From Bosea sp. PAMC 26642 (lineage in GTDB: Bacteria; Pseudomonadota; Alphaproteobacteria; Rhizobiales; Beijerinckiaceae): 64,000 bases of DNA. Each line of letters starts with the position of its first letter. The stretch's first letter is position 1. Location: the NCBI RefSeq assembly GCF_001562255.1, contig NZ_CP014301.1, forward strand, positions 2,046,001 to 2,110,000, written 5' to 3'. The position numbers and the translations under genes are program-made. Under the pieces are notes generated by a model. That model was given only the letters and a program-made list of their open reading frames with translations. It did not search any database and was not told the DNA's origin. This document shows positions 1 through 64,000 of this stretch, piece after piece.

Positions 1-813
1 AAGGCCGATCTCGGCCAGCTCGAACAGGTCATCGTCAACCTCGCGGTCAACGCCCGCGACGCCATGCCCGATGGCGGCAAGCTGACCGTGCGCACCCGCA
101 ATGTCGCGACCGAGGACTGCGCGAGCTTCGGCCACGCCGCCCTGCCCGCCGACGACTATGTCCTGCTCGAGGTCGAGGACTCAGGCACCGGCATCGCGCC
201 GGAGCATCTCGACAAGATCTTCGAGCCCTTCTTCACCACCAAGGAGGTCGGCAAGGGCACCGGCTTAGGCCTCTCCATGGTCTACGGCATCGTCAAGCAG
301 ACCGGCGGTTTCGTCTTCTGCGACTCGGTCGTCGGCCGGGGCACGGCCTTCCGCATCTTCCTTCCGCGCCATATTCCCAGCGAGGAGGAGATCGCCGCCG
401 AGGCGGCCGCCAAGGAAGCCCCAAAGAAGCTCGCCGCCGACCATACCGGCGCCGGCGTCATCCTGCTGGTCGAGGACGAGGACGCCGTGCGCGCGCTGAA
501 CGCCCGCATGCTGGTCTCGCGCGGCTACACCGTCCACGAGGCAGCCTCCGGCGTCGAGGCGCTCGACATCTTCATCAAAGCCGATGGCAAGATCGACCTC
601 GTCGTCTCCGACGTGGTGATGCCCGAGATGGACGGCCCGACGCTGCTGGGCGAACTGCGCCAGCGTAACCCGGCGACCAAGGTCGTCTTCGTCTCCGGCT
701 ACGCCGAGGAGGCCTTCCGCAAGAACCTGCCCGACGGCGAGGATTTCCAGTTCCTGCCGAAGCCGTTCACGATGAAGCAGCTGGTGGAGACCGTGAAGGC
801 GGCGATGGCGTAA
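1..813 (+). CDS. cckA: Cell-cycle hybrid histidine kinase CckA, C-terminal part
   Basis: Only the last 270 residues lie in the window; the frame is open from base 1, so the start is upstream. The ATP-binding kinase domain shows an N box ([14 protein letters not shown]), a G1 box ([19 protein letters not shown]) and a G2 box ([12 protein letters not shown]). A receiver domain follows, with the acidic pocket [10 protein letters not shown], the phosphoacceptor Asp encoded at 610-612 ([10 protein letters not shown]) and the conserved Lys in LPKPF. In alphaproteobacteria this architecture upstream of recA is CckA, the membrane hybrid kinase that feeds phosphate through ChpT to CtrA and CpdR. The identity rests on domain order and the cckA-recA-alaS neighbourhood; the PAS and membrane parts cannot be seen. 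Confidence 0.85.
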
Positions 814-821
814 ACGGCCGC

Positions 822-897
822 CGTCATTCTCGGGCGGAGCGGAGCGCAGACCCGAGAATCTCTTGCAGGAGATGGTCGGGTCGAGCCCGACCATGAC
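822..897. repeat. Dispersed palindromic repeat, copy 1
   Basis: This copy begins CGTCATTCTCGGGCGGAGCG and ends with the reverse complement of its first bases (ATGACG). The centre contains nested inverted repeats (TCTCGGG/CCCGAGA and GGTCGGGTCGAGCCCGACC). It fills the start of the 354-base gap between cckA and recA. It is a diverged member of the family seen at 6519, 13937, 15759, 16036, 18492 and 48665. The rest of the gap carries only the recA control region. Confidence 0.75.
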
Positions 898-1066
898 GCG
901 CGCAGATCACTCCGCGGCCGCCACCACGATCGTCTTGCGCTCTCGTTCTCCGACAGCTGCCCCATCCCCAGCAGCAACAACGGTCAGCCCGGGCACGATG
1001 GATGTGAGAATGCCTCTTCCCGCTCCTGACATCTCCTGTCAGCAGACAAGCTGCGGAGCTTGATGA

Positions 1067-1081
1067 GAACGAAAATAGAAC
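1067..1081 (+). promoter_or_regulatory. LexA (SOS) box of recA
   Basis: GAACGAAAATAGAAC is a perfect GAAC-N7-GAAC direct repeat, the LexA operator form of alphaproteobacteria. It lies 86 bases before the recA start. The recA position is itself strong support, because recA is a core SOS gene in this class. Confidence 0.88.
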
Positions 1082-1167
1082 TTGTCCCGCAGAACAAACC
1101 ATGATCAATCTTCGCCATCGGCGCGGATTGAGATGTCCCCGCGCCCCTGCCATAAGGAGCGCGCACC

Positions 1168-2253
1168 GTGAATCAGGCTAACCTCAAGCTCGTGGAAGGC
1201 TCCTCGATGGACAAGGCCAAGGCGCTGGACGCAGCGCTCTCGCAGATCGAGCGCGCCTTCGGCAAGGGCTCGATCATGCGGCTGGGCAAGAACCAGCAGG
1301 CGATCGAGATCGAGACGATCTCCACCGGCTCGCTCGGGCTCGACATCGCGCTCGGCGTCGGCGGCCTGCCCAAGGGCCGCGTCATCGAGATTTACGGCCC
1401 CGAATCCTCCGGCAAGACTACTCTGGCACTGCACACCATCGCCGAGGCTCAGAAGAAGGGCGGCGTCTGCGCCTTCGTCGATGCCGAGCACGCGCTCGAT
1501 CCGGTCTATGCCCGCAAGCTCGGCGTCAATCTCGACGACCTCCTGATTTCGCAGCCCGACACCGGCGAGCAGGCGCTGGAGATCACCGACACGCTGGTCC
1601 GCTCCGGCGCGATCGACGTTCTAGTCATCGATTCGGTCGCGGCGCTGACGCCGCGTGCGGAAATCGAGGGCGAGATGGGCGACGTCCAGCCCGGCCTCCA
1701 GGCCCGCCTGATGAGCCAGGCCCTGCGCAAGCTGACCGCCTCGATCTCGCGCTCGAACTGCATGGTCATCTTCATCAACCAGATCCGCATGAAGATCGGC
1801 GTGATGTACGGCTCGCCGGAGACCACCACCGGCGGCAACGCGCTGAAGTTCTACGCCTCGGTCCGGCTCGACATCCGCCGCATCTCGACGCTGAAGGACC
1901 GCGAGGAAGCGACCGGCAATCAGGTCCGCGTCAAGGTCGTCAAGAACAAGGTCGCGCCGCCCTTCAAGCAGGTCGAGTTCGACATCATGTTCGGCGAGGG
2001 CATCTCGAAGGTCGGCGAACTGGTCGATCTCGGCGTCAAGGCCGGCATGGTCGAGAAATCCGGCGCCTGGTTCTCCTTCGACAGCGTGCGCCTCGGCCAG
2101 GGCCGCGAGAACGCCAAGGCCTTCCTCAAGGCCAATCCCGAGATGGCCGCCAAGATCGAGGCGACGATCCGCCAGAACTCCGGTCTCGTCGCCGAGCGCA
2201 TCCTCGACGAGGCGACGCCGACCGACGACGATCTCGACGAAGGCATGGCCTGA
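1168..2253 (+). CDS. recA: Recombinase RecA
   Basis: This is the 361-residue DNA recombinase that forms filaments on single-stranded DNA, drives homologous strand exchange and triggers LexA self-cleavage. Walker A is GPESSGKTT, Walker B lies in [11 protein letters not shown], and the L2 loop region [13 protein letters not shown] is intact. The C terminus is acidic ([11 protein letters not shown]), as usual. The start is GTG, chosen because AAGGAG at 1154-1159 sits 8 bases upstream and the N terminus fits the family. A LexA box lies upstream and a strong hairpin terminator follows at 2281, so recA is probably transcribed alone. Confidence 0.98.
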
Positions 2254-2280
2254 GCCGCTCGCGAGTTCGGCTACAATCAC

Positions 2281-2309
2281 GGGCGGCGCTTTGGCGCCGC
2301 CCGTTTTCG
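2281..2309 (+). terminator. Rho-independent terminator of recA
   Basis: A perfect 9-bp GC stem (GGGCGGCGC / GCGCCGCCC, 2281-2289 and 2294-2302) with loop TTTG is followed by GTTTTCG. It lies 28 bases after the recA stop. Confidence 0.88.
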
Positions 2310-2425
2310 TTTGGACCCCAACACCTTGCGTCGAGCTTTCTGGACAGGCGATGAGCGCCTGACTAGAACCGGTCTCCCCGCCGGGTTTCCCGGCCCCAGA
2401 CCCCAAGACCAGAGCGCAGACTGCG

Positions 2426-5068
<2,643 letters not shown>

Positions 5069-5085
5069 CCGGACACGGAGGGCTC

Positions 5086-5709
5086 ATGCACGCGCGACGC
5101 GGCGTCCTGATCGGCCTCGGATTGCTGGCCTCGACGCTGGCCGCCGCGCAGCCGCGCCCTGCCCGCCCCGCGTCCGGGCCCGGAATTTCGGCCTCGCAGC
5201 GCGCCATGGCCGGCTCGATGCTGAGTGTCTTCCTCAGCCGGGCCCCGGCCGGTGCGCGCCTCGCCATCGCCCGTCCGGCCGATCCCGCCGCTCTGGCGAT
5301 CGTGGTGCTGGAGCCTGCTTCGACCGTGCCGACAATCCAGACGCCCGGGGAGCCCGGCCGTTACGAACTGCGCCTGACGGTGGACAGGGATGGCCAGCCT
5401 GTCATCCTGCTGCGCCAACCGCTGGAGACCACCATGCCGAGCGCGACGCTGGCGGCGCCCGCCCGAGCCGGCCGTTCCCAGACCTTCCCGGTCCGCGGCA
5501 TCGGCCCCAATGGCGAGCGCGACCGCATCGTCATCGTGCCTACTGGGGCTGCGGTGGACGCGCCGGGCCCGTTCTTCCTACCGCACGAAAACGTCGAGGC
5601 GACGCTGGAAACCCCGGACCAGCCGGGCTCCTACGAACTGCGCTATGTGATGGACGCACCGCTGAGCGGCCGGCGTATTCTTGCCACCCGAACGCTGACG
5701 GTCGACTAA
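5086..5709 (+). CDS. Exported protein with two beta-sandwich-like repeats, function unknown
   Basis: The product has 207 residues. The ATG at 5086 is preferred over one at 5065 because GGAGGG (5077-5082) precedes it and it places a signal peptide at the start (MHARRGVLIGLGLLASTLAA, then Ala-Gln). The mature part has two related units ending PGRYELRLTVDRDGQPVIL and PGSYELRYVMDAPLSGRRIL. A similar YELRYV unit occurs beside von Willebrand A domains in some alphaproteobacterial proteins, but no such domain is present here. It starts 18 bases after alaS and may be cotranscribed with it. No function is assigned. Confidence 0.7.
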   Translation: MHARRGVLIGLGLLASTLAAAQPRPARPASGPGISASQRAMAGSMLSVFLSRAPAGARLAIARPADPAALAIVVLEPASTVPTIQTPGEPGRYELRLTVDRDGQPVILLRQPLETTMPSATLAAPARAGRSQTFPVRGIGPNGERDRIVIVPTGAAVDAPGPFFLPHENVEATLETPDQPGSYELRYVMDAPLSGRRILATRTLTVD

Positions 5710-5743
5710 AATCCGGCGACACATGATGGCGTCGCAGCGCACG

Positions 5744-5773
5744 AAAAAGCCCGCCGAGTGCCGCTCGGCGGGC
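5744..5773 (-). terminator. Terminator of the DUF892 gene
   Basis: A 10-bp stem (GCCCGCCGAG / CTCGGCGGGC) with a 5-base loop is followed on the minus strand by TTTTT (5744-5748). It sits 18 bases past the stop of the minus-strand gene. It could also slow transcription coming from the plus-strand gene ending at 5709. Confidence 0.82.
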
Positions 5774-5791
5774 CTTCCCGTTGGCCGACGA

Positions 5792-6301
5792 TCAGGCCGC
5801 CTTGGCGACCGCGACAGCCGCCGAATTGGCAGGGCCGCCGAGTTGCGTCAGCATCTTGTCGGTCTTGGTCTCTTCGGCCAAAGTCTCGTCGAGAAGCTTG
5901 ACGGCATCCTTGTGGCCGAGCTGGGTGGCCCAGGCCTTCAGGGTGCCGTAGCGAGCCATCTCATAGTGCTCGACCGCCTGCGCCGAGGCGACGAGGCCGG
6001 CATCGAGTGCGGGACTGCCCTCATAATCCTCGATCACAGCCTCGCCCTCCTTCAGAATGCCGAGGATGGCATCGCAGGTCTTGGCACGCGGCGTCTTGCC
6101 GATCAGCTCGAAAACCTGGCTGAGACGCTCGACCTGTTCCTGGGTCTCGGTCTTGTGCGTCTCGAAGGCCTTCTTCAGCTCGGGCGACTTCGCCGCCTTT
6201 GCCATCTTGGGCAGCGCCTTCAGGATCTGCTTTTCGGCATAATAAACGTCCTTGAGCATGTCGTGAAACAGCTCGTCGAGCGGCTTGGAAGTCGTTGCCA
6301 T
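5792..6301 (-). CDS. Ferritin-like DUF892 (YciE/YciF-type) protein
   Basis: This small helical protein of 169 residues has the DUF892 pattern: LDELFHDMLKDVYYAEKQIL, a central Glu/His-rich helix pair (HKTETQEQVERLSQVFE) and VEHYEMARYGTLKAWA. These helices form a four-helix ferritin-like bundle whose Glu and His residues may bind metal. The family is associated with stress and stationary phase; a precise reaction is not known. The ATG at 6301 is chosen over a longer frame start because GGAGAAAACCC immediately precedes it and homology begins there. It is a single gene with its own terminator. Confidence 0.88.
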   Translation of the reverse strand: MATTSKPLDELFHDMLKDVYYAEKQILKALPKMAKAAKSPELKKAFETHKTETQEQVERLSQVFELIGKTPRAKTCDAILGILKEGEAVIEDYEGSPALDAGLVASAQAVEHYEMARYGTLKAWATQLGHKDAVKLLDETLAEETKTDKMLTQLGGPANSAAVAVAKAA

Positions 6302-6518
6302 GGGTTTTCTCCAGCAATGTGAACTCTTGGAGCCCCAACCGGCCACCGGCTGCCGTGTTCCGTTCTTGCAAAGATTTCTTGCAGAAACCGAGTACCGATT
6401 CATGCCGCTTGCATAGGCTGGCTGGTAATCAGCCAAGGCCGCGGGCCATGCGTAGGCCCTGAGAGTCGGTCCCGCTGGGATCCGAGTGCTCCAACGGCTT
6501 CCCTGGTCGTCCAGGGGC

Positions 6519-6631
6519 CGTCATTCCGGGCGCAGCGCAGCGGAGGCCCGGAATCTATTCCTGAACATCAAGGCCAGCGTTCCGGCATGGATTCCGGATC
6601 GGCGCCGCTGAAGCGGCTTGTCCGGAATGAC
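6519..6631. repeat. Dispersed palindromic repeat, copy 2
   Basis: This copy starts CGTCATTCCGGGCGCAGCGC and ends TTGTCCGGAATGACAG. The left arm is the GCAGCG type; the right arm is the GATCGGCGCCGCTGAAGCGG type. With a terminator at 6723 it accounts for much of the 476-base gap between the DUF892 gene and icd. Nothing else is recognisable at 6302-6518 beyond the promoter region of the DUF892 gene. Confidence 0.8.
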
Positions 6632-6722
6632 AGTCCGATGGCGTGAAAGATGTGAGAAAGTCCTGAAATCAAATTTTTTCGGATCAGTCCTGAAGCCGCG
6701 CACCACCTCACCCACACTCATC

Positions 6723-6750
6723 AAAAAAGCCCGGCCATCACAGCCGGGCT
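6723..6750 (-). terminator. Terminator of icd
   Basis: On the minus strand the stem AGCCCGGC / GCCGGGCT (6728-6735 and 6743-6750) is followed directly by TTTTTT (6723-6728). It lies 27 bases beyond the icd stop. Confidence 0.88.
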
Positions 6751-6777
6751 TCATCATCGTTGTCAGACCGGGATCGC

Positions 6778-7992
6778 TCAGGCGGACATCGCCTTGCGCA
6801 GATTGTCGCTGACCTTCTCGAGGAAGCCCGTGGTCGAGAGCCACTTCTGTTCGGCGCCGACGAGCAGGGCCAGGTCCTTGGTCATGTCGCCGGCCTCGAC
6901 CGTGTCGACCGTGACCTTCTCCAGCAGCTTGGCGAATTTGGCGAGTTCGGCATTGTCGTCGAGTTTGGCGCGATGCGTCAGGCCGCGCGTCCAGGCGAAG
7001 ATGGAGGCGATCGAATTGGTCGAGGTCTCCTTGCCCTTCTGGTGCTCGCGGTAGTGGCGGGTCACCGTGCCATGAGCGGCTTCGGCCTCGACGGTTTTGC
7101 CGTCCGGCGTCATCAGCACCGAGGTCATCAGACCGAGCGAGCCGAAGCCCTGCGCCACGGTGTCAGACTGCACGTCGCCATCGTAGTTCTTGCAAGCCCA
7201 GACATAGCCGCCCGACCACTTCATCGCCGAGGCCACCATGTCGTCAATCAGGCGGTGCTCGTAGGTGATGCCGAGCTTGTCGAATTCGGCCTTAAACTCG
7301 GCCTGGTAGATCTCCTCGAAGATGTCCTTGAAGCGGCCGTCATAGACCTTGAGGATGGTGTTCTTGGTCGAGAGATAGACCGGGTATTTGCGGATCAGGC
7401 CGTAATTCAGCGAGGCGCGGGCGAAATCGCGGATCGAGTCGTCGAGATTGTACATCGCCATGGCGACGCCGGCCTCGGGAGCCTTGAACACCTCCTTCTC
7501 GATCACGGCGCCATCGTCGCCGACGAACTTGATCGAAAGCGTGCCCTTGCCGGGAAACTTGAAATCGGTCGCGCGGTACTGGTCGCCATAGGCGTGGCGG
7601 CCGATCACGATCGGCTGCGTCCAGCCGGGCACGAGGCGCGGGACGTTCTTGCAGATGATCGGCTCACGGAAGATCACGCCGCCGAGGATATTGCGGATCG
7701 TGCCGTTGGGCGACTTCCACATCGACTTGAGGTTGAATTCCTTCACGCGGCCTTCGTCGGGCGTGATCGTCGCGCATTTCACGGCGACGCCGTGCTTCTT
7801 GGTGGCGTTGGCGGCGTCGATCGTGATCTGGTCGTCGGTCGCATCGCGATTCTCGACCGAAAGGTCGTAATAGTCGAGTTCAAGGTCGAGATAGGGGAAG
7901 ATCAGCGTGTCCTTGATCTTCTGCCAGATGATGCGGGTCATCTCGTCGCCGTCCATGTCGACGACGGGATTGGCGACCTTAATCTTGTTCAT
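6778..7992 (-). CDS. icd: NADP-dependent isocitrate dehydrogenase
   Basis: This TCA-cycle enzyme converts isocitrate to 2-oxoglutarate with NADP. The 404-residue length and the N terminus [20 protein letters not shown] identify the eukaryote-like homodimeric type common in Rhizobiales rather than the E. coli type. The substrate loop region [19 protein letters not shown], the metal-site segment YDGDVQSD and the cofactor segment [14 protein letters not shown] are present. The gene is monocistronic, with its own terminator at 6723 and a perfect inverted repeat in the upstream region at 8033-8058. Confidence 0.96.
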
Positions 7993-8032
7993 GTGAAACG
8001 ACCCCTGATGCTGGCCAGACTGAAACGGCTCG

Positions 8033-8058
8033 CGCCTGCGGCAGGCACGCCGCAGGCG
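8033..8058. repeat. Perfect 10-bp inverted repeat upstream of icd
   Basis: CGCCTGCGGC and GCCGCAGGCG flank a 6-base spacer (AGGCAC). It lies 41 bases before the icd start on the minus strand and 76 bases before the divergent gene at 8134. It could be an operator or an RNA hairpin in the icd leader; no T-run follows on either strand, so it is not a typical terminator. Confidence 0.5.
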
Positions 8059-8133
8059 GTTGGCCGTGTCCTAGCGGGTTAGGGCCGCCGGGGGAAGCGC
8101 GGCTTTTGGGCAAGGCAGCGGCAAGCGCCACTC

Positions 8134-9060
8134 GTGTTGCACTGCCGCAAAAACGGCACCTTCGCCCTTCAGGGTCTGGCGCTCTCTGGTTTTGATCGGG
8201 AACATCTCTTGGATCGCTTTATTCCAGACGCCGCCCTGGCGCGCATCCGGCCGGCCTTCATCGGCTTGACCGTCTCCCTCGCCTGTTCGGCGGCCTCCGC
8301 GGAAGGCTCGACGGAAGCGGGCTATCGCGCACTCTGGCCGCTTCCCTCAGCGCCGCTGGAATCGGCCGAGGCCGCGTCCCAGGGAATGGCGACCGACGAG
8401 CTCGCGGCCTTGATCGAGGCCGGCCCGGAAGGGGATGCGGACGCGGCACTGTTCGCCCCGCTCCGGATGCCGCTGCCCGTGCAGGCGTCGAGAACGGGAA
8501 CGCCCGATATCAGCCGCCCCCTGTCGCTGGGCGTCATCCGCAAGGGATTGTCCGCCCAGGGCCCGGCCACACTCGCCCCCTCCGAGCGCGCAGTCGGCGT
8601 CAAGCTCGGCACCGACGACGTGTTTGCCGTCACCACCCGGCTCGTGACGCCGGCGGATGGCGCCTCGTCCGATGCGCGCATCGACTGGCGGCTGGCGCGC
8701 CCGGTCGCGCCTCACCAGCCAGGCTTCATCTGGACCGTCGCGACCGGCGGAGGCAGCGGCCTCGCCAGCCGCCCGGAGCAGAATGCCGGCCTGATGCTCG
8801 GCTATCGCCAGCCCGTCTTTGCCCATCTCACGCTGACCTCGCAACTGACCATGCAGGGCAACTACGTCTTCGCGCCCGGAGACGGCGCTCATTCCGCCGT
8901 CGTGCCGGAGGTCAAGCTCTCGGCCGACCTCACCGCCCTTGCAAAACTCCCCTTCGACACATCCTTCGATCTCGGGCTCGCACGGCAGATGCCGGTCTTC
9001 GCAAGTCAGTACGAGACCCGCGGCAGCGCAATGCTGCGCGTGAAGTACACCCTCAACTGA
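8134..9060 (+). CDS. Hypothetical exported, possibly outer-membrane-associated protein
   Basis: The frame gives 308 residues from GTG at 8134. The start is uncertain: an in-frame TTG about 25 codons downstream would place a hydrophobic segment (AFIGLTVSLACSAASA) nearer the N terminus like a signal peptide. The middle is rich in Ala and Pro. The last about 120 residues alternate polar and hydrophobic positions (HLTLTSQLTMQGNYVF, TSFDLGLARQMPVF, AMLRVKYTLN), which suggests beta strands. I do not recognise the family. It is divergent from icd and 62 bases before an SDR gene. Confidence 0.55.
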   Translation: MLHCRKNGTFALQGLALSGFDREHLLDRFIPDAALARIRPAFIGLTVSLACSAASAEGSTEAGYRALWPLPSAPLESAEAASQGMATDELAALIEAGPEGDADAALFAPLRMPLPVQASRTGTPDISRPLSLGVIRKGLSAQGPATLAPSERAVGVKLGTDDVFAVTTRLVTPADGASSDARIDWRLARPVAPHQPGFIWTVATGGGSGLASRPEQNAGLMLGYRQPVFAHLTLTSQLTMQGNYVFAPGDGAHSAVVPEVKLSADLTALAKLPFDTSFDLGLARQMPVFASQYETRGSAMLRVKYTLN

Positions 9061-9122
9061 CGCGGGCAGCCCCGCCGAAAGCACGGCTTCCCTCACCTGG
9101 CGCATCGCTCTAGCCTGCTGCC

Positions 9123-9860
9123 ATGACACGAGACGCCTCCCCCAGATTTGCCCTCGTCACCGGCGGCACGCGCGGCATCGGCGCCGGTGCTGCCCTGGCG
9201 CTCGCCTCGGCCGGATACGAGGTCCTCGCCACCGGCCTGACCGACAAGGAGGTCGCGGCCGCCCCGCCGCATCCCGCGATCCGCCACGCCCGGCTCGACG
9301 TGACCAGCGACGCGCAGGTCGCCGCCATCGTCGCGCTTTGCCCGCGGCTCGACGCGCTGGTCAATTGCGCCGGCATGATCCAGCGCAACGGCAAGGAATT
9401 CGAGATCGACGCCTTCCGCCTGACGATCGAGGTCAATCTCAGCGGCAGCATGCGGATGTGCCTCGCCGCGAAGGACAAGCTCGCAGCCATCTCATCGGAC
9501 AAGGCCGGCGGCGCGATCGTCAACATCGCCTCGATGCTGACCTTCCACGGCTCGGCCTTCGCGCCGGGCTACGCCGCCTCCAAGGGGGCGATCGGCCAGC
9601 TGACCAAATCGCTCGCCGCCGCCTGGGCGCAGGACGGCATCCGCGTCAACGCCGTTGCGCCCGGCTGGATCGAGACCGAGCTGACAAGGCCGCTTGTCGA
9701 GGACGCGGCCCGCTCCGCCCCCATCCTGGCGCGCACCCCGATGAACCGCTGGGGGCAGCCTGGCGATGTCGGCGGCGCGATCGCCTTCCTGCTCTCCGAC
9801 GCGGCAGCCTTCGTCACCGGCGCGATCCTGCCCGTCGATGGCGGCTATCTGGCGGTGTGA
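9123..9860 (+). CDS. SDR-family NAD(P)-dependent oxidoreductase
   Basis: This is a classical short-chain dehydrogenase of 245 residues. The cofactor-binding motif is VTGGTRGIGAG near the N terminus, NCAGMIQRNG is the NNAG-type motif, the catalytic Ser is in NIASMLTFHGS, and YAASK gives the catalytic Tyr and Lys. The C-terminal GAILPVDGGYLAV is typical of sugar- or ketone-acting members. The cupin gene 106 bases downstream on the same strand may act in the same pathway. The substrate cannot be told from sequence. Confidence 0.88.
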   Translation: MTRDASPRFALVTGGTRGIGAGAALALASAGYEVLATGLTDKEVAAAPPHPAIRHARLDVTSDAQVAAIVALCPRLDALVNCAGMIQRNGKEFEIDAFRLTIEVNLSGSMRMCLAAKDKLAAISSDKAGGAIVNIASMLTFHGSAFAPGYAASKGAIGQLTKSLAAAWAQDGIRVNAVAPGWIETELTRPLVEDAARSAPILARTPMNRWGQPGDVGGAIAFLLSDAAAFVTGAILPVDGGYLAV

Positions 9861-9966
9861 GGAATGGCGCGGAACGACGAAATATCGAGGTAAAGCAAGG
9901 TGTTGGCCCGATTTTCGGAATCAGACCGTCAACACCTTGGATCAAAACCAAAGCGGGAGAAACGCC

Positions 9967-10512
9967 ATGAACAAGGTCAGCCCCATCCCGGTCGTCGCCT
10001 CCGACGCCGAGCGTTGGACACCCTACCGCCATCCGCAGCCGAAGGATTCCCCGCCCGAACTGATCGTTCACGACGTCATCCCGGAAGACGAACGCATCTG
10101 GGTGCCTGTCGATGACAATGTCTGGTTCCGCCCGCTCTGCCTGTCCGTCACGCGTGGCTACTGGATGAACCTGCTGCGCGTCCGCCGCTCGGGCGTGCTC
10201 TCGCGCCACCGCCATCCGCAGCCGGTCCACGGCTATGTCCTGAAGGGCAAGTGGCGCTACCTCGAACATGACTGGGTCGCGACGCAAGGCTCTTATGTCT
10301 ACGAGGCACCGGGAGAAACCCACACCCTGGTCGTCGATCCCGATGTCGAGGAGATGATCACGATGTTCCAGGTCAACGGCGCGATGATCTATGTCGATCC
10401 GGACGGCAAATGCCTCGGCTATGACGACGTCTTTACAAGGCTCGACAAATGCCGCGCGCATTACGCGGGCAACGGGCTCGGAGCGGAATTCGCCGATCAG
10501 TTCATCAGATAA
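9967..10512 (+). CDS. Cupin protein of the 2,4'-dihydroxyacetophenone dioxygenase family
   Basis: The product is 181 residues with a single cupin barrel. The metal motif appears as SRHRHPQPVHGYVLKGKWRY, followed by a second box with EAPGETHTLVVDPD, giving the usual His and Glu ligands. The overall pattern (WVPVDDNVWFRPLCLSVTRG) matches the family of 2,4'-dihydroxyacetophenone dioxygenase, which cleaves a carbon-carbon bond with iron. The ATG is chosen because GGGAG (9956-9960) lies 6 bases upstream; a longer open frame overlaps the SDR. The true substrate is unknown. Confidence 0.75.
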   Translation: MNKVSPIPVVASDAERWTPYRHPQPKDSPPELIVHDVIPEDERIWVPVDDNVWFRPLCLSVTRGYWMNLLRVRRSGVLSRHRHPQPVHGYVLKGKWRYLEHDWVATQGSYVYEAPGETHTLVVDPDVEEMITMFQVNGAMIYVDPDGKCLGYDDVFTRLDKCRAHYAGNGLGAEFADQFIR

Positions 10513-10527
10513 GCGAGGACGTCTCCG

Positions 10528-10935
10528 CTACCGCCCCAGCTTCGCTAGTTCCACCGCCGCGCGCAGTTCGATATGCGCCAGCACCTCGTCGAGACGGGGA
10601 TCGTCGGTGCTTTCGCGCCTGAGCGACAGCACGTCCTTCAGCCGCTCCAGCTCCGAGATCTGGACGCGGCCCGACAGCAGCGCCGCCTTCAGCCGGTCGA
10701 GCCCGTCGAGCAGGTCATGGCCGCGCTTCGCCTGGCGCTTCTTGCGCTCCTGCGGCTCTTCATGCGCCTGCACGGCGAGAAGCGTGTCGAGCGGCCCGGC
10801 CGAGCTGACGCCCGCCCCGCGCGCGGCAGCCGCGCTGTCCTTGCCGGGAAGGGTGAAGGCGGCCCCGCCGCTGCGCCTTGCCGGGTTGGCCGGGCCGGTG
10901 CCTGTGACGGGTGCGCGCTGGTCGATCCGGATCAT
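10528..10935 (-). CDS. fliX: Flagellar assembly trans-acting regulator FliX
   Basis: This is a 135-residue alphaproteobacterial protein. Its position divergent from flgI is the same as in Caulobacter, where FliX couples completion of the class II basal body to activation of FlbD. The N-terminal half is Gly/Ala-rich and probably flexible. The C-terminal half is helical and charged (HDLLDGLDRLKAALLSGRVQ, LDEVLAHIELRAAVELAKLG), as in the family. The ATG at 10935 is preferred over a TTG at 10947. The assignment rests on the helical C terminus and on context. Confidence 0.8.
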   Translation of the reverse strand: MIRIDQRAPVTGTGPANPARRSGGAAFTLPGKDSAAAARGAGVSSAGPLDTLLAVQAHEEPQERKKRQAKRGHDLLDGLDRLKAALLSGRVQISELERLKDVLSLRRESTDDPRLDEVLAHIELRAAVELAKLGR

Positions 10936-11162
10936 GGCGCCTCGCAAAATACTGACGCCAGACTAGGGCGCCGCAGGGTTAACAACCGGTAAATCACCCG
11001 GCAGAAACTGCCGGCCGGGCAGGATCGGCAGGCTCGATCTGCCGACCGTGATCATGACTCAAAAACTCAAACAACTGAAAAATATGGCTTTTCAACTTGT
11101 CCGCATCTGGCACGCGGATCGCAAGGCGTGTGGCGTTGCCCTTGTCACGAGTCGGTATCCTT
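10936..11162. promoter_or_regulatory. Divergent fliX/flgI control region
   Basis: This 227-base gap separates two divergent flagellar genes, so it must carry both promoters. GTTAA-CAACCGG-TAAA at 10978-10993 resembles a CtrA site (GTTAA-N7-TTAA) with one mismatch. An AT-rich patch lies at 11054-11100. No promoter can be assigned with confidence. Confidence 0.4.
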
Positions 11163-12296
11163 ATGTTCCGAGCGACCGCCTTCAAACGCCTGACGACCAC
11201 CCTGGCCCTGCTGCTGGGGTTCGGCTTCGTCATCGCGGCGGGGCCGGCTCAGGCGCTCTCCCGCATCAAGGACCTTGCGGCCGTCGAAGGCGTCCGCAGC
11301 AACCAGATCCTCGGCTACGGCATCGTCGTCGGCCTCAACGGCACCGGCGATACGCTCAACAACGCGCCCTTCACCAAGCAGTCGCTGACCGCGATGCTGG
11401 AGCGGCTCGGCGTCAACACCCGCGGCGCCAACATGCGCACGGCGAATGTCGCAGCTGTCATGGTGACGGCCAACCTGCCGCCCTTCGCCACGCAGGGCAC
11501 GAAGCTCGACGTCACCGTCTCGGCTTTGGGCGATGCCAAATCGCTGCAGGGCGGCACGCTTCTGGCGACGCCGCTGCTCGGCGCCGATGGCGAGGTCTAT
11601 GCCGTCTCGCAGGGCGCGGTCGCCATCGCCGGCTTCTCGGCCGAGGGCGAGGCCAGCAAGATCACCCGCGGCGTGCCCACCGTCGGCCGCATCGCCAATG
11701 GGGGCCTCGTCGAGCGCGAGATCGACTTCGCGCTGAACAAGCTCAAGACGCTGCGGCTCTCGCTGCGCAACCCCGATCTCACCACCGCGCGCCGCATGGC
11801 CGCCGCGATCAATGACTTCCTCGGAGGCGATGCCGCCGAGCCGACCGACCCCTCGACCGTCGTGCTGCAGATCCCGGCCCGCTTCCAGGGCAACATGATC
11901 CGTATGCTGACCGATATCGAGCAGCTCAAGATCGAGCCCGACCAGCTCGCGCGCATCGTCATCGACGAGCGCTCCGGCATCATCGTCATGGGCAAGGATG
12001 TCCGCGTCTCCACCGTGGCGGTGGCGCAGGGCAACCTGACCGTGACGATCAGCGAACTGCCCCAGGTCAGCCAGCCCAACCCACTGGGCGGCGGCCGGAC
12101 CGTCGTGACGCCGCGCACCGCCGTCAAGGTCGACACCGAAGGCGGCAACAAGCTCGCGCTGGTCAATGCGAGCGTGACTCTGGCCGAACTCGTCGACGGG
12201 CTGAACGCGCTCGGCATCGGCCCGCGCGATCTCATCGCCATCCTCCAGGCCATCAAGACGGCCGGGGCCCTGCAAGCCGAAATCGAGGTGATGTAA
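11163..12296 (+). CDS. flgI: Flagellar P-ring protein FlgI
   Basis: This is the 377-residue periplasmic subunit of the P ring, the bushing of the flagellar rod in the peptidoglycan. The ATG at 11163 gives a signal peptide (FKRLTTTLALLLGFGFVIAA ending at AQA). The mature start SRIKDLAAVEGVRSNQILGY is the FlgI signature, and VTPRTAVKVDTEGGNK and LVDGLNALGIGPRDLIAILQ are at the usual C-terminal positions. The stop overlaps the start of flgJ (TAATG), so the two are translationally coupled. Confidence 0.96.
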   Translation: MFRATAFKRLTTTLALLLGFGFVIAAGPAQALSRIKDLAAVEGVRSNQILGYGIVVGLNGTGDTLNNAPFTKQSLTAMLERLGVNTRGANMRTANVAAVMVTANLPPFATQGTKLDVTVSALGDAKSLQGGTLLATPLLGADGEVYAVSQGAVAIAGFSAEGEASKITRGVPTVGRIANGGLVEREIDFALNKLKTLRLSLRNPDLTTARRMAAAINDFLGGDAAEPTDPSTVVLQIPARFQGNMIRMLTDIEQLKIEPDQLARIVIDERSGIIVMGKDVRVSTVAVAQGNLTVTISELPQVSQPNPLGGGRTVVTPRTAVKVDTEGGNKLALVNASVTLAELVDGLNALGIGPRDLIAILQAIKTAGALQAEIEVM

Positions 12297-12682
12297 TGAG
12301 CGTAACGCTCGCCCTCCCCGCCGCCAAACTGGCGCTGAACGCGGCCGGCAGCCTTCTCGGCGGCCTGACCAATGCGCTCGACCCCGCCAAGGCCAAGGCG
12401 AAGAAGCAGGCCGACGATTTCGAGACCATGTTCCTCGAACAGGTCACCGAACGTATGTTCGCCGCGCCGGAAGGCTCGGAAGGCCCGCTCGGCGAGAACG
12501 GGCTCGGCGGCGACGTCTACAAGTCGCAGCTGACCCAGGAATACGCCAAGCAGATCCAGCGCGCCGGCGGCGTAGGCCTGTCGAGCAGCATCATGCGCGA
12601 CCTGCTTGCCGTCCAGGAGCAGACCGGTGCCACCGCCAAAACCGCAACACAGACCGCCGGGGTCGCGAATGTCGGTCGCTAG
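12296..12682 (+). CDS. flgJ: Rod-binding protein FlgJ (short, no muramidase domain)
   Basis: The product is 128 residues and corresponds to the N-terminal rod-binding domain of FlgJ, as in other alphaproteobacteria that lack the peptidoglycan hydrolase half. KKQADDFETMFLEQVTERMF and GGDVYKSQLTQEYAKQIQRA are the family motifs. It assists rod assembly in the periplasm. The start ATG shares a base with the flgI stop, and the end overlaps the next gene by 14 bases. Confidence 0.9.
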   Translation: MSVTLALPAAKLALNAAGSLLGGLTNALDPAKAKAKKQADDFETMFLEQVTERMFAAPEGSEGPLGENGLGGDVYKSQLTQEYAKQIQRAGGVGLSSSIMRDLLAVQEQTGATAKTATQTAGVANVGR

Positions 12683-13157
12683 GCGCATCCTCGACGAGCG
12701 TCCCCGCATCGCCAGCCCGCTCGAGGCGCAGGCGCTGATCGAGATCGTCCTCGAAACGCTCAGTGCCCTCTCCCACCTCGTCGGCGAGGAAACCGAACTC
12801 GTCCGGGCCGGGCGCCTGCCCGACGCCATGGCGCGCGAACCCCGCAAGACCGAACTCGCCGGCACCTATATGCGCGGCGTCGAGCAGGTAAAACTCAATG
12901 CCGTGGCGCTGGCGCGCTTCGTGCCCGAGCAGGTCAAGCGGCTGAAGACGGCCCATCTCGCTTTCCAGGGCCTGATCGAGACCAACCAGCTCGTCCTGGC
13001 GACAGCCCGCGCCGTCTCCGAGGCGATCATCCGCGATCTCGCCGGAGAGGCAAACCGCCCCGCGCGCGCGGCCGGATATGGGCCGGCCGCGACAGTCGGC
13101 GCCGGCGCCTTCGCCCGCCCCAATGCCGGCCCGCTGGTGGTTTCGCGCAGCCTCTGA
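12669..13157 (+). CDS. FlgN-like flagellar export chaperone
   Basis: This is a 162-residue helical protein starting inside the 3' end of flgJ. The long amphipathic helices (LEAQALIEIVLETLSALSHL, KTELAGTYMRGVEQVKLNAV) and the position after flgJ match the gene often annotated as FlgN in Rhizobiales. FlgN chaperones the hook-associated proteins FlgK and FlgL, both encoded nearby. The C-terminal 40 residues are Ala/Gly/Pro-rich and probably disordered, as expected for the substrate-contacting tail. Sequence similarity to enterobacterial FlgN is weak, so context carries much of the call. Confidence 0.65.
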   Translation: MSVARRILDERPRIASPLEAQALIEIVLETLSALSHLVGEETELVRAGRLPDAMAREPRKTELAGTYMRGVEQVKLNAVALARFVPEQVKRLKTAHLAFQGLIETNQLVLATARAVSEAIIRDLAGEANRPARAAGYGPAATVGAGAFARPNAGPLVVSRSL

Positions 13158-13361
13158 GGCCCGATTCCTGCTGAAAATCCCGGCATTCGCACCCCATAAG
13201 GCCGCGACCTGCCACACACGTAAATTTTGACTGAATTCCCTTACGTCAGATTCAAGAGTTTTTGCCAGTGTGATTGGAGTTGGATGGGAGAAGCCCGTCC
13301 GCGATCCGCAAGACGTCGAGTGGCCCCCGCTGCCGCTCCCGACTCCAGAAGGAGTGAAACC

Positions 13362-13829
13362 ATGGATTTCGGCAACGCGCAGAAGGTCACGCCCGTCATG
13401 GGCATCACGCTGGCGCCCCGCTCCGACATCGTCGCCACCCAGGGCGGCGTCAAGGTCGAGCTCCCCCCCGAGAAGACCGTGCAGTCCGCCCGCGCCGGCG
13501 ACGCGGTCCGCGTCGACATCAAGGAGCGCCCGGCACGCGAAGCGCAGGACGCAAAGGTCGAGGACCGCTCCGGCGAAACGGATCGCCAGGCCCAGATCCA
13601 GGTCCAGCGTCAGCAGCAGGCGGTCAAGGACACGATCGAGCGCCGGCTGACGATCGAGCCGGCGACCCGCGAGATCGTTCTCCAGAAGACCGACCTCGAA
13701 ACCGGCGAGACCGTCGAGACCGTGCCCGACGAGGCCACCCTCAAGTTCAGGCGCTTCGCACGCGAGATCGCCGAGCGCGCCCGTGCCGCTGAGGATACGA
13801 CGGCGCGCTATGTCGAACGCACCGCCTGA
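13362..13829 (+). CDS. FlaG-like flagellar protein (tentative)
   Basis: The product is 155 residues; ATG at 13362 has AAGGAG (13349-13354) at 7 bases. The second half contains REIVLQKTDLETGETVETVP, which resembles the FlaG core pattern (V-x-V-x-D-x-ETGEVIRQIP), followed by a helix FRRFAREIAERARAAE. Before it is a Gln-rich charged stretch (QIQVQRQQQAVKD). It lies between the FlgN-like gene and the flagellins. FlaG proteins affect filament length in other bacteria. The match is short, so this remains a suggestion. Confidence 0.5.
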   Translation: MDFGNAQKVTPVMGITLAPRSDIVATQGGVKVELPPEKTVQSARAGDAVRVDIKERPAREAQDAKVEDRSGETDRQAQIQVQRQQQAVKDTIERRLTIEPATREIVLQKTDLETGETVETVPDEATLKFRRFAREIAERARAAEDTTARYVERTA

Positions 13830-13857
13830 TACCTTCTCAGACGTGCCGCCGGACCAG

Positions 13858-13884
13858 ACTGCCCGCCATCGTGCGGGCAGTTTT
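13858..13884 (+). terminator. Terminator after the FlaG-like gene
   Basis: An 8-bp stem CTGCCCGC / GCGGGCAG with a 6-base loop is followed by TTTTCGTTTG. It lies about 30 bases past the stop at 13829. Confidence 0.85.
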
Positions 13885-13936
13885 CGTTTGTGGACAAGCG
13901 CAGCCCGGATCATCGACCCCTTTCAGGCAAACGCGC

Positions 13937-14052
13937 CGTCATTCCGGACAAGCCGCGAAAGCGGCGCCGATCCGGAATCCATGCCGGAACGCTGGCCTTG
14001 AGAGGTTCAGGCATGGGTTCCGGGTCTGCGCTTCGCTGCGCCCGGAATGACG
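13937..14052. repeat. Dispersed palindromic repeat, copy 3
   Basis: It opens CGTCATTCCGGACAAGCCGC and closes CGCCCGGAATGACG. The arms are swapped relative to copy 2: the left arm is the AAGCCGCGAAAGCGGCGCCG type and the right arm the CTTCGCTGCGC type. Together with the terminator at 13858 and the flagellin leader it accounts for the 488-base gap between the FlaG-like gene and the first flagellin. Confidence 0.82.
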
Positions 14053-14261
14053 CGGAGGGAATGATAGCGGCCTGTGCCATTATCATTTTGGACGCTTATC
14101 GGGCCCAGGATTTCTGAAACAGGCCGGGAGTCCAAATGCGATCGCCCCGCTCGCCCGCTTTCAGCCTTGATTAACCACGCAGCGGGTTCGAGCCGATCCG
14201 GCGCAATTCGACCGTCCGAATTTACCCCTTGTTACGAGCTGCCGACCAAATGTCTGCGGGA

Positions 14262-14310
14262 CACGGCCAGAACGGCCGTGCCGCCAGAAGGCGTCATACC
14301 AGAAGGGTAT
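14262..14310 (+). promoter_or_regulatory. Structured 5' leader of flagellin 1
   Basis: Two hairpins precede the start codon at 14318. One is CACGGCC-AGAAC-GGCCGTG (14262-14280). The other is ATACC-AGAAG-GGTAT (14296-14310), whose loop and first stem base hold the ribosome binding site AGAAGG. FlbT, encoded downstream, acts on flagellin mRNA leaders in related bacteria, so this could be its target. The fold and the link to FlbT are inferred. Confidence 0.45.
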
Positions 14311-14317
14311 TCTTACA

Positions 14318-15655
14318 ATGGCTATCTCTCTCTCCAGCAACGTCCGCAACTCGCTGACCTCGCTTCAGTCCATCACCAGCCAGGCCGCCGCCGTCCAGAG
14401 CCGTCTTGCCTCGGGCAAGAAGGTCAACAGCGCCGTCGACAACCCGGTCAACTTCTTCACCGCTCAGTCGCTGAACAACCGTTCGGACCAGCTCAAGGGC
14501 CTGCTCGACGGCATCTCGAACGGCATCCAGACCATCCAGGCCGCCTCCAAGGGCATCGACGGCATCACCAAGCTCGTTGGTTCGCTGCAGTCGACCATCA
14601 AGCAGGCCCAGGCCGACGCAGCCCAGAACCGCCCGACCGTCGTCGGAACCGGCACGACGCTCGCCAGCTCGGCTGAAGCCCTGCTGACCAGCAAGAGCCT
14701 CAAGGACATCGCTCTCGACAAGCGCGTCGGCAGCGCCGGTGACACTACCGTCGCCACCGCAACGGCCGCTTCTGCCGGTGACCTCGGCGTCGACACCACT
14801 GCGACCGGCTTCCTGAACATCCAGATCGTCACGAACCCAGCAGCAGCAACCTCGACGACCAATGTCAGCGTCGCCTTGACCGCCAACACGACCGTCCGCG
14901 ACGTCGTCAACGCGATCAACAGCTCGGGCGTCGCTTCGGCCTTCGTCGACGAAAAGGGCCTGCTGAACGTCAAGGGCTCAGGCTCCGAGACACTCGGCGT
15001 CGGCCTCGGTGTCGGAGCTACCGCCATCGCTGCGACCGGTACATCCGCGACTGGTGCGTCTAACACCGCGTTCGGCCTGGCCGCGACTGACGCCACGACG
15101 GGTATCGCCTCGTCCGGCGTCACCTCCGCCACCCGCTCCAACCTCATTCAGCAGTACAACGACCTGCGCACGCAGATCGACTCGCTGGCCAAGGATTCGG
15201 GCTTCAACGGCGTCAACCTGCTCGGCGGCGACAAGACCACGATCACCTTTAACGAGAAGACCGGCAAGAACCAGACCAAGCTGGAGATTCAGGGCACCAA
15301 CCTGACCTCCGACAACATCGGCCTCGTTCAGGCCGGTAACGCCCAGGTCGCCGGTACGATCAACTTCCAGAACGACACCGATCTGGACAAGGCCACCGGT
15401 GCGCTGACCAACGCGCTCGGTTCGTTGAAGTCGCTCGCCTCGACCTTCGGTGCCAACCTCGCGGTCGCCCAGACCCGCCAGGACTTCACCAAGGATCTGG
15501 CCAACGTCCTGACGACCGGCGCCGACAACCTCGTCAACGCCGACGCCAACGAAGAGGCCGCCGCCCTGCTCTCGCTGCAGACCCGTCAGCAGCTCTCGCA
15601 GACGGCCCTCTCCCTGGCCTCGCAGTCCGACCAGGCCGTCCTGCGTCTGTTCTGA
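14318..15655 (+). CDS. Flagellin 1
   Basis: This is a filament subunit of 445 residues. The conserved N-terminal D0/D1 helix (MAISLSSNVRNSLTSLQSIT then SRLASGKKVNSAVDNPVNFF) and the C-terminal helix (TRQQLSQTALSLASQSDQAV) pack the filament core. The Ala/Thr-rich centre (about residues 115-275) is the surface-exposed variable part. The protein ends LRLF, as alphaproteobacterial flagellins do. A second, closely related flagellin follows at 16294. FlbT and FlaF, encoded next, control flagellin output. It has its own leader and terminator. Confidence 0.95.
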   Translation: MAISLSSNVRNSLTSLQSITSQAAAVQSRLASGKKVNSAVDNPVNFFTAQSLNNRSDQLKGLLDGISNGIQTIQAASKGIDGITKLVGSLQSTIKQAQADAAQNRPTVVGTGTTLASSAEALLTSKSLKDIALDKRVGSAGDTTVATATAASAGDLGVDTTATGFLNIQIVTNPAAATSTTNVSVALTANTTVRDVVNAINSSGVASAFVDEKGLLNVKGSGSETLGVGLGVGATAIAATGTSATGASNTAFGLAATDATTGIASSGVTSATRSNLIQQYNDLRTQIDSLAKDSGFNGVNLLGGDKTTITFNEKTGKNQTKLEIQGTNLTSDNIGLVQAGNAQVAGTINFQNDTDLDKATGALTNALGSLKSLASTFGANLAVAQTRQDFTKDLANVLTTGADNLVNADANEEAAALLSLQTRQQLSQTALSLASQSDQAVLRLF

Positions 15656-15709
15656 TCCATCTTCGTCCGCAGAAGCGGGCAAGCCCATAGAATATGGGCC
15701 GAAGACAAG

Positions 15710-15745
15710 AAGGCGGCGGAGCGAAAGCTCCGCCGCCTTTCTCTT
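15710..15745 (+). terminator. Terminator of flagellin 1
   Basis: A perfect 13-bp stem AAGGCGGCGGAGC / GCTCCGCCGCCTT closed by a GAAA tetraloop is followed by TCTCTTTC. It lies 55 bases after the stop. A smaller hairpin GCCCAT-AGAAT-ATGGGC lies just before it. Confidence 0.92.
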
Positions 15746-15758
15746 TCGTAACCTCTTC

Positions 15759-15856
15759 CGTCATTCCGGGCGAAGCGAAGCGCAGACCCGGAATCCATGC
15801 CGGAACGCTGACTTTGAGAGGGTCAGCATGGATCCCGGCTCAAGGCCGGGATGACG
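15759..15856. repeat. Dispersed palindromic repeat, copy 4
   Basis: It starts CGTCATTCCGGGCGAAGCGA and ends CAAGGCCGGGATGACG. The right arm is a short variant (GGATCCCGGCTCAAGGCCGG). It carries an intact GACCCGGAATCCA (15785-15797), the same sequence into which the IS110 element at 48698 is inserted in another copy. Confidence 0.82.
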
Positions 15857-15874
15857 GTGGTGGCTGAGGGTGAA

Positions 15875-16036
15875 TCAATCCAGATGGACAGTCCCGTAGA
15901 GGTCGTTCCAATCCGGATTGCCTTTCTCGACAAGCGCGATCTTCCACGCCCTGCGCCAGCCTTTGATGGGCGTCTCCTGGTCGATCGCTTCATCGGCCCG
16001 TTCATGGGCCTCCGCGTAGACGAGGCGATTGACGCC
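15875..16036 (-). pseudogene. Remnant of a GIY-YIG nuclease-family gene
   Basis: The minus-strand frame encodes about 53 residues that match only the C-terminal end of small GIY-YIG proteins: NRLVYAEAHERADEAIDQE, IKGWRRAWKIALVEKGNPDW, then DLYG. The N-terminal half with the GIY and YIG motifs and catalytic Arg is missing; at about 16036 the frame runs into repeat copy 5, so no start or nuclease core remains. It lies between the two flagellin genes. It is a broken gene, not a functional nuclease. Confidence 0.75.
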
Positions 16037-16137
16037 GTAGCGAAGCGCAGACCCGGAATCCATGCCGGAACGTCGAAACCGGCCGTTCCGGCATGGATTC
16101 CGGATCGGCGCCGCTTCGCGGCTTGTCCGGAATGACG
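16036..16137. repeat. Dispersed palindromic repeat, copy 5 (left end truncated)
   Basis: The copy lacks the usual CGTCATTCCGGG start and begins near TAGCGAAGCGCAGACCCGG; the right end GTCCGGAATGACG is intact. The missing left end coincides with the edge of the GIY-YIG remnant, so the two are joined at the break. GACCCGGAATCCA is present at 16050-16062. With copy 4, the remnant and the terminator it accounts for most of the 638-base gap between the flagellins. The rest (16138-16293) is the flagellin 2 leader, with TTAAC at 16209 and 16226. Confidence 0.78.
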
Positions 16138-16293
16138 GTCCTCCCCAGCAGAATCCGGCGAGGTCACACAAATGTCTCCTGTCCAGCTCTGCCGACAGAG
16201 CTCCGCCATTAACCAATTGTTATCCTTAACGAGGGATTATCGGTCCAGATCAAACCGGGCAGGCGTGCGAATCGCGCTTTCAGGGGACCAAAG

Positions 16294-17649
16294 ATGGCCA
16301 GCACAATTCTCTCCAGCGGCGTCCGCAACAACCTGCTGACCTTGCAGCAGACGACGGCGCAGCAGAGCGTCATCCAGAACAGGCTGGCGACGGGCCGCAA
16401 GGTCACTTCGGCCATCGACAACCCGGTCAATTTCTTCACCTCGCAATCGCTGAGCGATCGCTCCAGCCAGCTAACCGGCCTGCTCGACGGCATCTCGAAC
16501 GGCATCCAGACCATTCAGGCTGCATCCAAAGGCATCGACGGCATCACCAAGCTGGTGCAGTCGCTCCAGTCCACCGTGAAGCAGGCTCAGGCCGACGCGG
16601 CCCAGAACCGGCCGACCAAGGCCGGCACGGCGCTCTCCTCCGCGACCGAAGCGGCCGTGACCAGCAAGAGCCTGAAGGACATTGCCCTCGACAAGCGCAT
16701 TCGGGATACGACCGGCGTCGATGTGCTCGACGACGGCATCGCCAACGCGGCGACCGCCTCCAGCTCGGGCGACTTGGGCATCGTCGAAGCGCAGACCTTC
16801 CTCGGTCTTTCGATCACGGCCGGCACTACGACCTACACGGCCTCGTTCCCCAGCGCCAATGCCACCGTTCGCGACGTCGTCAACGAGATCAACAAGTCGG
16901 GTATCGCCACCGCCTTCGTCGATGAGAAAGGCCAGCTCAACGTCAAGGGCACCGGCTCCGAAACCGTTGCCTTCGGCTTCGGCACCTCCGCCGTAGATGG
17001 CGCCGGTGCAATCACCGACGCTGCCGCTGTCGGAACCAACAACAACACCGCGCTCGGCTTTCTCGCCAACGACGGCGCCGCCGCCACCTCGGCTCTGACC
17101 TCGTCGAACATCACCTCGGCCGTCCGCTCCAACCTCATCCAGCAGTTCAACGACATTCGCGATCAGATCGACAAGCTCGCCAAGGATTCGAGCTTCAACG
17201 GCATCAACCTGCTGGCCGGCGACCGCCTCTCGATCATCTTCAACGAGAAGACCGGCGCCAACCAGACCAAGCTCGACATCCAGGGCTCGACCCTGACCTC
17301 GGACAATCTCGGCATCGTCCAGGCCACCAACACGCAGCTGACCGGCTTCTTCAACTTCCAGAACGACCTCGATCTCGACAAGGCGACAGCTGCCTTGACA
17401 GGCTCCATGACCTCGCTGAAATCGCTCGCCTCGACGCTGGGCTCCAATCTCTCGGTCGCTCAGACCCGCCAGGACTTCACCAAGGAGCTGGCCAACGTGC
17501 TGACCACCGGCGCCGGCGCCCTCGTCCTCGCCGATCCCAACGAGGAAGGCGCCAGCCTGCTTGCGCTCAACACGCGCCAGCAGCTCTCGCAGACGGCGCT
17601 CTCGCTCGCCAACCAGGCAGACCAGGGCGTGCTGCGGCTCTTCGGCTGA
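16294..17649 (+). CDS. Flagellin 2
   Basis: The product is 451 residues, a tandem paralogue of flagellin 1. The N-terminal segment around GLLDGISNGIQTIQAASKGI and the C-terminal TRQQLSQTALSLANQADQGV are nearly identical to it, while the central region (about residues 120-275) has diverged. It ends LRLFG. The gene lies 55 bases before flbT on the same strand, so flagellin 2, flbT and flaF may form one transcript. Its leader differs from that of flagellin 1, so the two may be expressed differently. Confidence 0.95.
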   Translation: MASTILSSGVRNNLLTLQQTTAQQSVIQNRLATGRKVTSAIDNPVNFFTSQSLSDRSSQLTGLLDGISNGIQTIQAASKGIDGITKLVQSLQSTVKQAQADAAQNRPTKAGTALSSATEAAVTSKSLKDIALDKRIRDTTGVDVLDDGIANAATASSSGDLGIVEAQTFLGLSITAGTTTYTASFPSANATVRDVVNEINKSGIATAFVDEKGQLNVKGTGSETVAFGFGTSAVDGAGAITDAAAVGTNNNTALGFLANDGAAATSALTSSNITSAVRSNLIQQFNDIRDQIDKLAKDSSFNGINLLAGDRLSIIFNEKTGANQTKLDIQGSTLTSDNLGIVQATNTQLTGFFNFQNDLDLDKATAALTGSMTSLKSLASTLGSNLSVAQTRQDFTKELANVLTTGAGALVLADPNEEGASLLALNTRQQLSQTALSLANQADQGVLRLFG

Positions 17650-17704
17650 TCGCGCCGAAGACGCCCGGACAACACCCCTCCCCCAGCCAGAAGGCTCGCA
17701 CATC

Positions 17705-18097
17705 ATGGCGCTCAAGGTCGAACTCAAGCCCAAGGAACGCATCATCATCGGCCAGGTGGTGATCCGCAACGACGAGCAGCGCACGCGCTTCTTCATCGAG
17801 GGCGACGCGCCGATCCTGCGCGAAAAAGACATCCTCACGGCCGCCACAGCCGACAGCCCGGCCAAGAAGATCTATCTGGCGCTGCAGCTGATGTATCTGG
17901 CCGAGGACCCGATGCACCAGCACGAGCTCTATTTTCAGCTGGTGCGCGACTTCGTCAACGCGGCGCCGAGCTCTCTGCCGCATATTCACGAGATCAATAA
18001 CCGCATCTTAAGCAGCGAGCTCTACAAAGCTCTCAAGGCAGCCAAGAAGCTGATCGCTTACGAAGCGGAATTGATCGAGAATGCAACACGGGCATAA
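17705..18097 (+). CDS. flbT: Flagellin mRNA regulator FlbT
   Basis: This is a 130-residue post-transcriptional regulator of flagellin synthesis in alphaproteobacteria. MALKVELKPKERIIIGQVVI is the family's N terminus, and KKIYLALQLMYLAEDPMHQH and HEINNRILSSELYKALKAAK are conserved. In Caulobacter FlbT binds the flagellin leader and destabilises the message until the hook is complete; in some relatives it activates instead. ATG at 17705 is chosen over upstream in-frame codons because it gives the family start. The gene overlaps flaF by 17 bases. Confidence 0.95.
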   Translation: MALKVELKPKERIIIGQVVIRNDEQRTRFFIEGDAPILREKDILTAATADSPAKKIYLALQLMYLAEDPMHQHELYFQLVRDFVNAAPSSLPHIHEINNRILSSELYKALKAAKKLIAYEAELIENATRA

Positions 18098-18452
18098 CGC
18101 GTACGCCTCCGCCGCCAGGACGAACCAGTCGGTCGTCTCCCCCCGCGAACTCGAAGCCTCCCTGCTGATAAAGGCCGCCGCGCGGCTTCAGTCGATCGCC
18201 GACGAATGGGCGACCCGCGAGCGCGAACTCGACGACGCGCTGGGCTACAACCGCAAGCTCTGGACGCTGCTGGTCTCCGCCGTGGTCGCGGAAGACAATC
18301 TGCTGCCCATCGGCATCAAGACCAACATCATCAGCCTCGCCAACTTCATCTTCAACCAGACCTTCAAGATCGCCGCGAGCCCGACGCCACAGAGCCTCGC
18401 CGTGCTGATCGGCATCAACCGCGAGATCGCGGCAGGACTGCGCAATCGCTGA
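18081..18452 (+). CDS. flaF: Flagellar biosynthesis regulator FlaF
   Basis: This is a 123-residue partner of FlbT in flagellin control. The family pattern is clear: ASAARTNQSVVSPRELEASL, LDDALGYNRKLWTLLVSAVV and INREIAAGL. In Caulobacter FlaF is needed for flagellin translation and secretion, opposing FlbT. The start lies within the last codons of flbT, in a different frame, which fits coupled translation. Confidence 0.93.
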   Translation: MQHGHNAYASAARTNQSVVSPRELEASLLIKAAARLQSIADEWATRERELDDALGYNRKLWTLLVSAVVAEDNLLPIGIKTNIISLANFIFNQTFKIAASPTPQSLAVLIGINREIAAGLRNR

Positions 18453-18491
18453 GGCGGACGAGCGGCCTTCGCCGCTCCAGCAGAACGGGAC

Positions 18492-18600
18492 GTCATCCCG
18501 GACAAGCCGCGAAGCGGCGCCGATCCGGGATCCATCATAAGGCACGGTCGGTTTTCTACGATGGATCCCGGATCTTCGCTGCGCTGCGTCCGGGATGACG
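18492..18600. repeat. Dispersed palindromic repeat, copy 6
   Basis: It starts CGTCATCCCGGACAAGCCGC and ends GTCCGGGATGACG. The left arm is the AAGCCGCGAAGCGGCGCCG type and the right arm the CTTCGCTGCGCTGCG type. It lies between the convergent ends of flaF and flgL, where it could also act as a bidirectional barrier to transcription. Confidence 0.82.
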
Positions 18601-18665
18601 TGGTGTGGTGGCTATCGGGATTGCCTCGGCATCAGAGCACCTGTTTCAGAACCCAGAATCCGCCC

Positions 18666-20192
18666 TCACAGATAATTCGTCAGCGAGAGCTGCGACAGGC
18701 TCGCCGTCGTCTGGTAGCTCGCCTGTAGCTGCGTCTGGAGCGCCAGGAGCTGCACCGCGACCTCCTCGGTCGTGACGTTCTCGACCCCGTCCAGTGTCGT
18801 GTTCAGATAGTTCTTCGTGCTCTGATGGCGCTCTTTCGCCTGCGCGATGGAGCTTTGCGCCGTCCCCAGTTCGGTGATGATCTCGGCCGGCTTCTGCACC
18901 GCCCCGCCGAAGCCGAGCCCCTCTCGCACCCGCTCGGCCAGGGCGTTGTAGCGCTCCTGCGAGGTCGGATCGTTGGCGTCGAAGGTCTCGACCGCCAGGG
19001 CTGCGAAATTCGCGAGCCCGACGCGGAAGGCCTCCTCGTTGGCGCGCGCGCCGACCTTGACGGTCTGGCCCTTGTCGACCTGGACGGTCGAGGTCGCGCG
19101 GGCCGGGCTCGTCGCTTCGCTTGCATCGTCGCCGAGGTACCAGATCACGGTATTGGTCGTGGTACCGGGAGCCGGCGCGGCCGTGGCGGTCGCGAAGCCG
19201 GGACCGGGCACGCGCACTGGCGGGCTCGTCAGGCTGCCGGCGAAAAAGTTGCCTGACGCCACCGAGGTCGAAGCCGCCGACAGCGTGGTGTTAGCCTCCT
19301 TGGTCAGGGCCGCCGTAACCGTCGCGCGCAGATTGACGGCCGTCGCGTTGACATCGGCGCCGATCTCGAAGGTCGAACTCGCCGCGCCCTGCGTGCCCGC
19401 GGCACGCGCCGTCAGCTCGATCTTCTCCGTCGTGCCGTCGGGCAGTGCGACGCTGATGGTCAGGGTCTCGCCGGGCGCGGGCTGGGCCGCGACATCGATC
19501 GACAGGCTCGCCGGCGGACCGGCGGCTAGGGCGTTGGTGAACGTCGCGGTGCTCGGCGAGATGCCGGTCAGCTTGAAGCCGTAGGGATGTACGACCGCTT
19601 CTTCCGCGATCGTGGCCGTGGTGCCCGCGCCGCCGGCTGTCAGCCGTCCGAGCCCATTGGCGCCGAGATCGGCCGCCTTGCGCTCGGCGATCAGCTGCTT
19701 CAGCCCGGCGCGGCCGGCGCCGTCGCCGTCGATCATCTCGGAATAGCTCGCCGTCGGCTCCGTATCCGATGTGCGGCCGGAGAACAGGTAGCGGCCGTTG
19801 ACGTTGGTATCGAGCAGGTCGAGCGTCTGCTTGAACTTCTCCTCCGCCAGGATTTGCGGCGCCGAACGGCCGCTGGCGCTTGCGACGTAGCTGTTGGAGC
19901 GGACGTCGTTCTTGGTTTCGTTGGTCAGCTTCGAGAAGGTCTCGACAGCGTTCGTCGAGAGCTTCAGGCTGACATCGGCGAGCTGGATTCCCGACAACCA
20001 GGCATCGATCGACGAGACCTTGGCATTGAGATCGAGGCTGGTCCGCCGCTCGATGCCGAGATCGCCATAGGTCTCGCTCTTCTTCTTGGTGGCGAGCTGG
20101 CGCTGCAGATCGTCGAGCTTGGTGCGGCTCGAGACGAACTCGTTGGGCTTGGCGGCGCGATAGGCGCCCGTTCCCGCGGCGGTGATGGTCAT
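18666..20192 (-). CDS. flgL: Flagellar hook-associated protein FlgL (HAP3)
   Basis: This junction protein links hook to filament; 508 residues, longer than the enterobacterial form because of a large insert in the middle. The flagellin-like N-terminal helix (LDDLQRQLATKKKSETYGDL) and the segment LDLLDTNVNGRYLFSGRTSD are typical of FlgL. The C-terminal helix ends LQASYQTTASLSQLSLTNYL. ATG at 20192 has GAGGA 9 bases upstream. It is the last gene of flgE-flgK-flgL, 10 bases after flgK. Confidence 0.92.
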   Translation of the reverse strand: MTITAAGTGAYRAAKPNEFVSSRTKLDDLQRQLATKKKSETYGDLGIERRTSLDLNAKVSSIDAWLSGIQLADVSLKLSTNAVETFSKLTNETKNDVRSNSYVASASGRSAPQILAEEKFKQTLDLLDTNVNGRYLFSGRTSDTEPTASYSEMIDGDGAGRAGLKQLIAERKAADLGANGLGRLTAGGAGTTATIAEEAVVHPYGFKLTGISPSTATFTNALAAGPPASLSIDVAAQPAPGETLTISVALPDGTTEKIELTARAAGTQGAASSTFEIGADVNATAVNLRATVTAALTKEANTTLSAASTSVASGNFFAGSLTSPPVRVPGPGFATATAAPAPGTTTNTVIWYLGDDASEATSPARATSTVQVDKGQTVKVGARANEEAFRVGLANFAALAVETFDANDPTSQERYNALAERVREGLGFGGAVQKPAEIITELGTAQSSIAQAKERHQSTKNYLNTTLDGVENVTTEEVAVQLLALQTQLQASYQTTASLSQLSLTNYL

Positions 20193-20202
20193 GATGGCGT
20201 CC

Positions 20203-22086
20203 TCACACTCTCAGCAGCACGTCCATCAACTCCTTGACGGTGGAGATGACGCGGGCGTTGGCTGCGTAAGCGGTCTGTAGCTCGATCAATGTGGACATTT
20301 CCTGGTCGATATTGACCTGCGACGTGTCCTGGAAACGGCTCTGCACGGCGGCCAGCGCGACCTGCTGGCCCTCGTCGAGGCGCTTGGCGGTCTCGACCGC
20401 CTGCCCCGTCGAGGCGACGACACGCTGGACGAAATTCGACACCGTGCCGGTCGTGCTCGCGGTGGCGCCATCCAGTCCGACCGAACGCGTGAAGCTGCGC
20501 TGGCTCTGGCTAAGCCGCTGGAGCAGCAGGTTCGGCCGCGTGGTATCGCCTTGTGGGACGCCGGTATCGTAGACAGCAAGCTTCGAGCGATCCGCGATCA
20601 GGCGCGGATCGACCACGATGCGGCCGGCATAGCCGGTCGTCTGCGAGCCGTTCTCGTAGGAGCCGGTGAAGACCGCATTGCCGCGGCCGCCATCGACGAA
20701 GAACGGCAGTTCCGCCGACCCGGTCAGCCCGGTCGCGGTCGGCCGGGCCGTTAGCCCGACGACATCATAGGCGCCGGCCGCCCCGTCATCGGCGATGCTC
20801 AGGGTCGTGCCGTCATAGGCCACGGTGAAGCTACCCCCGACGGCGGCCTGCATCTGGGCCTGAACGGTCGCCGGAGCAGCCGAAAAGTCGATCCCGACGA
20901 CCCGATTGTTGGCGTCGCCCTGGGCGGAAGCCGGCAGCGAGGTTCCGCCGGCGACATTGACGAAGGTGAAGCGCTGCGTCGTGTTGCCGGGCGTGGCCTT
21001 GTAGTCGAAGGTGACGCTGTTGCCCCGGGCCAGCGTGCTCAGATTGACCGTGCTCGGATCGGCGGGATTGTAGGTCAGTGCGGCCTGGCTCGCCGGAGCG
21101 GCGGTCGTGACGGTGCCCGCAACCTCGCGATCCGACAGCGCGCTCGACATCTGCGCCGCAATCTCGTCGAGTTGCGCCTGCGCCCGGACCAGCGTCTTGT
21201 CGCGCAGTTCGACATAGGCCGCGATCGCGCCCGAACGGAAGGTGTTGTTGGCAATGGCGTCGACCGTGTTGCCGGAGCCGTCGGTGACCGTGATCGTGCC
21301 GACGCCCCTGAGCGCCGGATCGGCGTTCCATTGCGATTCCGGACTCAGGCCAGAACGCTCGTCGAATTTGAAGGTGACCGAGGGTCGGCCATCGAAGATC
21401 TGCGCGCCCGAGCCGGTGACGACGGTCAGCGAACCGCGGGCATCCTCGCTCGTCTTGATGTCGATGTATTGCGAGAGCTCCGCGACGATCTGGTCACGCC
21501 GGTCCTTGAGGTCGGCGGTGGCGTTGTCGTTGGGGCTGCCGACGATGCGGGCATTCACCGACGTCAGCGAATTGAGCAGCTCGTTGACCTGGGTGACGGC
21601 GGTGGCGATCCCCGACTCGGCTTGCGTGCGCAGAGCCTGGACGCCGTCCGAGAGGCCGTTGAGCCGCCCGGCCAGCAGCGCCGCCGAATCGATGACGGCA
21701 GACCTGTTGGTGTAGGAGGACGGGTCGTTCCGCAGCGCCTGCAGGGAGCTGGTGAAGCTGCTGTAGACCGAGTCCAGCGCCGTGGTGCTGCCGGGCGCGC
21801 CATAGAGTTGGTCGAGATTGGACAACACGCCTGCGCGTGTCGATGTATAGGCGGCGCCGGCGGATTCCTGCCAGAGCTGGCGCTGCACGATCTGGTCGAG
21901 CAGGCGCTGGACATTGGTGTTGCCGGTGCTGACGGTGAGGCCGCTCAGCGTGTCCGAGGTCGAGACCGTCCGCCGGATATATCCCGGCTTGTCCGCGTTC
22001 GCGACGTTCTGCGAGACTACGCCGATGCCGACCTGCGTCGCGTGCAGGCCGGAAATCGCGGTACCCAAGGATGCGCTGAGACCCAT
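20203..22086 (-). CDS. flgK: Flagellar hook-associated protein FlgK (HAP1)
   Basis: The product is 627 residues and forms the first hook-filament junction ring. The N terminus GLSASLGTAISGLHATQVGI followed by VSQNVANADKPGYIRR is the rod/hook-family motif; the C terminus has NIDQEMSTLIELQTAYAANA and VISTVKELMDVLLRV, as in FlgK. ATG at 22086 is preferred over a TTG two codons upstream because CAGGAG precedes it by 6 bases. It lies between flgE and flgL. Confidence 0.95.
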   Translation of the reverse strand: MGLSASLGTAISGLHATQVGIGVVSQNVANADKPGYIRRTVSTSDTLSGLTVSTGNTNVQRLLDQIVQRQLWQESAGAAYTSTRAGVLSNLDQLYGAPGSTTALDSVYSSFTSSLQALRNDPSSYTNRSAVIDSAALLAGRLNGLSDGVQALRTQAESGIATAVTQVNELLNSLTSVNARIVGSPNDNATADLKDRRDQIVAELSQYIDIKTSEDARGSLTVVTGSGAQIFDGRPSVTFKFDERSGLSPESQWNADPALRGVGTITVTDGSGNTVDAIANNTFRSGAIAAYVELRDKTLVRAQAQLDEIAAQMSSALSDREVAGTVTTAAPASQAALTYNPADPSTVNLSTLARGNSVTFDYKATPGNTTQRFTFVNVAGGTSLPASAQGDANNRVVGIDFSAAPATVQAQMQAAVGGSFTVAYDGTTLSIADDGAAGAYDVVGLTARPTATGLTGSAELPFFVDGGRGNAVFTGSYENGSQTTGYAGRIVVDPRLIADRSKLAVYDTGVPQGDTTRPNLLLQRLSQSQRSFTRSVGLDGATASTTGTVSNFVQRVVASTGQAVETAKRLDEGQQVALAAVQSRFQDTSQVNIDQEMSTLIELQTAYAANARVISTVKELMDVLLRV

Positions 22087-22147
22087 CGTCAACTCCTGTC
22101 GTCACGCGCGGCCCTCCTGGGCCGCGTCGAGCTGCGCCCGACGCCTG

Positions 22148-23566
22148 TCAGCGGATGATGCTGAAGACGTCGCGCAGCATTTCCTGCGCCGTGGTGATCA
22201 CCTTGGTGTTGGCCGAATAGGCCTGCTGGGTGACGATCATCTTCGAGAACTCGTCGGCGATGTCGGTGTTGGACTGCTCGACATTGCCGCCGATAAGATC
22301 TGCGGTGCCCAGGCCGACGATCGGCGGTCCCGATTCGATCGTCTCCTCGAAGGCGCCGCCATCGAGCCGCTTCAGCGAGTTGTCTGCGTTGAAGCGGGCG
22401 ACCGAGATCTGGGCCAGCGCCTTGACCTGGCCGTTGCTGAACGTGCCGATCACCTGCCCTTCCGCGGAAACCGAAACCCGGTCGAGCGTGCCGGCCGTGT
22501 AGCCGTCCTGCCGGATGCTGCGCGCATCGATCAGGCCGCTGATATCGCCGTTCTGGGTCAGGCCCGTGCCACCGGTATTGATCACGACGCCGCTGACCAG
22601 CGTGCCGCCGATCGTGACCGGAGGGATGGTGATGTTGCCGCCGGACGGTGCGACGAGTTGGCCAGTCGTCCCGAAGGTGATGTCGGTATTGACGTTCTGA
22701 TAGGCGACCGCCGTTCCTGTCGCGCTCGTGTTGACGCCGACGAACAAATTCCAGGTGCCCGTCGTGACCGGCGGGCCCGCACCACCATTATTGAGCTTCG
22801 ACCAGCGCAGCTCGACATTCGTGGCCTTGCCGAGCGAGTCGTAGACGGTCACCTGACCGCCCGGAATCGAGTCTGTCAGGAATGTCGGCAGCGCTTCGCC
22901 TGTCACGACGCCGTTGCCGCCCTGCGTGGTGGAGAGCGGGTTGTTCGGCGCTGCGAACGACGTGTAGTTCGCGGCAGAGAGGAACTGCGCGTTCGGGTTG
23001 GTGGGGTTGTCGGTCGCCCGTTTGGTGGCGGGCGTGGATGGAATATTGGCGCGGTATTCGATCGATGTCGTCGCCTTGGCCGGGTACTGTTCCTGCGTGA
23101 TCCGCAGCACCTCGGGCTGGGTGCCGATCACCTGCCCCGTCACGGTGTCGATCTTCTGCCCCTTCAGGAAATAGCCCGCGCCGTTGACGAGATAGCCGTT
23201 GGCGTCGAAGTCGAAATCGCCGCGGCGCGTGTAGAGATTGCTGTTGGCGAAGGTCGTGTTGGTGCCGACTCCGCTCTGGCGCTGGTCGACCACGAAGAAG
23301 CCGTCGCCGTTGATGGCGACGTTGGTGTCGATGCGCGTCGCCGAGAGATCGCCCTGAATCGAATTCGTCGACTGGCTGTAGGCCGCGACCGACCCCGAGA
23401 TCTGCCGGTTCAGCGCCGAATCCGGCACCAGATCGGCGAAGGTCGTGTCGACCCGCTTGAAGCCCGCCGTGCGCGAGTTGGCGATGTTGCCGGAGATGTT
23501 CTCCAGCGCATAGGACTGCGCCTGCAGCCCGGATACGGCCGTCGTCAACGCACTGAAAACACCCAT
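22148..23566 (-). CDS. flgE: Flagellar hook protein FlgE
   Basis: This is the hook subunit, 472 residues. The N terminus GVFSALTTAVSGLQAQSYAL with ENISGNIANSRTAGFKR is the conserved flagellar rod/hook signature. The central IDTNVAINGDGFFVVDQRQ and the C-terminal LIGGNVEQSNTDIADEFSKM, then IVTQQAYSANTKVITTAQEM are in place. It is the first gene of flgE-flgK-flgL; the upstream gap 23567-23746 should hold the promoter, but none is recognisable. flgD is not adjacent. Confidence 0.95.
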   Translation of the reverse strand: MGVFSALTTAVSGLQAQSYALENISGNIANSRTAGFKRVDTTFADLVPDSALNRQISGSVAAYSQSTNSIQGDLSATRIDTNVAINGDGFFVVDQRQSGVGTNTTFANSNLYTRRGDFDFDANGYLVNGAGYFLKGQKIDTVTGQVIGTQPEVLRITQEQYPAKATTSIEYRANIPSTPATKRATDNPTNPNAQFLSAANYTSFAAPNNPLSTTQGGNGVVTGEALPTFLTDSIPGGQVTVYDSLGKATNVELRWSKLNNGGAGPPVTTGTWNLFVGVNTSATGTAVAYQNVNTDITFGTTGQLVAPSGGNITIPPVTIGGTLVSGVVINTGGTGLTQNGDISGLIDARSIRQDGYTAGTLDRVSVSAEGQVIGTFSNGQVKALAQISVARFNADNSLKRLDGGAFEETIESGPPIVGLGTADLIGGNVEQSNTDIADEFSKMIVTQQAYSANTKVITTAQEMLRDVFSIIR

Positions 23567-23746
23567 GGCACCCTCGTCTCGACCGGCGCCCTGCGGGCAG
23601 CCCTCATTGATCGAGACTGGCTTTGCACGGCCTATGCCACGCGATCGGCCTATATTTGTCAGGGACTTGGATGGTTTGCGAAGCGTTTCGCGGCGATTTC
23701 GACCGGGCAGAACCGGGTCCGGCCGGCAGATTCTGCCGGGCTTCGA

Positions 23747-24754
23747 TCAGGTCTCCGGGGTGGCGCCACGCCATGACGTGAGGTCCCCCGCGACGTCCGA
23801 CAGCGACGGGATGTCGGCCTCGACGAAGGGAAGCGGCCGACACACCGCGAGCGCGGCAAGCCCGATCCGCGCCGTCAGCAGCCCGTTGAGAACGCCCTCG
23901 CCGAGCTTGGCCGAGAGCCGCGCCGCAAGCCCCTGCCCGACCACCTGCTGGATCACCGCATCCCCCGCCGCCATGCCGCCGGTGACGACGAGATGGCCGA
24001 GCACTTGGCGCCCGAGCCGAAGCAGGCCGAGCGTGCCCGGCCTTCCGGCATAGATTCCGGCGATGGCGCGCAGCAGCCGCGCGCAGGCGATCAGCACGAA
24101 GACGACATCGATCAGCGCGCGCGGGCTCACCGCCGTCAACAGCGAGACCCGCCGCGCCGCCTGCGCGATCTGCGCCTGTGCGGCGGCATCGAGCGAGACC
24201 AGCAGATGGCGCTCGGCGACGGCGAGCACGTCACGCGCCGCAAAAAGCTGCGGCAGGTCGTCCTGCAAGGCAGCCCGGCCCTTGGCGGTCTCTGCCCTGC
24301 CGGCATAAAGGCCGGCGAGATCGGCGGCGATGGCTCTGGCCTCGTCGAGGCTTCCCCCTGCCAGCGCGGCCGTAGCCCGCAGGCGCAGCGCCTCGACGCG
24401 GCGTTCGCGCAGGATGTCGCGCAGCACCCGCGCCAGCATCACCAGCAGCGCCAGAGCGGCAATCCCGGCACAGATGAGCGCCGCATAGCCGAGCGCCGGA
24501 TTCTGGCTCATCAGCGAGGCGATGGTTCGCTCGGCCCAGACCCCGACCGACAGCGCCAGCAGAGCAGACAGCGCCGCGACGAACAGGCCGCCCCACGAAA
24601 AGCGCCGCCGCGCCACCGGCACCGCGGCAGGCTCGACCGGGTCGATCGGCTCGACCTCGTCGACGATCGCGACGCCTGTCCCAGTGAAGGGTCTGTCGCT
24701 CTCCGCAGAGGGCGCTGTCGGATCGAGCCGGATCGCGCGCGGGGGCTTGCTCAT
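23747..24754 (-). CDS. YcjF/TIGR01620-family inner-membrane protein
   Basis: The product is 335 residues with two N-terminal transmembrane segments (GLFVAALSALLALSVGVWAE and AALICAGIAALALLVMLARV) followed by a DUF697-type region with GGMAAGDAVIQQVVGQGLAA. The first 45 residues are Pro/Asp-rich and soluble. It is encoded 16 bases after ycjX, the usual partner; the pair is linked to envelope stress in other proteobacteria but has no established biochemical role. Confidence 0.82.
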   Translation of the reverse strand: MSKPPRAIRLDPTAPSAESDRPFTGTGVAIVDEVEPIDPVEPAAVPVARRRFSWGGLFVAALSALLALSVGVWAERTIASLMSQNPALGYAALICAGIAALALLVMLARVLRDILRERRVEALRLRATAALAGGSLDEARAIAADLAGLYAGRAETAKGRAALQDDLPQLFAARDVLAVAERHLLVSLDAAAQAQIAQAARRVSLLTAVSPRALIDVVFVLIACARLLRAIAGIYAGRPGTLGLLRLGRQVLGHLVVTGGMAAGDAVIQQVVGQGLAARLSAKLGEGVLNGLLTARIGLAALAVCRPLPFVEADIPSLSDVAGDLTSWRGATPET

Positions 24755-24770
24755 GCGAGACCTGCCTGCA

Positions 24771-26216
24771 TCACGTTAACCGATCCCCGATCAGGAATTC
24801 GAGCGCGCGGTCGAGCCGGATCTGCGGCGGCGGCGGGGTCCGCCCCCCGGCGTCCGTCGGGACGAGCGGCGGCCGGAAGCGCGGCGCCCGCACCTGCCAG
24901 CGGCTCGCCGGATCGAAGATCGCCTCGGGCCGCTCCGGCAGATCGCCGGGAAAGATCGCGGCCTCGCTCACGCCATCGAAAACCTCGCCATCGACGACCT
25001 CGCCGGCCTCGGGCACGCCCGCGATCGCCGGCAGATCGTCGCGCCCATCCTTCATACGGACCTCGCGCGTCGCCCTGACCGCAGCGAAGGCCATCGATTC
25101 CACGCGAGCCCCCGCCCCTTGCGCCCGCGAGGCGGCTCGCGCCACCAGATGCGACATCACCGCCGCCAGCCGGTCATGGCTGGTGTGATGGAGATGGTCG
25201 GCCTTGGTCGCGGCGAACAGAACTCGCTCGATGCGCGGCGAAAACAGGCTCGACAGCCAGGAATTGCGCCCGATCTGGAAGGCCGCGAGCGCCTGCCCCA
25301 GCGCGGTCTCGAGATCGGCCAGCGCCGGCGCACCGGCATCGAGCGCGGCCAGCGCATCGACCAGCACGATCTGCCGGTCGAGCCGGGCGAAATGATCGCG
25401 GAAGAACGGCGTCACCACGAGCCGCTTATAGGCCTCGAAGCGCTCCGCCATCAGCCCGGCGAGCGTGCCCGGCACCGGCTCCCGGTCCGGCCCGAGATCG
25501 AGCGGCGCAAAGGTCAGCGCCGGCGAGCCTTCAAGATCGCCCGGCATCAGGAAGCGCCCCGGCGGCGTTACCGCGACAGCCTCGGGATCGGCCCTCAGTT
25601 TCGCGAGATAGGCCTTGAACAGGTCGCTGGCGGCCTCGGCCGCGAGTTCGTCGGGCGCCCCCGCCGGATCGCGCGCGGCGAGATCGGCGAGCCAGGCGCT
25701 CGCGGCATCCTTGCGATGGGCCTTTCGCGCATCGCCGACCGCCTGCCGCGACCAGGCGGTATAGTCCTGCCCGATCAGCGCCAGATCGAGCAGCCATTCG
25801 CCGGGATAGTCGACGATGTCGAGCGTCAGCGTCGCCGGCCCCTTGAACCAGCCCTGCGCCCGCTCGTAATCGATCTCGATGCGCAGTTCGGAGATGCGCC
25901 GCGTCGAGTCCGGCCAGCGCCGCGCGGGACCCGTCAGCGCAGCACGATGCGCCTCATAGGGAAAGCGCGGGATTTCGGGATCGGGTTGCGGCACCAGCCG
26001 CACCCGCGTGATCCGCCCTTGCGACGCCGCCTTGAACACCGGCAGCCGCGCCCCCTCGATCAGGTTCTGGATCAGCGCGGTGGTGAACACCGTCTTGCCC
26101 GAACGCGACAGCCCGGTGACGCCGAGCCGCAGGCGCGGCCGCGCCAGCCCGAGCAGGCTGTCGCCGAAGGCCAGCGCCGCGTTGCGCGCCTCATCGAGAT
26201 AGGAATTCTGGCTCAA
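24771..26216 (-). CDS. ycjX: YcjX-family P-loop protein
   Basis: The product is 481 residues and has the Walker A motif GLSRSGKTVF near residue 35. The pattern TLDIVDYPGEWLLDLALIGQ and the segment FAATKADHLHHTSHDRLAAV (NKxD-like TKAD) fit the YcjX family of predicted GTP-binding proteins. The start is TTG (LSQNSYLDEARNAALAFG); no in-frame ATG fits the conserved N terminus. It lies between sixA and the ycjF-like gene, likely as an operon. Confidence 0.88.
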   Translation of the reverse strand: MSQNSYLDEARNAALAFGDSLLGLARPRLRLGVTGLSRSGKTVFTTALIQNLIEGARLPVFKAASQGRITRVRLVPQPDPEIPRFPYEAHRAALTGPARRWPDSTRRISELRIEIDYERAQGWFKGPATLTLDIVDYPGEWLLDLALIGQDYTAWSRQAVGDARKAHRKDAASAWLADLAARDPAGAPDELAAEAASDLFKAYLAKLRADPEAVAVTPPGRFLMPGDLEGSPALTFAPLDLGPDREPVPGTLAGLMAERFEAYKRLVVTPFFRDHFARLDRQIVLVDALAALDAGAPALADLETALGQALAAFQIGRNSWLSSLFSPRIERVLFAATKADHLHHTSHDRLAAVMSHLVARAASRAQGAGARVESMAFAAVRATREVRMKDGRDDLPAIAGVPEAGEVVDGEVFDGVSEAAIFPGDLPERPEAIFDPASRWQVRAPRFRPPLVPTDAGGRTPPPPQIRLDRALEFLIGDRLT

Positions 26217-26229
26217 GGCTGGGGGCCGC

Positions 26230-26757
26230 TCACTCGTCGGGACCTTCGCCGAGCGATGCCGGCGTGACGAAGCGGTCGAGCCGCCCGCCGCGCGCGGCGA
26301 CGTCGCGCCAGTCCTCGACGGCGAAATCCAGCACGACCAGGCCGCAGGTCGGATATTTCTGGCTCATCCGCGCCGAGGCATAGCGGTCGCCATGGCCGGT
26401 TAGCAGCGCGGCCAACTCCTCTAAACCGGGATTATGGCCAATCATCAGCAGGGTCTTCACCTGCGGCTCGACCTCCTGCACGACATGGAGGAGGCGTTCC
26501 GTCTTGGCCTCGTAGATGCGAGGCTCGACATGGGTCGCAGGCTTTTCCGGCAGCATCGGAGCGACCAGGTCCCAGGTCTCGGCGGTGCGCCGCGCCGGCG
26601 AGACCAGAACGAGATCGGGCAGCAGCAGTTCCTCGGCGAGATAGCGCCCCATCACGGGAGCAGCCTCACGCCCCCGCGCCGCGAGCGGGCGCTCTGGGTC
26701 GGCCATGCCGGTCGGCCAGTTCGATTTGGCATGGCGCAGGAGCATCAGGCGTCGCAT
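26230..26757 (-). CDS. SixA-type histidine phosphatase
   Basis: The product is 175 residues. RHAKSNWPTG holds the catalytic RH motif of the histidine phosphatase superfamily, and MIGHNPGLEELAALLTGHGD holds the second catalytic His. E. coli SixA removes phosphate from the phosphotransfer protein NPr; the substrate here is unknown. The ATG at 26757 is chosen over one at 26826 because the latter lies inside a repeat and the RH motif normally sits near the N terminus. It is the first gene of the sixA-ycjX-ycjF-like group. Confidence 0.87.
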   Translation of the reverse strand: MRRLMLLRHAKSNWPTGMADPERPLAARGREAAPVMGRYLAEELLLPDLVLVSPARRTAETWDLVAPMLPEKPATHVEPRIYEAKTERLLHVVQEVEPQVKTLLMIGHNPGLEELAALLTGHGDRYASARMSQKYPTCGLVVLDFAVEDWRDVAARGGRLDRFVTPASLGEGPDE

Positions 26758-26823
26758 GGGGGAGAACCTAGTTATAGCGCCGGGATTTTGCGAGAGCGTC
26801 GCGCGCAGTCGTCGCCCTGTCGG

Positions 26824-26850
26824 CATTGCGAGCGCAGCGGAGCAATCCAG
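26824..26850. repeat. Half copy of a second dispersed repeat
   Basis: CATTGCGAGCGCAGCGGAGC followed by AATCCAG looks like one arm of a repeat with the arrangement CATTGCGAGCG...GCAATCC. No matching right arm is seen nearby. It lies in the gap between sixA and the moxR gene. Confidence 0.45.
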
Positions 26851-26877
26851 GGTCGGCGCGAGAGCGCCGGAGCTGAG

Positions 26878-27723
26878 CTACCGCCCCTCCCGCCGCACCA
26901 TGAACGCCAGCTTCTCGAACAGGCTGACATCCTGCTCGTTCTTCAGAAGCGCGCCGTGCAGCGGCGGGATCAGCTTGCGCGGGTCGCGTTCGCGTAGCAT
27001 TTCCGGCGTCATCTCGTCGGCGACGAGGAGCTTCAGCCAGTCGAGCAGCTCGGAGGTCGAGGGCTTCTTCTTGATGCCGGGCACGTCGCGCACCTCGAAG
27101 AACAGCTTCAGCGCCTCCTCCATCAGCCGCTTCTTGATGCCCGGGAAATGCACCTCGACGATCTGCTGCATCGTCTCCGCATCGGGGAAGCGGATGTAGT
27201 GGAAGAAACAGCGGCGCAGGAAGGCGTCCGGCAGTTCCTTCTCGTTGTTCGAGGTGATGATGATAACCGGCCGCCGCGCGGCGCGGACGGTCTCACCGGT
27301 CTCGTAGACATGGAATTCCATGCGGTCGAGTTCGAGGAGCAGGTCGTTGGGGAACTCGATATCGGCCTTGTCGATCTCGTCGATCAGCAGCACCGGCCGC
27401 TCGGCCGAGACGAAGGCCTCCCAGAGCTTGCCACGCTTGATGTAGTTGGCGATGTCGGAGACTCTGCTGTCGCCGAGCTGGCTGTCGCGCAGCCGGCTGA
27501 CGGCATCGTATTCGTACAGCCCCTGCTGCGCCTTCGTGGTCGATTTGATGTGCCAGGTGATCAGCGGCGCCTTCAGGGCAGCGGCAATCTCCTCGGCGAG
27601 CACGGTCTTGCCGGTGCCGGGCTCGCCCTTGACCAGCAGCGGACGCTCCAGCCGGATCGCGGCATTGACGGCAACGGTCAGATCCTCGGTGGCGACGTAG
27701 TTCTCGGTGCCGGCAAAGCGCAT
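26878..27723 (-). CDS. MoxR-family AAA+ ATPase
   Basis: The product is 281 residues. Walker A is GEPGTGKT, Walker B LLIDEIDKAD, sensor 1 IIITSNNEKELPDAF and an arginine-finger region RRCFFHYIRFPD. The form is the CoxD-like MoxR type, used as a chaperone in cofactor or metal insertion into partner enzymes. ATG at 27723 has AGAAGGA upstream. MoxR genes usually sit next to a von Willebrand A (CoxE-like) gene; none follows here, where the downstream neighbour is a half repeat and sixA. The closest possible client in the window is the CoxL-like subunit 8 kb away. Confidence 0.9.
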   Translation of the reverse strand: MRFAGTENYVATEDLTVAVNAAIRLERPLLVKGEPGTGKTVLAEEIAAALKAPLITWHIKSTTKAQQGLYEYDAVSRLRDSQLGDSRVSDIANYIKRGKLWEAFVSAERPVLLIDEIDKADIEFPNDLLLELDRMEFHVYETGETVRAARRPVIIITSNNEKELPDAFLRRCFFHYIRFPDAETMQQIVEVHFPGIKKRLMEEALKLFFEVRDVPGIKKKPSTSELLDWLKLLVADEMTPEMLRERDPRKLIPPLHGALLKNEQDVSLFEKLAFMVRREGR

Positions 27724-27937
27724 GGACGGTCCTTCTGATCGGTGGGGCGGACGCTAGCCCAGGAACCGGCGATCGGGAAACCGCATTTCCGCGATCCCGC
27801 CCTGTGCAGCGATGATGCGGCACAAGCGCCGCCTGCCATGTTTCGTGCCGGGAACACACGACAAACGATTGTTTTGAAAGCGTACAAACCGCAAGCTTCA
27901 CAAGACTTTCATCCCCGAATCGCAAGCAGGACTCGCC

Positions 27938-29728
27938 TTGGCCGGAACCGTCGATCCATCCGCCTATCGTGACGCCATCGTCGTGCTCGCCACGGCGGGC
28001 GTGATCGTGCCCTTCGCCAAGCGCTTCAAGGTCAATTCGGTCGTCGCCTTCATGGCCTGCGGCGCCGTGCTCGGGCCCTTCGGACTTGGCCGGCTCGCCG
28101 GTTCCATCCCCGGCCTGAGCGCGATCACCGTGTCCAGCGCGGAGGCGCTGGCCGGCCCTGCCGAACTCGGCATCGCCTTCCTGCTCTTCGTCATTGGGCT
28201 CGAGCTCTCCTTCGAGCGCCTGATGACGATGCGGCGGCTCGTCTTCGGGCTCGGGCTGGGGCAGGTCGTGCTCTCGGCGGTGTTCATCGGCACCTTCGCC
28301 TTCGCCTTCGGCCAGCCGGCGGCGGCGTCGGTGATCATCGGCTTCGCCCTGGCGCTGTCGTCGACCGCGATGGTCGTCGAACTGCTCTCGGCCAAGCGCC
28401 GCATGACCTCCTCGGCCGGCCGCGCCAGTTTCGCCATCCTGCTCTGCCAGGACATCGCGGTCATCCCGCTGCTCTTTCTGGTCAGCGTGCTGAGCGCGCA
28501 AGCGGAAGGCGCATCGCTGCTGGCCGGCCTCGCCCAGGCCCTGGTCCAGGCCTTCGGCGCCATCGCCGCGATCGTGGTGATCGGCCGTCTGGCGCTGCGG
28601 CCGCTGTTTCGGCTTGTCGCCTCGACCGATTCCTCCGAGAGCTTCATGGCTGCCACCCTGCTGATCGCGCTCGGCACCGGGCTGATCGCGGCCGCCGCCG
28701 GCCTGTCCATGGGACTGGGCGCCTTCATCGCCGGCCTACTGCTGGCCGAGACGGAGTATCGCCGCGCCATCGAGGTCACCATCGAGCCGTTCAAGTCCCT
28801 GCTGATCGGCGTCTTCTTCCTGACGGTCGGCATGGGCGTGAACCCGGCCGAACTGGCAGCACATCCCTTCATCATTCTGGGCATCGCGATCGGCCTCTTT
28901 GCCGCAAAGTCGCTGATCGTCTTCTCGCTCGCGCGCCGCTTCCGGCTGTCGCCGGCGACATCGCTCGAAACCGCGATCATGATCGGTCCGGGCGGCGAAT
29001 TCGCCTTCGTGCTGATCGGCGGCGCGGTCGCGGCAAAACTGCTCGCGCCGAACGCTGCCAGCCTCGTGCTCGCCTCAGTCTCGCTGACCATGATCGCCCT
29101 GCCGTTCCTGGCGAAGCTGGCGCGCGCCTGGTCGCTCAATCTGACGGTGCCCGCGGCGCTGCCTGACGAAGCAAAGATCCTGCCGCCGGACGACCATTCG
29201 GCCCGCGCCATCGTCGTCGGCTGCGGCCGTGTCGGCAGGCTGGTCAGTTCCATGCTGGAGGAACACCGCAAGCCCTATATCGTGGTCGACTCCGATCCCT
29301 CGGTGATCGCGGCCCAGCGTCGCGCCGGCCGGCCGGCCTTCTTCGGCGACGCCACCCGCCCCGATTTCCTGCGCATGTGCGGCCTCGAGGAGGCCACCGC
29401 GCTGATCGTCTCGATCAACAATTCACGCGTCGTCGACGAGACCGTGCTCGCCGCCCGCGCGCTTCGGCCCGATCTGGTCATCGTGGCGCGCGCCCGGGAC
29501 GCGGCCCATGCCCGCCATCTCTACGAGATCGGCGTCAACGACGCGGTGCCCGAGACGATCGAGGCCAGCCTGCAATTATCGGAAGCGGCCCTCGTCGGTC
29601 TCGGCGTGCCGATGGGCCTCGTCATCGCCTCGGTGCATGAGCGGCGCGACATCTACCGCGCGGAGCTCAAGCCGGCAGGCCCTCAGGCCCGGTCGCTGCC
29701 GCGAGACGAGCGTTCTCGAAGGCTGTGA
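27938..29728 (+). CDS. CPA2-family monovalent cation:proton antiporter with TrkA-N domain
   Basis: The product is 596 residues. The first about 390 residues are a 12-13 segment Na/H exchanger domain (ELGIAFLLFVIGLELSFERL and GFALALSSTAMVVELLS are KefB-like signatures). A cytosolic RCK/TrkA-N domain follows, with the nucleotide-binding motif IVVGCGRVGRLVSSM and acidic VVDSDPS. This is the KefB/KefC-type layout for potassium efflux gated by a ligand or redox state. The start is TTG with an AGGA sequence a few bases upstream. The 3' end overlaps the opposing glycosyltransferase gene by 62 bases. Confidence 0.9.
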   Translation: MAGTVDPSAYRDAIVVLATAGVIVPFAKRFKVNSVVAFMACGAVLGPFGLGRLAGSIPGLSAITVSSAEALAGPAELGIAFLLFVIGLELSFERLMTMRRLVFGLGLGQVVLSAVFIGTFAFAFGQPAAASVIIGFALALSSTAMVVELLSAKRRMTSSAGRASFAILLCQDIAVIPLLFLVSVLSAQAEGASLLAGLAQALVQAFGAIAAIVVIGRLALRPLFRLVASTDSSESFMAATLLIALGTGLIAAAAGLSMGLGAFIAGLLLAETEYRRAIEVTIEPFKSLLIGVFFLTVGMGVNPAELAAHPFIILGIAIGLFAAKSLIVFSLARRFRLSPATSLETAIMIGPGGEFAFVLIGGAVAAKLLAPNAASLVLASVSLTMIALPFLAKLARAWSLNLTVPAALPDEAKILPPDDHSARAIVVGCGRVGRLVSSMLEEHRKPYIVVDSDPSVIAAQRRAGRPAFFGDATRPDFLRMCGLEEATALIVSINNSRVVDETVLAARALRPDLVIVARARDAAHARHLYEIGVNDAVPETIEASLQLSEAALVGLGVPMGLVIASVHERRDIYRAELKPAGPQARSLPRDERSRRL

Positions 29729-30785
29729 GACACTGCGCCGTGGCGCCTGCAGGCGCCGGCTCGCTGCGCGGAGACGGCCCGGCCGGCTGCGCGACGCGGC
29801 GGATATGGCCGTAGAACTGCTCGGCACTGCGTTGCCAGCTGTAACTGGCGGCGAGCGCCTGGCAGGCTTCGCGCGGAATTCGCAGCGCCGAGAGCGCGGC
29901 GGCCCGCAGATCCTCATTCAGCACGGCCGCCCCGCTGCCGGCGAAGACGTCGCTCGGCCCCTGCACCGGGAAGGCCGCAACCGGCAGGCCGCTCGCAGCC
30001 GCCTCCAGCAGCACGATCCCGAAGGTGTCGGTCAGGCTCGGAAAGACGAACACGTCCGACGAGGCGTAGATCGCCGCCAGATCCTCGCCTTCGCGCGTGC
30101 CCAGGAAGGTCACATCCGGAAACGCACGCTGCAGATCGGCCCGCGCCGGGCCGTCGCCGACCACGACCTTGCTGCCCGGCAGCCTGAGCGACAGGAAGGC
30201 CTCGAGGTTCTTTTCGACAGCGACCCGCCCGACGCTGAGGAAGATCGGTCGCGGCAGATCGAGGACGCTCGCCGGACGCGGATGGAACAGTGCGAGATCG
30301 ACGCCACGCCCCCAGCGAACGATCTTCTCGAAGCCATGCGAGCGCAGCTCGTCCTCGACCGTGGCGGTCGAGACCATCACCGCAGCGGCTGGGCCATGGA
30401 AACGCTTCAGGAAGCGATAGCTCCAGCGTTCGGGGATCGGCCAGCGCGCCGCGACATATTGCGGGAAGCGCGTGTGGTAGCTGGTGGTGAAGGGTCGCTT
30501 CTGAGCCAGGCAGACCGCTCGCGTCAGCCAGCCGATCGGGCCTTCGGTCGCGATATGGATATGGTCGGGCCCGAAATCGGCGATGCGCCGCGCCACCGCG
30601 CGCCGCGTCGCAAGCGCGATGCGGATGTCGGGATAGCTCGGCAGGCCGACCTGCCGGAAGCCTTCGGGCGTCAGCATCTGCGGCGTCACGCCGAATTGCG
30701 GCCCCGCCTCGACCATTCGCTCCAGCGACCGCACGACCCCGTTGATCTGGGGCCGCCAGGCGTCGGTCGCGATCAGGACCCGCAT
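29667..30785 (-). CDS. GT4-type glycosyltransferase, family 1
   Basis: The product is 372 residues in a GT-B fold. ATDAWRPQINGVVRSLERMV is the N-terminal acceptor domain start; FLSVGRVAVEKNLEAFLSL and VFVFPSLTDTFGIVLLEAAA (E-x7-E region) form the nucleotide-sugar site. Such proteins transfer mannose or glucose to lipids in the inner leaflet. The start overlaps the stop of the LpxH-like gene (TGATG), and this pair recurs in Rhizobiales, which suggests a shared role in envelope lipid modification. The exact acceptor is unknown. Confidence 0.88.
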   Translation of the reverse strand: MRVLIATDAWRPQINGVVRSLERMVEAGPQFGVTPQMLTPEGFRQVGLPSYPDIRIALATRRAVARRIADFGPDHIHIATEGPIGWLTRAVCLAQKRPFTTSYHTRFPQYVAARWPIPERWSYRFLKRFHGPAAAVMVSTATVEDELRSHGFEKIVRWGRGVDLALFHPRPASVLDLPRPIFLSVGRVAVEKNLEAFLSLRLPGSKVVVGDGPARADLQRAFPDVTFLGTREGEDLAAIYASSDVFVFPSLTDTFGIVLLEAAASGLPVAAFPVQGPSDVFAGSGAAVLNEDLRAAALSALRIPREACQALAASYSWQRSAEQFYGHIRRVAQPAGPSPRSEPAPAGATAQCLTAFENARLAAATGPEGLPA

Positions 30786-31615
30786 CAGACGGCCTCGGCG
30801 AGCGCCGGAACAGGCTCCGGCCGCGTCGGCACCACGATCGGCACCGGCGCCTCGCCCTTCAGCCGGTATTGCGGCCAGCGGATCATCTCGAAGCGCCCGT
30901 CATGATGCTCGACCACCGCCGTGCAGCTTTCGACCCAGTCGCCGGTGTTGATGTAGGTCAGCCCCTCGATCTCGCGGAAGGCGGCATGGTGGATATGACC
31001 GCAAACCACCCCGTCGGCATTGTGGCGTCGCGCCTCGGCTGCGAGGCAGCTCTCGAACTCGCCGATATAGTTGACCGCGTTCTTGACCTTGAGCTTGGCC
31101 CAGGCCGAGAGCGACCAATGCGGCAGATTGACCAGCCGGCGCGCCTTGTTGACGATCGTGTTGGAGGCAAGCGCCAGCGTGTAAGCCCAGTCGCCCAGCA
31201 GCGCGAGCCATTTGGCGTTGCGCACGACGAGATCGAACAGGTCGCCATGGATGACGAGCAGGCGCTTGCCGTCGGCGGTCTCGTGGATGATCTCGTCGAC
31301 CAACGCGATGCCGCCGAAATGCAGCCCGGTGAAGTCGCGCAGGAAATCGTCGTGGTTGCCCGTGACGTAGATCAGCTTCGAGCCCTTGCGGACCTTGCGC
31401 AGCAGCTTCTGGATGACGTCGTTGTGCGATTGCGGAAAATACCAGCCGCTCTTCAGCCGCCAGCCATCGATGATGTCGCCGACGAGATAGATTTGCGGCG
31501 CGTCGTAGGAGCGCAGGAATTCGAGAACCAGATCTGCCTGGGCGCCGCGCGTACCCAGATGCAGATCGGAGATGAAGATGCTGCGAACCTGCTTGGCCTC
31601 GTCTTCGTCGCCCAT
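30785..31615 (-). CDS. LpxH-like UDP-2,3-diacylglucosamine diphosphatase family metallophosphoesterase
   Basis: This calcineurin-type phosphoesterase of 276 residues has metal-binding motifs in order: IFISDLHLGTRG, YLVGDIIDGW, YVTGNHDD, LLVIHGDLFD and VVCGHIHHA. That pattern is LpxH-like. Alphaproteobacteria usually use LpxI for lipid A, so this paralogue may instead act on another UDP- or CDP-linked lipid. The start is uncertain: ATG at 31615 gives the usual short lead; ATGs at 31651 and 31666 are possible. The frame stays open far upstream antisense to an SDR, which is not meaningful. Confidence 0.82.
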   Translation of the reverse strand: MGDEDEAKQVRSIFISDLHLGTRGAQADLVLEFLRSYDAPQIYLVGDIIDGWRLKSGWYFPQSHNDVIQKLLRKVRKGSKLIYVTGNHDDFLRDFTGLHFGGIALVDEIIHETADGKRLLVIHGDLFDLVVRNAKWLALLGDWAYTLALASNTIVNKARRLVNLPHWSLSAWAKLKVKNAVNYIGEFESCLAAEARRHNADGVVCGHIHHAAFREIEGLTYINTGDWVESCTAVVEHHDGRFEMIRWPQYRLKGEAPVPIVVPTRPEPVPALAEAV

Positions 31616-31739
31616 GCCCGCCTGCCCATCCCGTTGCGATGCTTGCGGCATGTGTCTGATTTGCATTGCGCTTTGATGACGGAACCACCAATCCGTATCT
31701 TCGGTCGGCCGCGAGGCGAGCAGTTTTCGGAGAAGTTTG

Positions 31740-32519
31740 ATGGATCTTGGAATCTCAGGCCGTACGGCCATCATCTGCGCCTCCAGCAAGGGCCTCGGCC
31801 GCGGCTGCGCGCAAGCGCTGGCCGAGGCCGGGTGCACTGTCGTGATCAATGGCCGCGATGCGGCCACGCTCGAGGCGACAGCCAGCCAGATTCGTGCCAC
31901 GACCGGTGCCACGGTCCTTTCCGTCGTCGCCGATGTCTCGACCAGGGCGGGCCAGGACGCCCTGCTCGCGGCCGCTCCCGAGCCCGACATCCTGATCAAC
32001 AACAATGGCGGCCCTCCGCCCAAACCGTTTCGCGAGGTCTCCCGTGAGGCGCTTCTGGAGGGCGTCGTGCAGAACATGGCGACGCCGCTGGAACTGGTGC
32101 AGCGCGTCGTCGACGGCATGATCGCGCGACGCTTCGGCCGGATCGTCAACATCACCTCTTCCAGCGTGCTGACGCCGCTGACGGGGCTCGACGTCTCCTC
32201 GGCGGCGCGCGCGGGCCTCACCGCCTTCCTTTCCGGCGTCGCGCGGGAGGTGGCCCATGCCAACGTCACCATCAACAACGTCCTGCCCGGCGCCTTCGAC
32301 ACCGACCGGCTGAAGAGTTCGACGACCCGGATGGCCGCGCTGAAGGGCGTGACGCCGGAGGCTTTCGCCGCCGCGCGCCAGACCGAGATCCCGGCCGGCC
32401 GCTTCGGCACGGCGGAGGAGTTCGGCAATGTCTGCGCCTTCCTCGCCAGTGCCCATGCCGGCTACATCACGGGACAGAACCTCCTGATCGACGGCGGCGT
32501 GTTCAGGGGCAGCTTCTGA
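31740..32519 (+). CDS. SDR-family oxidoreductase
   Basis: The product is 259 residues. The cofactor motif is ICASSKGLGRGCAQALAEAG, the NNAG motif is replaced by NNNGGPPPK, a variant typical of one SDR subgroup, and the catalytic Ser is in NITSSSVLTPLTG. The expected Tyr-x3-Lys position reads SSAARAGLTA, so the catalytic Tyr and Lys are not obvious. The C-terminal ITGQNLLIDGGVFRGSF is normal. ATG at 31740 has GGAGAAG at the right distance. The substrate is unknown, and activity by the usual mechanism is doubtful. Confidence 0.85.
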   Translation: MDLGISGRTAIICASSKGLGRGCAQALAEAGCTVVINGRDAATLEATASQIRATTGATVLSVVADVSTRAGQDALLAAAPEPDILINNNGGPPPKPFREVSREALLEGVVQNMATPLELVQRVVDGMIARRFGRIVNITSSSVLTPLTGLDVSSAARAGLTAFLSGVAREVAHANVTINNVLPGAFDTDRLKSSTTRMAALKGVTPEAFAAARQTEIPAGRFGTAEEFGNVCAFLASAHAGYITGQNLLIDGGVFRGSF

Positions 32520-32642
32520 ACTGCCCGTCCCGCCCGCCGCCGGTCAGGGTTGCAGACTCGACGCTTTGAGTCGCACGCCCGGCATGGTCTAAGGACGCGG
32601 TCTTGTAGAAGACCCTGTCCCTCCTCCCGCCGCACCGGTCCG

Positions 32643-33566
32643 TTGTCTCCCCTTCTCGGCATCAGCCTCAAACTCGTCTCCGCCTTGGTCTTCACGCTGA
32701 TGTCGGCCGGAGTGAAAGCGATCTCGGCCCGCTATCCGACGGGTGAGATCGTATTCGTGCGCTCGTTCTTCGCGATGATCCCGCTGTTGATCTGGCTCGC
32801 ATGGCAGGGTCCCGTGATTCAGGCGCTGAAGACAGACAATCTGCGCGGCCATCTCAAGCGCGGCGTCATCGGCTCGACGGGGATGTTCTGCGGCTTCACC
32901 TCGCTGCAATTCCTGCCGCTCTCCGATTCGGTCGCGATCGGTTATGCCGCCCCTCTGGCGGTCGTGGTGCTCGCGGCCGTGATCCTGAAGGAGCGCGTGC
33001 GGATCTATCGCTGGAGCGCGGTCACCATCGGCTTCGTCGGCGTTCTGATCATGCTGGCGCCTTATATGAGCGGCGTCGGTCAGGGGCTGGCACCGGGACC
33101 GGCCTTCGGTGCGGCAATCGGCCTTGCCGGCGCCTGCTGCTCCGCATTCGCCTCGATCGAGGTGCGGATGCTGACGCGTACCGAGAAAACCGGCGCCATC
33201 GTGTTCTATTTCATGATCATGACGAGCCTGCTGGGCCTGTCGACCATCGTGCTCGGCTGGCACATGCCCGGCTGGCAGGATGCACTGATGATGGTCGCAA
33301 TCGGCATTTTGGGCGGCCTCGGCCAGATTTTCCTGGTGCAGGCCTATCGCTACGGCGACGCCTCGCTGATCGCCCCCTTCGAATACTCGACCATGCTCTG
33401 GGCGATCGCCATCGGTTGGTTCGTCTTCGGCGATTGGCCGGTCAGCACGGTACTGATCGGGGCCACCATCGTCATCGCGTCGGGCATTTACGTGATCCTG
33501 CGCGAACAGCAGCTCGGCCTGCTCAAGCGCGAGCAGCGCGAGGTCGGACCGCCGCGCGCGACCTGA
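32643..33566 (+). CDS. DMT-superfamily EamA-type transporter
   Basis: The product is about 307 residues with ten predicted membrane segments arranged as two EamA repeats (first GISLKLVSALVFTLMSAGVK, second GAAIGLAGACCSAFASIEVR). LPLSDSVAIGYAAPLAVVVL and PFEYSTMLWAIAIGWFVFGD are the typical repeat ends. Such proteins export small metabolites across the inner membrane. The start is a guess: TTG at 32643 begins just before the first membrane segment; the frame stays open to 32550. It is followed by a regulator gene. Confidence 0.82.
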   Translation: MSPLLGISLKLVSALVFTLMSAGVKAISARYPTGEIVFVRSFFAMIPLLIWLAWQGPVIQALKTDNLRGHLKRGVIGSTGMFCGFTSLQFLPLSDSVAIGYAAPLAVVVLAAVILKERVRIYRWSAVTIGFVGVLIMLAPYMSGVGQGLAPGPAFGAAIGLAGACCSAFASIEVRMLTRTEKTGAIVFYFMIMTSLLGLSTIVLGWHMPGWQDALMMVAIGILGGLGQIFLVQAYRYGDASLIAPFEYSTMLWAIAIGWFVFGDWPVSTVLIGATIVIASGIYVILREQQLGLLKREQREVGPPRAT

Positions 33567-33615
33567 CCGGGTCCGGCTTGCCCGATCGTCCCGGAACGGG
33601 CAAAGTCCTTTAAGT

Positions 33616-33645
33616 CAAACGATCGTTCGCTTCCGCAAACGATCC
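33616..33645 (+). promoter_or_regulatory. Repeated CAAACGATC motif, possible operator
   Basis: CAAACGATC occurs at 33616-33624 and again at 33636-33644, exactly 20 bases apart, or about two helical turns. The first copy is part of the perfect palindrome AACGATCGTT (33618-33627). It lies 26 bases before the XRE-cupin gene and may be its own binding site. Confidence 0.5.
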
Positions 33646-33670
33646 ACGCGGATGAGGTCGATCGAACGGC

Positions 33671-34291
33671 ATGGGAATCGAGACCAGGGAGAGGGTAGGC
33701 CGGGAACTCGAATCGGGCGCCCAGGTGATTTCGGGCCAGCTCGGCAAGACGATCCAGCGCCTGCGCAAGGCCTACAACCTCTCGCTTTCGGAGCTTGCCG
33801 AACAGTCCGGCGTCGCCAAGTCGATCATCAGCCAGATCGAGCGCAATGAGACGAACCCGACTTTGGCGACGATCTGGCGCCTGTCGCAGGCGCTCGACAT
33901 CTCGATCGAGCGCGTGCTCTCCAGCGGCGAGGAAGAATCCTTCATCGACAAGACGGCCAAGGCCGACACGCCGATCCTGGTTTCGGAAGACGGCAAGCTC
34001 AGGCTTGCCATCATCGGCTGGATCAAGACGGTCGAATGGCTGCAATGGTACGATGTCCAGTCGGAAGCCGGCGGCGAACTCGACTCCGAAGGGCATCAGC
34101 GCGGCTCGATCGAATCGCTCTCTGTGACGTCGGGCGAATTCGAGGTCGAGGTCGGCGACATCATCCAGCGCGCAAAAGCCGGCGAAACCCTGCGCTACCG
34201 CTGCGACCGCCGCCACGTCGTCCGCTGCGTCGGCAGCCAGCCGGGAAGCGCCCTGATGGTCTGCATCCTCAAGGCGGCGGTGATGGAGTAG
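33671..34291 (+). CDS. XRE-family regulator with C-terminal cupin-like domain
   Basis: The product is 206 residues. The helix-turn-helix is LSLSELAEQSGVAKSIISQI, then ERNETNPTLATIWRLSQALD (about residues 37-76), a standard XRE domain. The C-terminal half (about 105-206) has the beta-rich pattern of a cupin sensor (VEVGDIIQRAKAGETLRYRC). These regulators usually control transport or catabolism of amines or amino acids and respond to a small ligand. Repeated CAAACGATC motifs precede it. The DMT transporter upstream is a plausible target. Confidence 0.87.
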   Translation: MGIETRERVGRELESGAQVISGQLGKTIQRLRKAYNLSLSELAEQSGVAKSIISQIERNETNPTLATIWRLSQALDISIERVLSSGEEESFIDKTAKADTPILVSEDGKLRLAIIGWIKTVEWLQWYDVQSEAGGELDSEGHQRGSIESLSVTSGEFEVEVGDIIQRAKAGETLRYRCDRRHVVRCVGSQPGSALMVCILKAAVME

Positions 34292-34307
34292 CCCTGCGCG
34301 GCTGGAC

Positions 34308-35240
34308 TCAACTCCCCGTCTTCGCCGGCCTTACCAGCCCCTGCACCGCCGGCAGCGACTTCAGATACTCCGCCATCGCCAGCCGGTCGGCATCCGACAG
34401 CTGAGCCATGTTGCGCACCACGGCGGCCATCGTGCCGCCGACACTGTCGAAGCTAGGCGTGAGGCCGGTCTTGAGGAGTTCGGCAATCTCGCTCTTCGAC
34501 CATTTGCTTAAGCCGCTTTCGGCCTGGGTGATGTTGGGAACCCAGCCCTTGCCCTCAGGATCGGGCCCGCCGGCGAAGCGCGTCGCCTGGACGATCGCAC
34601 CCAGCGCGTTGCGGTTCGAGTGGCACTCGGCACAGTGGCCCGGGCCGTTCACCAGATAGGCGCCGCGGTTCCATTCCTCGCTCTTGCCCGGATCGGGCTT
34701 GAACGACGCTCCGTCGAAGAACAGCAGCTTCCAGCCGCCGACGACGCGGCGGATGTTAAAGGGGAACCGCAGTTCGTGGTCCTTTGCCCTGCCCTCGAGG
34801 GGCGCCAGCGTTCGGATATAGGCGAAAAGATCGGCCAGCGCCTTGGGCGGCATCAGCCGGTAGGAGGTATAGGGGAAGGCCGGATAATAATGCTGGCCGG
34901 ACGGGGAGGTCCCTGTCGCCATCGCATCGACGAAATCCTTCACGCCCCAGTTGCCGATGCCGTCGCGGGTGTGCGGTGAGATGTTGGGAGCATGGAACTT
35001 GCCGAAGGGCGAGCCGAGTTCGAGCCCGCCGCCGAGCCTGAGCCTGTCGTCCTGGCCCGGGGTGGCATGACAGGACGAACAGCCGCCCGCCGCGAAGAGC
35101 AGCTTGCCGTTCTCGATGTCGGGGGCCGGCAGCGTGCCGATCTCCGGCGAAGGCGAGACCACGCGCGGATCGGTCAGCACGACGAAGCCGGCAAGTCCCA
35201 GCGCGGCGAAGATAGCGAGCGTGATCAGCAGTCGGCGCAT
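34308..35240 (-). CDS. Membrane-anchored dihaem cytochrome c
   Basis: The product is 310 residues. An N-terminal membrane anchor (LLITLAIFAALGLAGFVVL) precedes two c-type haem sites, GGCSSCHATPG and GHCAECHSNRN, each in a cytochrome c domain (about residues 40-150 and 185-305). The layout matches the cytochrome subunit of membrane-bound dehydrogenases, which passes electrons to the respiratory chain. GGGAGGGG precedes the ATG. It may work with the CoxL-like subunit encoded nearby, but no dehydrogenase is directly attached. Confidence 0.87.
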   Translation of the reverse strand: MRRLLITLAIFAALGLAGFVVLTDPRVVSPSPEIGTLPAPDIENGKLLFAAGGCSSCHATPGQDDRLRLGGGLELGSPFGKFHAPNISPHTRDGIGNWGVKDFVDAMATGTSPSGQHYYPAFPYTSYRLMPPKALADLFAYIRTLAPLEGRAKDHELRFPFNIRRVVGGWKLLFFDGASFKPDPGKSEEWNRGAYLVNGPGHCAECHSNRNALGAIVQATRFAGGPDPEGKGWVPNITQAESGLSKWSKSEIAELLKTGLTPSFDSVGGTMAAVVRNMAQLSDADRLAMAEYLKSLPAVQGLVRPAKTGS

Positions 35241-35333
35241 CGGGCCCCTCCCTGCCGGTGTGAATGCGTCCAGAGCGATAAAGATCCCTGGCCGGATGGC
35301 AAGCCCGGCGGCCGGACGACCGCCGGACGCACC

Positions 35334-35762
35334 TTACCGGGCTACGCGATACGTCTCATGGCAGGCAGCGCAATTGTCCGTCGCTTTCTCGAACGCTTGG
35401 CGGAAACCCGCCAGCGTCGTCGAGGCCGCATCTCCGGCGGCGGCGTCCGCATCGAATTTCGCGATGGCCGCTGTGAAACCGGCCCGGTCCGCCCAGATCG
35501 CCGCCGCAGCCCGCGTGTTGCCGCTCTGCGACCCTTCTGGGAACAGCGTCGCGAGCTTGCGGCTCGATGCGCGATAGGTCGCGAAGACGGCGCGGGCGGC
35601 GGTCGGATCGAAGGGCTTGTCGGCTTTTGCGATCGCCGCCCCGTCGCGGCTTGCGGCGCTGATCGCCCGCATCGTGTCCTTCCGCTCGGCGATCGGATCA
35701 TTCTGGGCGTTTGAGGCAGAGGTCAAAATCAGACACAGGCCGGCACAGGCAAGGCGAAGCAT
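35334..35762 (-). CDS. Cytochrome c' / c-556 family protein
   Basis: This periplasmic monohaem cytochrome of 142 residues has a signal peptide (MLRLACAGLCLILTSASNAQ). The haem motif CAACH is near the C terminus, where cytochromes c' have it, and the rest is a four-helix bundle. Members bind nitric oxide or transfer electrons. It lies between the dihaem cytochrome and the CoxL-like gene on the same strand, so the three may be transcribed together. Confidence 0.87.
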   Translation of the reverse strand: MLRLACAGLCLILTSASNAQNDPIAERKDTMRAISAASRDGAAIAKADKPFDPTAARAVFATYRASSRKLATLFPEGSQSGNTRAAAAIWADRAGFTAAIAKFDADAAAGDAASTTLAGFRQAFEKATDNCAACHETYRVAR

Positions 35763-35885
35763 AGGCCACTCACGGTTCCGGCGCAGCCGCCGAGGCAGGG
35801 ACGCGCGGAACCGCGCGACTCCACCCTGACAGGGGCCCTCGCGTCGTGGCGAGCAGTTTCGAATGCTTCCAGCTTCACGATCCTG

Positions 35886-38195
35886 TCAGAGCGGATAGCC
35901 CGCCGTCTTCAACGCATTGAACACCTTGATCGGGGTCGCCGGCATGTCGATCGCCTTGATGCCTGCGGCCCGGTTCAGCGCATCGACCATCGCGTTCATC
36001 ACGCCGGGACAAGCCCCGATCGCGCCGGCCTCGCCCGCCCCCTTCACGCCGATGGCGTTGGTGACGCAGCGGACATTGCGCGTCTCGAAATGGAAGTTGG
36101 GGATGTCGATCGCGCGCGGCAGGGCGTAGTCCATGAAGGTCGCGGTCAGCATCTGGCCTTCCGCGTCGAAACGGATCTCCTCCATCAGCGCCTGGCCGAT
36201 ACCCTGCGCCGCGCCGCCATGGACCTGGCCCATCAGCATCAGCGGATTGAGCGTCACGCCGAAATCATCGACCACGACATAGTTGACGATCTCGGTCGCG
36301 CCGGTTTGGGGATCGACCTCCAGCTCGCAGACATGGGTGCCGTTGGGAAAGGTTGCCGCCGGCGGCGTCCAGCTCTGATGCACCCGCAGCATGGCCGATG
36401 TCGCGCCCGGCAGCGCCGCGATCGCCGCGAGATCGAGCGCCTTGTCGGTGCCGACGACGCGCACTGCGCCGTCGACGATCTCGAGATCGCCGACGCCGGC
36501 CTCGAGCTTTTCCGACGCCAGTTGCTTGAGATTGTCGGACAGGATCTCGGTCGCCTTGTTCAGCGCCGCGCCGCCGACGGGGATCGAGCGCGAGCCGCCG
36601 GTGCCGGAACCGGTCTCGACCTTGTCGGTATCGCCCTGGATGACGCGGATGCGGTCCATCGGGATGTCGAGATGCTGCGAGACCAGCTGCGAATAGGCCG
36701 TCTCATGGCCTTGCCCGTTCGACTGCGTGCCGATCAGCACGGTCACCATGCCGTCCTTTTCGAGGATCACGGTCGAGCTTTCGGGTCCGCCGCCGCCGCA
36801 GGCCTCGATATAGCAGGCCATGCCGATGCCGCGGATCTTGCCGGCCTTGTTGGCGGTCTTGAGCCGGGCCTTGAAACCTTGCCAGTCGGCCACCTCCATC
36901 GCGCGGCGCATATGCCCCTCGAACTCGCCCGAATCATAGACCGGCCCGGTCTGCGTGATGTGCGGCATCTCGCTCGGCTTGACGAAGTTCAGCGCGCGCA
37001 CCGCATCGGGCGTCTTGCCGGTCTCGATCGCGATCGCGTCGACCAGCCGCTCGATCAGATAGGCCGCCTCTGGACGACCCGCGCCGCGATAGGCATCGAC
37101 GGGCGTGGTGTTGGTAAGGACGCCCCGGAAGCGCACATGCACGGCCGGGATGTTGTAGCAGCCCGGCGTCATCGTCGTGCCGACCCAGGGAATGAAAGGT
37201 CCGTACTGCGAGAGATAGGCGCCCATCTCGGCCGCCAGATCGACCTTGAGGCCGATGAACTTGCCACGCTTGTCCAGGGCCATCGTCGCCGTGGCGAGAT
37301 TCGCCCGGCCATGCGTATCCGCGAGGAAGTGCTCCGTGCGGTCGGCGACCCAGCGCACCGGGCGCTTCAGCATCTCGGCCGCGACCATCGTCAGCGGGTA
37401 TTCGCGGTACATGAAGATCTTGGTGCCGAAGCCGCCGCCGACATCGGGCGTCACCACGCGGATACGCTTGGGGTCGACCTTGAGGATGGAGTTCGCCAGG
37501 ATGTCGCGCGTGCCGTGGCTGCCCTGGCTGCCGAGCGTCAACGTCCAGCGCTTGTCGGCCTTGTCGAACTCCGCGATGCAGGCGCGCGTCTCCATGTAGT
37601 TGGAGGCGAGGCGGTTGTTGACGATGGTGATCGAGATGGTCCGGTCGGCCTTGGCGAAGGCGGCATCGGCCTTGGCTTTGTCGCCCTGCTCCGCCTCGAA
37701 GGCGACATTGCCCGGGCGGTCGGGCCAGACCTGCGGTGCCGCGGGATCGAGCGCCTCCGTGATCCCGGTGATCGACGGCAGCGCCGTCCAGGCAATGTCG
37801 ATCGCCTCGGCGGCGTCGCGCGCCTGGTCCAGCGTCTCGGCGACGATGAACGCCACCGCCTCGCCGACATGCCGCACGATGTCGGTCGGCAGCACCGGAA
37901 CCGGCAGCGGCACCACCGGTTCGCCCGAAATCGTCTTGATCAGACCCTTGCAGGGGATGTCGCCGAGATGGGCGACGTCCTCGCCCGTCAGGATCAGTTT
38001 CACGCCCTTCATTCGGCGGGCGGTGTCCTTGTCGCGGATCGTGAAGGTCGCATGGGCATATTGCGAGCGCAGGACGAAGCCATGCAGGGCGCCCTCGACT
38101 GCCGTGTCGTCGGTGTAGCGGCCGGTGCCGGTCGTCAGCCGATGATCCTCGACCCGGCGAACCGGCTGGCCAAATCCAAATTTCATCGGACGCAT
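35886..38195 (-). CDS. Form II CoxL-like molybdopterin-binding subunit of the xanthine dehydrogenase family
   Basis: This is a 769-residue large subunit that binds the molybdenum cofactor. AYRGAGR (residues 368-374) is the form II signature; form I CO dehydrogenases have AYRCSFR. The molybdenum-site Glu is in GVKGAGEAGAIGA (about residue 722), and TPDVGGGFGTK and TGGSRSIPVGGAALNK are conserved cofactor segments. True carbon monoxide oxidation is not implied by form II. The medium (FAD) and small (2Fe-2S) subunit genes that normally flank this gene are absent from the window. GAGGA precedes the ATG. Confidence 0.9.
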   Translation of the reverse strand: MRPMKFGFGQPVRRVEDHRLTTGTGRYTDDTAVEGALHGFVLRSQYAHATFTIRDKDTARRMKGVKLILTGEDVAHLGDIPCKGLIKTISGEPVVPLPVPVLPTDIVRHVGEAVAFIVAETLDQARDAAEAIDIAWTALPSITGITEALDPAAPQVWPDRPGNVAFEAEQGDKAKADAAFAKADRTISITIVNNRLASNYMETRACIAEFDKADKRWTLTLGSQGSHGTRDILANSILKVDPKRIRVVTPDVGGGFGTKIFMYREYPLTMVAAEMLKRPVRWVADRTEHFLADTHGRANLATATMALDKRGKFIGLKVDLAAEMGAYLSQYGPFIPWVGTTMTPGCYNIPAVHVRFRGVLTNTTPVDAYRGAGRPEAAYLIERLVDAIAIETGKTPDAVRALNFVKPSEMPHITQTGPVYDSGEFEGHMRRAMEVADWQGFKARLKTANKAGKIRGIGMACYIEACGGGGPESSTVILEKDGMVTVLIGTQSNGQGHETAYSQLVSQHLDIPMDRIRVIQGDTDKVETGSGTGGSRSIPVGGAALNKATEILSDNLKQLASEKLEAGVGDLEIVDGAVRVVGTDKALDLAAIAALPGATSAMLRVHQSWTPPAATFPNGTHVCELEVDPQTGATEIVNYVVVDDFGVTLNPLMLMGQVHGGAAQGIGQALMEEIRFDAEGQMLTATFMDYALPRAIDIPNFHFETRNVRCVTNAIGVKGAGEAGAIGACPGVMNAMVDALNRAAGIKAIDMPATPIKVFNALKTAGYPL

Positions 38196-38293
38196 GGTGG
38201 ATTCCTCAGATCAGTAGAATGAAAGACTGGCGCAGAAACGCAGCCGCGTCAGCCCCGGCGCGTGATGCGGCGGGATGCGCTGGGCGCATTCGC

Positions 38294-39250
38294 TCAGCGC
38301 GCGACGCGGATCGCGGTATCCGACAGGGAGACCATGGTGTTGTAGGAGCTCACGAGCCAGTTGGCGTCGTTGGCGGCGCCGCGCCGCACATCGCCCTTGG
38401 TTTTCTCGAGCTTCTCGCGGAAATCACGCAGCTTGCCGAGCCATGAGCTCGCCTGGCTGTCGATAAGCAACGACGCCGAGGGATTGCTGTCCTTGAAGCG
38501 ATCCATTTCCCGCACGGCGCCGGCATACTCGCTCACGGCGGCCCCGAAGGCCGCGATATCGACGATCGGCTTCTCTCCGCTCGGCATCAGGTCCATCACG
38601 GCGCGCGCATTGACCATGATGTTGCGGACCTGCCAGCGCACCGAACGGCCCTCCCGTTGCTCGAGCACTGCGAGTTCGCGCAGATCGAGCCCCTTCTTGT
38701 AGACCCTCATTCCTGCGTCGAGCCGCGCCCGCTCGTCCAGAAAGATTTTCGCGGCCGGCACCAGCTGCCCGTGCAGCTTGCGGCCCTCGGCCACGTTGTC
38801 GTCGCGATAGTCCTTGCGCTCGTAATAGCGTTCGGCCCGGGTGATCAGCGGCGCCAGCTCCTGATAGGCCTTGATGTAGCGCGAAACGGCGCGGTCGATT
38901 TCCGGCAATTCCGGCGGCTGCCCCGTGGCCTCTTCCGCGCGCCTGATTTCGCTTGTCACGTCGTAGAGGCTGTACAGGCCATAGGTGATGTATCGCTCCT
39001 GACCGGTCGGACCCTTCTGCATGTCCACCCAGCTGGCATAGCGCTCCCAGGACTGGATCGCCCGCAATGTCCGGTTCATCAGCGCCGTATAGGCATTGGA
39101 TTTCGCGATCGCGGCCTGCAACCCGGCATCGCCTGCAGCCGATGCGCTGGCGGACGGAGCGGCCGGTCCCTGGGCCGACCCGGCCGTCGGCACGGCAGCT
39201 AGGAGGACGGCACCCATGGCCAGGCTGCGAACGACGGCAAAAATCGACAT
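38294..39250 (-). CDS. DUF3829/YiiG-like exported protein
   Basis: The product is 318 residues with an N-terminal signal peptide (LAMGAVLLAAVPTAGSAQ). The mature part is almost all helix, starting KSNAYTALMNRTLRAIQSWE, which matches the DUF3829 pattern KYNAYIELYN. The middle has ELAPLITRAERYYERKDYRD. No lipobox Cys is seen, so it is probably periplasmic. The function is unknown; members are often lipoproteins in the envelope. It is 98 bases upstream of the CoxL-like gene on the same strand. Confidence 0.68.
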   Translation of the reverse strand: MSIFAVVRSLAMGAVLLAAVPTAGSAQGPAAPSASASAAGDAGLQAAIAKSNAYTALMNRTLRAIQSWERYASWVDMQKGPTGQERYITYGLYSLYDVTSEIRRAEEATGQPPELPEIDRAVSRYIKAYQELAPLITRAERYYERKDYRDDNVAEGRKLHGQLVPAAKIFLDERARLDAGMRVYKKGLDLRELAVLEQREGRSVRWQVRNIMVNARAVMDLMPSGEKPIVDIAAFGAAVSEYAGAVREMDRFKDSNPSASLLIDSQASSWLGKLRDFREKLEKTKGDVRRGAANDANWLVSSYNTMVSLSDTAIRVAR

Positions 39251-39315
39251 CAGGAATTCCTTTGGTCCTCGGCTGACGGCGATTGCCGCGAAACTCCGTG
39301 GAAGACGGCGAAAGG

Positions 39316-39630
39316 TCAGCGCTCGATCGGGCCGCCCTGCATGACCCAGTCCTTGAAGCCCCCGGCATAATGACTGTCGACGGACAGGCCTGCAGACTGT
39401 GCAAATTCCAGCGCACGCAGCGAGCGGATGCCGGCTGCGCAGGACAGGACGATGCGCTTGCCTGGCACGTCGGGGAGATCGGCGGGGTCGAATTGCGACA
39501 GCGGCAGCGACACGGAACCGGGAATACGGCCGGCCGCGAATTCATACGGCTCGCGCACATCGACGACCAGCAGGCTATCGTCGGCAAGTCCTGCCTTGAC
39601 GGCATCGATATCGAGGTCGTTCACGATCAA
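39316..39630 (-). CDS. Rhodanese-like domain protein
   Basis: This single-domain rhodanese of about 104 residues begins NDLDIDAVKAGLADDSLLVV with DVREPYEFAAGRIPGS next. The active-site loop is SCAAGIRS, with the persulfide-forming Cys, suggesting a sulfur carrier or sulfurtransferase role in the cytoplasm. The TTG at 39630 is preferred because GGGGGAAG precedes it; TTG at 39648 would add six residues (SGGSAL). Confidence 0.85.
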   Translation of the reverse strand: MIVNDLDIDAVKAGLADDSLLVVDVREPYEFAAGRIPGSVSLPLSQFDPADLPDVPGKRIVLSCAAGIRSLRALEFAQSAGLSVDSHYAGGFKDWVMQGGPIER

Positions 39631-39705
39631 GGCGCTTCCCCCGCTCAATCAGGCACCCCACCAGATAGAGCGCGAGCGCGGAAAATGCCAACTGCGCCAT
39701 GCATG

Positions 39706-39737
39706 AAAGCAGGCTGCGCGCGGGCGCAGCCTGCTTT
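39706..39737 (-). terminator. Long hairpin after the LysM gene
   Basis: A perfect 13-bp stem (AAAGCAGGCTGCG / CGCAGCCTGCTTT, 39706-39718 and 39725-39737) with loop CGCGGG lies 29 bases past the stop of the LysM gene on the minus strand. Reading in that direction it ends in TTT, and outer bases GCATG/CATGC can pair further. It is probably a terminator, though the T-run is short. Confidence 0.6.
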
Positions 39738-39765
39738 CGTCATGCATTCAGTAGCGCGAACAGCC

Positions 39766-40206
39766 TCAGGCCTTCGGCGGAATCCGCAGCACCCAGCCGG
39801 GCAGGATCAGGTCGGGATTCTTCACCGGCGGCGTGTTGGCCTTGACGATCTCGGTGTATTTAGCGCCCTGGCCCTTGCCGTAATGCTCTTCGGCGATCTT
39901 CCAGAGCGTATCGCCCTTCTTCACCGTGTAGAACACCGCCGCAGCCGCCTCCTTGGTCACGGCGAGATCGGATTCGACGGCAGCGACGCCAGCCGTGTTA
40001 CCGAGCGCGAGGATGATCTTCTCGGCCTCCTCCGTCGAGACGGCCTTGCCCGAGACCTTGACCTTGTCGCCGTCGATCGAAATCGAAACGTCCGACGGCA
40101 GCCCGTGGCCGGCGAGTTCCTTCTGCAGATCGTCGGCCGTTGCGGCCTTCGCCGAACCGCCGAAGATCTTGGCGCCCGCTTCCTTGATGAAACTGAACAA
40201 ACCCAT
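39766..40206 (-). CDS. BON-LysM protein (Kbp/YgaU-like)
   Basis: The product is 146 residues. A BON domain (about residues 20-85, DDLQKELAGHGLPSDVSISI, KVKVSGKAVSTEEAEKIILA) is followed by a LysM domain (FYTVKKGDTLWKIAEEHYGK, ILPGWVLRIP). E. coli Kbp has the same order and binds potassium in the cytoplasm. The ATG at 40206 has a near-perfect AAGGAGGA; the longer frame upstream has none. No signal peptide is seen, as in Kbp. Confidence 0.92.
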   Translation of the reverse strand: MGLFSFIKEAGAKIFGGSAKAATADDLQKELAGHGLPSDVSISIDGDKVKVSGKAVSTEEAEKIILALGNTAGVAAVESDLAVTKEAAAAVFYTVKKGDTLWKIAEEHYGKGQGAKYTEIVKANTPPVKNPDLILPGWVLRIPPKA

Positions 40207-40376
40207 CTTGCGTCCTCCTTGTGTCGGTTGGCCATGAAGCCCGCTGACGGCGACAAGTTCAAGACGGATTAACGAATTGGCAACGATCCCGGCTCGGGCG
40301 GCGTCGCCAAGCGCCCTCTTTCGCGGGAGGCTGCGGACTGGCACAAGCACCGGGCACGCAACTGGAGTTTTCCCCG

Positions 40377-40805
40377 ATGCTCACCCTCGTCCAGGCCCAG
40401 ACGATCCTGACGGCCGCCCTCGCCCATGCCGAAATGGCCGGCTTCAAGCCGCTCGCCATCGCCATCCTGGACGCGCGCGGCGCGCAGAAGGCCTTCGCCG
40501 CCCAGGACGGCACCAGCCTGAAGCGCGGCGAGATCGCTCATGGCAAGGCCCATGGTGCGGTGGCGATGGGGCTCGGCTCGCGCGCGCTCCACAAAATGGC
40601 GATCGAGCGGCCCTATTTCATCGAAGCCGCGACCCATGCCGTCGGCGGCTCGCTGGTGCCGGTCCCCGGCGGCGTGCTGATCCGCGATGCCGCCGGCGCA
40701 GTGTTCGGTGCCATCGGCATCTCCGGCGACACCTCCGACAATGACGAGGCCGCCGCCCTCGCCGGCATCGCGGCGGCCGGGCTCACGCCCGAAACCGGTG
40801 CCTGA
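40377..40805 (+). CDS. GlcG/HbpS-family protein
   Basis: The product is 142 residues with the GlcG/HbpS fold pattern: LTLVQAQTILTAALAHAEMA, PLAIAILDARGAQKAFAAQD, then GVLIRDAAGAVFGAIGISGD. HbpS binds haem in Streptomyces; other members have no known ligand. No signal peptide is present, so it is cytoplasmic. CTGGAG precedes the ATG. It lies 108 bases before the ferredoxin-NADP reductase gene on the same strand. Confidence 0.87.
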   Translation: MLTLVQAQTILTAALAHAEMAGFKPLAIAILDARGAQKAFAAQDGTSLKRGEIAHGKAHGAVAMGLGSRALHKMAIERPYFIEAATHAVGGSLVPVPGGVLIRDAAGAVFGAIGISGDTSDNDEAAALAGIAAAGLTPETGA

Positions 40806-41969
<1,164 letters not shown>

Positions 41970-41994
41970 TCGCGGGGCCGACGATGACGGCCCC

Positions 41995-44490
41995 TCAATA
42001 ACTCTGTGAAGACGAGACTTGCGGGCGATCGACCGGCGACGACGGCGCCACGGTGCCGAGACGCAGCGTGTCCAGAGTCGCCCGTGACGGGAGAGACAGG
42101 GTCGGCTGGAAGCGGTCGGTCCCCGACGCGACCAGGGGGGCCTCGCTCGCCGGCAGCGGTGCGTCGTCTTCCTCGGGCGCGGGCGGGCTGACCCGCTCGC
42201 GCAGTTCGGCGAACGCGCCGCCGATCGGGTGGAAGCTGAAGCGGATCTTGTGCGTTCCAGCCGGCACCTGCACGGCGCGGAAGAGCACGTTGGCCTTCAG
42301 GATCTCGACATCGACGCCGTCGAGCGTGGCCCGCCACCACGGGTGCCAGATGTCGTTCAGCACGACGAAGCCGGCCTGGGCAGCGTTAACGTCGATCTCG
42401 ACTTCGGTGTTCTGGTAGCGTGTCAACTGGATGTCGGCCCTCGCCTCGCCTGGCCCCTCGGGGATGGCTTCCGGGGGCTCGGCATCGAGCAGCACGACCT
42501 GATGCGGATCGGCCTCGGGCCAGCGCCCGCCGGCCTTCATGTCGTCGAAATCAGCCAGCTGCCAGCCGCCGACGAACTGCACGCGCGGCAGGGCGCGCGG
42601 GTTCTCGTAGACATAGCCTTCCTTGGTGCGGGCGACGAGCTTGAGATCGCCCACATGCAGCTTGTAGTCGACCTGCTCGATGGGAACCGGCGTCGCGATG
42701 TAGCGCAGTCCGAGCAGATCGGCGAGGCGGCAGCGATAGGACGGGAACAGCGGCGTGAATTTGCGCTCGCTCGGCCCGGCGATCGAATCCCGGGTGCCGA
42801 CCGCATCCGAGAAATCGGCCAGCCGCAGCGGGTTGTAACCGAGCGTATGGTCGAAGCCATGCACCATGCCGGCATTGGGCCATTCGAAGCCCATGCCGAG
42901 CAGTTCGACACGGTCGCGACGCGGCGACCCGGCCGGCTGTGCGACGAGCCGCTTCAGCACGCGCACCGTCTCGTTTTGCGTCTCGGGCCGCAGCACGTCG
43001 TAGATTTCGGGCGAGAGCGCCGTCGATTCATTGGGGCCGTTATTGGTGCCGAGATCGGCCCCGACGACGGCGGTGACGAGCAGGGCTGCGGCAAGCGGTC
43101 CGAGTCCGGTCCGCCAGCGCATCAGCGCCGCCACGACCGCAAGCGCCGCTGCAAACCACGCGACGGCCGACGCTGCGGGCCACCACGCATCGCGCAGATG
43201 CAGTTCCTGCGACGACACCACCAGCGCCAGAACGATCACGGCGGCGACAATCGCGCCACCGATGGCGAGATCGCGTTTGAGCGAGCCCAGCGTCTCCTCA
43301 GACAGGATACGGTGCAGCACATAGCCGGCCAGCACCGCGCCGAGCGCGCCGATCAGGAAAGTCGAGTCCGCGGGCCGGCGGAACGCCTTCACGCCCGGCA
43401 GGTAGTCATAGAACAGATGGAAGGCCGGCGTGTATCGCCCCAGCGCAAACAGCACCATGAACCCGAAGAGCAGGGTCAGCGGCAGCACCGCCTTGTCCAG
43501 CAGCCAGCCGCGCGAAAGGCCGGGGGCGATCAGCAGCAGCAGCGGCAGCGCGCCGATATAGACCTGCCCCATATTCTGCGACAGGAAGAGTTCGCTGGCG
43601 TTCCAGCCGGGGCTGTAGGGGCCCCAGAAATCGACCGCCGGATCGCGCGCGCCGAAGAGGTCGGCCACGAAGGCGGTCAAGAACGAGGCCGGATGCAGCG
43701 AGCCGCGGCCTGCCTCGACGAAATCGACCTCCGGCCGGGTCGTCGCCTCGGCGAAGAGCCAGGTCCAGAGCAGCGGCAGCAAGATGGTAGCGATGCCTGT
43801 GACACTCGCCACCGAGATCGCCGGCAGGCTTGCCCGAAAATCAGCCCAGCCGCCCGAAAGCCAATGCGCGACGACCATTCCGATCAGCACATAGACGCCG
43901 AGCAGCGCGACCTGGTCCGGCTCCAGCACCATCAGGGCAGCGGCAAAGCCGGCAAACGCCCCCGACAGCAGCGACGAGCGCTGCAGCATCCGCGCCGTCA
44001 GCCAGAAGGCGATGGCGAAGAAGGCGAGACTGGCGATCTGCCCGACATGCTGCACCCGCCAGGCCGCCGACGCGCCGAAGGCGAAGACCAGCGCCGCCAG
44101 CAGCCCGCCTGCCGGATGCCATTTGCGGTCGCGGAAGAACATCAGCAGAGCCAAACCGCCCGCCAGCAGATGCGCCAGCACATAGGCGTCGACCATGCGG
44201 AAGCTCGGCGAGGGCGAGATGAGCGCGAGCAGGATCGCGGGCGAGAAGATCAGGGATTGCGGGTCGGCCACCTGCGGCGACCCGCCGAAGACGTTGTGGG
44301 TCCAGAACGGCGACTGGCCGGAATGCAGCGCCTGGGCCAGGAACTGGATCTGCGCCTGGAAATGCGCCTTGGCATCGAAGGGAATCGTCACCGAGCCCGA
44401 CAGCCAAGGCCAGCACAAGATCACCCAGACACAAACAAATCCCGTGGCCGCCAGCCGGTAGCTGACGCCCCTCTTCAGAATCGCGTTCAA
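41995..44490 (-). CDS. YfhO-like multi-spanning membrane protein
   Basis: The product is 831 residues. The first about 500 residues hold roughly a dozen membrane segments, with FDAKAHFQAQIQFLAQALHS in the first periplasmic loop, a region where GT-C enzymes place their acidic pair. The last about 270 residues form a periplasmic beta-rich domain (EVEIDVNAAQAGFVVLNDIW). This matches YfhO-family proteins, some of which add sugars to lipid-linked polymers in Gram-positives. Enzymatic activity here is an inference. The start is TTG at 44490; the C terminus is Ser/Pro-rich. Confidence 0.8.
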   Translation of the reverse strand: MNAILKRGVSYRLAATGFVCVWVILCWPWLSGSVTIPFDAKAHFQAQIQFLAQALHSGQSPFWTHNVFGGSPQVADPQSLIFSPAILLALISPSPSFRMVDAYVLAHLLAGGLALLMFFRDRKWHPAGGLLAALVFAFGASAAWRVQHVGQIASLAFFAIAFWLTARMLQRSSLLSGAFAGFAAALMVLEPDQVALLGVYVLIGMVVAHWLSGGWADFRASLPAISVASVTGIATILLPLLWTWLFAEATTRPEVDFVEAGRGSLHPASFLTAFVADLFGARDPAVDFWGPYSPGWNASELFLSQNMGQVYIGALPLLLLIAPGLSRGWLLDKAVLPLTLLFGFMVLFALGRYTPAFHLFYDYLPGVKAFRRPADSTFLIGALGAVLAGYVLHRILSEETLGSLKRDLAIGGAIVAAVIVLALVVSSQELHLRDAWWPAASAVAWFAAALAVVAALMRWRTGLGPLAAALLVTAVVGADLGTNNGPNESTALSPEIYDVLRPETQNETVRVLKRLVAQPAGSPRRDRVELLGMGFEWPNAGMVHGFDHTLGYNPLRLADFSDAVGTRDSIAGPSERKFTPLFPSYRCRLADLLGLRYIATPVPIEQVDYKLHVGDLKLVARTKEGYVYENPRALPRVQFVGGWQLADFDDMKAGGRWPEADPHQVVLLDAEPPEAIPEGPGEARADIQLTRYQNTEVEIDVNAAQAGFVVLNDIWHPWWRATLDGVDVEILKANVLFRAVQVPAGTHKIRFSFHPIGGAFAELRERVSPPAPEEDDAPLPASEAPLVASGTDRFQPTLSLPSRATLDTLRLGTVAPSSPVDRPQVSSSQSY

Positions 44491-44660
44491 GCGGACCCCC
44501 CGGTCCCCTCAGGCTTGGACGGCTCCGGATTCGGAACCAGCCTCCACCCTGTCAGTGACTGGACCATGCGGGGGGGCAGGTGAACCGAAACTGAATAAAA
44601 TCGTCGACACCGCCGCGCTGGCCGAAGACGGTCAAGGAATGGTTGGCGCCCGCGCAGATT

Positions 44661-45896
44661 TCAGCGGGTATTCGACAACCAGGCCGCCAGCACGCGCCGC
44701 TCGGCCGGCGTGATGCCGGAGAGATTATTGGGCGGCATCGCATGGGTCATGACCGCCTGGACCCGGATCGCGCGTGCCTGCGCCGCGATGAATTCCGGCT
44801 CGTGCAGCAGTACGCCTTTCGGCGCGATCTGCAGGCCCGGCCAGCTCGGCTCGGGCGCATGGCACATGGCGCAGCGCCCCGACACGATGTTGGCGACCTC
44901 GACCGGCGGCAGCGCCAGCCCGGCCAGCAGCATCGGCTTGCGCTCCGGCAGCGGGGCAAGCCCGAGCCGGTCGCGCCTACCCGGCGAAGACGCCATGGCG
45001 AGCCAGAAGGCGAGCCACAGCGCTGCGAGCGCGACAGCCCAGGTCCACCACGGCGATTTCGCATGGTCGGCATGGCGGACGTTGAAGAAGTGCCGGATCA
45101 GCGCGCCGGCCACGATGATCAGCGCCACCAGCGCCGGGATCACCGCCGAATTGGCATAGGTCACGGGGTAGTGGTTCGACAACATCAGGAACAGCACCGG
45201 CAGGGTGATGTAGTTGTTGTGCGTCGAGCGCTGCTTGGCCGCCTTGCCGTATTTCGGATCGGGCTTTTCGCCGGCCGTCAGTGCGGCGATCACCTTGCGC
45301 TGGCCCGGCATGATGTTGAAGAACACGTTGGCGGTCATGATCGTCGCCATCAGCGCGCCGGTATGGATCAGCGCGCCGCGCCCCGAGAACACGGACGCGA
45401 AAGCCCAGCTCGCCGCCACGACATAGGAGAAACCGAGCAGGCCCAGCACGACGTCGTTGCGGCCCAGCGGCGAACGGCACAGCCAGTCGTAGAACAGCCA
45501 GCCCAGCGCCAGCGCCGCAATGCCGATCGCGCCCGCCGCCAGCGGCGAAAGCTGCATCACCGCCGGGTCGATCAGATAGAGCTCCGACTGCGCATAGTAG
45601 ACCCAGACAAGCAGGAAGAAGCCCGAGATCCAGGTCCAGTAGGCCTGCCATTTGTGCCAGGTCAGCTCGGCCGGCATCACGGCCGGCGCGACCATGTATT
45701 TCCGCATCTCGTAGAACCCGCCGCCATGGACCTGCCAGGCGCGCCCGCCCTCTCCGGCCGGGATGTCGGCGGCGCCGCGTAGCGAAGCATCGAGGTGGAT
45801 GAAGAAGAAGGACGAGCCGATCCAGGCGATCGCGGTGATCACATGCAGCCAGCGCAAAAGCTGGCTCCCCCATTCCATCAGATAGGCGTCGAGCAT
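44661..45896 (-). CDS. puuD: Urate hydroxylase PuuD
   Basis: The product is 411 residues: an integral membrane protein with about eight membrane segments (LLRWLHVITAIAWIGSSFFF is the PuuD start) and a C-terminal cytochrome c domain with CAMCH at about residue 342. PuuD oxidises urate to 5-hydroxyisourate and passes electrons through its haem domain to the respiratory chain. It replaces soluble urate oxidase. It is divergent from hiuH, whose enzyme consumes its product, with 120 bases between. Confidence 0.95.
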   Translation of the reverse strand: MLDAYLMEWGSQLLRWLHVITAIAWIGSSFFFIHLDASLRGAADIPAGEGGRAWQVHGGGFYEMRKYMVAPAVMPAELTWHKWQAYWTWISGFFLLVWVYYAQSELYLIDPAVMQLSPLAAGAIGIAALALGWLFYDWLCRSPLGRNDVVLGLLGFSYVVAASWAFASVFSGRGALIHTGALMATIMTANVFFNIMPGQRKVIAALTAGEKPDPKYGKAAKQRSTHNNYITLPVLFLMLSNHYPVTYANSAVIPALVALIIVAGALIRHFFNVRHADHAKSPWWTWAVALAALWLAFWLAMASSPGRRDRLGLAPLPERKPMLLAGLALPPVEVANIVSGRCAMCHAPEPSWPGLQIAPKGVLLHEPEFIAAQARAIRVQAVMTHAMPPNNLSGITPAERRVLAAWLSNTR

Positions 45897-46016
45897 CTCG
45901 GTTTCCGGTCAGGGGCTGAAAGGCGGCTCGTGCCTGTGGACTTCGCCGCCGGTCAAATTACGGTTGGCGGCGTGGGACAGGCAAGCGCCGTTCCACGGAG
46001 ACAGAGAAGGACGGAC

Positions 46017-46367
46017 ATGGCAGGACTTTCGACCCATATCCTCGACACACATAGTGGGCGGCCCGGTGCCGGCGTCGCCGTCTCGCTGCGGCGCCTGCTG
46101 CCAGACGGCACGCGCGAACTTCTGGCCGAGACGCAGACGAATGAGGATGGACGCGCCGCGCTGATGACGGCGGAGGATACGAGGCCCGGCGTCTACGAGA
46201 TCGATTTCGCCATCGGCACCTATTTCCGCAGCCGAGGTATCGATCTGCCTGACCCCGCCTTCCTCGATCGCGTCACGGTCCGGTTCGGCATTTCAGACGT
46301 CGCGCGCCACTATCACGTGCCGCTTCTCGCCTCGCCCTTTGGCTACACCACCTATCGCGGCAGCTAA
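46017..46367 (+). CDS. hiuH: 5-Hydroxyisourate hydrolase
   Basis: This transthyretin-like enzyme of 116 residues hydrolyses 5-hydroxyisourate to OHCU. The N-terminal signature is STHILDTHSGRPGAGVAV and the C terminus is YRGS, both diagnostic. GAAGGA precedes the ATG; a longer open frame upstream is not used. It lies 5 bases before the puuE-uraD fusion, so the two are one operon. Confidence 0.96.
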   Translation: MAGLSTHILDTHSGRPGAGVAVSLRRLLPDGTRELLAETQTNEDGRAALMTAEDTRPGVYEIDFAIGTYFRSRGIDLPDPAFLDRVTVRFGISDVARHYHVPLLASPFGYTTYRGS

Positions 46368-46372
46368 ATTCC

Positions 46373-47797
46373 ATGACAGGCACCGAGTATCCGCGCGATC
46401 TTGCTGGCTATGGCCGGCATGCCCCCCATCCGCATTGGCCGGGCGAGGCTCGCATCGCGGTCCAGTTCGTGATCAACTACGAGGAGGGCGGCGAGAACAA
46501 CGTCCTGCATGGCGACGCAGCCTCGGAGGCGTTCCTATCCGAGATCGTCGGCGCCGCGCCCTGGCCCGGCCAGCGCCACATGAACATGGAGTCGATCTAC
46601 GAATACGGCTCGCGCGCCGGCTACTGGCGGCTGTGGCGCATGTTCACGGAGCGGAACCTTCCGGCCACCGTCTTCGCGGTGGCGAGCGCGCTGCAGCGCT
46701 ATCCCGAGATCGTCGGGTCGATGCAGGAGGCCGGCTGGGAGATCGCCACCCATGGCCTGAAATGGATCGACTATCGCGATGTGCCCGCCGAGCGCGAAGG
46801 CGCCGACATCGCCGAGGCGATCCGCATCCAGGCGCACCTCGCCGGCGAACGCCCGCTCGGCTTCTACCAGGGCCGCAGTTCGGAACGCACCACCCCGCTG
46901 ATGATGGCGGAAGGCGGCTTCCTCTACACCGCCGACAGCTATGCCGACGACCTGCCCTATTGGCTCGAGGGTCCGCACGGCCCGCAGCTCTGCGTGCCCT
47001 ATACGCTCGACGCCAACGACATGCGCTTCGCCACGCCGCAGGGTTTCAATGCCGGCGACCAGTTCTTCGCCTATCTCAAGGATAGCTTCGACACGCTCTA
47101 TGCCGAGGGCGAGACCGCCCCGAAGATGATGTCGATCGGCCTGCATTGCCGGCTCGTCGGCCGGCCGGGACGCGCTGCCGCGCTCGCCCGCTTCCTCGAC
47201 TATGTCCAGGGCCACGATCGCGTCTGGATCGCGACCCGGCTCGACATCGCCCGCCACTGGATCCGGCATCACCCGCCCGCAGGAGGCTACAAGCCGTCCG
47301 CGATGCCCAAGGGTCTCTTCGTCGAGGTCTATGGCCGCATCTGGGAACACTCGCCCTGGGTGGCAGAGGCCGCCTACGATGCCGGCCTGACGGCAGCTCA
47401 GGACGACGCGACAAGCCTCTACGCCGCAATGACGAAGGCGATGCGGGCAGGATCGCCCGGGCAGCAGCGCGCGCTCCTGCTCGCCCATCCCGACCTTGCC
47501 GGAAAACTCGCCGCCGCAGGCGAACTCACCCCGGAATCGAGCCATGAACAGGCCTCGGCCGGGCTCGACCGGCTGACCGGCGACGAACGCGTCCGCTTCA
47601 CCGCCCTGAACGAGGCCTACAAGGCCCGCTTCGGCATCCCCTTCATCATCGCCGTAAAGGGCCTGAGCAAGGACGACATCGTCACCGCCTTCGAGGCCAG
47701 GCTGAAGAGCACGCCGGAACAGGAGTTCGAAACCGCGCTGGGGCAGGTTGAGAAGATCTCGCTGCTGCGGTTGCGGGAGTTGCTTCCTTCAAACTGA
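46373..47797 (+). CDS. Allantoinase PuuE fused to OHCU decarboxylase UraD
   Basis: This 474-residue protein covers two steps. Residues 1 to about 305 are PuuE, a polysaccharide-deacetylase-type allantoinase (NYEEGGENNVLHGDAASEAF, ATHGLKWIDYRDV, YQGRSSERTTPLMM). Residues about 312-474 are UraD (FVEVYGRIWEHSPWVAEAAY with EHSPW at 325-329, SSHEQASAGLD at 389-399, RFGIPFIIAVKG). UraD decarboxylates OHCU to S-allantoin, and PuuE opens it to allantoate. With PuuD and HiuH the locus takes urate to allantoate. Both catalytic signatures look intact. Confidence 0.93.
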   Translation: MTGTEYPRDLAGYGRHAPHPHWPGEARIAVQFVINYEEGGENNVLHGDAASEAFLSEIVGAAPWPGQRHMNMESIYEYGSRAGYWRLWRMFTERNLPATVFAVASALQRYPEIVGSMQEAGWEIATHGLKWIDYRDVPAEREGADIAEAIRIQAHLAGERPLGFYQGRSSERTTPLMMAEGGFLYTADSYADDLPYWLEGPHGPQLCVPYTLDANDMRFATPQGFNAGDQFFAYLKDSFDTLYAEGETAPKMMSIGLHCRLVGRPGRAAALARFLDYVQGHDRVWIATRLDIARHWIRHHPPAGGYKPSAMPKGLFVEVYGRIWEHSPWVAEAAYDAGLTAAQDDATSLYAAMTKAMRAGSPGQQRALLLAHPDLAGKLAAAGELTPESSHEQASAGLDRLTGDERVRFTALNEAYKARFGIPFIIAVKGLSKDDIVTAFEARLKSTPEQEFETALGQVEKISLLRLRELLPSN

Positions 47798-47803
47798 CGG
47801 GTT

Positions 47804-48565
47804 CTACAACCCGCTGACCAGATGCCCGCCATCGACGGCCACCACCGCCCCGGTCATGAAGCGCGAAGCGTTCGAGCACAGCAGCAGCAGCGGACCGTCG
47901 AGATCGCCAAGATCCGCCGGCCGGCGCATGGGTATCCGCTTGATCAGCGCCTGCCCCACCTCGGTCGCGAAGAAGTCTCGGTTGATATCGGTCACGACAT
48001 AGCCGGGCGCCAGCGCGTTCACCCGCACCTTGTGCCGCGCCCATTCCAGCGCCAGAGCCTTGGTGAGCTGGATCAGCGCCGCCTTCGAGGCGGCATAGGG
48101 TGCGACCGAAATCGCCACGCGCTCGCCCAGGATCGAAGCGATGTTGACGATCGACCCGCCGCTCTGCTGCCTGCTCATGATCCGCGCCGCACTCTGCGCC
48201 GCGAAGAAGCAGCCCTTCAGGTTGATGTCGAGCTGCGCATCCCACTGCGCCTCGCTCAGGTCGAGCGCGCGCTCCGTCTCGGCGACGCCGGCATTGTTGA
48301 TCAGCACGTCGAGCCCGCCCATTGCGGCTGAGGCCTCGCCGAGTCCCGCCTCGATCGCCGCAACCGAGGCGACGTCCAGCACGAGCGGCGTTACCCGGCC
48401 CGGCAGTCCCGCGCAGGCCTCCGCCAGTGCCGAAAGCCGTTCCAGCCGGCGCGCCGTGGCCACCACATGCGCGCCCTGCCCTGCCAGCAGCGCGACGAAA
48501 TGCGCGCCGAGCCCCGACGACGCCCCCGTCACCAGCACCCGCTTGCCCCTCAGATCCTCGAACAT
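47804..48565 (-). CDS. SDR-family oxidoreductase
   Basis: This is a classical SDR of 253 residues: cofactor motif VTGASSGLGAHFVALLAGQG, NNAG in LINNAGVAET, catalytic Ser in NIASILGERV, and YAASK for the catalytic Tyr and Lys. It is convergent with the puuE-uraD fusion (7 bases apart at their ends). The substrate is unknown. Confidence 0.88.
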   Translation of the reverse strand: MFEDLRGKRVLVTGASSGLGAHFVALLAGQGAHVVATARRLERLSALAEACAGLPGRVTPLVLDVASVAAIEAGLGEASAAMGGLDVLINNAGVAETERALDLSEAQWDAQLDINLKGCFFAAQSAARIMSRQQSGGSIVNIASILGERVAISVAPYAASKAALIQLTKALALEWARHKVRVNALAPGYVVTDINRDFFATEVGQALIKRIPMRRPADLGDLDGPLLLLCSNASRFMTGAVVAVDGGHLVSGL

Positions 48566-48664
48566 GGCCGCCCCGTCCGCTTCGCTTCAGCAGCAGAGGG
48601 GACACGCCCAGGCCACGCCGGTCAATCTGCGCAAAGGCTTACTCATCTTTTCACACCACCGCGC

Positions 48665-48697
48665 CGTCATTCCGGGCGGAGCGAAGCGGAGACCCGG
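48665..48697. repeat. Dispersed palindromic repeat, copy 7, left part (split by IS110)
   Basis: CGTCATTCCGGGCGGAGCGA up to GACCCGG is the left arm of the repeat. Its sequence stops at 48697, where the IS110 element begins, and resumes at 49813-49815. Confidence 0.88.
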
Positions 48698-48721
48698 CAA
48701 CTGTGTCGTTGCGCATCCTGA

Positions 48722-49651
48722 TCATGGCTGGAAGGCTGTGTTTGTCTTGATCATGGCGTTGAGGATTGTGAGGAGTTTTCTGGCGACGGCGATCAGGGCG
48801 ACTTTTGCTGCGGCACTTCGTTCGAGGATGGCGTCGTAGAAGGCCTTGAAGCGCTGGCAGGTTCGCTTGGCTGCCAGTGCCGCCATGTAGAGGGCGCTCC
48901 GGACGCGGCTGCGCCCGCCCCTGATGCTGCGCTTGCCGCGGTGGCGGCCGCTGTCGTTGTTGAAGGGGGCCAGCCCCGCCAAGGCTGCTATCGCCTTTGG
49001 CGAGACATGTCCGAGTTCTGGCATCAGCGCGATCAGGGTGGTTGCGGTGACGTGTCCGACGCCCGGCGCCGAACGCAACAGAGCCTGTGTGCGGGCCAGG
49101 GCCTCGTTTGCGCACAAGGCATCGCTGATGAGGCGCTCGAGCGTGTCGATCTCGTCGTCGAGCCAGGCAAGATGGCGCGCCAGGCTGCCGCCTTGGTCCT
49201 GTCCCTCGCTGAGACGGACGCGCTCGGCGGCACGGATCGCGACGAGCTGGTCGCGGCGTTTGTGCAGTTGGGCCAAAGCGTTGCGAGCGGGCTCGACAGG
49301 TGCGTCGGGTTCCAGCGCGAGGCTGCGGGCCATGGCGGCGAGCATGCGGGCGTCGATCGCATCGGTCTTGGCCAGGCGCCCCGTGGCACGGGCGAAGTCA
49401 CGCGCGCGCGCCGGATTGAGGCGCACGAAACGCAAGCCGGCCTGCTCCAGCGCCTGGCGCAGGGTTGCATCGTAGGGCCCAGTCGCCTCGAAGGCGACGA
49501 GGCTGCCGGCCGGATCGGCCAGCCCCGACAGCCAGGCCGCGATGGCCGGGCTCGTATTGGCGATACGAAGACTTGTGCCGCTCGCCTCATCGAACAGGTC
49601 GAGATGGTGTTTGGCGATATCGCATCCGATGAAGCAGGGGTGTATCGTCAT
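48722..49651 (-). CDS. IS110-family DEDD transposase (bridge-RNA-guided recombinase type)
   Basis: The product is 309 residues. The N-terminal RuvC-like domain has the DEDD residues D11 (GCDIAKHHLD), E55 (FEATGPYD), D97 and D100 (KTDAIDA). The C-terminal domain has SAPGVGHVTATTLIALMPEL and LAPFNNDSG, in which S234 is at the position of the catalytic Ser of IS621. The ATG at 49651 gives the family N terminus MTIHPCFIGCDIAKHH; the frame is open further upstream but crosses the element boundary. The gene appears complete. Confidence 0.93.
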   Translation of the reverse strand: MTIHPCFIGCDIAKHHLDLFDEASGTSLRIANTSPAIAAWLSGLADPAGSLVAFEATGPYDATLRQALEQAGLRFVRLNPARARDFARATGRLAKTDAIDARMLAAMARSLALEPDAPVEPARNALAQLHKRRDQLVAIRAAERVRLSEGQDQGGSLARHLAWLDDEIDTLERLISDALCANEALARTQALLRSAPGVGHVTATTLIALMPELGHVSPKAIAALAGLAPFNNDSGRHRGKRSIRGGRSRVRSALYMAALAAKRTCQRFKAFYDAILERSAAAKVALIAVARKLLTILNAMIKTNTAFQP

Positions 49652-49812
49652 GGGGCCTGTCCCTGTGCTGCGAGGTCCGGTGCAAGCGGCCTCGGTCAAC
49701 TGTTCAGGATGGGTCTTGGAACGCGGGCGGGAGCCTGGCCGGGTCACGGTGTTTGCCACCAGGAATCCAACGGCTTCCCGCCCGCACCAATCATGACACA
49801 GATCAAACACAA
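49652..49812 (-). ncRNA. Candidate IS110 bridge RNA
   Basis: This 161-nt noncoding region lies between the element end and the transposase start. Read on the minus strand it contains, in order, TGGATTCC (49769-49762) and GACCCGG (49745-49739), either side of the hairpin GGTG-GCAAA-CACC. The first equals one side of the insertion target and the second is complementary to the other side, in the sense expected of left and right target guides. Further on, ACAGTTG (49703-49697) equals the element's own far end, and CACAGGG (49667-49661) pairs with its near end CCTTGTG allowing one G-U. The order target loop then donor loop matches IS621. Confidence 0.75.
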
Positions 49813-49814
49813 GG

Positions 49815-49892
49815 AATCCATGCCGGAACGCCAATCTCGGAAAGGTTCAGGCATGGATTCCGGGTCGCAGCTTCGCTACGCCCGGAATGACG
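49815..49892. repeat. Dispersed palindromic repeat, copy 7, right part
   Basis: AATCCATGCCGGAACG resumes the interrupted left arm, and a second full arm follows to CGCCCGGAATGACG. The right arm itself contains an uninterrupted TGGATTCCGGGTC (49854-49866), a second potential target for the same element. Confidence 0.87.
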
Positions 49893-49922
49893 GCGCTTGT
49901 GCCATAGAGGCCTGTCCCGTCG

Positions 49923-51386
49923 TTATGCGGCGTTTTGCGCCATCATCTCTGGCACCACCACACCAACCCGCCTAAGATCGGCGATGAAGCGGGCCGTTTC
50001 GCTGATCTTCGCCTCCTCGTCGGGCAGGCGCAACAGATAGGACGGGTGCACTGTCGCCAGCAGCGGCGTGCCGTCGTCGAGCGCGAGATCCCCTTCCCGC
50101 ACCGAAGCCAGCGAGCCGGAGTGCCCCGTAAGCGCCTTCAGCGCGCTCGCCCCCAGCGCCACGACGAGACGCGGCTTGACGAACTCCCTCTCCAGCCCAA
50201 GCCAGAACCGGCAGGCCGTGATCTCGCCGGCATTGGGCTTCTGGTGGATGCGGCGCTTGCCGCGCAGCTCGAACTTGAAGTGCTTCACGGCATTGGTGAC
50301 ATAGGCGCGCCGCCGCGCCAGCCCCGCCTCGCCCAAAGCCTTGTCGAAGACCTGCCCGGCCGGCCCCACGAAAGGCTTGCCCGCCAGATCCTCCTGATCG
50401 CCGGGCTGCTCGCCGACGAACATCACGGGTGCGTCGAGCGGACCCTCGCCGAAGACGGTCTGCGTCGCATGTTCGCAAAGGCCGCAACGTCGGCAATCGC
50501 GAGCGGCAGCGGCCGCCTGCTCCCAGCTCTCGATCGCCTCGGGCGCCGCAACCGATCCGGCCTCTTGCCGCTGCGACTGCCGAAGATGCCGTTCGGGTGG
50601 CAAGGTCGGCGCAGACAGGACCATCTCCTGCGCACGCCGGCCGGCACCTGCGATCAGCGGCGAAATCAGCGCGGCCTCGGGCAGGTTCTTCCAGTATTTC
50701 TGCGGCATCTCGGCCTGCATCGCCTTGATCTTGAGCCGGGCCGGATTGAAGATATTGGCGTAATAGGTCCGCCAATACGCCTCCATCGCATCCTCGCTCG
50801 GCGCGTCCGCCTTGGCGGCGCCGGCGGTGAGATGCAAGGTTTCGCCATCCCAGTGCAGCGAACGCAGCGGCGTCAGGATCGACCAGCGCATCGCCGAAAA
50901 GCGCTTCACGAAGAAGGACGAGACCCGCTCGACGATGAAATGCTCGGGCTCGAACCAGGCGACGAAGGCCTCGCGCCCCTCCGCATCGGCGATCTCGCGG
51001 AATCGCACGAACGCCGTCATCTTGTGCATGTCGCGCCGCACCGCCCGCGCCATCGCCTCGGCCCGATGCACGTCGATATCGGTCGCGACGTTCAGGAGAT
51101 GCGGCTCACCCTGCAGCCGCAGCAGCAGCCGGTAGATCAGCCCGAAGCGCTCCGGATCGCGATGGCATGCGACCTGCGCGGCAAGCTCGGGAAAATCGCG
51201 CGGGACCCTGGGTTCCAGCCCCGACACCGGCGCATCCGGATCGACCTCCTGGCCGTCGAACAGGCTCAGCCCGTCGCCGACCTGCCAGGCGATGTCGCCG
51301 GGCAGGATCTGCTGCCGCACCAGCACCCGCGCATGGCGCCGCCAGCCCTCGAAATCCGCCGGATGGGCGAGCCGCACCACGAACAT
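49923..51386 (-). CDS. DUF4130-UdgX fusion, covalent uracil-DNA-binding glycosylase family
   Basis: The product is 487 residues. An N-terminal DUF4130 domain (about 1-250, RLLLRLQGEPHLLNVATDID, RDMHKMTAFVRFREI) precedes a family-4-like uracil-DNA glycosylase domain (about 285-487). That domain has iron-sulfur Cys (C298, C301), GEQPGDQEDLAGKPFVGPAG and the HPSYLLR motif. KRRIHQKP (377-384, His381) is the insert that defines UdgX, where the His becomes covalently attached to the sugar at the uracil site. It follows the radical SAM gene by 63 bases on the same strand; both lie behind one LexA box. Confidence 0.92.
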   Translation of the reverse strand: MFVVRLAHPADFEGWRRHARVLVRQQILPGDIAWQVGDGLSLFDGQEVDPDAPVSGLEPRVPRDFPELAAQVACHRDPERFGLIYRLLLRLQGEPHLLNVATDIDVHRAEAMARAVRRDMHKMTAFVRFREIADAEGREAFVAWFEPEHFIVERVSSFFVKRFSAMRWSILTPLRSLHWDGETLHLTAGAAKADAPSEDAMEAYWRTYYANIFNPARLKIKAMQAEMPQKYWKNLPEAALISPLIAGAGRRAQEMVLSAPTLPPERHLRQSQRQEAGSVAAPEAIESWEQAAAAARDCRRCGLCEHATQTVFGEGPLDAPVMFVGEQPGDQEDLAGKPFVGPAGQVFDKALGEAGLARRRAYVTNAVKHFKFELRGKRRIHQKPNAGEITACRFWLGLEREFVKPRLVVALGASALKALTGHSGSLASVREGDLALDDGTPLLATVHPSYLLRLPDEEAKISETARFIADLRRVGVVVPEMMAQNAA

Positions 51387-51427
51387 CAGCGCGTGATCCA
51401 GAAAAGTGCAAACGGGGACTCGGACAT
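51386..51427 (-). CDS. Possible 13-residue leader peptide before UdgX
   Basis: ATG at 51427 has a strong GGGAGGA 5 bases upstream and opens a frame MSESPFALFWITR that ends in TGATG, so its stop overlaps the UdgX start. The UdgX ATG itself has no convincing ribosome binding site. Translation may therefore enter at the short frame and restart at UdgX. A sequencing frameshift joining the two is the alternative, but the UdgX N terminus looks complete. Confidence 0.4.
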   Translation of the reverse strand: MSESPFALFWITR

Positions 51428-51449
51428 GATTATCCTCCCGCGCGCGGTT

Positions 51450-52685
51450 TCACAGCAGCGACAATTGCTGCGGGCGGGGCGCCAGATGCAGACGCAGCCG
51501 CTCGCTGTCGAGCAGCGCCCCGGGCCGCCAGCCCTCGGCCACGATGAAGTTGCGCAGGGTCGTCAGGGAACGGGCCAGCCGGCCGATATCCTCAAGCCGC
51601 AGCCGCCGGAACCGTCGCATCGCGAGGATGCGCCCGACGCTGCGCGTCCCCAGACCCGGCACCCTCAGCAGCGTCTCCCGGTCGGCCTTGTTCACGTCGA
51701 CAGGAAAGCGGTCGCGATGCCGCAGCGCCCAGGCCAACTTTGGATCGACCGTGAGATCCAGCATCTCTCCCGAGCCGGCATCGAGGATTTCGCCGACCTC
51801 GAACCCGTAGAAGCGCGTCAGCCAGTCGGCCTGGTAGAGCCGGTGCTCGCGCATCAAGGGCGGCTCGACCAGCGGCAGTTGCGCCGATGAATCGGGGATC
51901 GGACTGAACGCCGAATAATATACCCGCCGCAAGCCGAAGGCGCCGTAAAGCTGGGCACTGCGCTGCAGGATCGAGGCATCGCTCGCCCCGTCCGCGCCGA
52001 CGATCATCTGCGTGCTCTGTCCGGCCGGCGAGAACACCGGCGCACGCCGCGACTTCGCCCGCTCGGCCTTGCTCTCGTCGATCCTGAGCTTCAGCCCGCC
52101 CATCGCCGAGCGGATGTCGCGCGACTGCTTCTCGGGCGCGAACCGCTTCAGCGAGATGTCGCTCGGCAGTTCGACATTGATCGAGACGCGATCGGCGAAG
52201 AGTCCGGCCTGGGCGACGAGATCGGGACTCGCGCTCGGGATCAGCTTGAGATGGATGTAGCCGCGAAAATCATGGGTCACGCGCAGGCTCTCGGCCACCC
52301 GCACCATCTCGGCCATTGTGTAGTCCGGCGAGCGGATGATGCCCGAGGACAAAAACAGTCCCTCGATGTAGTTCCGCTTGTAGAAGTTCAGCGTGAGATC
52401 AACGACCTCCTCCACCGAAAACCGGGCACGGGCGACATTGCTCGACGAGCGGTTGATGCAGAACACGCAGTCATAGCTGCAGAAATTCGTCAGCAGGATC
52501 TTGAGCAGCGAGATGCAACGCCCATCGGGCGCATAGGAATGGCAGATGCCGGAGCCCGTGGTCGAGCCGATGCCCTTCGAGCCCAGCGAATCCCGTTTCG
52601 TCGTGTTGCTGGAGGCGCAGGACGCATCGTATTTCGCCGCATCGCTCAGGATTTCCAGCTTCTGCATGACCGTGGGCGGGGACAT
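51450..52685 (-). CDS. Radical SAM protein with C-terminal helix-hairpin-helix (putative DNA modification/repair)
   Basis: The product is 411 residues. The cluster motif FCSYDCVFC places Cys at residues 69, 73 and 76 (CX3CX2C). A radical SAM barrel follows (LFLSSGIIRSPDYTMAEMVR, IHLKLIPSAS). The C terminus has a helix-hairpin-helix (VNKADRETLLRVPGLGTRS, about 331-350), a DNA-binding element. This is the TIGR03916 family, named for a putative role in DNA modification or repair and known to co-occur with DUF4130 proteins; its substrate is unknown. ATG at 52685 is chosen because AAGG lies upstream and homology begins there. A LexA box lies 14 bases before it. Confidence 0.9.
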   Translation of the reverse strand: MSPPTVMQKLEILSDAAKYDASCASSNTTKRDSLGSKGIGSTTGSGICHSYAPDGRCISLLKILLTNFCSYDCVFCINRSSSNVARARFSVEEVVDLTLNFYKRNYIEGLFLSSGIIRSPDYTMAEMVRVAESLRVTHDFRGYIHLKLIPSASPDLVAQAGLFADRVSINVELPSDISLKRFAPEKQSRDIRSAMGGLKLRIDESKAERAKSRRAPVFSPAGQSTQMIVGADGASDASILQRSAQLYGAFGLRRVYYSAFSPIPDSSAQLPLVEPPLMREHRLYQADWLTRFYGFEVGEILDAGSGEMLDLTVDPKLAWALRHRDRFPVDVNKADRETLLRVPGLGTRSVGRILAMRRFRRLRLEDIGRLARSLTTLRNFIVAEGWRPGALLDSERLRLHLAPRPQQLSLL

Positions 52686-52699
52686 CGGGTCGCCTTTTC

Positions 52700-52714
52700 G
52701 TTCGTGATTTGTTC
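52700..52714 (-). promoter_or_regulatory. LexA (SOS) box of the radical SAM-UdgX operon
   Basis: On the minus strand GAACAAATCACGAAC is a perfect GAAC-N7-GAAC, the same form and sense as the box before recA. It ends 14 bases before the radical SAM start codon, so LexA binding would block the promoter or early transcript. The divergent small gene at 52850 is 135 bases away and may share it. Confidence 0.85.
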
Positions 52715-52849
52715 TTATGACACGCCGCAGCGCGCCGAGCCATAACCAGCGCCGAGGCCTTTCGTCGCGCCTACCGCGATTGCCCCAGAGCGGGAACTCC
52801 CTTCCGTCGCTCGCGTTGCCCAAACAGATTCGTCACGGGAGGGATGCAC

Positions 52850-53029
52850 ATGTTCAGGATTCTTTTGATCATTGCGGTGATCGCCATCGGCTACGATGCC
52901 GTCGTTCATCAGGGCGCCTATACGCGCAGTGCCTGGACGAGCGCTGTGGGCATGACCGATTCGGCGGTTTCCAACGCCAGGCAGCTCGGTCTAGGCGCCC
53001 GCGAGGAAACGCGCACCCAGACCAACTAG
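52850..53029 (+). CDS. Small single-span membrane protein, function unknown
   Basis: The product is 59 residues. One N-terminal membrane segment (MFRILLIIAVIAIGYDAVV) precedes a polar tail. GGGAGGG (52837-52843) fits the ATG at 52850 better than the in-frame ATG at 52844. A terminator follows at 53046, so it appears to be a genuine small transcription unit. Nothing in the sequence reveals a role. Confidence 0.7.
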   Translation: MFRILLIIAVIAIGYDAVVHQGAYTRSAWTSAVGMTDSAVSNARQLGLGAREETRTQTN

Positions 53030-53045
53030 CAAAAGCCGCGACAGA

Positions 53046-53076
53046 GCCGGTTGCGCGGCGACCGGCCTTTCTCTTT
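53046..53076 (+). terminator. Terminator of the small membrane protein gene
   Basis: Stem GCCGGT / ACCGGC (53046-53051 and 53061-53066) with a 9-base loop is followed by CTTTCTCTTT. It lies 16 bases after the stop. Confidence 0.72.
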
Positions 53077-53199
53077 ACCATCGAGCCATATGGCGGCCCT
53101 TGAAGGTCGTGTTTATGCTGCAGCGCAGCGGTTTCGGCTGGACAGGATCGGACGTTGGCTTGACACTCGCCACTTCCGAACCTGACGGGATTCAGTCGC

Positions 53200-55677
53200 T
53201 TGAACGAGACCGCCTTCAAGACACCAGCCGCGGACGCCACCGTCTCCGAGAATCTGGTCGAGACGCTCAAAGCCGAGATCATCAGGAAACTGACCTTCTC
53301 GCTCGGCAAGAACCCGTCGGTCGCGCAGCCGCATGACTGGCTGACGGCCGTCATTCTCGCGGTCCGCGACCACGTCATCGAGGTCTGGCAGCGCTCGACC
53401 CGCGAAAGCTACCAGACCGGCCGCAAGCGGGTCTATTATCTGTCGCTGGAGTTCCTGATCGGCCGCTCGCTCGCGGACGCGCTGAACAATCTGGGGCTTA
53501 CGGGCCCCGTCGCGCAGGCGATGAGCGAACTCGGCGTCGATCTGGCCGCGATCGAGACGATCGAGCCCGATGCGGCGCTCGGCAACGGCGGCCTCGGCCG
53601 GCTCGCGGCCTGCTATCTGGAGGCGATGGCCTCGACCGGCGTGCCGGCGCTCGGCTACGGCATCCGCTACGACCACGGCCTTTTCAAGCAGCGCATCGAG
53701 GCCGGCAAGCAGGTCGAGATCCCCGAAGACTGGCTCTCCTTCCGCAATCCCTGGGAATTCGAGCGCCGCGAATCCTCCTACCAGATCGGCTTCGGCGGCG
53801 CGGTCGCAGGCACCGACAAGCCGGGCGAAGTGATCTGGACCCCGCAGGAGACGGTCTTCGCCGTCGCCTACGACACCCCGATCGTCGGCTGGCGCGGGCG
53901 CGATGCCACGACGCTGCGGCTCTGGCGCGCTCGCGCCCTGCATCCGCTCTCTCTCGATGCCTTCAACCAGGGCGACCTGGTCGGCGCCGTCGCCGAGCGC
54001 AACCGCGCCGAAGCGATCTCGAAAGTGCTCTACCCCAACGATTCGACGCCCACGGGGCAGGAACTGCGGCTGCGGCAGGAGTTCTTCTTCACCTCCGCCT
54101 CGCTTCAGGATCTGGTGCGGCGACACTACCGCCAGTTCGGCACGCTCGAGAACCTGCCCGACAAGGTCGCGATCCAGCTCAACGACACCCACCCCGCCCT
54201 CGCCGTCGCCGAGATGATGCGGCTGCTGATGGACGAGCGCGGCTTCACCTGGGAGGAGGCCTGGACGCTGACCAACGGCACCATCTCCTACACCAACCAC
54301 ACCCTGCTGCCGGAGGCGCTGGAAACCTGGCCGGTTGCGCTGATGGAACGGCTGCTGCCGCGCCACATGCAAATCATCTTCGGAATCAATGCGCGCTTCC
54401 TCGAAGGCGTCAGGCGCTCCGCCGGCGGCAGCAAGGTCGACCTCGCCGGCATTTCGCTGATCGACGAGCAGCATGGCCGGCGCGTCCGCATGGCCCATCT
54501 CGCCTTCGTCGGCTCGCACACCGTGAACGGTGTCTCGGCCCTGCATTCCCGGCTGATGCAGGAGACGGTGTTCGCGCCGCTGCACGCGATCTTCCCCGAC
54601 CGCATCACCAACGTCACCAACGGCATCACGCCCCGGCGCTGGCTTCTCAGCGCCAATCCCGGGTTGACGAAGCTGCTGCGGGAGGTCTGCGGCGACGGTG
54701 TCAGCGACGACATCACCCAGATCAGCCGACTGGCAAAACATACCGGCGACGCAAGCCTGCATGAACGCCTGAGAGCGATACGCCGCGACAACAAGCTCAA
54801 GCTCGCCCATCTGATCCGGCAGGATACCGGCGTGTCGATCGATCCCGACGCCCTCTTCGACGTCCAGATCAAGCGCATCCACGAGTACAAGCGCCAGTTG
54901 CTCAACATCCTGGAGACGATCGCGCTCTATGACGCCATCCGCTCCGAGCCCTATCGCGACTGGGCGCCGCGCGTGAAAATCTTCGCCGGCAAGGCCGCCT
55001 CGAACTACGGCACCGCCAAGGCGATCATCAATCTGATCAACGACGTCGCCACCGTCGTGAACAACGACATCACCACCCGCGACCGCCTGAAGGTGGTGTT
55101 CCTCCCGAACTACAATGTCAGCGCCGCCGAGGTCATCATCCCGGCCGCCGATCTGTCTGAGCAGATCTCGACCGCCGGCATGGAGGCGTCGGGCACCGGC
55201 AACATGAAGTTCGCGTTGAACGGCGCGATCACCATCGGCACGCTCGACGGCGCCAATATCGAGATCGGCGAGCGCGTCGGCGAGGACAACATCGTCATCT
55301 TCGGCATGACGGCCGAGCAGGTCGAGGCCGCCAAGCGCAATCCGCGCCCGCCTGAGGATGTCATCCGCGCCACGCCGCATCTCGAAGGCGTGCTGGATGC
55401 CGTCGCCAGCGGCGCCTATTCGCCAGGCGAGCGCGACCGCTATCAGGGGCTGGTCGCCGGCCTGCGCGCCAATGACTGGTTCATGGTGCTGAACGATTTC
55501 GAGAGCTATCGCCTGGCCCAGCGCCGGGTCGATGCGCTCTGGGCCGATCAGGGCAAATGGTGGCGCTCCTCGGTCACCAACACCGCTCATTGCGGCTGGT
55601 TCAGCGCCGACCGCTCCATCCGCGAATATGCCGAGCGGATCTGGCATGTTCCCGCCAGCCCGGCCGCGAAGGGCTGA
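53200..55677 (+). CDS. glgP: Glycogen phosphorylase
   Basis: This 825-residue enzyme releases glucose 1-phosphate from glycogen. The pyridoxal-phosphate site is intact: EASGTGNMKFALNGAITIGT, with the Lys that binds the cofactor. RVYYLSLEFLIGRSLADAL and NDTHPALAVAEMMRLLMDE are family signatures. The start is TTG at 53200, with GGGA upstream and the family N terminus. It is followed 5 bases later by glgX1, so degradation and debranching are coupled. Confidence 0.95.
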   Translation: MNETAFKTPAADATVSENLVETLKAEIIRKLTFSLGKNPSVAQPHDWLTAVILAVRDHVIEVWQRSTRESYQTGRKRVYYLSLEFLIGRSLADALNNLGLTGPVAQAMSELGVDLAAIETIEPDAALGNGGLGRLAACYLEAMASTGVPALGYGIRYDHGLFKQRIEAGKQVEIPEDWLSFRNPWEFERRESSYQIGFGGAVAGTDKPGEVIWTPQETVFAVAYDTPIVGWRGRDATTLRLWRARALHPLSLDAFNQGDLVGAVAERNRAEAISKVLYPNDSTPTGQELRLRQEFFFTSASLQDLVRRHYRQFGTLENLPDKVAIQLNDTHPALAVAEMMRLLMDERGFTWEEAWTLTNGTISYTNHTLLPEALETWPVALMERLLPRHMQIIFGINARFLEGVRRSAGGSKVDLAGISLIDEQHGRRVRMAHLAFVGSHTVNGVSALHSRLMQETVFAPLHAIFPDRITNVTNGITPRRWLLSANPGLTKLLREVCGDGVSDDITQISRLAKHTGDASLHERLRAIRRDNKLKLAHLIRQDTGVSIDPDALFDVQIKRIHEYKRQLLNILETIALYDAIRSEPYRDWAPRVKIFAGKAASNYGTAKAIINLINDVATVVNNDITTRDRLKVVFLPNYNVSAAEVIIPAADLSEQISTAGMEASGTGNMKFALNGAITIGTLDGANIEIGERVGEDNIVIFGMTAEQVEAAKRNPRPPEDVIRATPHLEGVLDAVASGAYSPGERDRYQGLVAGLRANDWFMVLNDFESYRLAQRRVDALWADQGKWWRSSVTNTAHCGWFSADRSIREYAERIWHVPASPAAKG

Positions 55678-55682
55678 CAGGC

Positions 55683-57668
55683 TTGGGACAGCCCTGGCGG
55701 ATCGCGGCCTGCGCTCTTCCCCCAAAGATGGGCGCGACCGTCACGCAGGAGGGCGTGGAATTCGCGGTCTTCTCGCGCAATGGTACGCGGATCGATCTCT
55801 GTCTTTTCGACGAGGTTGGCGAGCACGAAACTGCCCGCCTGTCCCTGCCCTGCCGCAGCGGTGATATCCACCATGGCCTTCTGCCCGGCGCCGGGCCAAG
55901 CCTGCGCTACGCCCTGCGTGCCGACGGCGCCTGGCAACCCGAGCACGGCCACCGTTTCGACGCGACGAAGCTGCTGATCGACCCCTATGCGATCTGCATC
56001 GACCGGCCCTTCCGCTGGGATCCGCGCATGGCGCAGCATGGCGTCGATACGGCCGATCTCGTGCCGCGCTGCGTGGTAAGCGACGCCATGACCCGGCTTG
56101 CAACGGGCGATGAGACAACTCCGTTCTTCATCTACGAGCTTGCGGTCAAATCCTTCTCGATGCGCCACCCAGCCGTGCCGGAGCCGCTACGCGGCACGCT
56201 GGCGGCACTCACCCAGCCGGCGATCCTGGAGCATCTGGCCAGGCTCGGCGTGAGCCATGTCGAGTTAATGCCCGTGGCGGCCTGGATGGACGAGCGCCAT
56301 CTGCCGCCGCTCGGGCTGAGCAACGCCTGGGGCTACAACCCCGTGAACTTCTTCGCGCTCGATCCGCGGCTGGCGCCCGGCGGCGAAGCCGACCTGCGCG
56401 ATCTTTGCGCCGCCTACCGCAAGGCCGGCATCGGCGTGATCCTCGACATCGTCCTCAACCACACGGCCGAAAGCGACGAGCATGGCGCCACGATCAGCCT
56501 GCGCGGGCTCGACAACGCGGTTTATTACCGCCACGCCACGGACGACCCCGGCAAGCTGATCAACGACACCGGCTGCGGCCACACGCTGGCGCTCGATCGT
56601 GCGCCGGTCGTGCGCATGGCGATGGATGCTCTGCGACACTGGCGCAGCCTCGGCGTCGCAGGCTTCCGCTTCGACCTCGGCACGGTGATGGGACGCTCGG
56701 ATACGGGCTTCTCGCAGGACGCCCCGCTCTTCGCCGCGATCCTGCAGGATCCCGATCTGTCGCGGACGATCCTGATCGCCGAGCCCTGGGACATCGGGCC
56801 AGGCGGTTATCGCCTCGGCGAATTCCCCGCCCCCTTCGCCGAATGGAACGGGCGCTACCGCGACGACGTCCGCCGCTTCTGGCGCGGCGACGGCGGCGCG
56901 GCCGGAGCGCTGGCGACGCGGCTGGCAGGCTCGGCCGATCTCTATGCCGAGCGCCATCGCGGACCCGGCGCCAGCATCAACTTCATCAGCGCCCATGACG
57001 GCTTCACTTTGGCCGATCTCGTCAGCTATGCCGGCAAGCACAACGAGGCCAACGGCGAGGGCAATCGCGACGGCGACAACGACAGCCACAGTTGGAACAA
57101 CGGCGTCGAGGGCCCCTCTGACGAACCTAGCGTAAAGGCCGCGCGCGATCGCGACATCCGTGCCTTGCTGGCGACGCTCTTCCTCTCGCGCGGCATCCCA
57201 ATGCTGCAGGCGGGCGACGAGTTCGGCCGGACTCAATTTGGCAACAACAACGCCTACTGCCAGGATAATGCAGGGTTTTGGCTGGATTGGCAGAGCGCCG
57301 ATCTAGGCCTGGCAGCCTTTGTCGCGAGGCTCGCCGCGCTACGAAAAAGCCAGCCGCTGATTCCTGGCGACGCCTTCCTCACCGGTCAGCCGCGCGACGA
57401 CGCCGAGCGCCCCGACGCGACCTGGCTGCGGGCAGATAGCGCCCCTGTCGGCGAGGGCGACTGGCAGCAGCTCGACACCTTCGGCCTCCTGGTGGCGGAC
57501 TCGAACGATACCCTTTTGATCGCGGTCAACCGCCGGCACGAGCCGTCCGCCTTCGCCTTGCCGGAGGCTCTCCCCGGCAAGGCATGGCATCGCCTGTTCG
57601 GCTCGGCGGCGGCACAGGAAGCCACCTTGCCGGCGCGCAGCGTATCTGTCTTCGCCGAAACGCGCTGA
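55683..57668 (+). CDS. glgX: Glycogen debranching enzyme GlgX, copy 1
   Basis: The product is about 661 residues, a GH13 isoamylase-type enzyme that removes short branches from glycogen. A CBM48 domain at the start (GATVTQEGVEFAVFSRNGTR) precedes the barrel, with the nucleophile Asp in GFRFDLGTVMG, acid-base Glu in LIAEPWDIGPGGYR and the third acid in FISAHDGFTL. TTG at 55683 is proposed; an ATG at 55728 would cut the N terminus. It follows glgP closely and ends 14 bases from the opposing second glgX. Confidence 0.9.
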   Translation: MGQPWRIAACALPPKMGATVTQEGVEFAVFSRNGTRIDLCLFDEVGEHETARLSLPCRSGDIHHGLLPGAGPSLRYALRADGAWQPEHGHRFDATKLLIDPYAICIDRPFRWDPRMAQHGVDTADLVPRCVVSDAMTRLATGDETTPFFIYELAVKSFSMRHPAVPEPLRGTLAALTQPAILEHLARLGVSHVELMPVAAWMDERHLPPLGLSNAWGYNPVNFFALDPRLAPGGEADLRDLCAAYRKAGIGVILDIVLNHTAESDEHGATISLRGLDNAVYYRHATDDPGKLINDTGCGHTLALDRAPVVRMAMDALRHWRSLGVAGFRFDLGTVMGRSDTGFSQDAPLFAAILQDPDLSRTILIAEPWDIGPGGYRLGEFPAPFAEWNGRYRDDVRRFWRGDGGAAGALATRLAGSADLYAERHRGPGASINFISAHDGFTLADLVSYAGKHNEANGEGNRDGDNDSHSWNNGVEGPSDEPSVKAARDRDIRALLATLFLSRGIPMLQAGDEFGRTQFGNNNAYCQDNAGFWLDWQSADLGLAAFVARLAALRKSQPLIPGDAFLTGQPRDDAERPDATWLRADSAPVGEGDWQQLDTFGLLVADSNDTLLIAVNRRHEPSAFALPEALPGKAWHRLFGSAAAQEATLPARSVSVFAETR

Positions 57669-57682
57669 CGACCGGAGCTCCT

Positions 57683-59770
57683 TTACATCAGCACGATCAG
57701 CGACCGCGGCGTCAGCGTCAGCTCGCTCTCGGCTCTGAGCCCCTTGCGGCCTTCGTCCGAGCCCGGCCCGGTTTCGGTATCGAGCACGACCGACCATGCG
57801 CCCTGCTTCACTCGCGCCGGCAGCTTGAACACCACTTCGCCATCGAAGGCGTTGAACAGGATCAGCGCCTCGTCGCCGCCCTGCTCGACCTCGGGGGTGT
57901 GCATCAAAAGCCCGATCGCGAGAACGCCGTCATCGTCCCAATGCTCCTCCTGCTGGTCTCCGCCGGCGGGGTTGACCCAGCGCAGCACGCAGCCGTCGCG
58001 GAAGCTCGCGCGGCGGAAGATGGCGTGCTCGGCCCGGAGCTGCGTGACGCGCTGGACGAAGCCGGTCAGCGCCCTGTCACGATCGGTCAGCTTGTCCCAT
58101 TTGATCCAGGCGAGTTCGTTGTCCTGGGCATAGACGTTGTTGTTGCCGTCCTGCGAATGGCCGAGCTCATCGCCCGCCAGGATCATCGGCGTGCCGTGCG
58201 AGAGCAACAGCGTCGCCAGCAGGTTGCGCTTCTGGCGCTCGCGCGCGGCGATGATGCCCTCATCGTCGGTCGGTCCCTCGACGCCGAAATTGAACGACAG
58301 GTTGTGGCCGTGGCCGTCCTTGTTGTCCTCGCCATTCGCGTCGTTATGCTTCTCGTTGTAGGAGACCACGTCGTTCAGCGTGAAGCCGTCATGGGCGGTG
58401 ATGAAGTTGACGCTGGACCACGGCCTGCGCCCGCGCAGGTCATAGACGTCGCCCGAGCCGGTGATGCGCGCGGCGAGGTCGCGGATGATGCCCTCCTCGC
58501 TCTTCCAGTAGGCCCGTGTCGTGTCGCGATACTTGTCGTTCCACTCGGCCCAGCCGGGCGGGAAGCCGCCGACCTGGTAGCCGCCCGGCCCGATATCCCA
58601 GGGCTCGCCGATCAGCTTGACCTTGCCCAGGATCGGATCCTGCCCCATCGCGTCGAAGAAGCCGCCGCGCTGGTCGAAGCCATGCGGCTCGCGCCCCAAA
58701 ATCGTCCCGAGATCGAAGCGGAAGCCGTCGACCTCCATCACCTGCGTCCAGTAGCGCAGCGAATCCAGCACCATTTGCAGGACGCGTGGATGGCTGGTGT
58801 TGACCGTGTTCCCGGTCCCGGTGTCGTTGATGTAGAAGCGCGGATCGTCCGGCATCGTGCGATAATACGAGAAGTTGTCGATGCCCTTGAACGAGAGCGT
58901 CGGCCCCATCTCGTTGCCCTCGGCGGTATGATTGTAGACCACGTCGAGGATCACCTCGATCCCGGCATCGTGGAACTTGCGCACCATGTCGCGGAAGGAA
59001 GCGAGGCCGGCCCTGCCCTCGTAGCGCTGCATCGGCGAGAAGAAGCCGATCGTGTTGTAGCCCCAGTAGTTGCGCAGGCCCTTGGGCTCGAGATGGTGGT
59101 CGTCGAGAAACGCGTGGACCGGCAGCAATTCGACCGAGGTGACGCCGAGGCTCTTGATGTAATCGACGATCGCTTTCTCCCCGAGCCCGTCGAAGGTGCC
59201 GCGCATCTCCTCGGGCACCGCCGGATGCAGCTTGGTGAAGCCGCGCACATGCGTCTCGTAAAAGATCGTCCGGTCCCAGGCGATCCCGGGCTTGGCTGGC
59301 GCATTCGGATCGGCTGCGAGATCGCAGACGACGCATTTTTGCGTGAAGGGCGCGCTGTCGAGTTCGCTGAAGCTCAGATCCTTGTCGGTCTCGGCCCCGA
59401 TATCATAGCCGTAATGGGCCGCGTTCCAGGTGATCTCGCCTGAAAACTCCTTGGCATAGGGATCCAGCAGCAGCTTGTTGGGATTGAAGCGATGTCCCTC
59501 TTCCGGCGCGAAGCGGCCATGAACGCGATAGCCGTAACGCTGGCCGGGCATCACACCCGGCAGATAGCCGTGCCAGATCTCGTTTGTGTATTCCGGCAAG
59601 GTGATGCGCGCGGTTTCCGTCTGTCCACTCTCGTCGAACAGGCATAGCTCGACACGTTCGGCCGCCGCGGAGAACAGGGCGAAATTCGTCCCCTCGCCGT
59701 CGAAGACCGCTCCCAGTTCGTTCGCCTGCCCGGCCTGGACGTCAAACTGAGCGTTCGTGTCTTTCGACAT
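57683..59770 (-). CDS. glgX: Glycogen debranching enzyme GlgX, copy 2
   Basis: The product is 695 residues with the same layout as copy 1 but a fuller family match: LGAVFDGEGTNFALFSAAAE at the CBM48 start, nucleophile Asp in GFRFDLGTILG, Glu in LIGEPWDIGPGGYQ and FITAHDGFTL. The ATG at 59770 has GGGGGA upstream; the frame is open further but without homology. It converges on copy 1 and diverges from glgA, with 226 bases between, so its promoter faces that of glgA. The two copies are clearly paralogues and not a duplication of the DNA stretch. Confidence 0.93.
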   Translation of the reverse strand: MSKDTNAQFDVQAGQANELGAVFDGEGTNFALFSAAAERVELCLFDESGQTETARITLPEYTNEIWHGYLPGVMPGQRYGYRVHGRFAPEEGHRFNPNKLLLDPYAKEFSGEITWNAAHYGYDIGAETDKDLSFSELDSAPFTQKCVVCDLAADPNAPAKPGIAWDRTIFYETHVRGFTKLHPAVPEEMRGTFDGLGEKAIVDYIKSLGVTSVELLPVHAFLDDHHLEPKGLRNYWGYNTIGFFSPMQRYEGRAGLASFRDMVRKFHDAGIEVILDVVYNHTAEGNEMGPTLSFKGIDNFSYYRTMPDDPRFYINDTGTGNTVNTSHPRVLQMVLDSLRYWTQVMEVDGFRFDLGTILGREPHGFDQRGGFFDAMGQDPILGKVKLIGEPWDIGPGGYQVGGFPPGWAEWNDKYRDTTRAYWKSEEGIIRDLAARITGSGDVYDLRGRRPWSSVNFITAHDGFTLNDVVSYNEKHNDANGEDNKDGHGHNLSFNFGVEGPTDDEGIIAARERQKRNLLATLLLSHGTPMILAGDELGHSQDGNNNVYAQDNELAWIKWDKLTDRDRALTGFVQRVTQLRAEHAIFRRASFRDGCVLRWVNPAGGDQQEEHWDDDGVLAIGLLMHTPEVEQGGDEALILFNAFDGEVVFKLPARVKQGAWSVVLDTETGPGSDEGRKGLRAESELTLTPRSLIVLM

Positions 59771-59996
59771 TGATTGATCCCCCACATGCGGATTAGGTTT
59801 GACGGGTTGGGGAAAGCGCCATTGCCTTGCCCGCACGTCCGTCTTTCGACCATGCCCGTCGCGAAGCCATGCAACGCCTCCCGCAACCCTGCGGTTCCGG
59901 CACCACGGTTTGAATTCAGGCATTTATTTTGCATCGCACCATGGAACATTAATCTTTCAGCACTGTTCTGGTATCGCGTAAACGGGGATTGCGAAC

Positions 59997-61529
59997 ATGG
60001 CCAAGGCGCTGAAGCAGGCAGGCTCCGAGACAGCCTCCGCGACTTCGGGCCACGCTTTGATTTACGCCGCCGCCGTCAAGGATGGCCCGCCCGAGCTTCA
60101 GTCCACTTTGCCCTCCGCCACCCGCCTGCTGTTCGTCACCTCGGAAATGGGGGAATTCATCAAGGCCGGAGGCCTCGGCGAAGTCTCGTCGGCCCTGCCC
60201 AGGCAATTGCGCGCCCTGTGTGACGTGCGCGTCCTGATCCCGGGCTTCCGCCAGGTCCGCGCAGCCAAGCCGAACATGGATATCGTCGGCCAGTTGCCGC
60301 GCACGGCCAACCTGCCGCCCTGGTCGCTAGGCAGGTTCGCCACCCCGGACGGCCTCACGATCTATGTCGTGCTCTGCGACGAACTTTACGATCGCGAGGG
60401 TTCGCCATACGGCCCCTTCGCAGGCGGCGATTTCGGTGACAACGACATCCGCTTCGCAAGGCTGTCGCTGGCAGCTGCGGAACTGGCAGCCGGCGAGGCC
60501 GATCCGAACTGGAAGCCCGACATCCTCCATGTCAACGACTGGCCCTCGGCGCTTGCGCCGGGCTATATGCGCTGGAAGGGGCTGACGACGCCGTCGATCC
60601 TGACGATCCACAACATGGCCTATCAAGGCCTCTATCAGCCGGCGAGGATGGGCGCGCTCGGCATTCCCGATCTCGCCTTCTCGATGAACGGCGCCGAGTT
60701 CCACGGCAAGATCTCGTTCCTCAAGACCGGCATCTTCTACGGCTCGCACGTCACCACCGTCAGCGAGACCTATGCTCACGAGATCACCACCCCTGAACAT
60801 GGCTGCGGGCTCGACGGCCTGCTCAAGACCCGCATGGACGAGGGTCGGCTTACGGGCATCGTCAACGGCATCGACGATAGCTGGACCTCGCCGGTCACGA
60901 CCGAAAAATCCGGGCCACAGCTGATCCGTCAATGGAAGCGCCAGAACGCTGCCGACATCCGCAAGAGCTTCGAATTGCCGCCCTCGACCGGCCCGCTCTT
61001 CTCGATCATCTCGCGGCTGGTACATCAGAAAGGCATCGACCTCTCGATCGAGGCCGCGGAGACCATCGTATCCAGTGGCGGGCAACTCGTCGTCACCGGA
61101 CGCGGCGAGCCGCGCTTAGAGGATGAGATCGAACGCCTCGCCAGGCGCCATCCCACCTCGGTCGCAGCCCGCATCGGCTTCGACGACCAGGAGGCCCGCC
61201 GCATCTTCGCCGCCAGCGATTTCCTGTTGATGCCCTCGCGCTTCGAGCCTTGCGGGCTGAGCCAGATGTACGCCCAGCGTTACGGCACCCTGCCGATCGC
61301 CTACCGTACCGGCGGGCTCGTCGATACGATCGAGGACGGGCTTTCGGGCTTCCTGTTCTCGTCGCTGACCGGCGCTGGCCTGACCTCCGCCGTGACGCGC
61401 GCGCTCTCAGCCTACAAGTCCAAGCGGGCCTTCAAGCAGATGCGCGAGCACGCGATGGCCAAGCGCTTCGACTGGAGCCGCCCGACGCACCGCTATGCCG
61501 CGGTCTACGCCAAGGCGCTCGCAGCCTGA
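59997..61529 (+). CDS. glgA: Glycogen synthase GlgA
   Basis: This GT5 enzyme of 510 residues adds glucose from ADP-glucose to glycogen. After an unusual N-terminal extension of about 40 residues comes LLFVTSEMGEFIKAGGLGEV, with the KxGGL nucleotide-binding motif. HVNDWPSALAPGYM, LTIHNMAYQGLYQPAR and MPSRFEPCGLSQMYAQRYG (the second nucleotide-sugar motif) are intact. The ATG has an adjacent GGGGA. glgC, which makes its substrate, is not in the window. Confidence 0.94.
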   Translation: MAKALKQAGSETASATSGHALIYAAAVKDGPPELQSTLPSATRLLFVTSEMGEFIKAGGLGEVSSALPRQLRALCDVRVLIPGFRQVRAAKPNMDIVGQLPRTANLPPWSLGRFATPDGLTIYVVLCDELYDREGSPYGPFAGGDFGDNDIRFARLSLAAAELAAGEADPNWKPDILHVNDWPSALAPGYMRWKGLTTPSILTIHNMAYQGLYQPARMGALGIPDLAFSMNGAEFHGKISFLKTGIFYGSHVTTVSETYAHEITTPEHGCGLDGLLKTRMDEGRLTGIVNGIDDSWTSPVTTEKSGPQLIRQWKRQNAADIRKSFELPPSTGPLFSIISRLVHQKGIDLSIEAAETIVSSGGQLVVTGRGEPRLEDEIERLARRHPTSVAARIGFDDQEARRIFAASDFLLMPSRFEPCGLSQMYAQRYGTLPIAYRTGGLVDTIEDGLSGFLFSSLTGAGLTSAVTRALSAYKSKRAFKQMREHAMAKRFDWSRPTHRYAAVYAKALAA

Positions 61530-61559
61530 TCGCGCGCTGGTCGCCCGTTACGCGCGAAC

Positions 61560-61817
61560 CTATGCCCCGCCATTCTTTGTCTTCGGCCCGGCTTTGGTAG
61601 CGGCCATTTTCGCCGGCGGCTTGGCCTGCGCGGCGTCGACTGGTTTCTCGGTCGATTTGCCCTTTGCAGGAGGCTTGGCCTTGGCGCCGGCAGGCGCGAT
61701 GCTCCCGGCGACCCGCGCTTCCGCCTGACGCCAATGATCGGCGTCGCGCCCTTCGGGTTTTCCCTCGGCTTCCCAGATCGCATAGGCCGTATCACGCACG
61801 ATCTGCTCGCGGCTCAT
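61560..61817 (-). CDS. DUF2934 small basic protein
   Basis: The product is 85 residues. MSREQIVRDTAYAIWEAEGK and DADHWRQAEARV are the DUF2934 core, a short helical motif of unknown function common in Rhizobiales. The tail is Lys/Ala/Pro-rich (KAKPPAKGKSTEKP) and probably disordered. ATG at 61817 has GGGAGAAG. It lies between glgA and glgB on the opposite strand; DUF2934 proteins often occur near glycogen or trehalose genes. Confidence 0.87.
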   Translation of the reverse strand: MSREQIVRDTAYAIWEAEGKPEGRDADHWRQAEARVAGSIAPAGAKAKPPAKGKSTEKPVDAAQAKPPAKMAATKAGPKTKNGGA

Positions 61818-62000
61818 CGCTCTTCTCCCTTTCCCGGACCAATATCCCGTGGGACAACCGCAGGGGTCGGACTTGGTTCCAGCCCCGCCTTGTCGTGAAA
61901 GCGCGCGCCTGCGGCCGGAACGCAAGTCGGCTTCGCTGCGTTGCATCATAAGTGATTCCGCCGCTTTGGCAGGGTCGAATTCCAACAGGACGCCCGCCCG

Positions 62001-64000
62001 ATGAACCGCCAGTTGCCGCTCCGCTCAACCACGCTCCCGGCGAACGACCTTGCTTTGCTGGAGGAAGGCCGCCATCCCGATCCCTTCGCGGTTCTCGGCC
62101 GGCACGCCGTCGGCGAGCAGATGATCGTGCGCGCTTTCATTCCGGGCTCGGCCTATGTCGAACTCGTGACCGGCGAGGGCGAAAGCCGGCGGACGACGGC
62201 CATGGTCGGCCATGGCGGCGGCCTGTTCGAGGCTCATGCGCCCGATGACATTCCCTATCGTCTGCGCGTGGCCTGGCCGGGTGGCATCATGGAGGCGGCA
62301 GACCCCTACAGCTTCGGCCTGCTGCTCCCCGATGAAGATATCTATCTCTTCGCCGAAGGTCGCCATTTCGATCTCTCGACGCGGCTTGGTGCCAATCCTT
62401 GCCGCTTTGGCGACGTCGACGGCGTGCTCTTCGCCGTCTGGGCGCCCAATGCCGGCAGCGTTTCGGTCGTCGGCGATTTCAACGGCTGGGACAATCGCCG
62501 CCATCCGATGCGCAGGCGCCTTGGTCCCGGTGTTTGGGAGCTTTTCATTCCCGGCGTCGAGATCGGCGCGAGCTATAAATATGCCATCGTCACGCCCCAT
62601 GGTGAACGCTTGCCGTTCAAGGCAGATCCCCTGGCGCGGCGGACCGAACTGCCGCCCCGCACGGCCTCCATCGTCGCGGCCAGGCCGGCATTCACCTGGA
62701 GCGACGAGGCGTGGCTCGACAAACGCAGCCGTGCCCATCCCATGGCCGAGCCGATGTCGACCTACGAGCTCCATGTCGGCTCCTGGCTGCGCACGGAATG
62801 GGGCCAGCTCGGTTCCTGGGACGAGGCCACCGACCGGCTGATCCCCTACATCCAGCATATGGGCTTCACCCATATCGAGTTGATGCCGATCACAGAGCAT
62901 CCCTTCGGCGGTTCATGGGGCTATCAGCCGCTCGGCATGTTCGCGCCCACGGCGCGGCTTGGCGAACCGGACGCTTTCGCCCGCTTCGTCGACCGCTGCC
63001 ACGCAGCGGGCATCGGCGTCATCCTCGACTGGGTGCCGGCGCATTTCCCCTCCGACGAGCATGGGCTGGCGCGCTTCGATGGCACGGCGCTGTACGAACA
63101 CGAGGATCCGCGCGAGGGCTTCCACCGCGACTGGAACACGCTGATCTACAATGTCGGTCGGCGCGAGGTGCGCGGCTTCCTGATCGCCTCGGCGCTGTGG
63201 TGGCTGGAGACCTTCCATCTCGACGGTCTGCGCGTCGATGCCGTCGCCTCGATGCTCTACCGCGACTACAGCCGCGAGCCGGGCGAATGGGTGCCCAACC
63301 AGTATGGCGGCCGCGAGAACCTCGAGGCCGTCAGCTTCTTCCAGGAGCTCAATACATTGGTCGGCGAACGAACCCGGGGCGCCGTGACCATCGCGGAGGA
63401 ATCGACCGCCTGGCCCGGAGTCACCAGCCCCGTCCATCATGGCGGGCTCGGCTTCCATTTCAAATGGAACATGGGCTGGATGCACGACTCCCTGCGCTAT
63501 TTCACGCACGACCCGATTCATCGCGGATATCACCGCGACGACGTCACCTTCGGCCTGATTTACGCGTTCTCGGAGAACTTCGTGCTGCCGATCTCGCATG
63601 ACGAGGTCGTCCACGGCAAAGGCTCGCTGCTCTCCCGTATGCCGGGCGACGACTGGCAGCGCTTTGCCAATCTGCGCCTCTTCCTGGCGATGATGTGGGC
63701 CCACCCGGGCAAGAAGCTGCTCTTCATGGGCTGCGAATTCGGCGCCGAGGCCGAATGGAGCGTCGATGCCCCCTTCCCCTGGCCGCATCCCTATGACGAC
63801 CTTCGGCAGGGCGTGTCCAGGCTGGTACGCGACCTCAACGCCGTCTATCGCGCTACGCCCGCGCTGCACCGGCTCGACCACACGCCCGACGGCTTCGCCT
63901 GGATCGTCGCCGACGACAGCGAAAATGCAGTCTTCGCCTTCAGCCGCTCGGGCGGCGATGGCACGCCCGACATCCTCGTTATCGCCAACATGACGCCGGT
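62001..64000 (+). CDS. glgB: 1,4-alpha-glucan branching enzyme GlgB (cut by window end)
   Basis: The first 666 residues are present; the frame continues past base 64000. Two N-terminal CBM48-like modules (HPDPFAVLGRHAVGEQMIVR, FAVWAPNAGSVSVVGDFNGW) precede the GH13 barrel. The nucleophile Asp is in GLRVDAVASMLYRDY, the acid-base Glu in TIAEESTAWPG and the third acid in PISHDEVVHGKGSLL. GlgB makes alpha-1,6 branches. AACAGGA lies 10 bases upstream of the ATG. The usual length is about 730 residues, so only the end is missing. Confidence 0.95.
   Translation, partial: MNRQLPLRSTTLPANDLALLEEGRHPDPFAVLGRHAVGEQMIVRAFIPGSAYVELVTGEGESRRTTAMVGHGGGLFEAHAPDDIPYRLRVAWPGGIMEAADPYSFGLLLPDEDIYLFAEGRHFDLSTRLGANPCRFGDVDGVLFAVWAPNAGSVSVVGDFNGWDNRRHPMRRRLGPGVWELFIPGVEIGASYKYAIVTPHGERLPFKADPLARRTELPPRTASIVAARPAFTWSDEAWLDKRSRAHPMAEPMSTYELHVGSWLRTEWGQLGSWDEATDRLIPYIQHMGFTHIELMPITEHPFGGSWGYQPLGMFAPTARLGEPDAFARFVDRCHAAGIGVILDWVPAHFPSDEHGLARFDGTALYEHEDPREGFHRDWNTLIYNVGRREVRGFLIASALWWLETFHLDGLRVDAVASMLYRDYSREPGEWVPNQYGGRENLEAVSFFQELNTLVGERTRGAVTIAEESTAWPGVTSPVHHGGLGFHFKWNMGWMHDSLRYFTHDPIHRGYHRDDVTFGLIYAFSENFVLPISHDEVVHGKGSLLSRMPGDDWQRFANLRLFLAMMWAHPGKKLLFMGCEFGAEAEWSVDAPFPWPHPYDDLRQGVSRLVRDLNAVYRATPALHRLDHTPDGFAWIVADDSENAVFAFSRSGGDGTPDILVIANMTP

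Follow-up and report, generated by a model that had tools for sequence, protein, structure and literature searches.

An insertion sequence of the IS110 group, carried by a Bosea-type bacterium, almost certainly encodes in its left end a bridge RNA, which would be transcribed from the excised circle and guide insertion of the element, at a CC core, into a dispersed repeat of its host. The target guides match the flanks and co-vary with them, the fold is conserved, the element is inserted at the predicted point and the repeat is uninterrupted in some relatives. The system is a bridge-RNA-guided, REP-targeting IS110 element, of a kind already known. The window, meaning the whole stretch of DNA that was analysed, comprises 64,000 nucleotides; the element occupies 1115 bp of its minus strand (48698-49812) and has in addition one CC core in common with its target, as deduced from the flanks of three genome copies and from the uninterrupted locus in congeners.

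The element and its insertion site

The recombinase (309 aa; 48722-49651, minus strand) has both Pfam domains of IS110 transposases, PF01548 and PF02371, i.e. a DEDD RuvC-like domain and a Transposase_20 domain with its conserved serine. It matches the NCBIfam model NF033542 ‘IS110 family RNA-guided transposase’ with 189 bits (cut-off 140), and in a PDB search its residues 7-307 align with IS621 (E 9.6e-32) and ISCro4 (E 1.3e-32). By alignment and counting by eye, residues D11, E55, D97, D100 and S234 fall on D11, E60, D102, D105 and S241 of IS621, five positions at which mutation abolishes recombination according to the accessible part of the IS621 report (PMC11208158). A long non-coding left end (LE) of 161 nt (49652-49812, minus strand) and a short right end (RE) reaching 24 nt past the stop codon are features of the IS110 group, not of the IS1111 group. 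Plasmid matches to the transposase, 12 from Sinorhizobium medicae and one from an Agrobacterium plasmid, are all under 60%.

In all three copies of the genome, TGGATTCC stands at the left and CCGGGTC at the right, and CC alone is common to both junctions (in the window 48696-48697 at the right and 49813-49814 at the left, minus strand). The left flank ends in GGCATGGATTCC and the right flank starts with CCGGGTCTCC, which gives TGGATTCCGGGTC as the empty site with the common CC. The genome (5.5 Mb) contains 70 occurrences of this 13-mer and 0 of its backward reading. The dispersed target repeats are often double palindromes, and the one interrupted here, recognized from the window sequence and from congener loci, has its left part at 49813-49892 and its right part at 48665-48697. 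At the orthologous locus, 4 of the 11 relatives fetched have the repeat uninterrupted (L128, L129, L130 and L132, with masked bases in L130) and the other seven have a different sequence at this spot; the flanking genes, which we take to be an SDR gene and a uracil-DNA-glycosylase-like gene, adjoin each other in 10 of the 11. Collectively, the CC that alone is common to the junctions and the uninterrupted repeat in 4/11 relatives indicate scarless insertion with a CC core, as expected in the IS110 family. Elsewhere in the window (6588-18562), both alleles of the palindromic repeat are represented by additional copies.

The three copies differ at their ends and in their frames. The left end reads CCTTGTG in the window copy and CCTGTGTG, one base longer, in the two sister copies; with its left terminus one base short, the window copy may be impaired as a donor. 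Both sister copies (L049 and L054) look frame-broken near the start, since their ATG frame stops at codon 205 and their protein match runs over residues 13-309 without a stop. Only the window copy reads through, yet its left end is the one that is a base short.

Targeting of REP repeats by IS110 elements has been in print since 2006, also for the same order (PMC1525189). ISRm19 of Sinorhizobium meliloti, like the window element from the Hyphomicrobiales, was found in REP repeats in 4/4 cases; in contrast to the present reading, an RNA guide is absent from the accessible discussion of ISRm19 and other REP-specific IS110 elements (Tobes and Pareja 2006, PMC1525189), whose likeness is drawn from their description.

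Target guides and their co-variation with the flanks

The original prediction had proposed two target-guide segments, a small hairpin and two donor segments on the minus strand, and each lies where it was placed (49762-49769, 49748-49760, 49739-49745, 49697-49703 and 49661-49667). The left target guide TGGATTCC (49762-49769) is identical to the left flank (8/8), and the right target guide GACCCGG (49739-49745) is complementary to CCGGGTC. They stand on either side of the hairpin as had been claimed, the first equal to the left half of the empty site and the second complementary to its right half, CC included. As a measure of chance, 20,000 13-mers were drawn at random from the window: the target-loop region contained the left 8 for 57 of them and the right 7 for 209, but both halves, correctly ordered, for none.

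A comparison of guides and flanks across copies, suggested as a check in the original prediction, was passed by left and right guides. It covers 48 copies from 16 species groups, with one majority flank per group at group level. In 41/48 copies the left guide and the left flank agree over all 8 nt (8/8); the others are L025 from Labrys (5/8) and L087, L088, L093, L095, L098 and L106 (7/8). Two later-found left ends, L048 and L053, agree at 7/8 each and bring the count to 41/50. At group level, 127/128 guide–flank positions agree against a shuffled mean of 105.7, and 127 is reached in 0/100,000 shuffles, which leave shared descent in, related groups not being independent draws. Six left guides are found among the 48 copies (TGGATTCC, TGGATCCC, TGGGTTCC, TGGGTCCC, TGGGCCCC and GTGCACCC), each with its own flank, which is hard to explain by descent alone. 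The targets of these elements are spelled TGGRYYCC-GGNNN (GTGCACCC in Labrys). At its three variable positions the right guide scores 24.2/33 over 11 groups (37 copies) against 11.3 after shuffling (0/50,000 as high), the right guide of G271, which was mis-parsed, counting as mismatches. This guide is loose in several groups, with 6/7 in every copy of G033 and G020, and 5/7 in L021 and in four of five Labrys copies.

The guides of seven copies were read by hand (five loci of Bosea lathyri, now Allobosea lathyri of the order Hyphomicrobiales, together with L021 and L023), and L080 and L087 are among the 48 though they have no transposase match. Omitted were groups of 31-43% identity (L029, L030, L044, L047, L056, L059, L062 and L064-L068), right-hand fragments at contig ends (L045, L046, L052, L057 and L060), L043 with its left terminus lost, L048, L053, L085, which has no transposase match, and 4 of the 13 G238 matches. 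Duplicates were also set aside: L042 (identical to L021), L084, L091, L096, L100 and L104 (Labrys), and L081, L089 and L094 (the three home copies).

The repeat itself offers a natural test of guide-directed insertion, with two alleles that differ by a single base and are about equally common in one genome, and three copies that all lie in the one spelled by the guide. Sites of the two alleles in the home genome number 153 for TGGATTCCGG and 147 for TGGATCCCGG; the corresponding numbers in relatives are 77/217 (G033), 53/129 (G020) and 61/371 (G006). Copies occupy the allele spelled by their guide in 3/3 cases at home, 6/6 in G033, 2/2 in G020 and 5/5 in G006, the last count taking G006 as B. 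lathyri. Thus the home copies have a T guide and T sites (3/3), whereas those of G033 have a C guide and C sites (6/6). By hand calculation, and if insertions are independent, such a match without preference has a chance of ∼0.005.

In Labrys okinawensis (L024), the left end of one element is interrupted by that of a second copy, at a point exactly within the left target guide of the first. Since the DNA of this guide (GTGCACCCCGG) nearly spells a full target, the element seems, from these letters, to have landed in its own guide.

Donor guides, predicted fold and circle junction

The left donor guide ACAGTTG (49697-49703, minus strand) equals, as proposed, the terminal bases of one element end, namely the right terminus, and the right donor guide CACAGGG (49661-49667, minus strand) is complementary to the left terminus (CCTGTG in the sisters). 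Both are invariant in the 16 aligned left ends and, as ACAGTTG and CACAGG, fit the joined ends ACAGTTG-CC-TGTG. The claim that CACAGGG can pair with the other end stands in part. Six nucleotides, CACAGG, pair cleanly with the sister ends, but the window copy's own left end CCTTGTG needs a G–T pair; given the difference between CCTTGTG and CCTGTGTG, clean pairing is with the sister end only. Donor guides of 7 nt (ACAGTTG) and 6 nt (CACAGG) matching the element ends, here those of the sisters, are what a bridge RNA should have.

The predicted RNA (about 49652-49785, minus strand) is supported by a model match and by its fold. RNAalifold on the 16 aligned left ends gives a target stem-loop followed by a donor stem-loop, both with internal loops. 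In the target stem-loop, the 5′ side of the stem (49772-49785) pairs with its 3′ side (49723-49735), with both-side changes in 5/13 pairs, and the apical hairpin GGTGGCAAACACC (49748-49760) has such changes in 3/4 pairs. In the apical hairpin of the donor loop (GAGGCCG...CGGACCTC; 49672-49693), both sides change in 1/8 pairs and seven pairs never vary. When the guides are kept single-stranded, 29 pairs remain; 99.1% of their cells are paired, compared with 34.6-45.3% when the partner strand is slid. Both-side changes affect 9/29 pairs, a number reached by 0/500 shuffles, and 8 of these 9 belong to the target stem-loop; most donor-loop pairs never vary and so are no test of the fold. Of five pairing measures, one (further pair types) is not above shuffles, 485/500 of which are as high. 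Folding of 49652-49787 gives a z of -2.38, and model R1, which represents the bridge strand of the window's family, matches 49655-49787 with 145.5 bits, the window copy being part of the model. The folding check named in the original prediction thus returned a conserved two-loop structure with compensatory changes, mainly in the target stem-loop. With this fold, the co-variation in 48 copies and the position of the element inside a palindromic repeat, the prediction that the RNA directs the element into the dispersed repeats is supported.

At gathering scores, no Rfam family (0) is found in the window. Below significance, the Chloroflexi-1 RNA (RF01698) matches 49701-49798 on the minus strand (E 0.14), i.e. 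on the bridge strand over the target-loop stem, and this family might merit the same check as sX15 below.

The closest well-described relative is IS621 (Durrant et al. 2024, PMC11208160, and Hiraizumi et al. 2024, PMC11208158, compared here through their accessible parts). The recombinases are homologous over nearly their full length and agree at all five catalytic positions. Both elements have a long left end, a short right end and a palindromic-repeat target, and both have a two-loop RNA, predicted in the case of the window element, with left and right target and donor guides (LTG, RTG, LDG and RDG) in common order and sense; the junction promoter of IS621 has a candidate counterpart here, by sequence. 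They differ in their core, CT in IS621 but CC in the window element, and in their repeat, which is another, alphaproteobacterial one here, and their proteins are only distantly similar. In addition, the IS621 group has a 5′ stem-loop before the target loop, whereas the consensus of the window's family has no stem 5′ of the target-loop stem; its predicted start, itself inferred, leaves no room for one, and the predicted RNA is shorter.

Other IS110 elements of these genomes also lie in or beside repeats. In G033, a second group (L064-L068, ∼35% protein identity) is found in the repeat family of the window element, but with its insertion point displaced inwards by a few bases (GGATCCCGG, then A/G); the bases at its two junctions show no obvious fit to one common dinucleotide core. 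Further groups of 39-43% identity (L056, L059 and L062 in G020, and L044 and L047) stand beside what appear to be other dispersed repeats, and the bridge-RNA model also matches L044, L047 and L056.

Three features go beyond the original prediction: a circle-junction promoter, a possible antisense transcript and a link with the Rfam family sX15. The predicted promoter has its extended -10 (TGTCATGAT; 49790-49798, minus strand) in the left end. Its -35, TTGCCT, forms only when the right end (TTG), the CC core and the left end (T) are joined. In joined RE–LE sequences, TTGCCT precedes the extended -10 (TGn plus hexamer) by 17 nt in 15/16 members and by 16 nt in the window copy, owing to the one base that is lacking there. 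All 16 aligned members agree in the key -10 letters (T15, G16, A19 and T23, numbered within the left end). By hand count, 8/12 letters of the junction promoter agree with the consensus. A sigma-70 scan of the integrated element (48650-49900) for sites with at least 9/12 letters found none on either strand, a result that says nothing on the junction promoter with its 8/12. The accessible text on IS621 describes a promoter formed at the RE–LE junction (PMC11208160), and the junction sequence deduced for the window agrees with it.

A mechanism can be proposed from these elements. In the excised circle, the right end would bring the -35 across the CC core to the extended -10 of the left end, so that the bridge RNA would be made from the circle. 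The target, TGGATTCC/GGGTC in a dispersed palindromic repeat of the host, would be paired in both of its halves by the 5′ loop of this RNA, and the joined circle ends by its 3′ loop. Strand exchange by the DEDD/serine recombinase would follow at the CC core, leading to a scarless and oriented insertion in one arm of the repeat. Transcription, circle formation and the requirement for the RNA are the parts of this scheme that we infer.

The Rfam family sX15 and the opposite strand

The plus strand of the left end (49647-49802) matches the whole model of Rfam RF02234, sX15. Its score of 35.9 bits (E 5.4e-4 and 1.1e-4) falls short of 55, the gathering score, so that the window sequence itself is not counted as a member. 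sX15 is a Xanthomonadaceae sRNA family in Rfam and presumably comes from a Xanthomonas dRNA-seq study. According to the accessible part of PMC3771888, dRNA-seq found 24 sRNAs in Xanthomonas, and sX15 is named among the RNA families of Herbaspirillum in the available text of PMC6337395. A literature search, with most subscription literature outside its reach, turned up no publication that, judged by its listing, links sX15 with an IS110 bridge RNA. Among 398 phylum-wide genomes, five have an sX15 match, one of them over the cut-off; among 198 genomes from the family of that one genome, 35 have a match, 22 of them over the cut-off. From the 38 genomes with a match, 33 loci were examined, one per genome. 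In 23 of the 33, an IS110 transposase starts within 120 nt of the sX15 5′ end on the opposite strand, reading away. In six of the other ten (L110, L147, L151, L152, L155 and L156) the contig ends within 245 nt on the transposase side, and four (L145, L148, L149 and L150) have room but no transposase start, L148 having pieces of a transposase further in. Model R1 matches 26/28 further sX15 loci (E 0.01 or better), always on the strand opposite sX15, and 7/7 earlier ones likewise, L110 with only E 0.022; on the window's own antisense strand it scores 18.5 bits versus 145.5. Together, the neighbouring transposases and the R1 matches on the complement indicate that most sX15 loci examined are IS110 left ends. 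By its sequence, then, RF02234 is the complement of a bridge RNA, matched over its full length on the opposite strand by the window element.

Guides can be read in part of these loci. In L109, L110, L111, L114 and L115, 8-9 bases of the left flank are spelled in the left end, and six in L117; L112 and L113 have no left-flank match at the expected place. Right flanks match at 7-8 positions in L111, L112, L115 and L117. When the left guide was compared with the flank in 35 sX15 loci under loose end rules, a flank was obtained for 31, and a core-anchored match of at least 7 was seen in 14/31 against 4.5 in shuffled pairs. The 17 loci without one include cases of a wrongly placed core, and L111 and L115 match over 8 nt when the core is set aside; L112, L145, L154, L156 and L161 have a left-guide match of 0 in this test. 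As to their surroundings, sX15-type elements at L109, L135-L137, L139-L146 and L148 are flanked by TAACGCCT or close variants, which we take to resemble an integron attC end, and G975, G988 and G955 have sX15 copies a few kb apart, like a cassette array. A plasmid match to sX15 locus L109 was not found.

The left-end DNA may also make an antisense RNA, started at the transposase end, spanning the bridge RNA and regulating both bridge RNA and transposase, of which RF02234 would be the relatives' version; we give this about an even chance. The opposite-strand arrangement of sX15, transposase and R1 match speaks for it, and so does a promoter-like motif. In 22/29 loci (the 33 minus four near contig ends), TANANT lies no more than 16 nt upstream of the 5′ end that the sX15 model gives, against 0.64 in shuffles; in controls on 28 loci, L155 being too short, it is found at none of six slid positions and not on the other strand. 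Because TANANT stands where a -10 belongs, we lean towards sX15 being a real antisense RNA to an IS110 bridge RNA. The window's family shows weaker signs of such an RNA. A -10-like TATCGT (49643-49648, plus strand), which is transposase codons 2-3 read backwards, is a candidate antisense promoter, and TATnnT recurs in 13/15 relatives. Codon 3 is the rare ATA in 13/15 transposases of this family, compared with ATA for 3/181 other Ile codons, and it keeps the antisense TATnnT three bases before the left end. However, rare codons near starts have other causes, so that ATA is suggestive only; moreover, CTA is found at codon 3 in G238 (two sequences), L043 and L053, where it keeps TAnnnT. Likewise, no good -35 is seen on the antisense strand in the window's family, and the scan of 48650-49900 at 9/12 or better is as empty on this strand as on the other.

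A precedent exists in ISPpu9, likened here by its description, an IS110 element in REP repeats with an abundant RNA, Asr9, that is antisense to the region upstream of its transposase (PMC8450116, accessible part). Asr9 is experimentally shown, in contrast to the antisense promoter-like site of the window, and it is reported there to help, not hinder, translation of the transposase. Alternatively, RF02234 may have been modelled on the wrong strand and be the bridge RNA itself, with no antisense transcript. The good scores of the bridge-RNA model on the sX15 complement would fit, but the modelled 5′ end is preceded, at the proper distance and on that strand only, by a -10 box, which makes this unlikely. 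It is very improbable that the left end is a regulatory leader and nothing more, a structured 5′-UTR like the inhibitory one described with its antisense RNA for ISPpu9 (PMC8450116, same part), with the recombinase protein recognizing the repeat and the guide-like matches being target remnants. Three observations speak against it: a single internal loop carries the target halves on its opposite sides and in opposed senses; from species to species the guides vary together with the flank, and the stems remain paired; and single-base repeat alleles are matched to the guide allele.

With the bridge RNA as the preferred reading of the left end, it is tempting to propose a wider scheme, to which we give slightly less than an even chance. 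IS110 left ends of this kind would be read on both strands. The promoter of the bridge RNA would exist in the excised circle only, and a fixed promoter beside the transposase would be active in the integrated element and yield an antisense RNA, sX15. If so, the frequency of movement would be under the control of an RNA that is complementary to the bridge RNA over its whole length, and an orphan family, sX15, would have been described before bridge RNAs were known. The link with sX15 turns this orphan sRNA family into a handle on the possible control of bridge RNAs, and the window element adds to the known systems alphaproteobacterial ones with a CC core, TGGRYYCC-GGNNN targets and a shorter predicted RNA.
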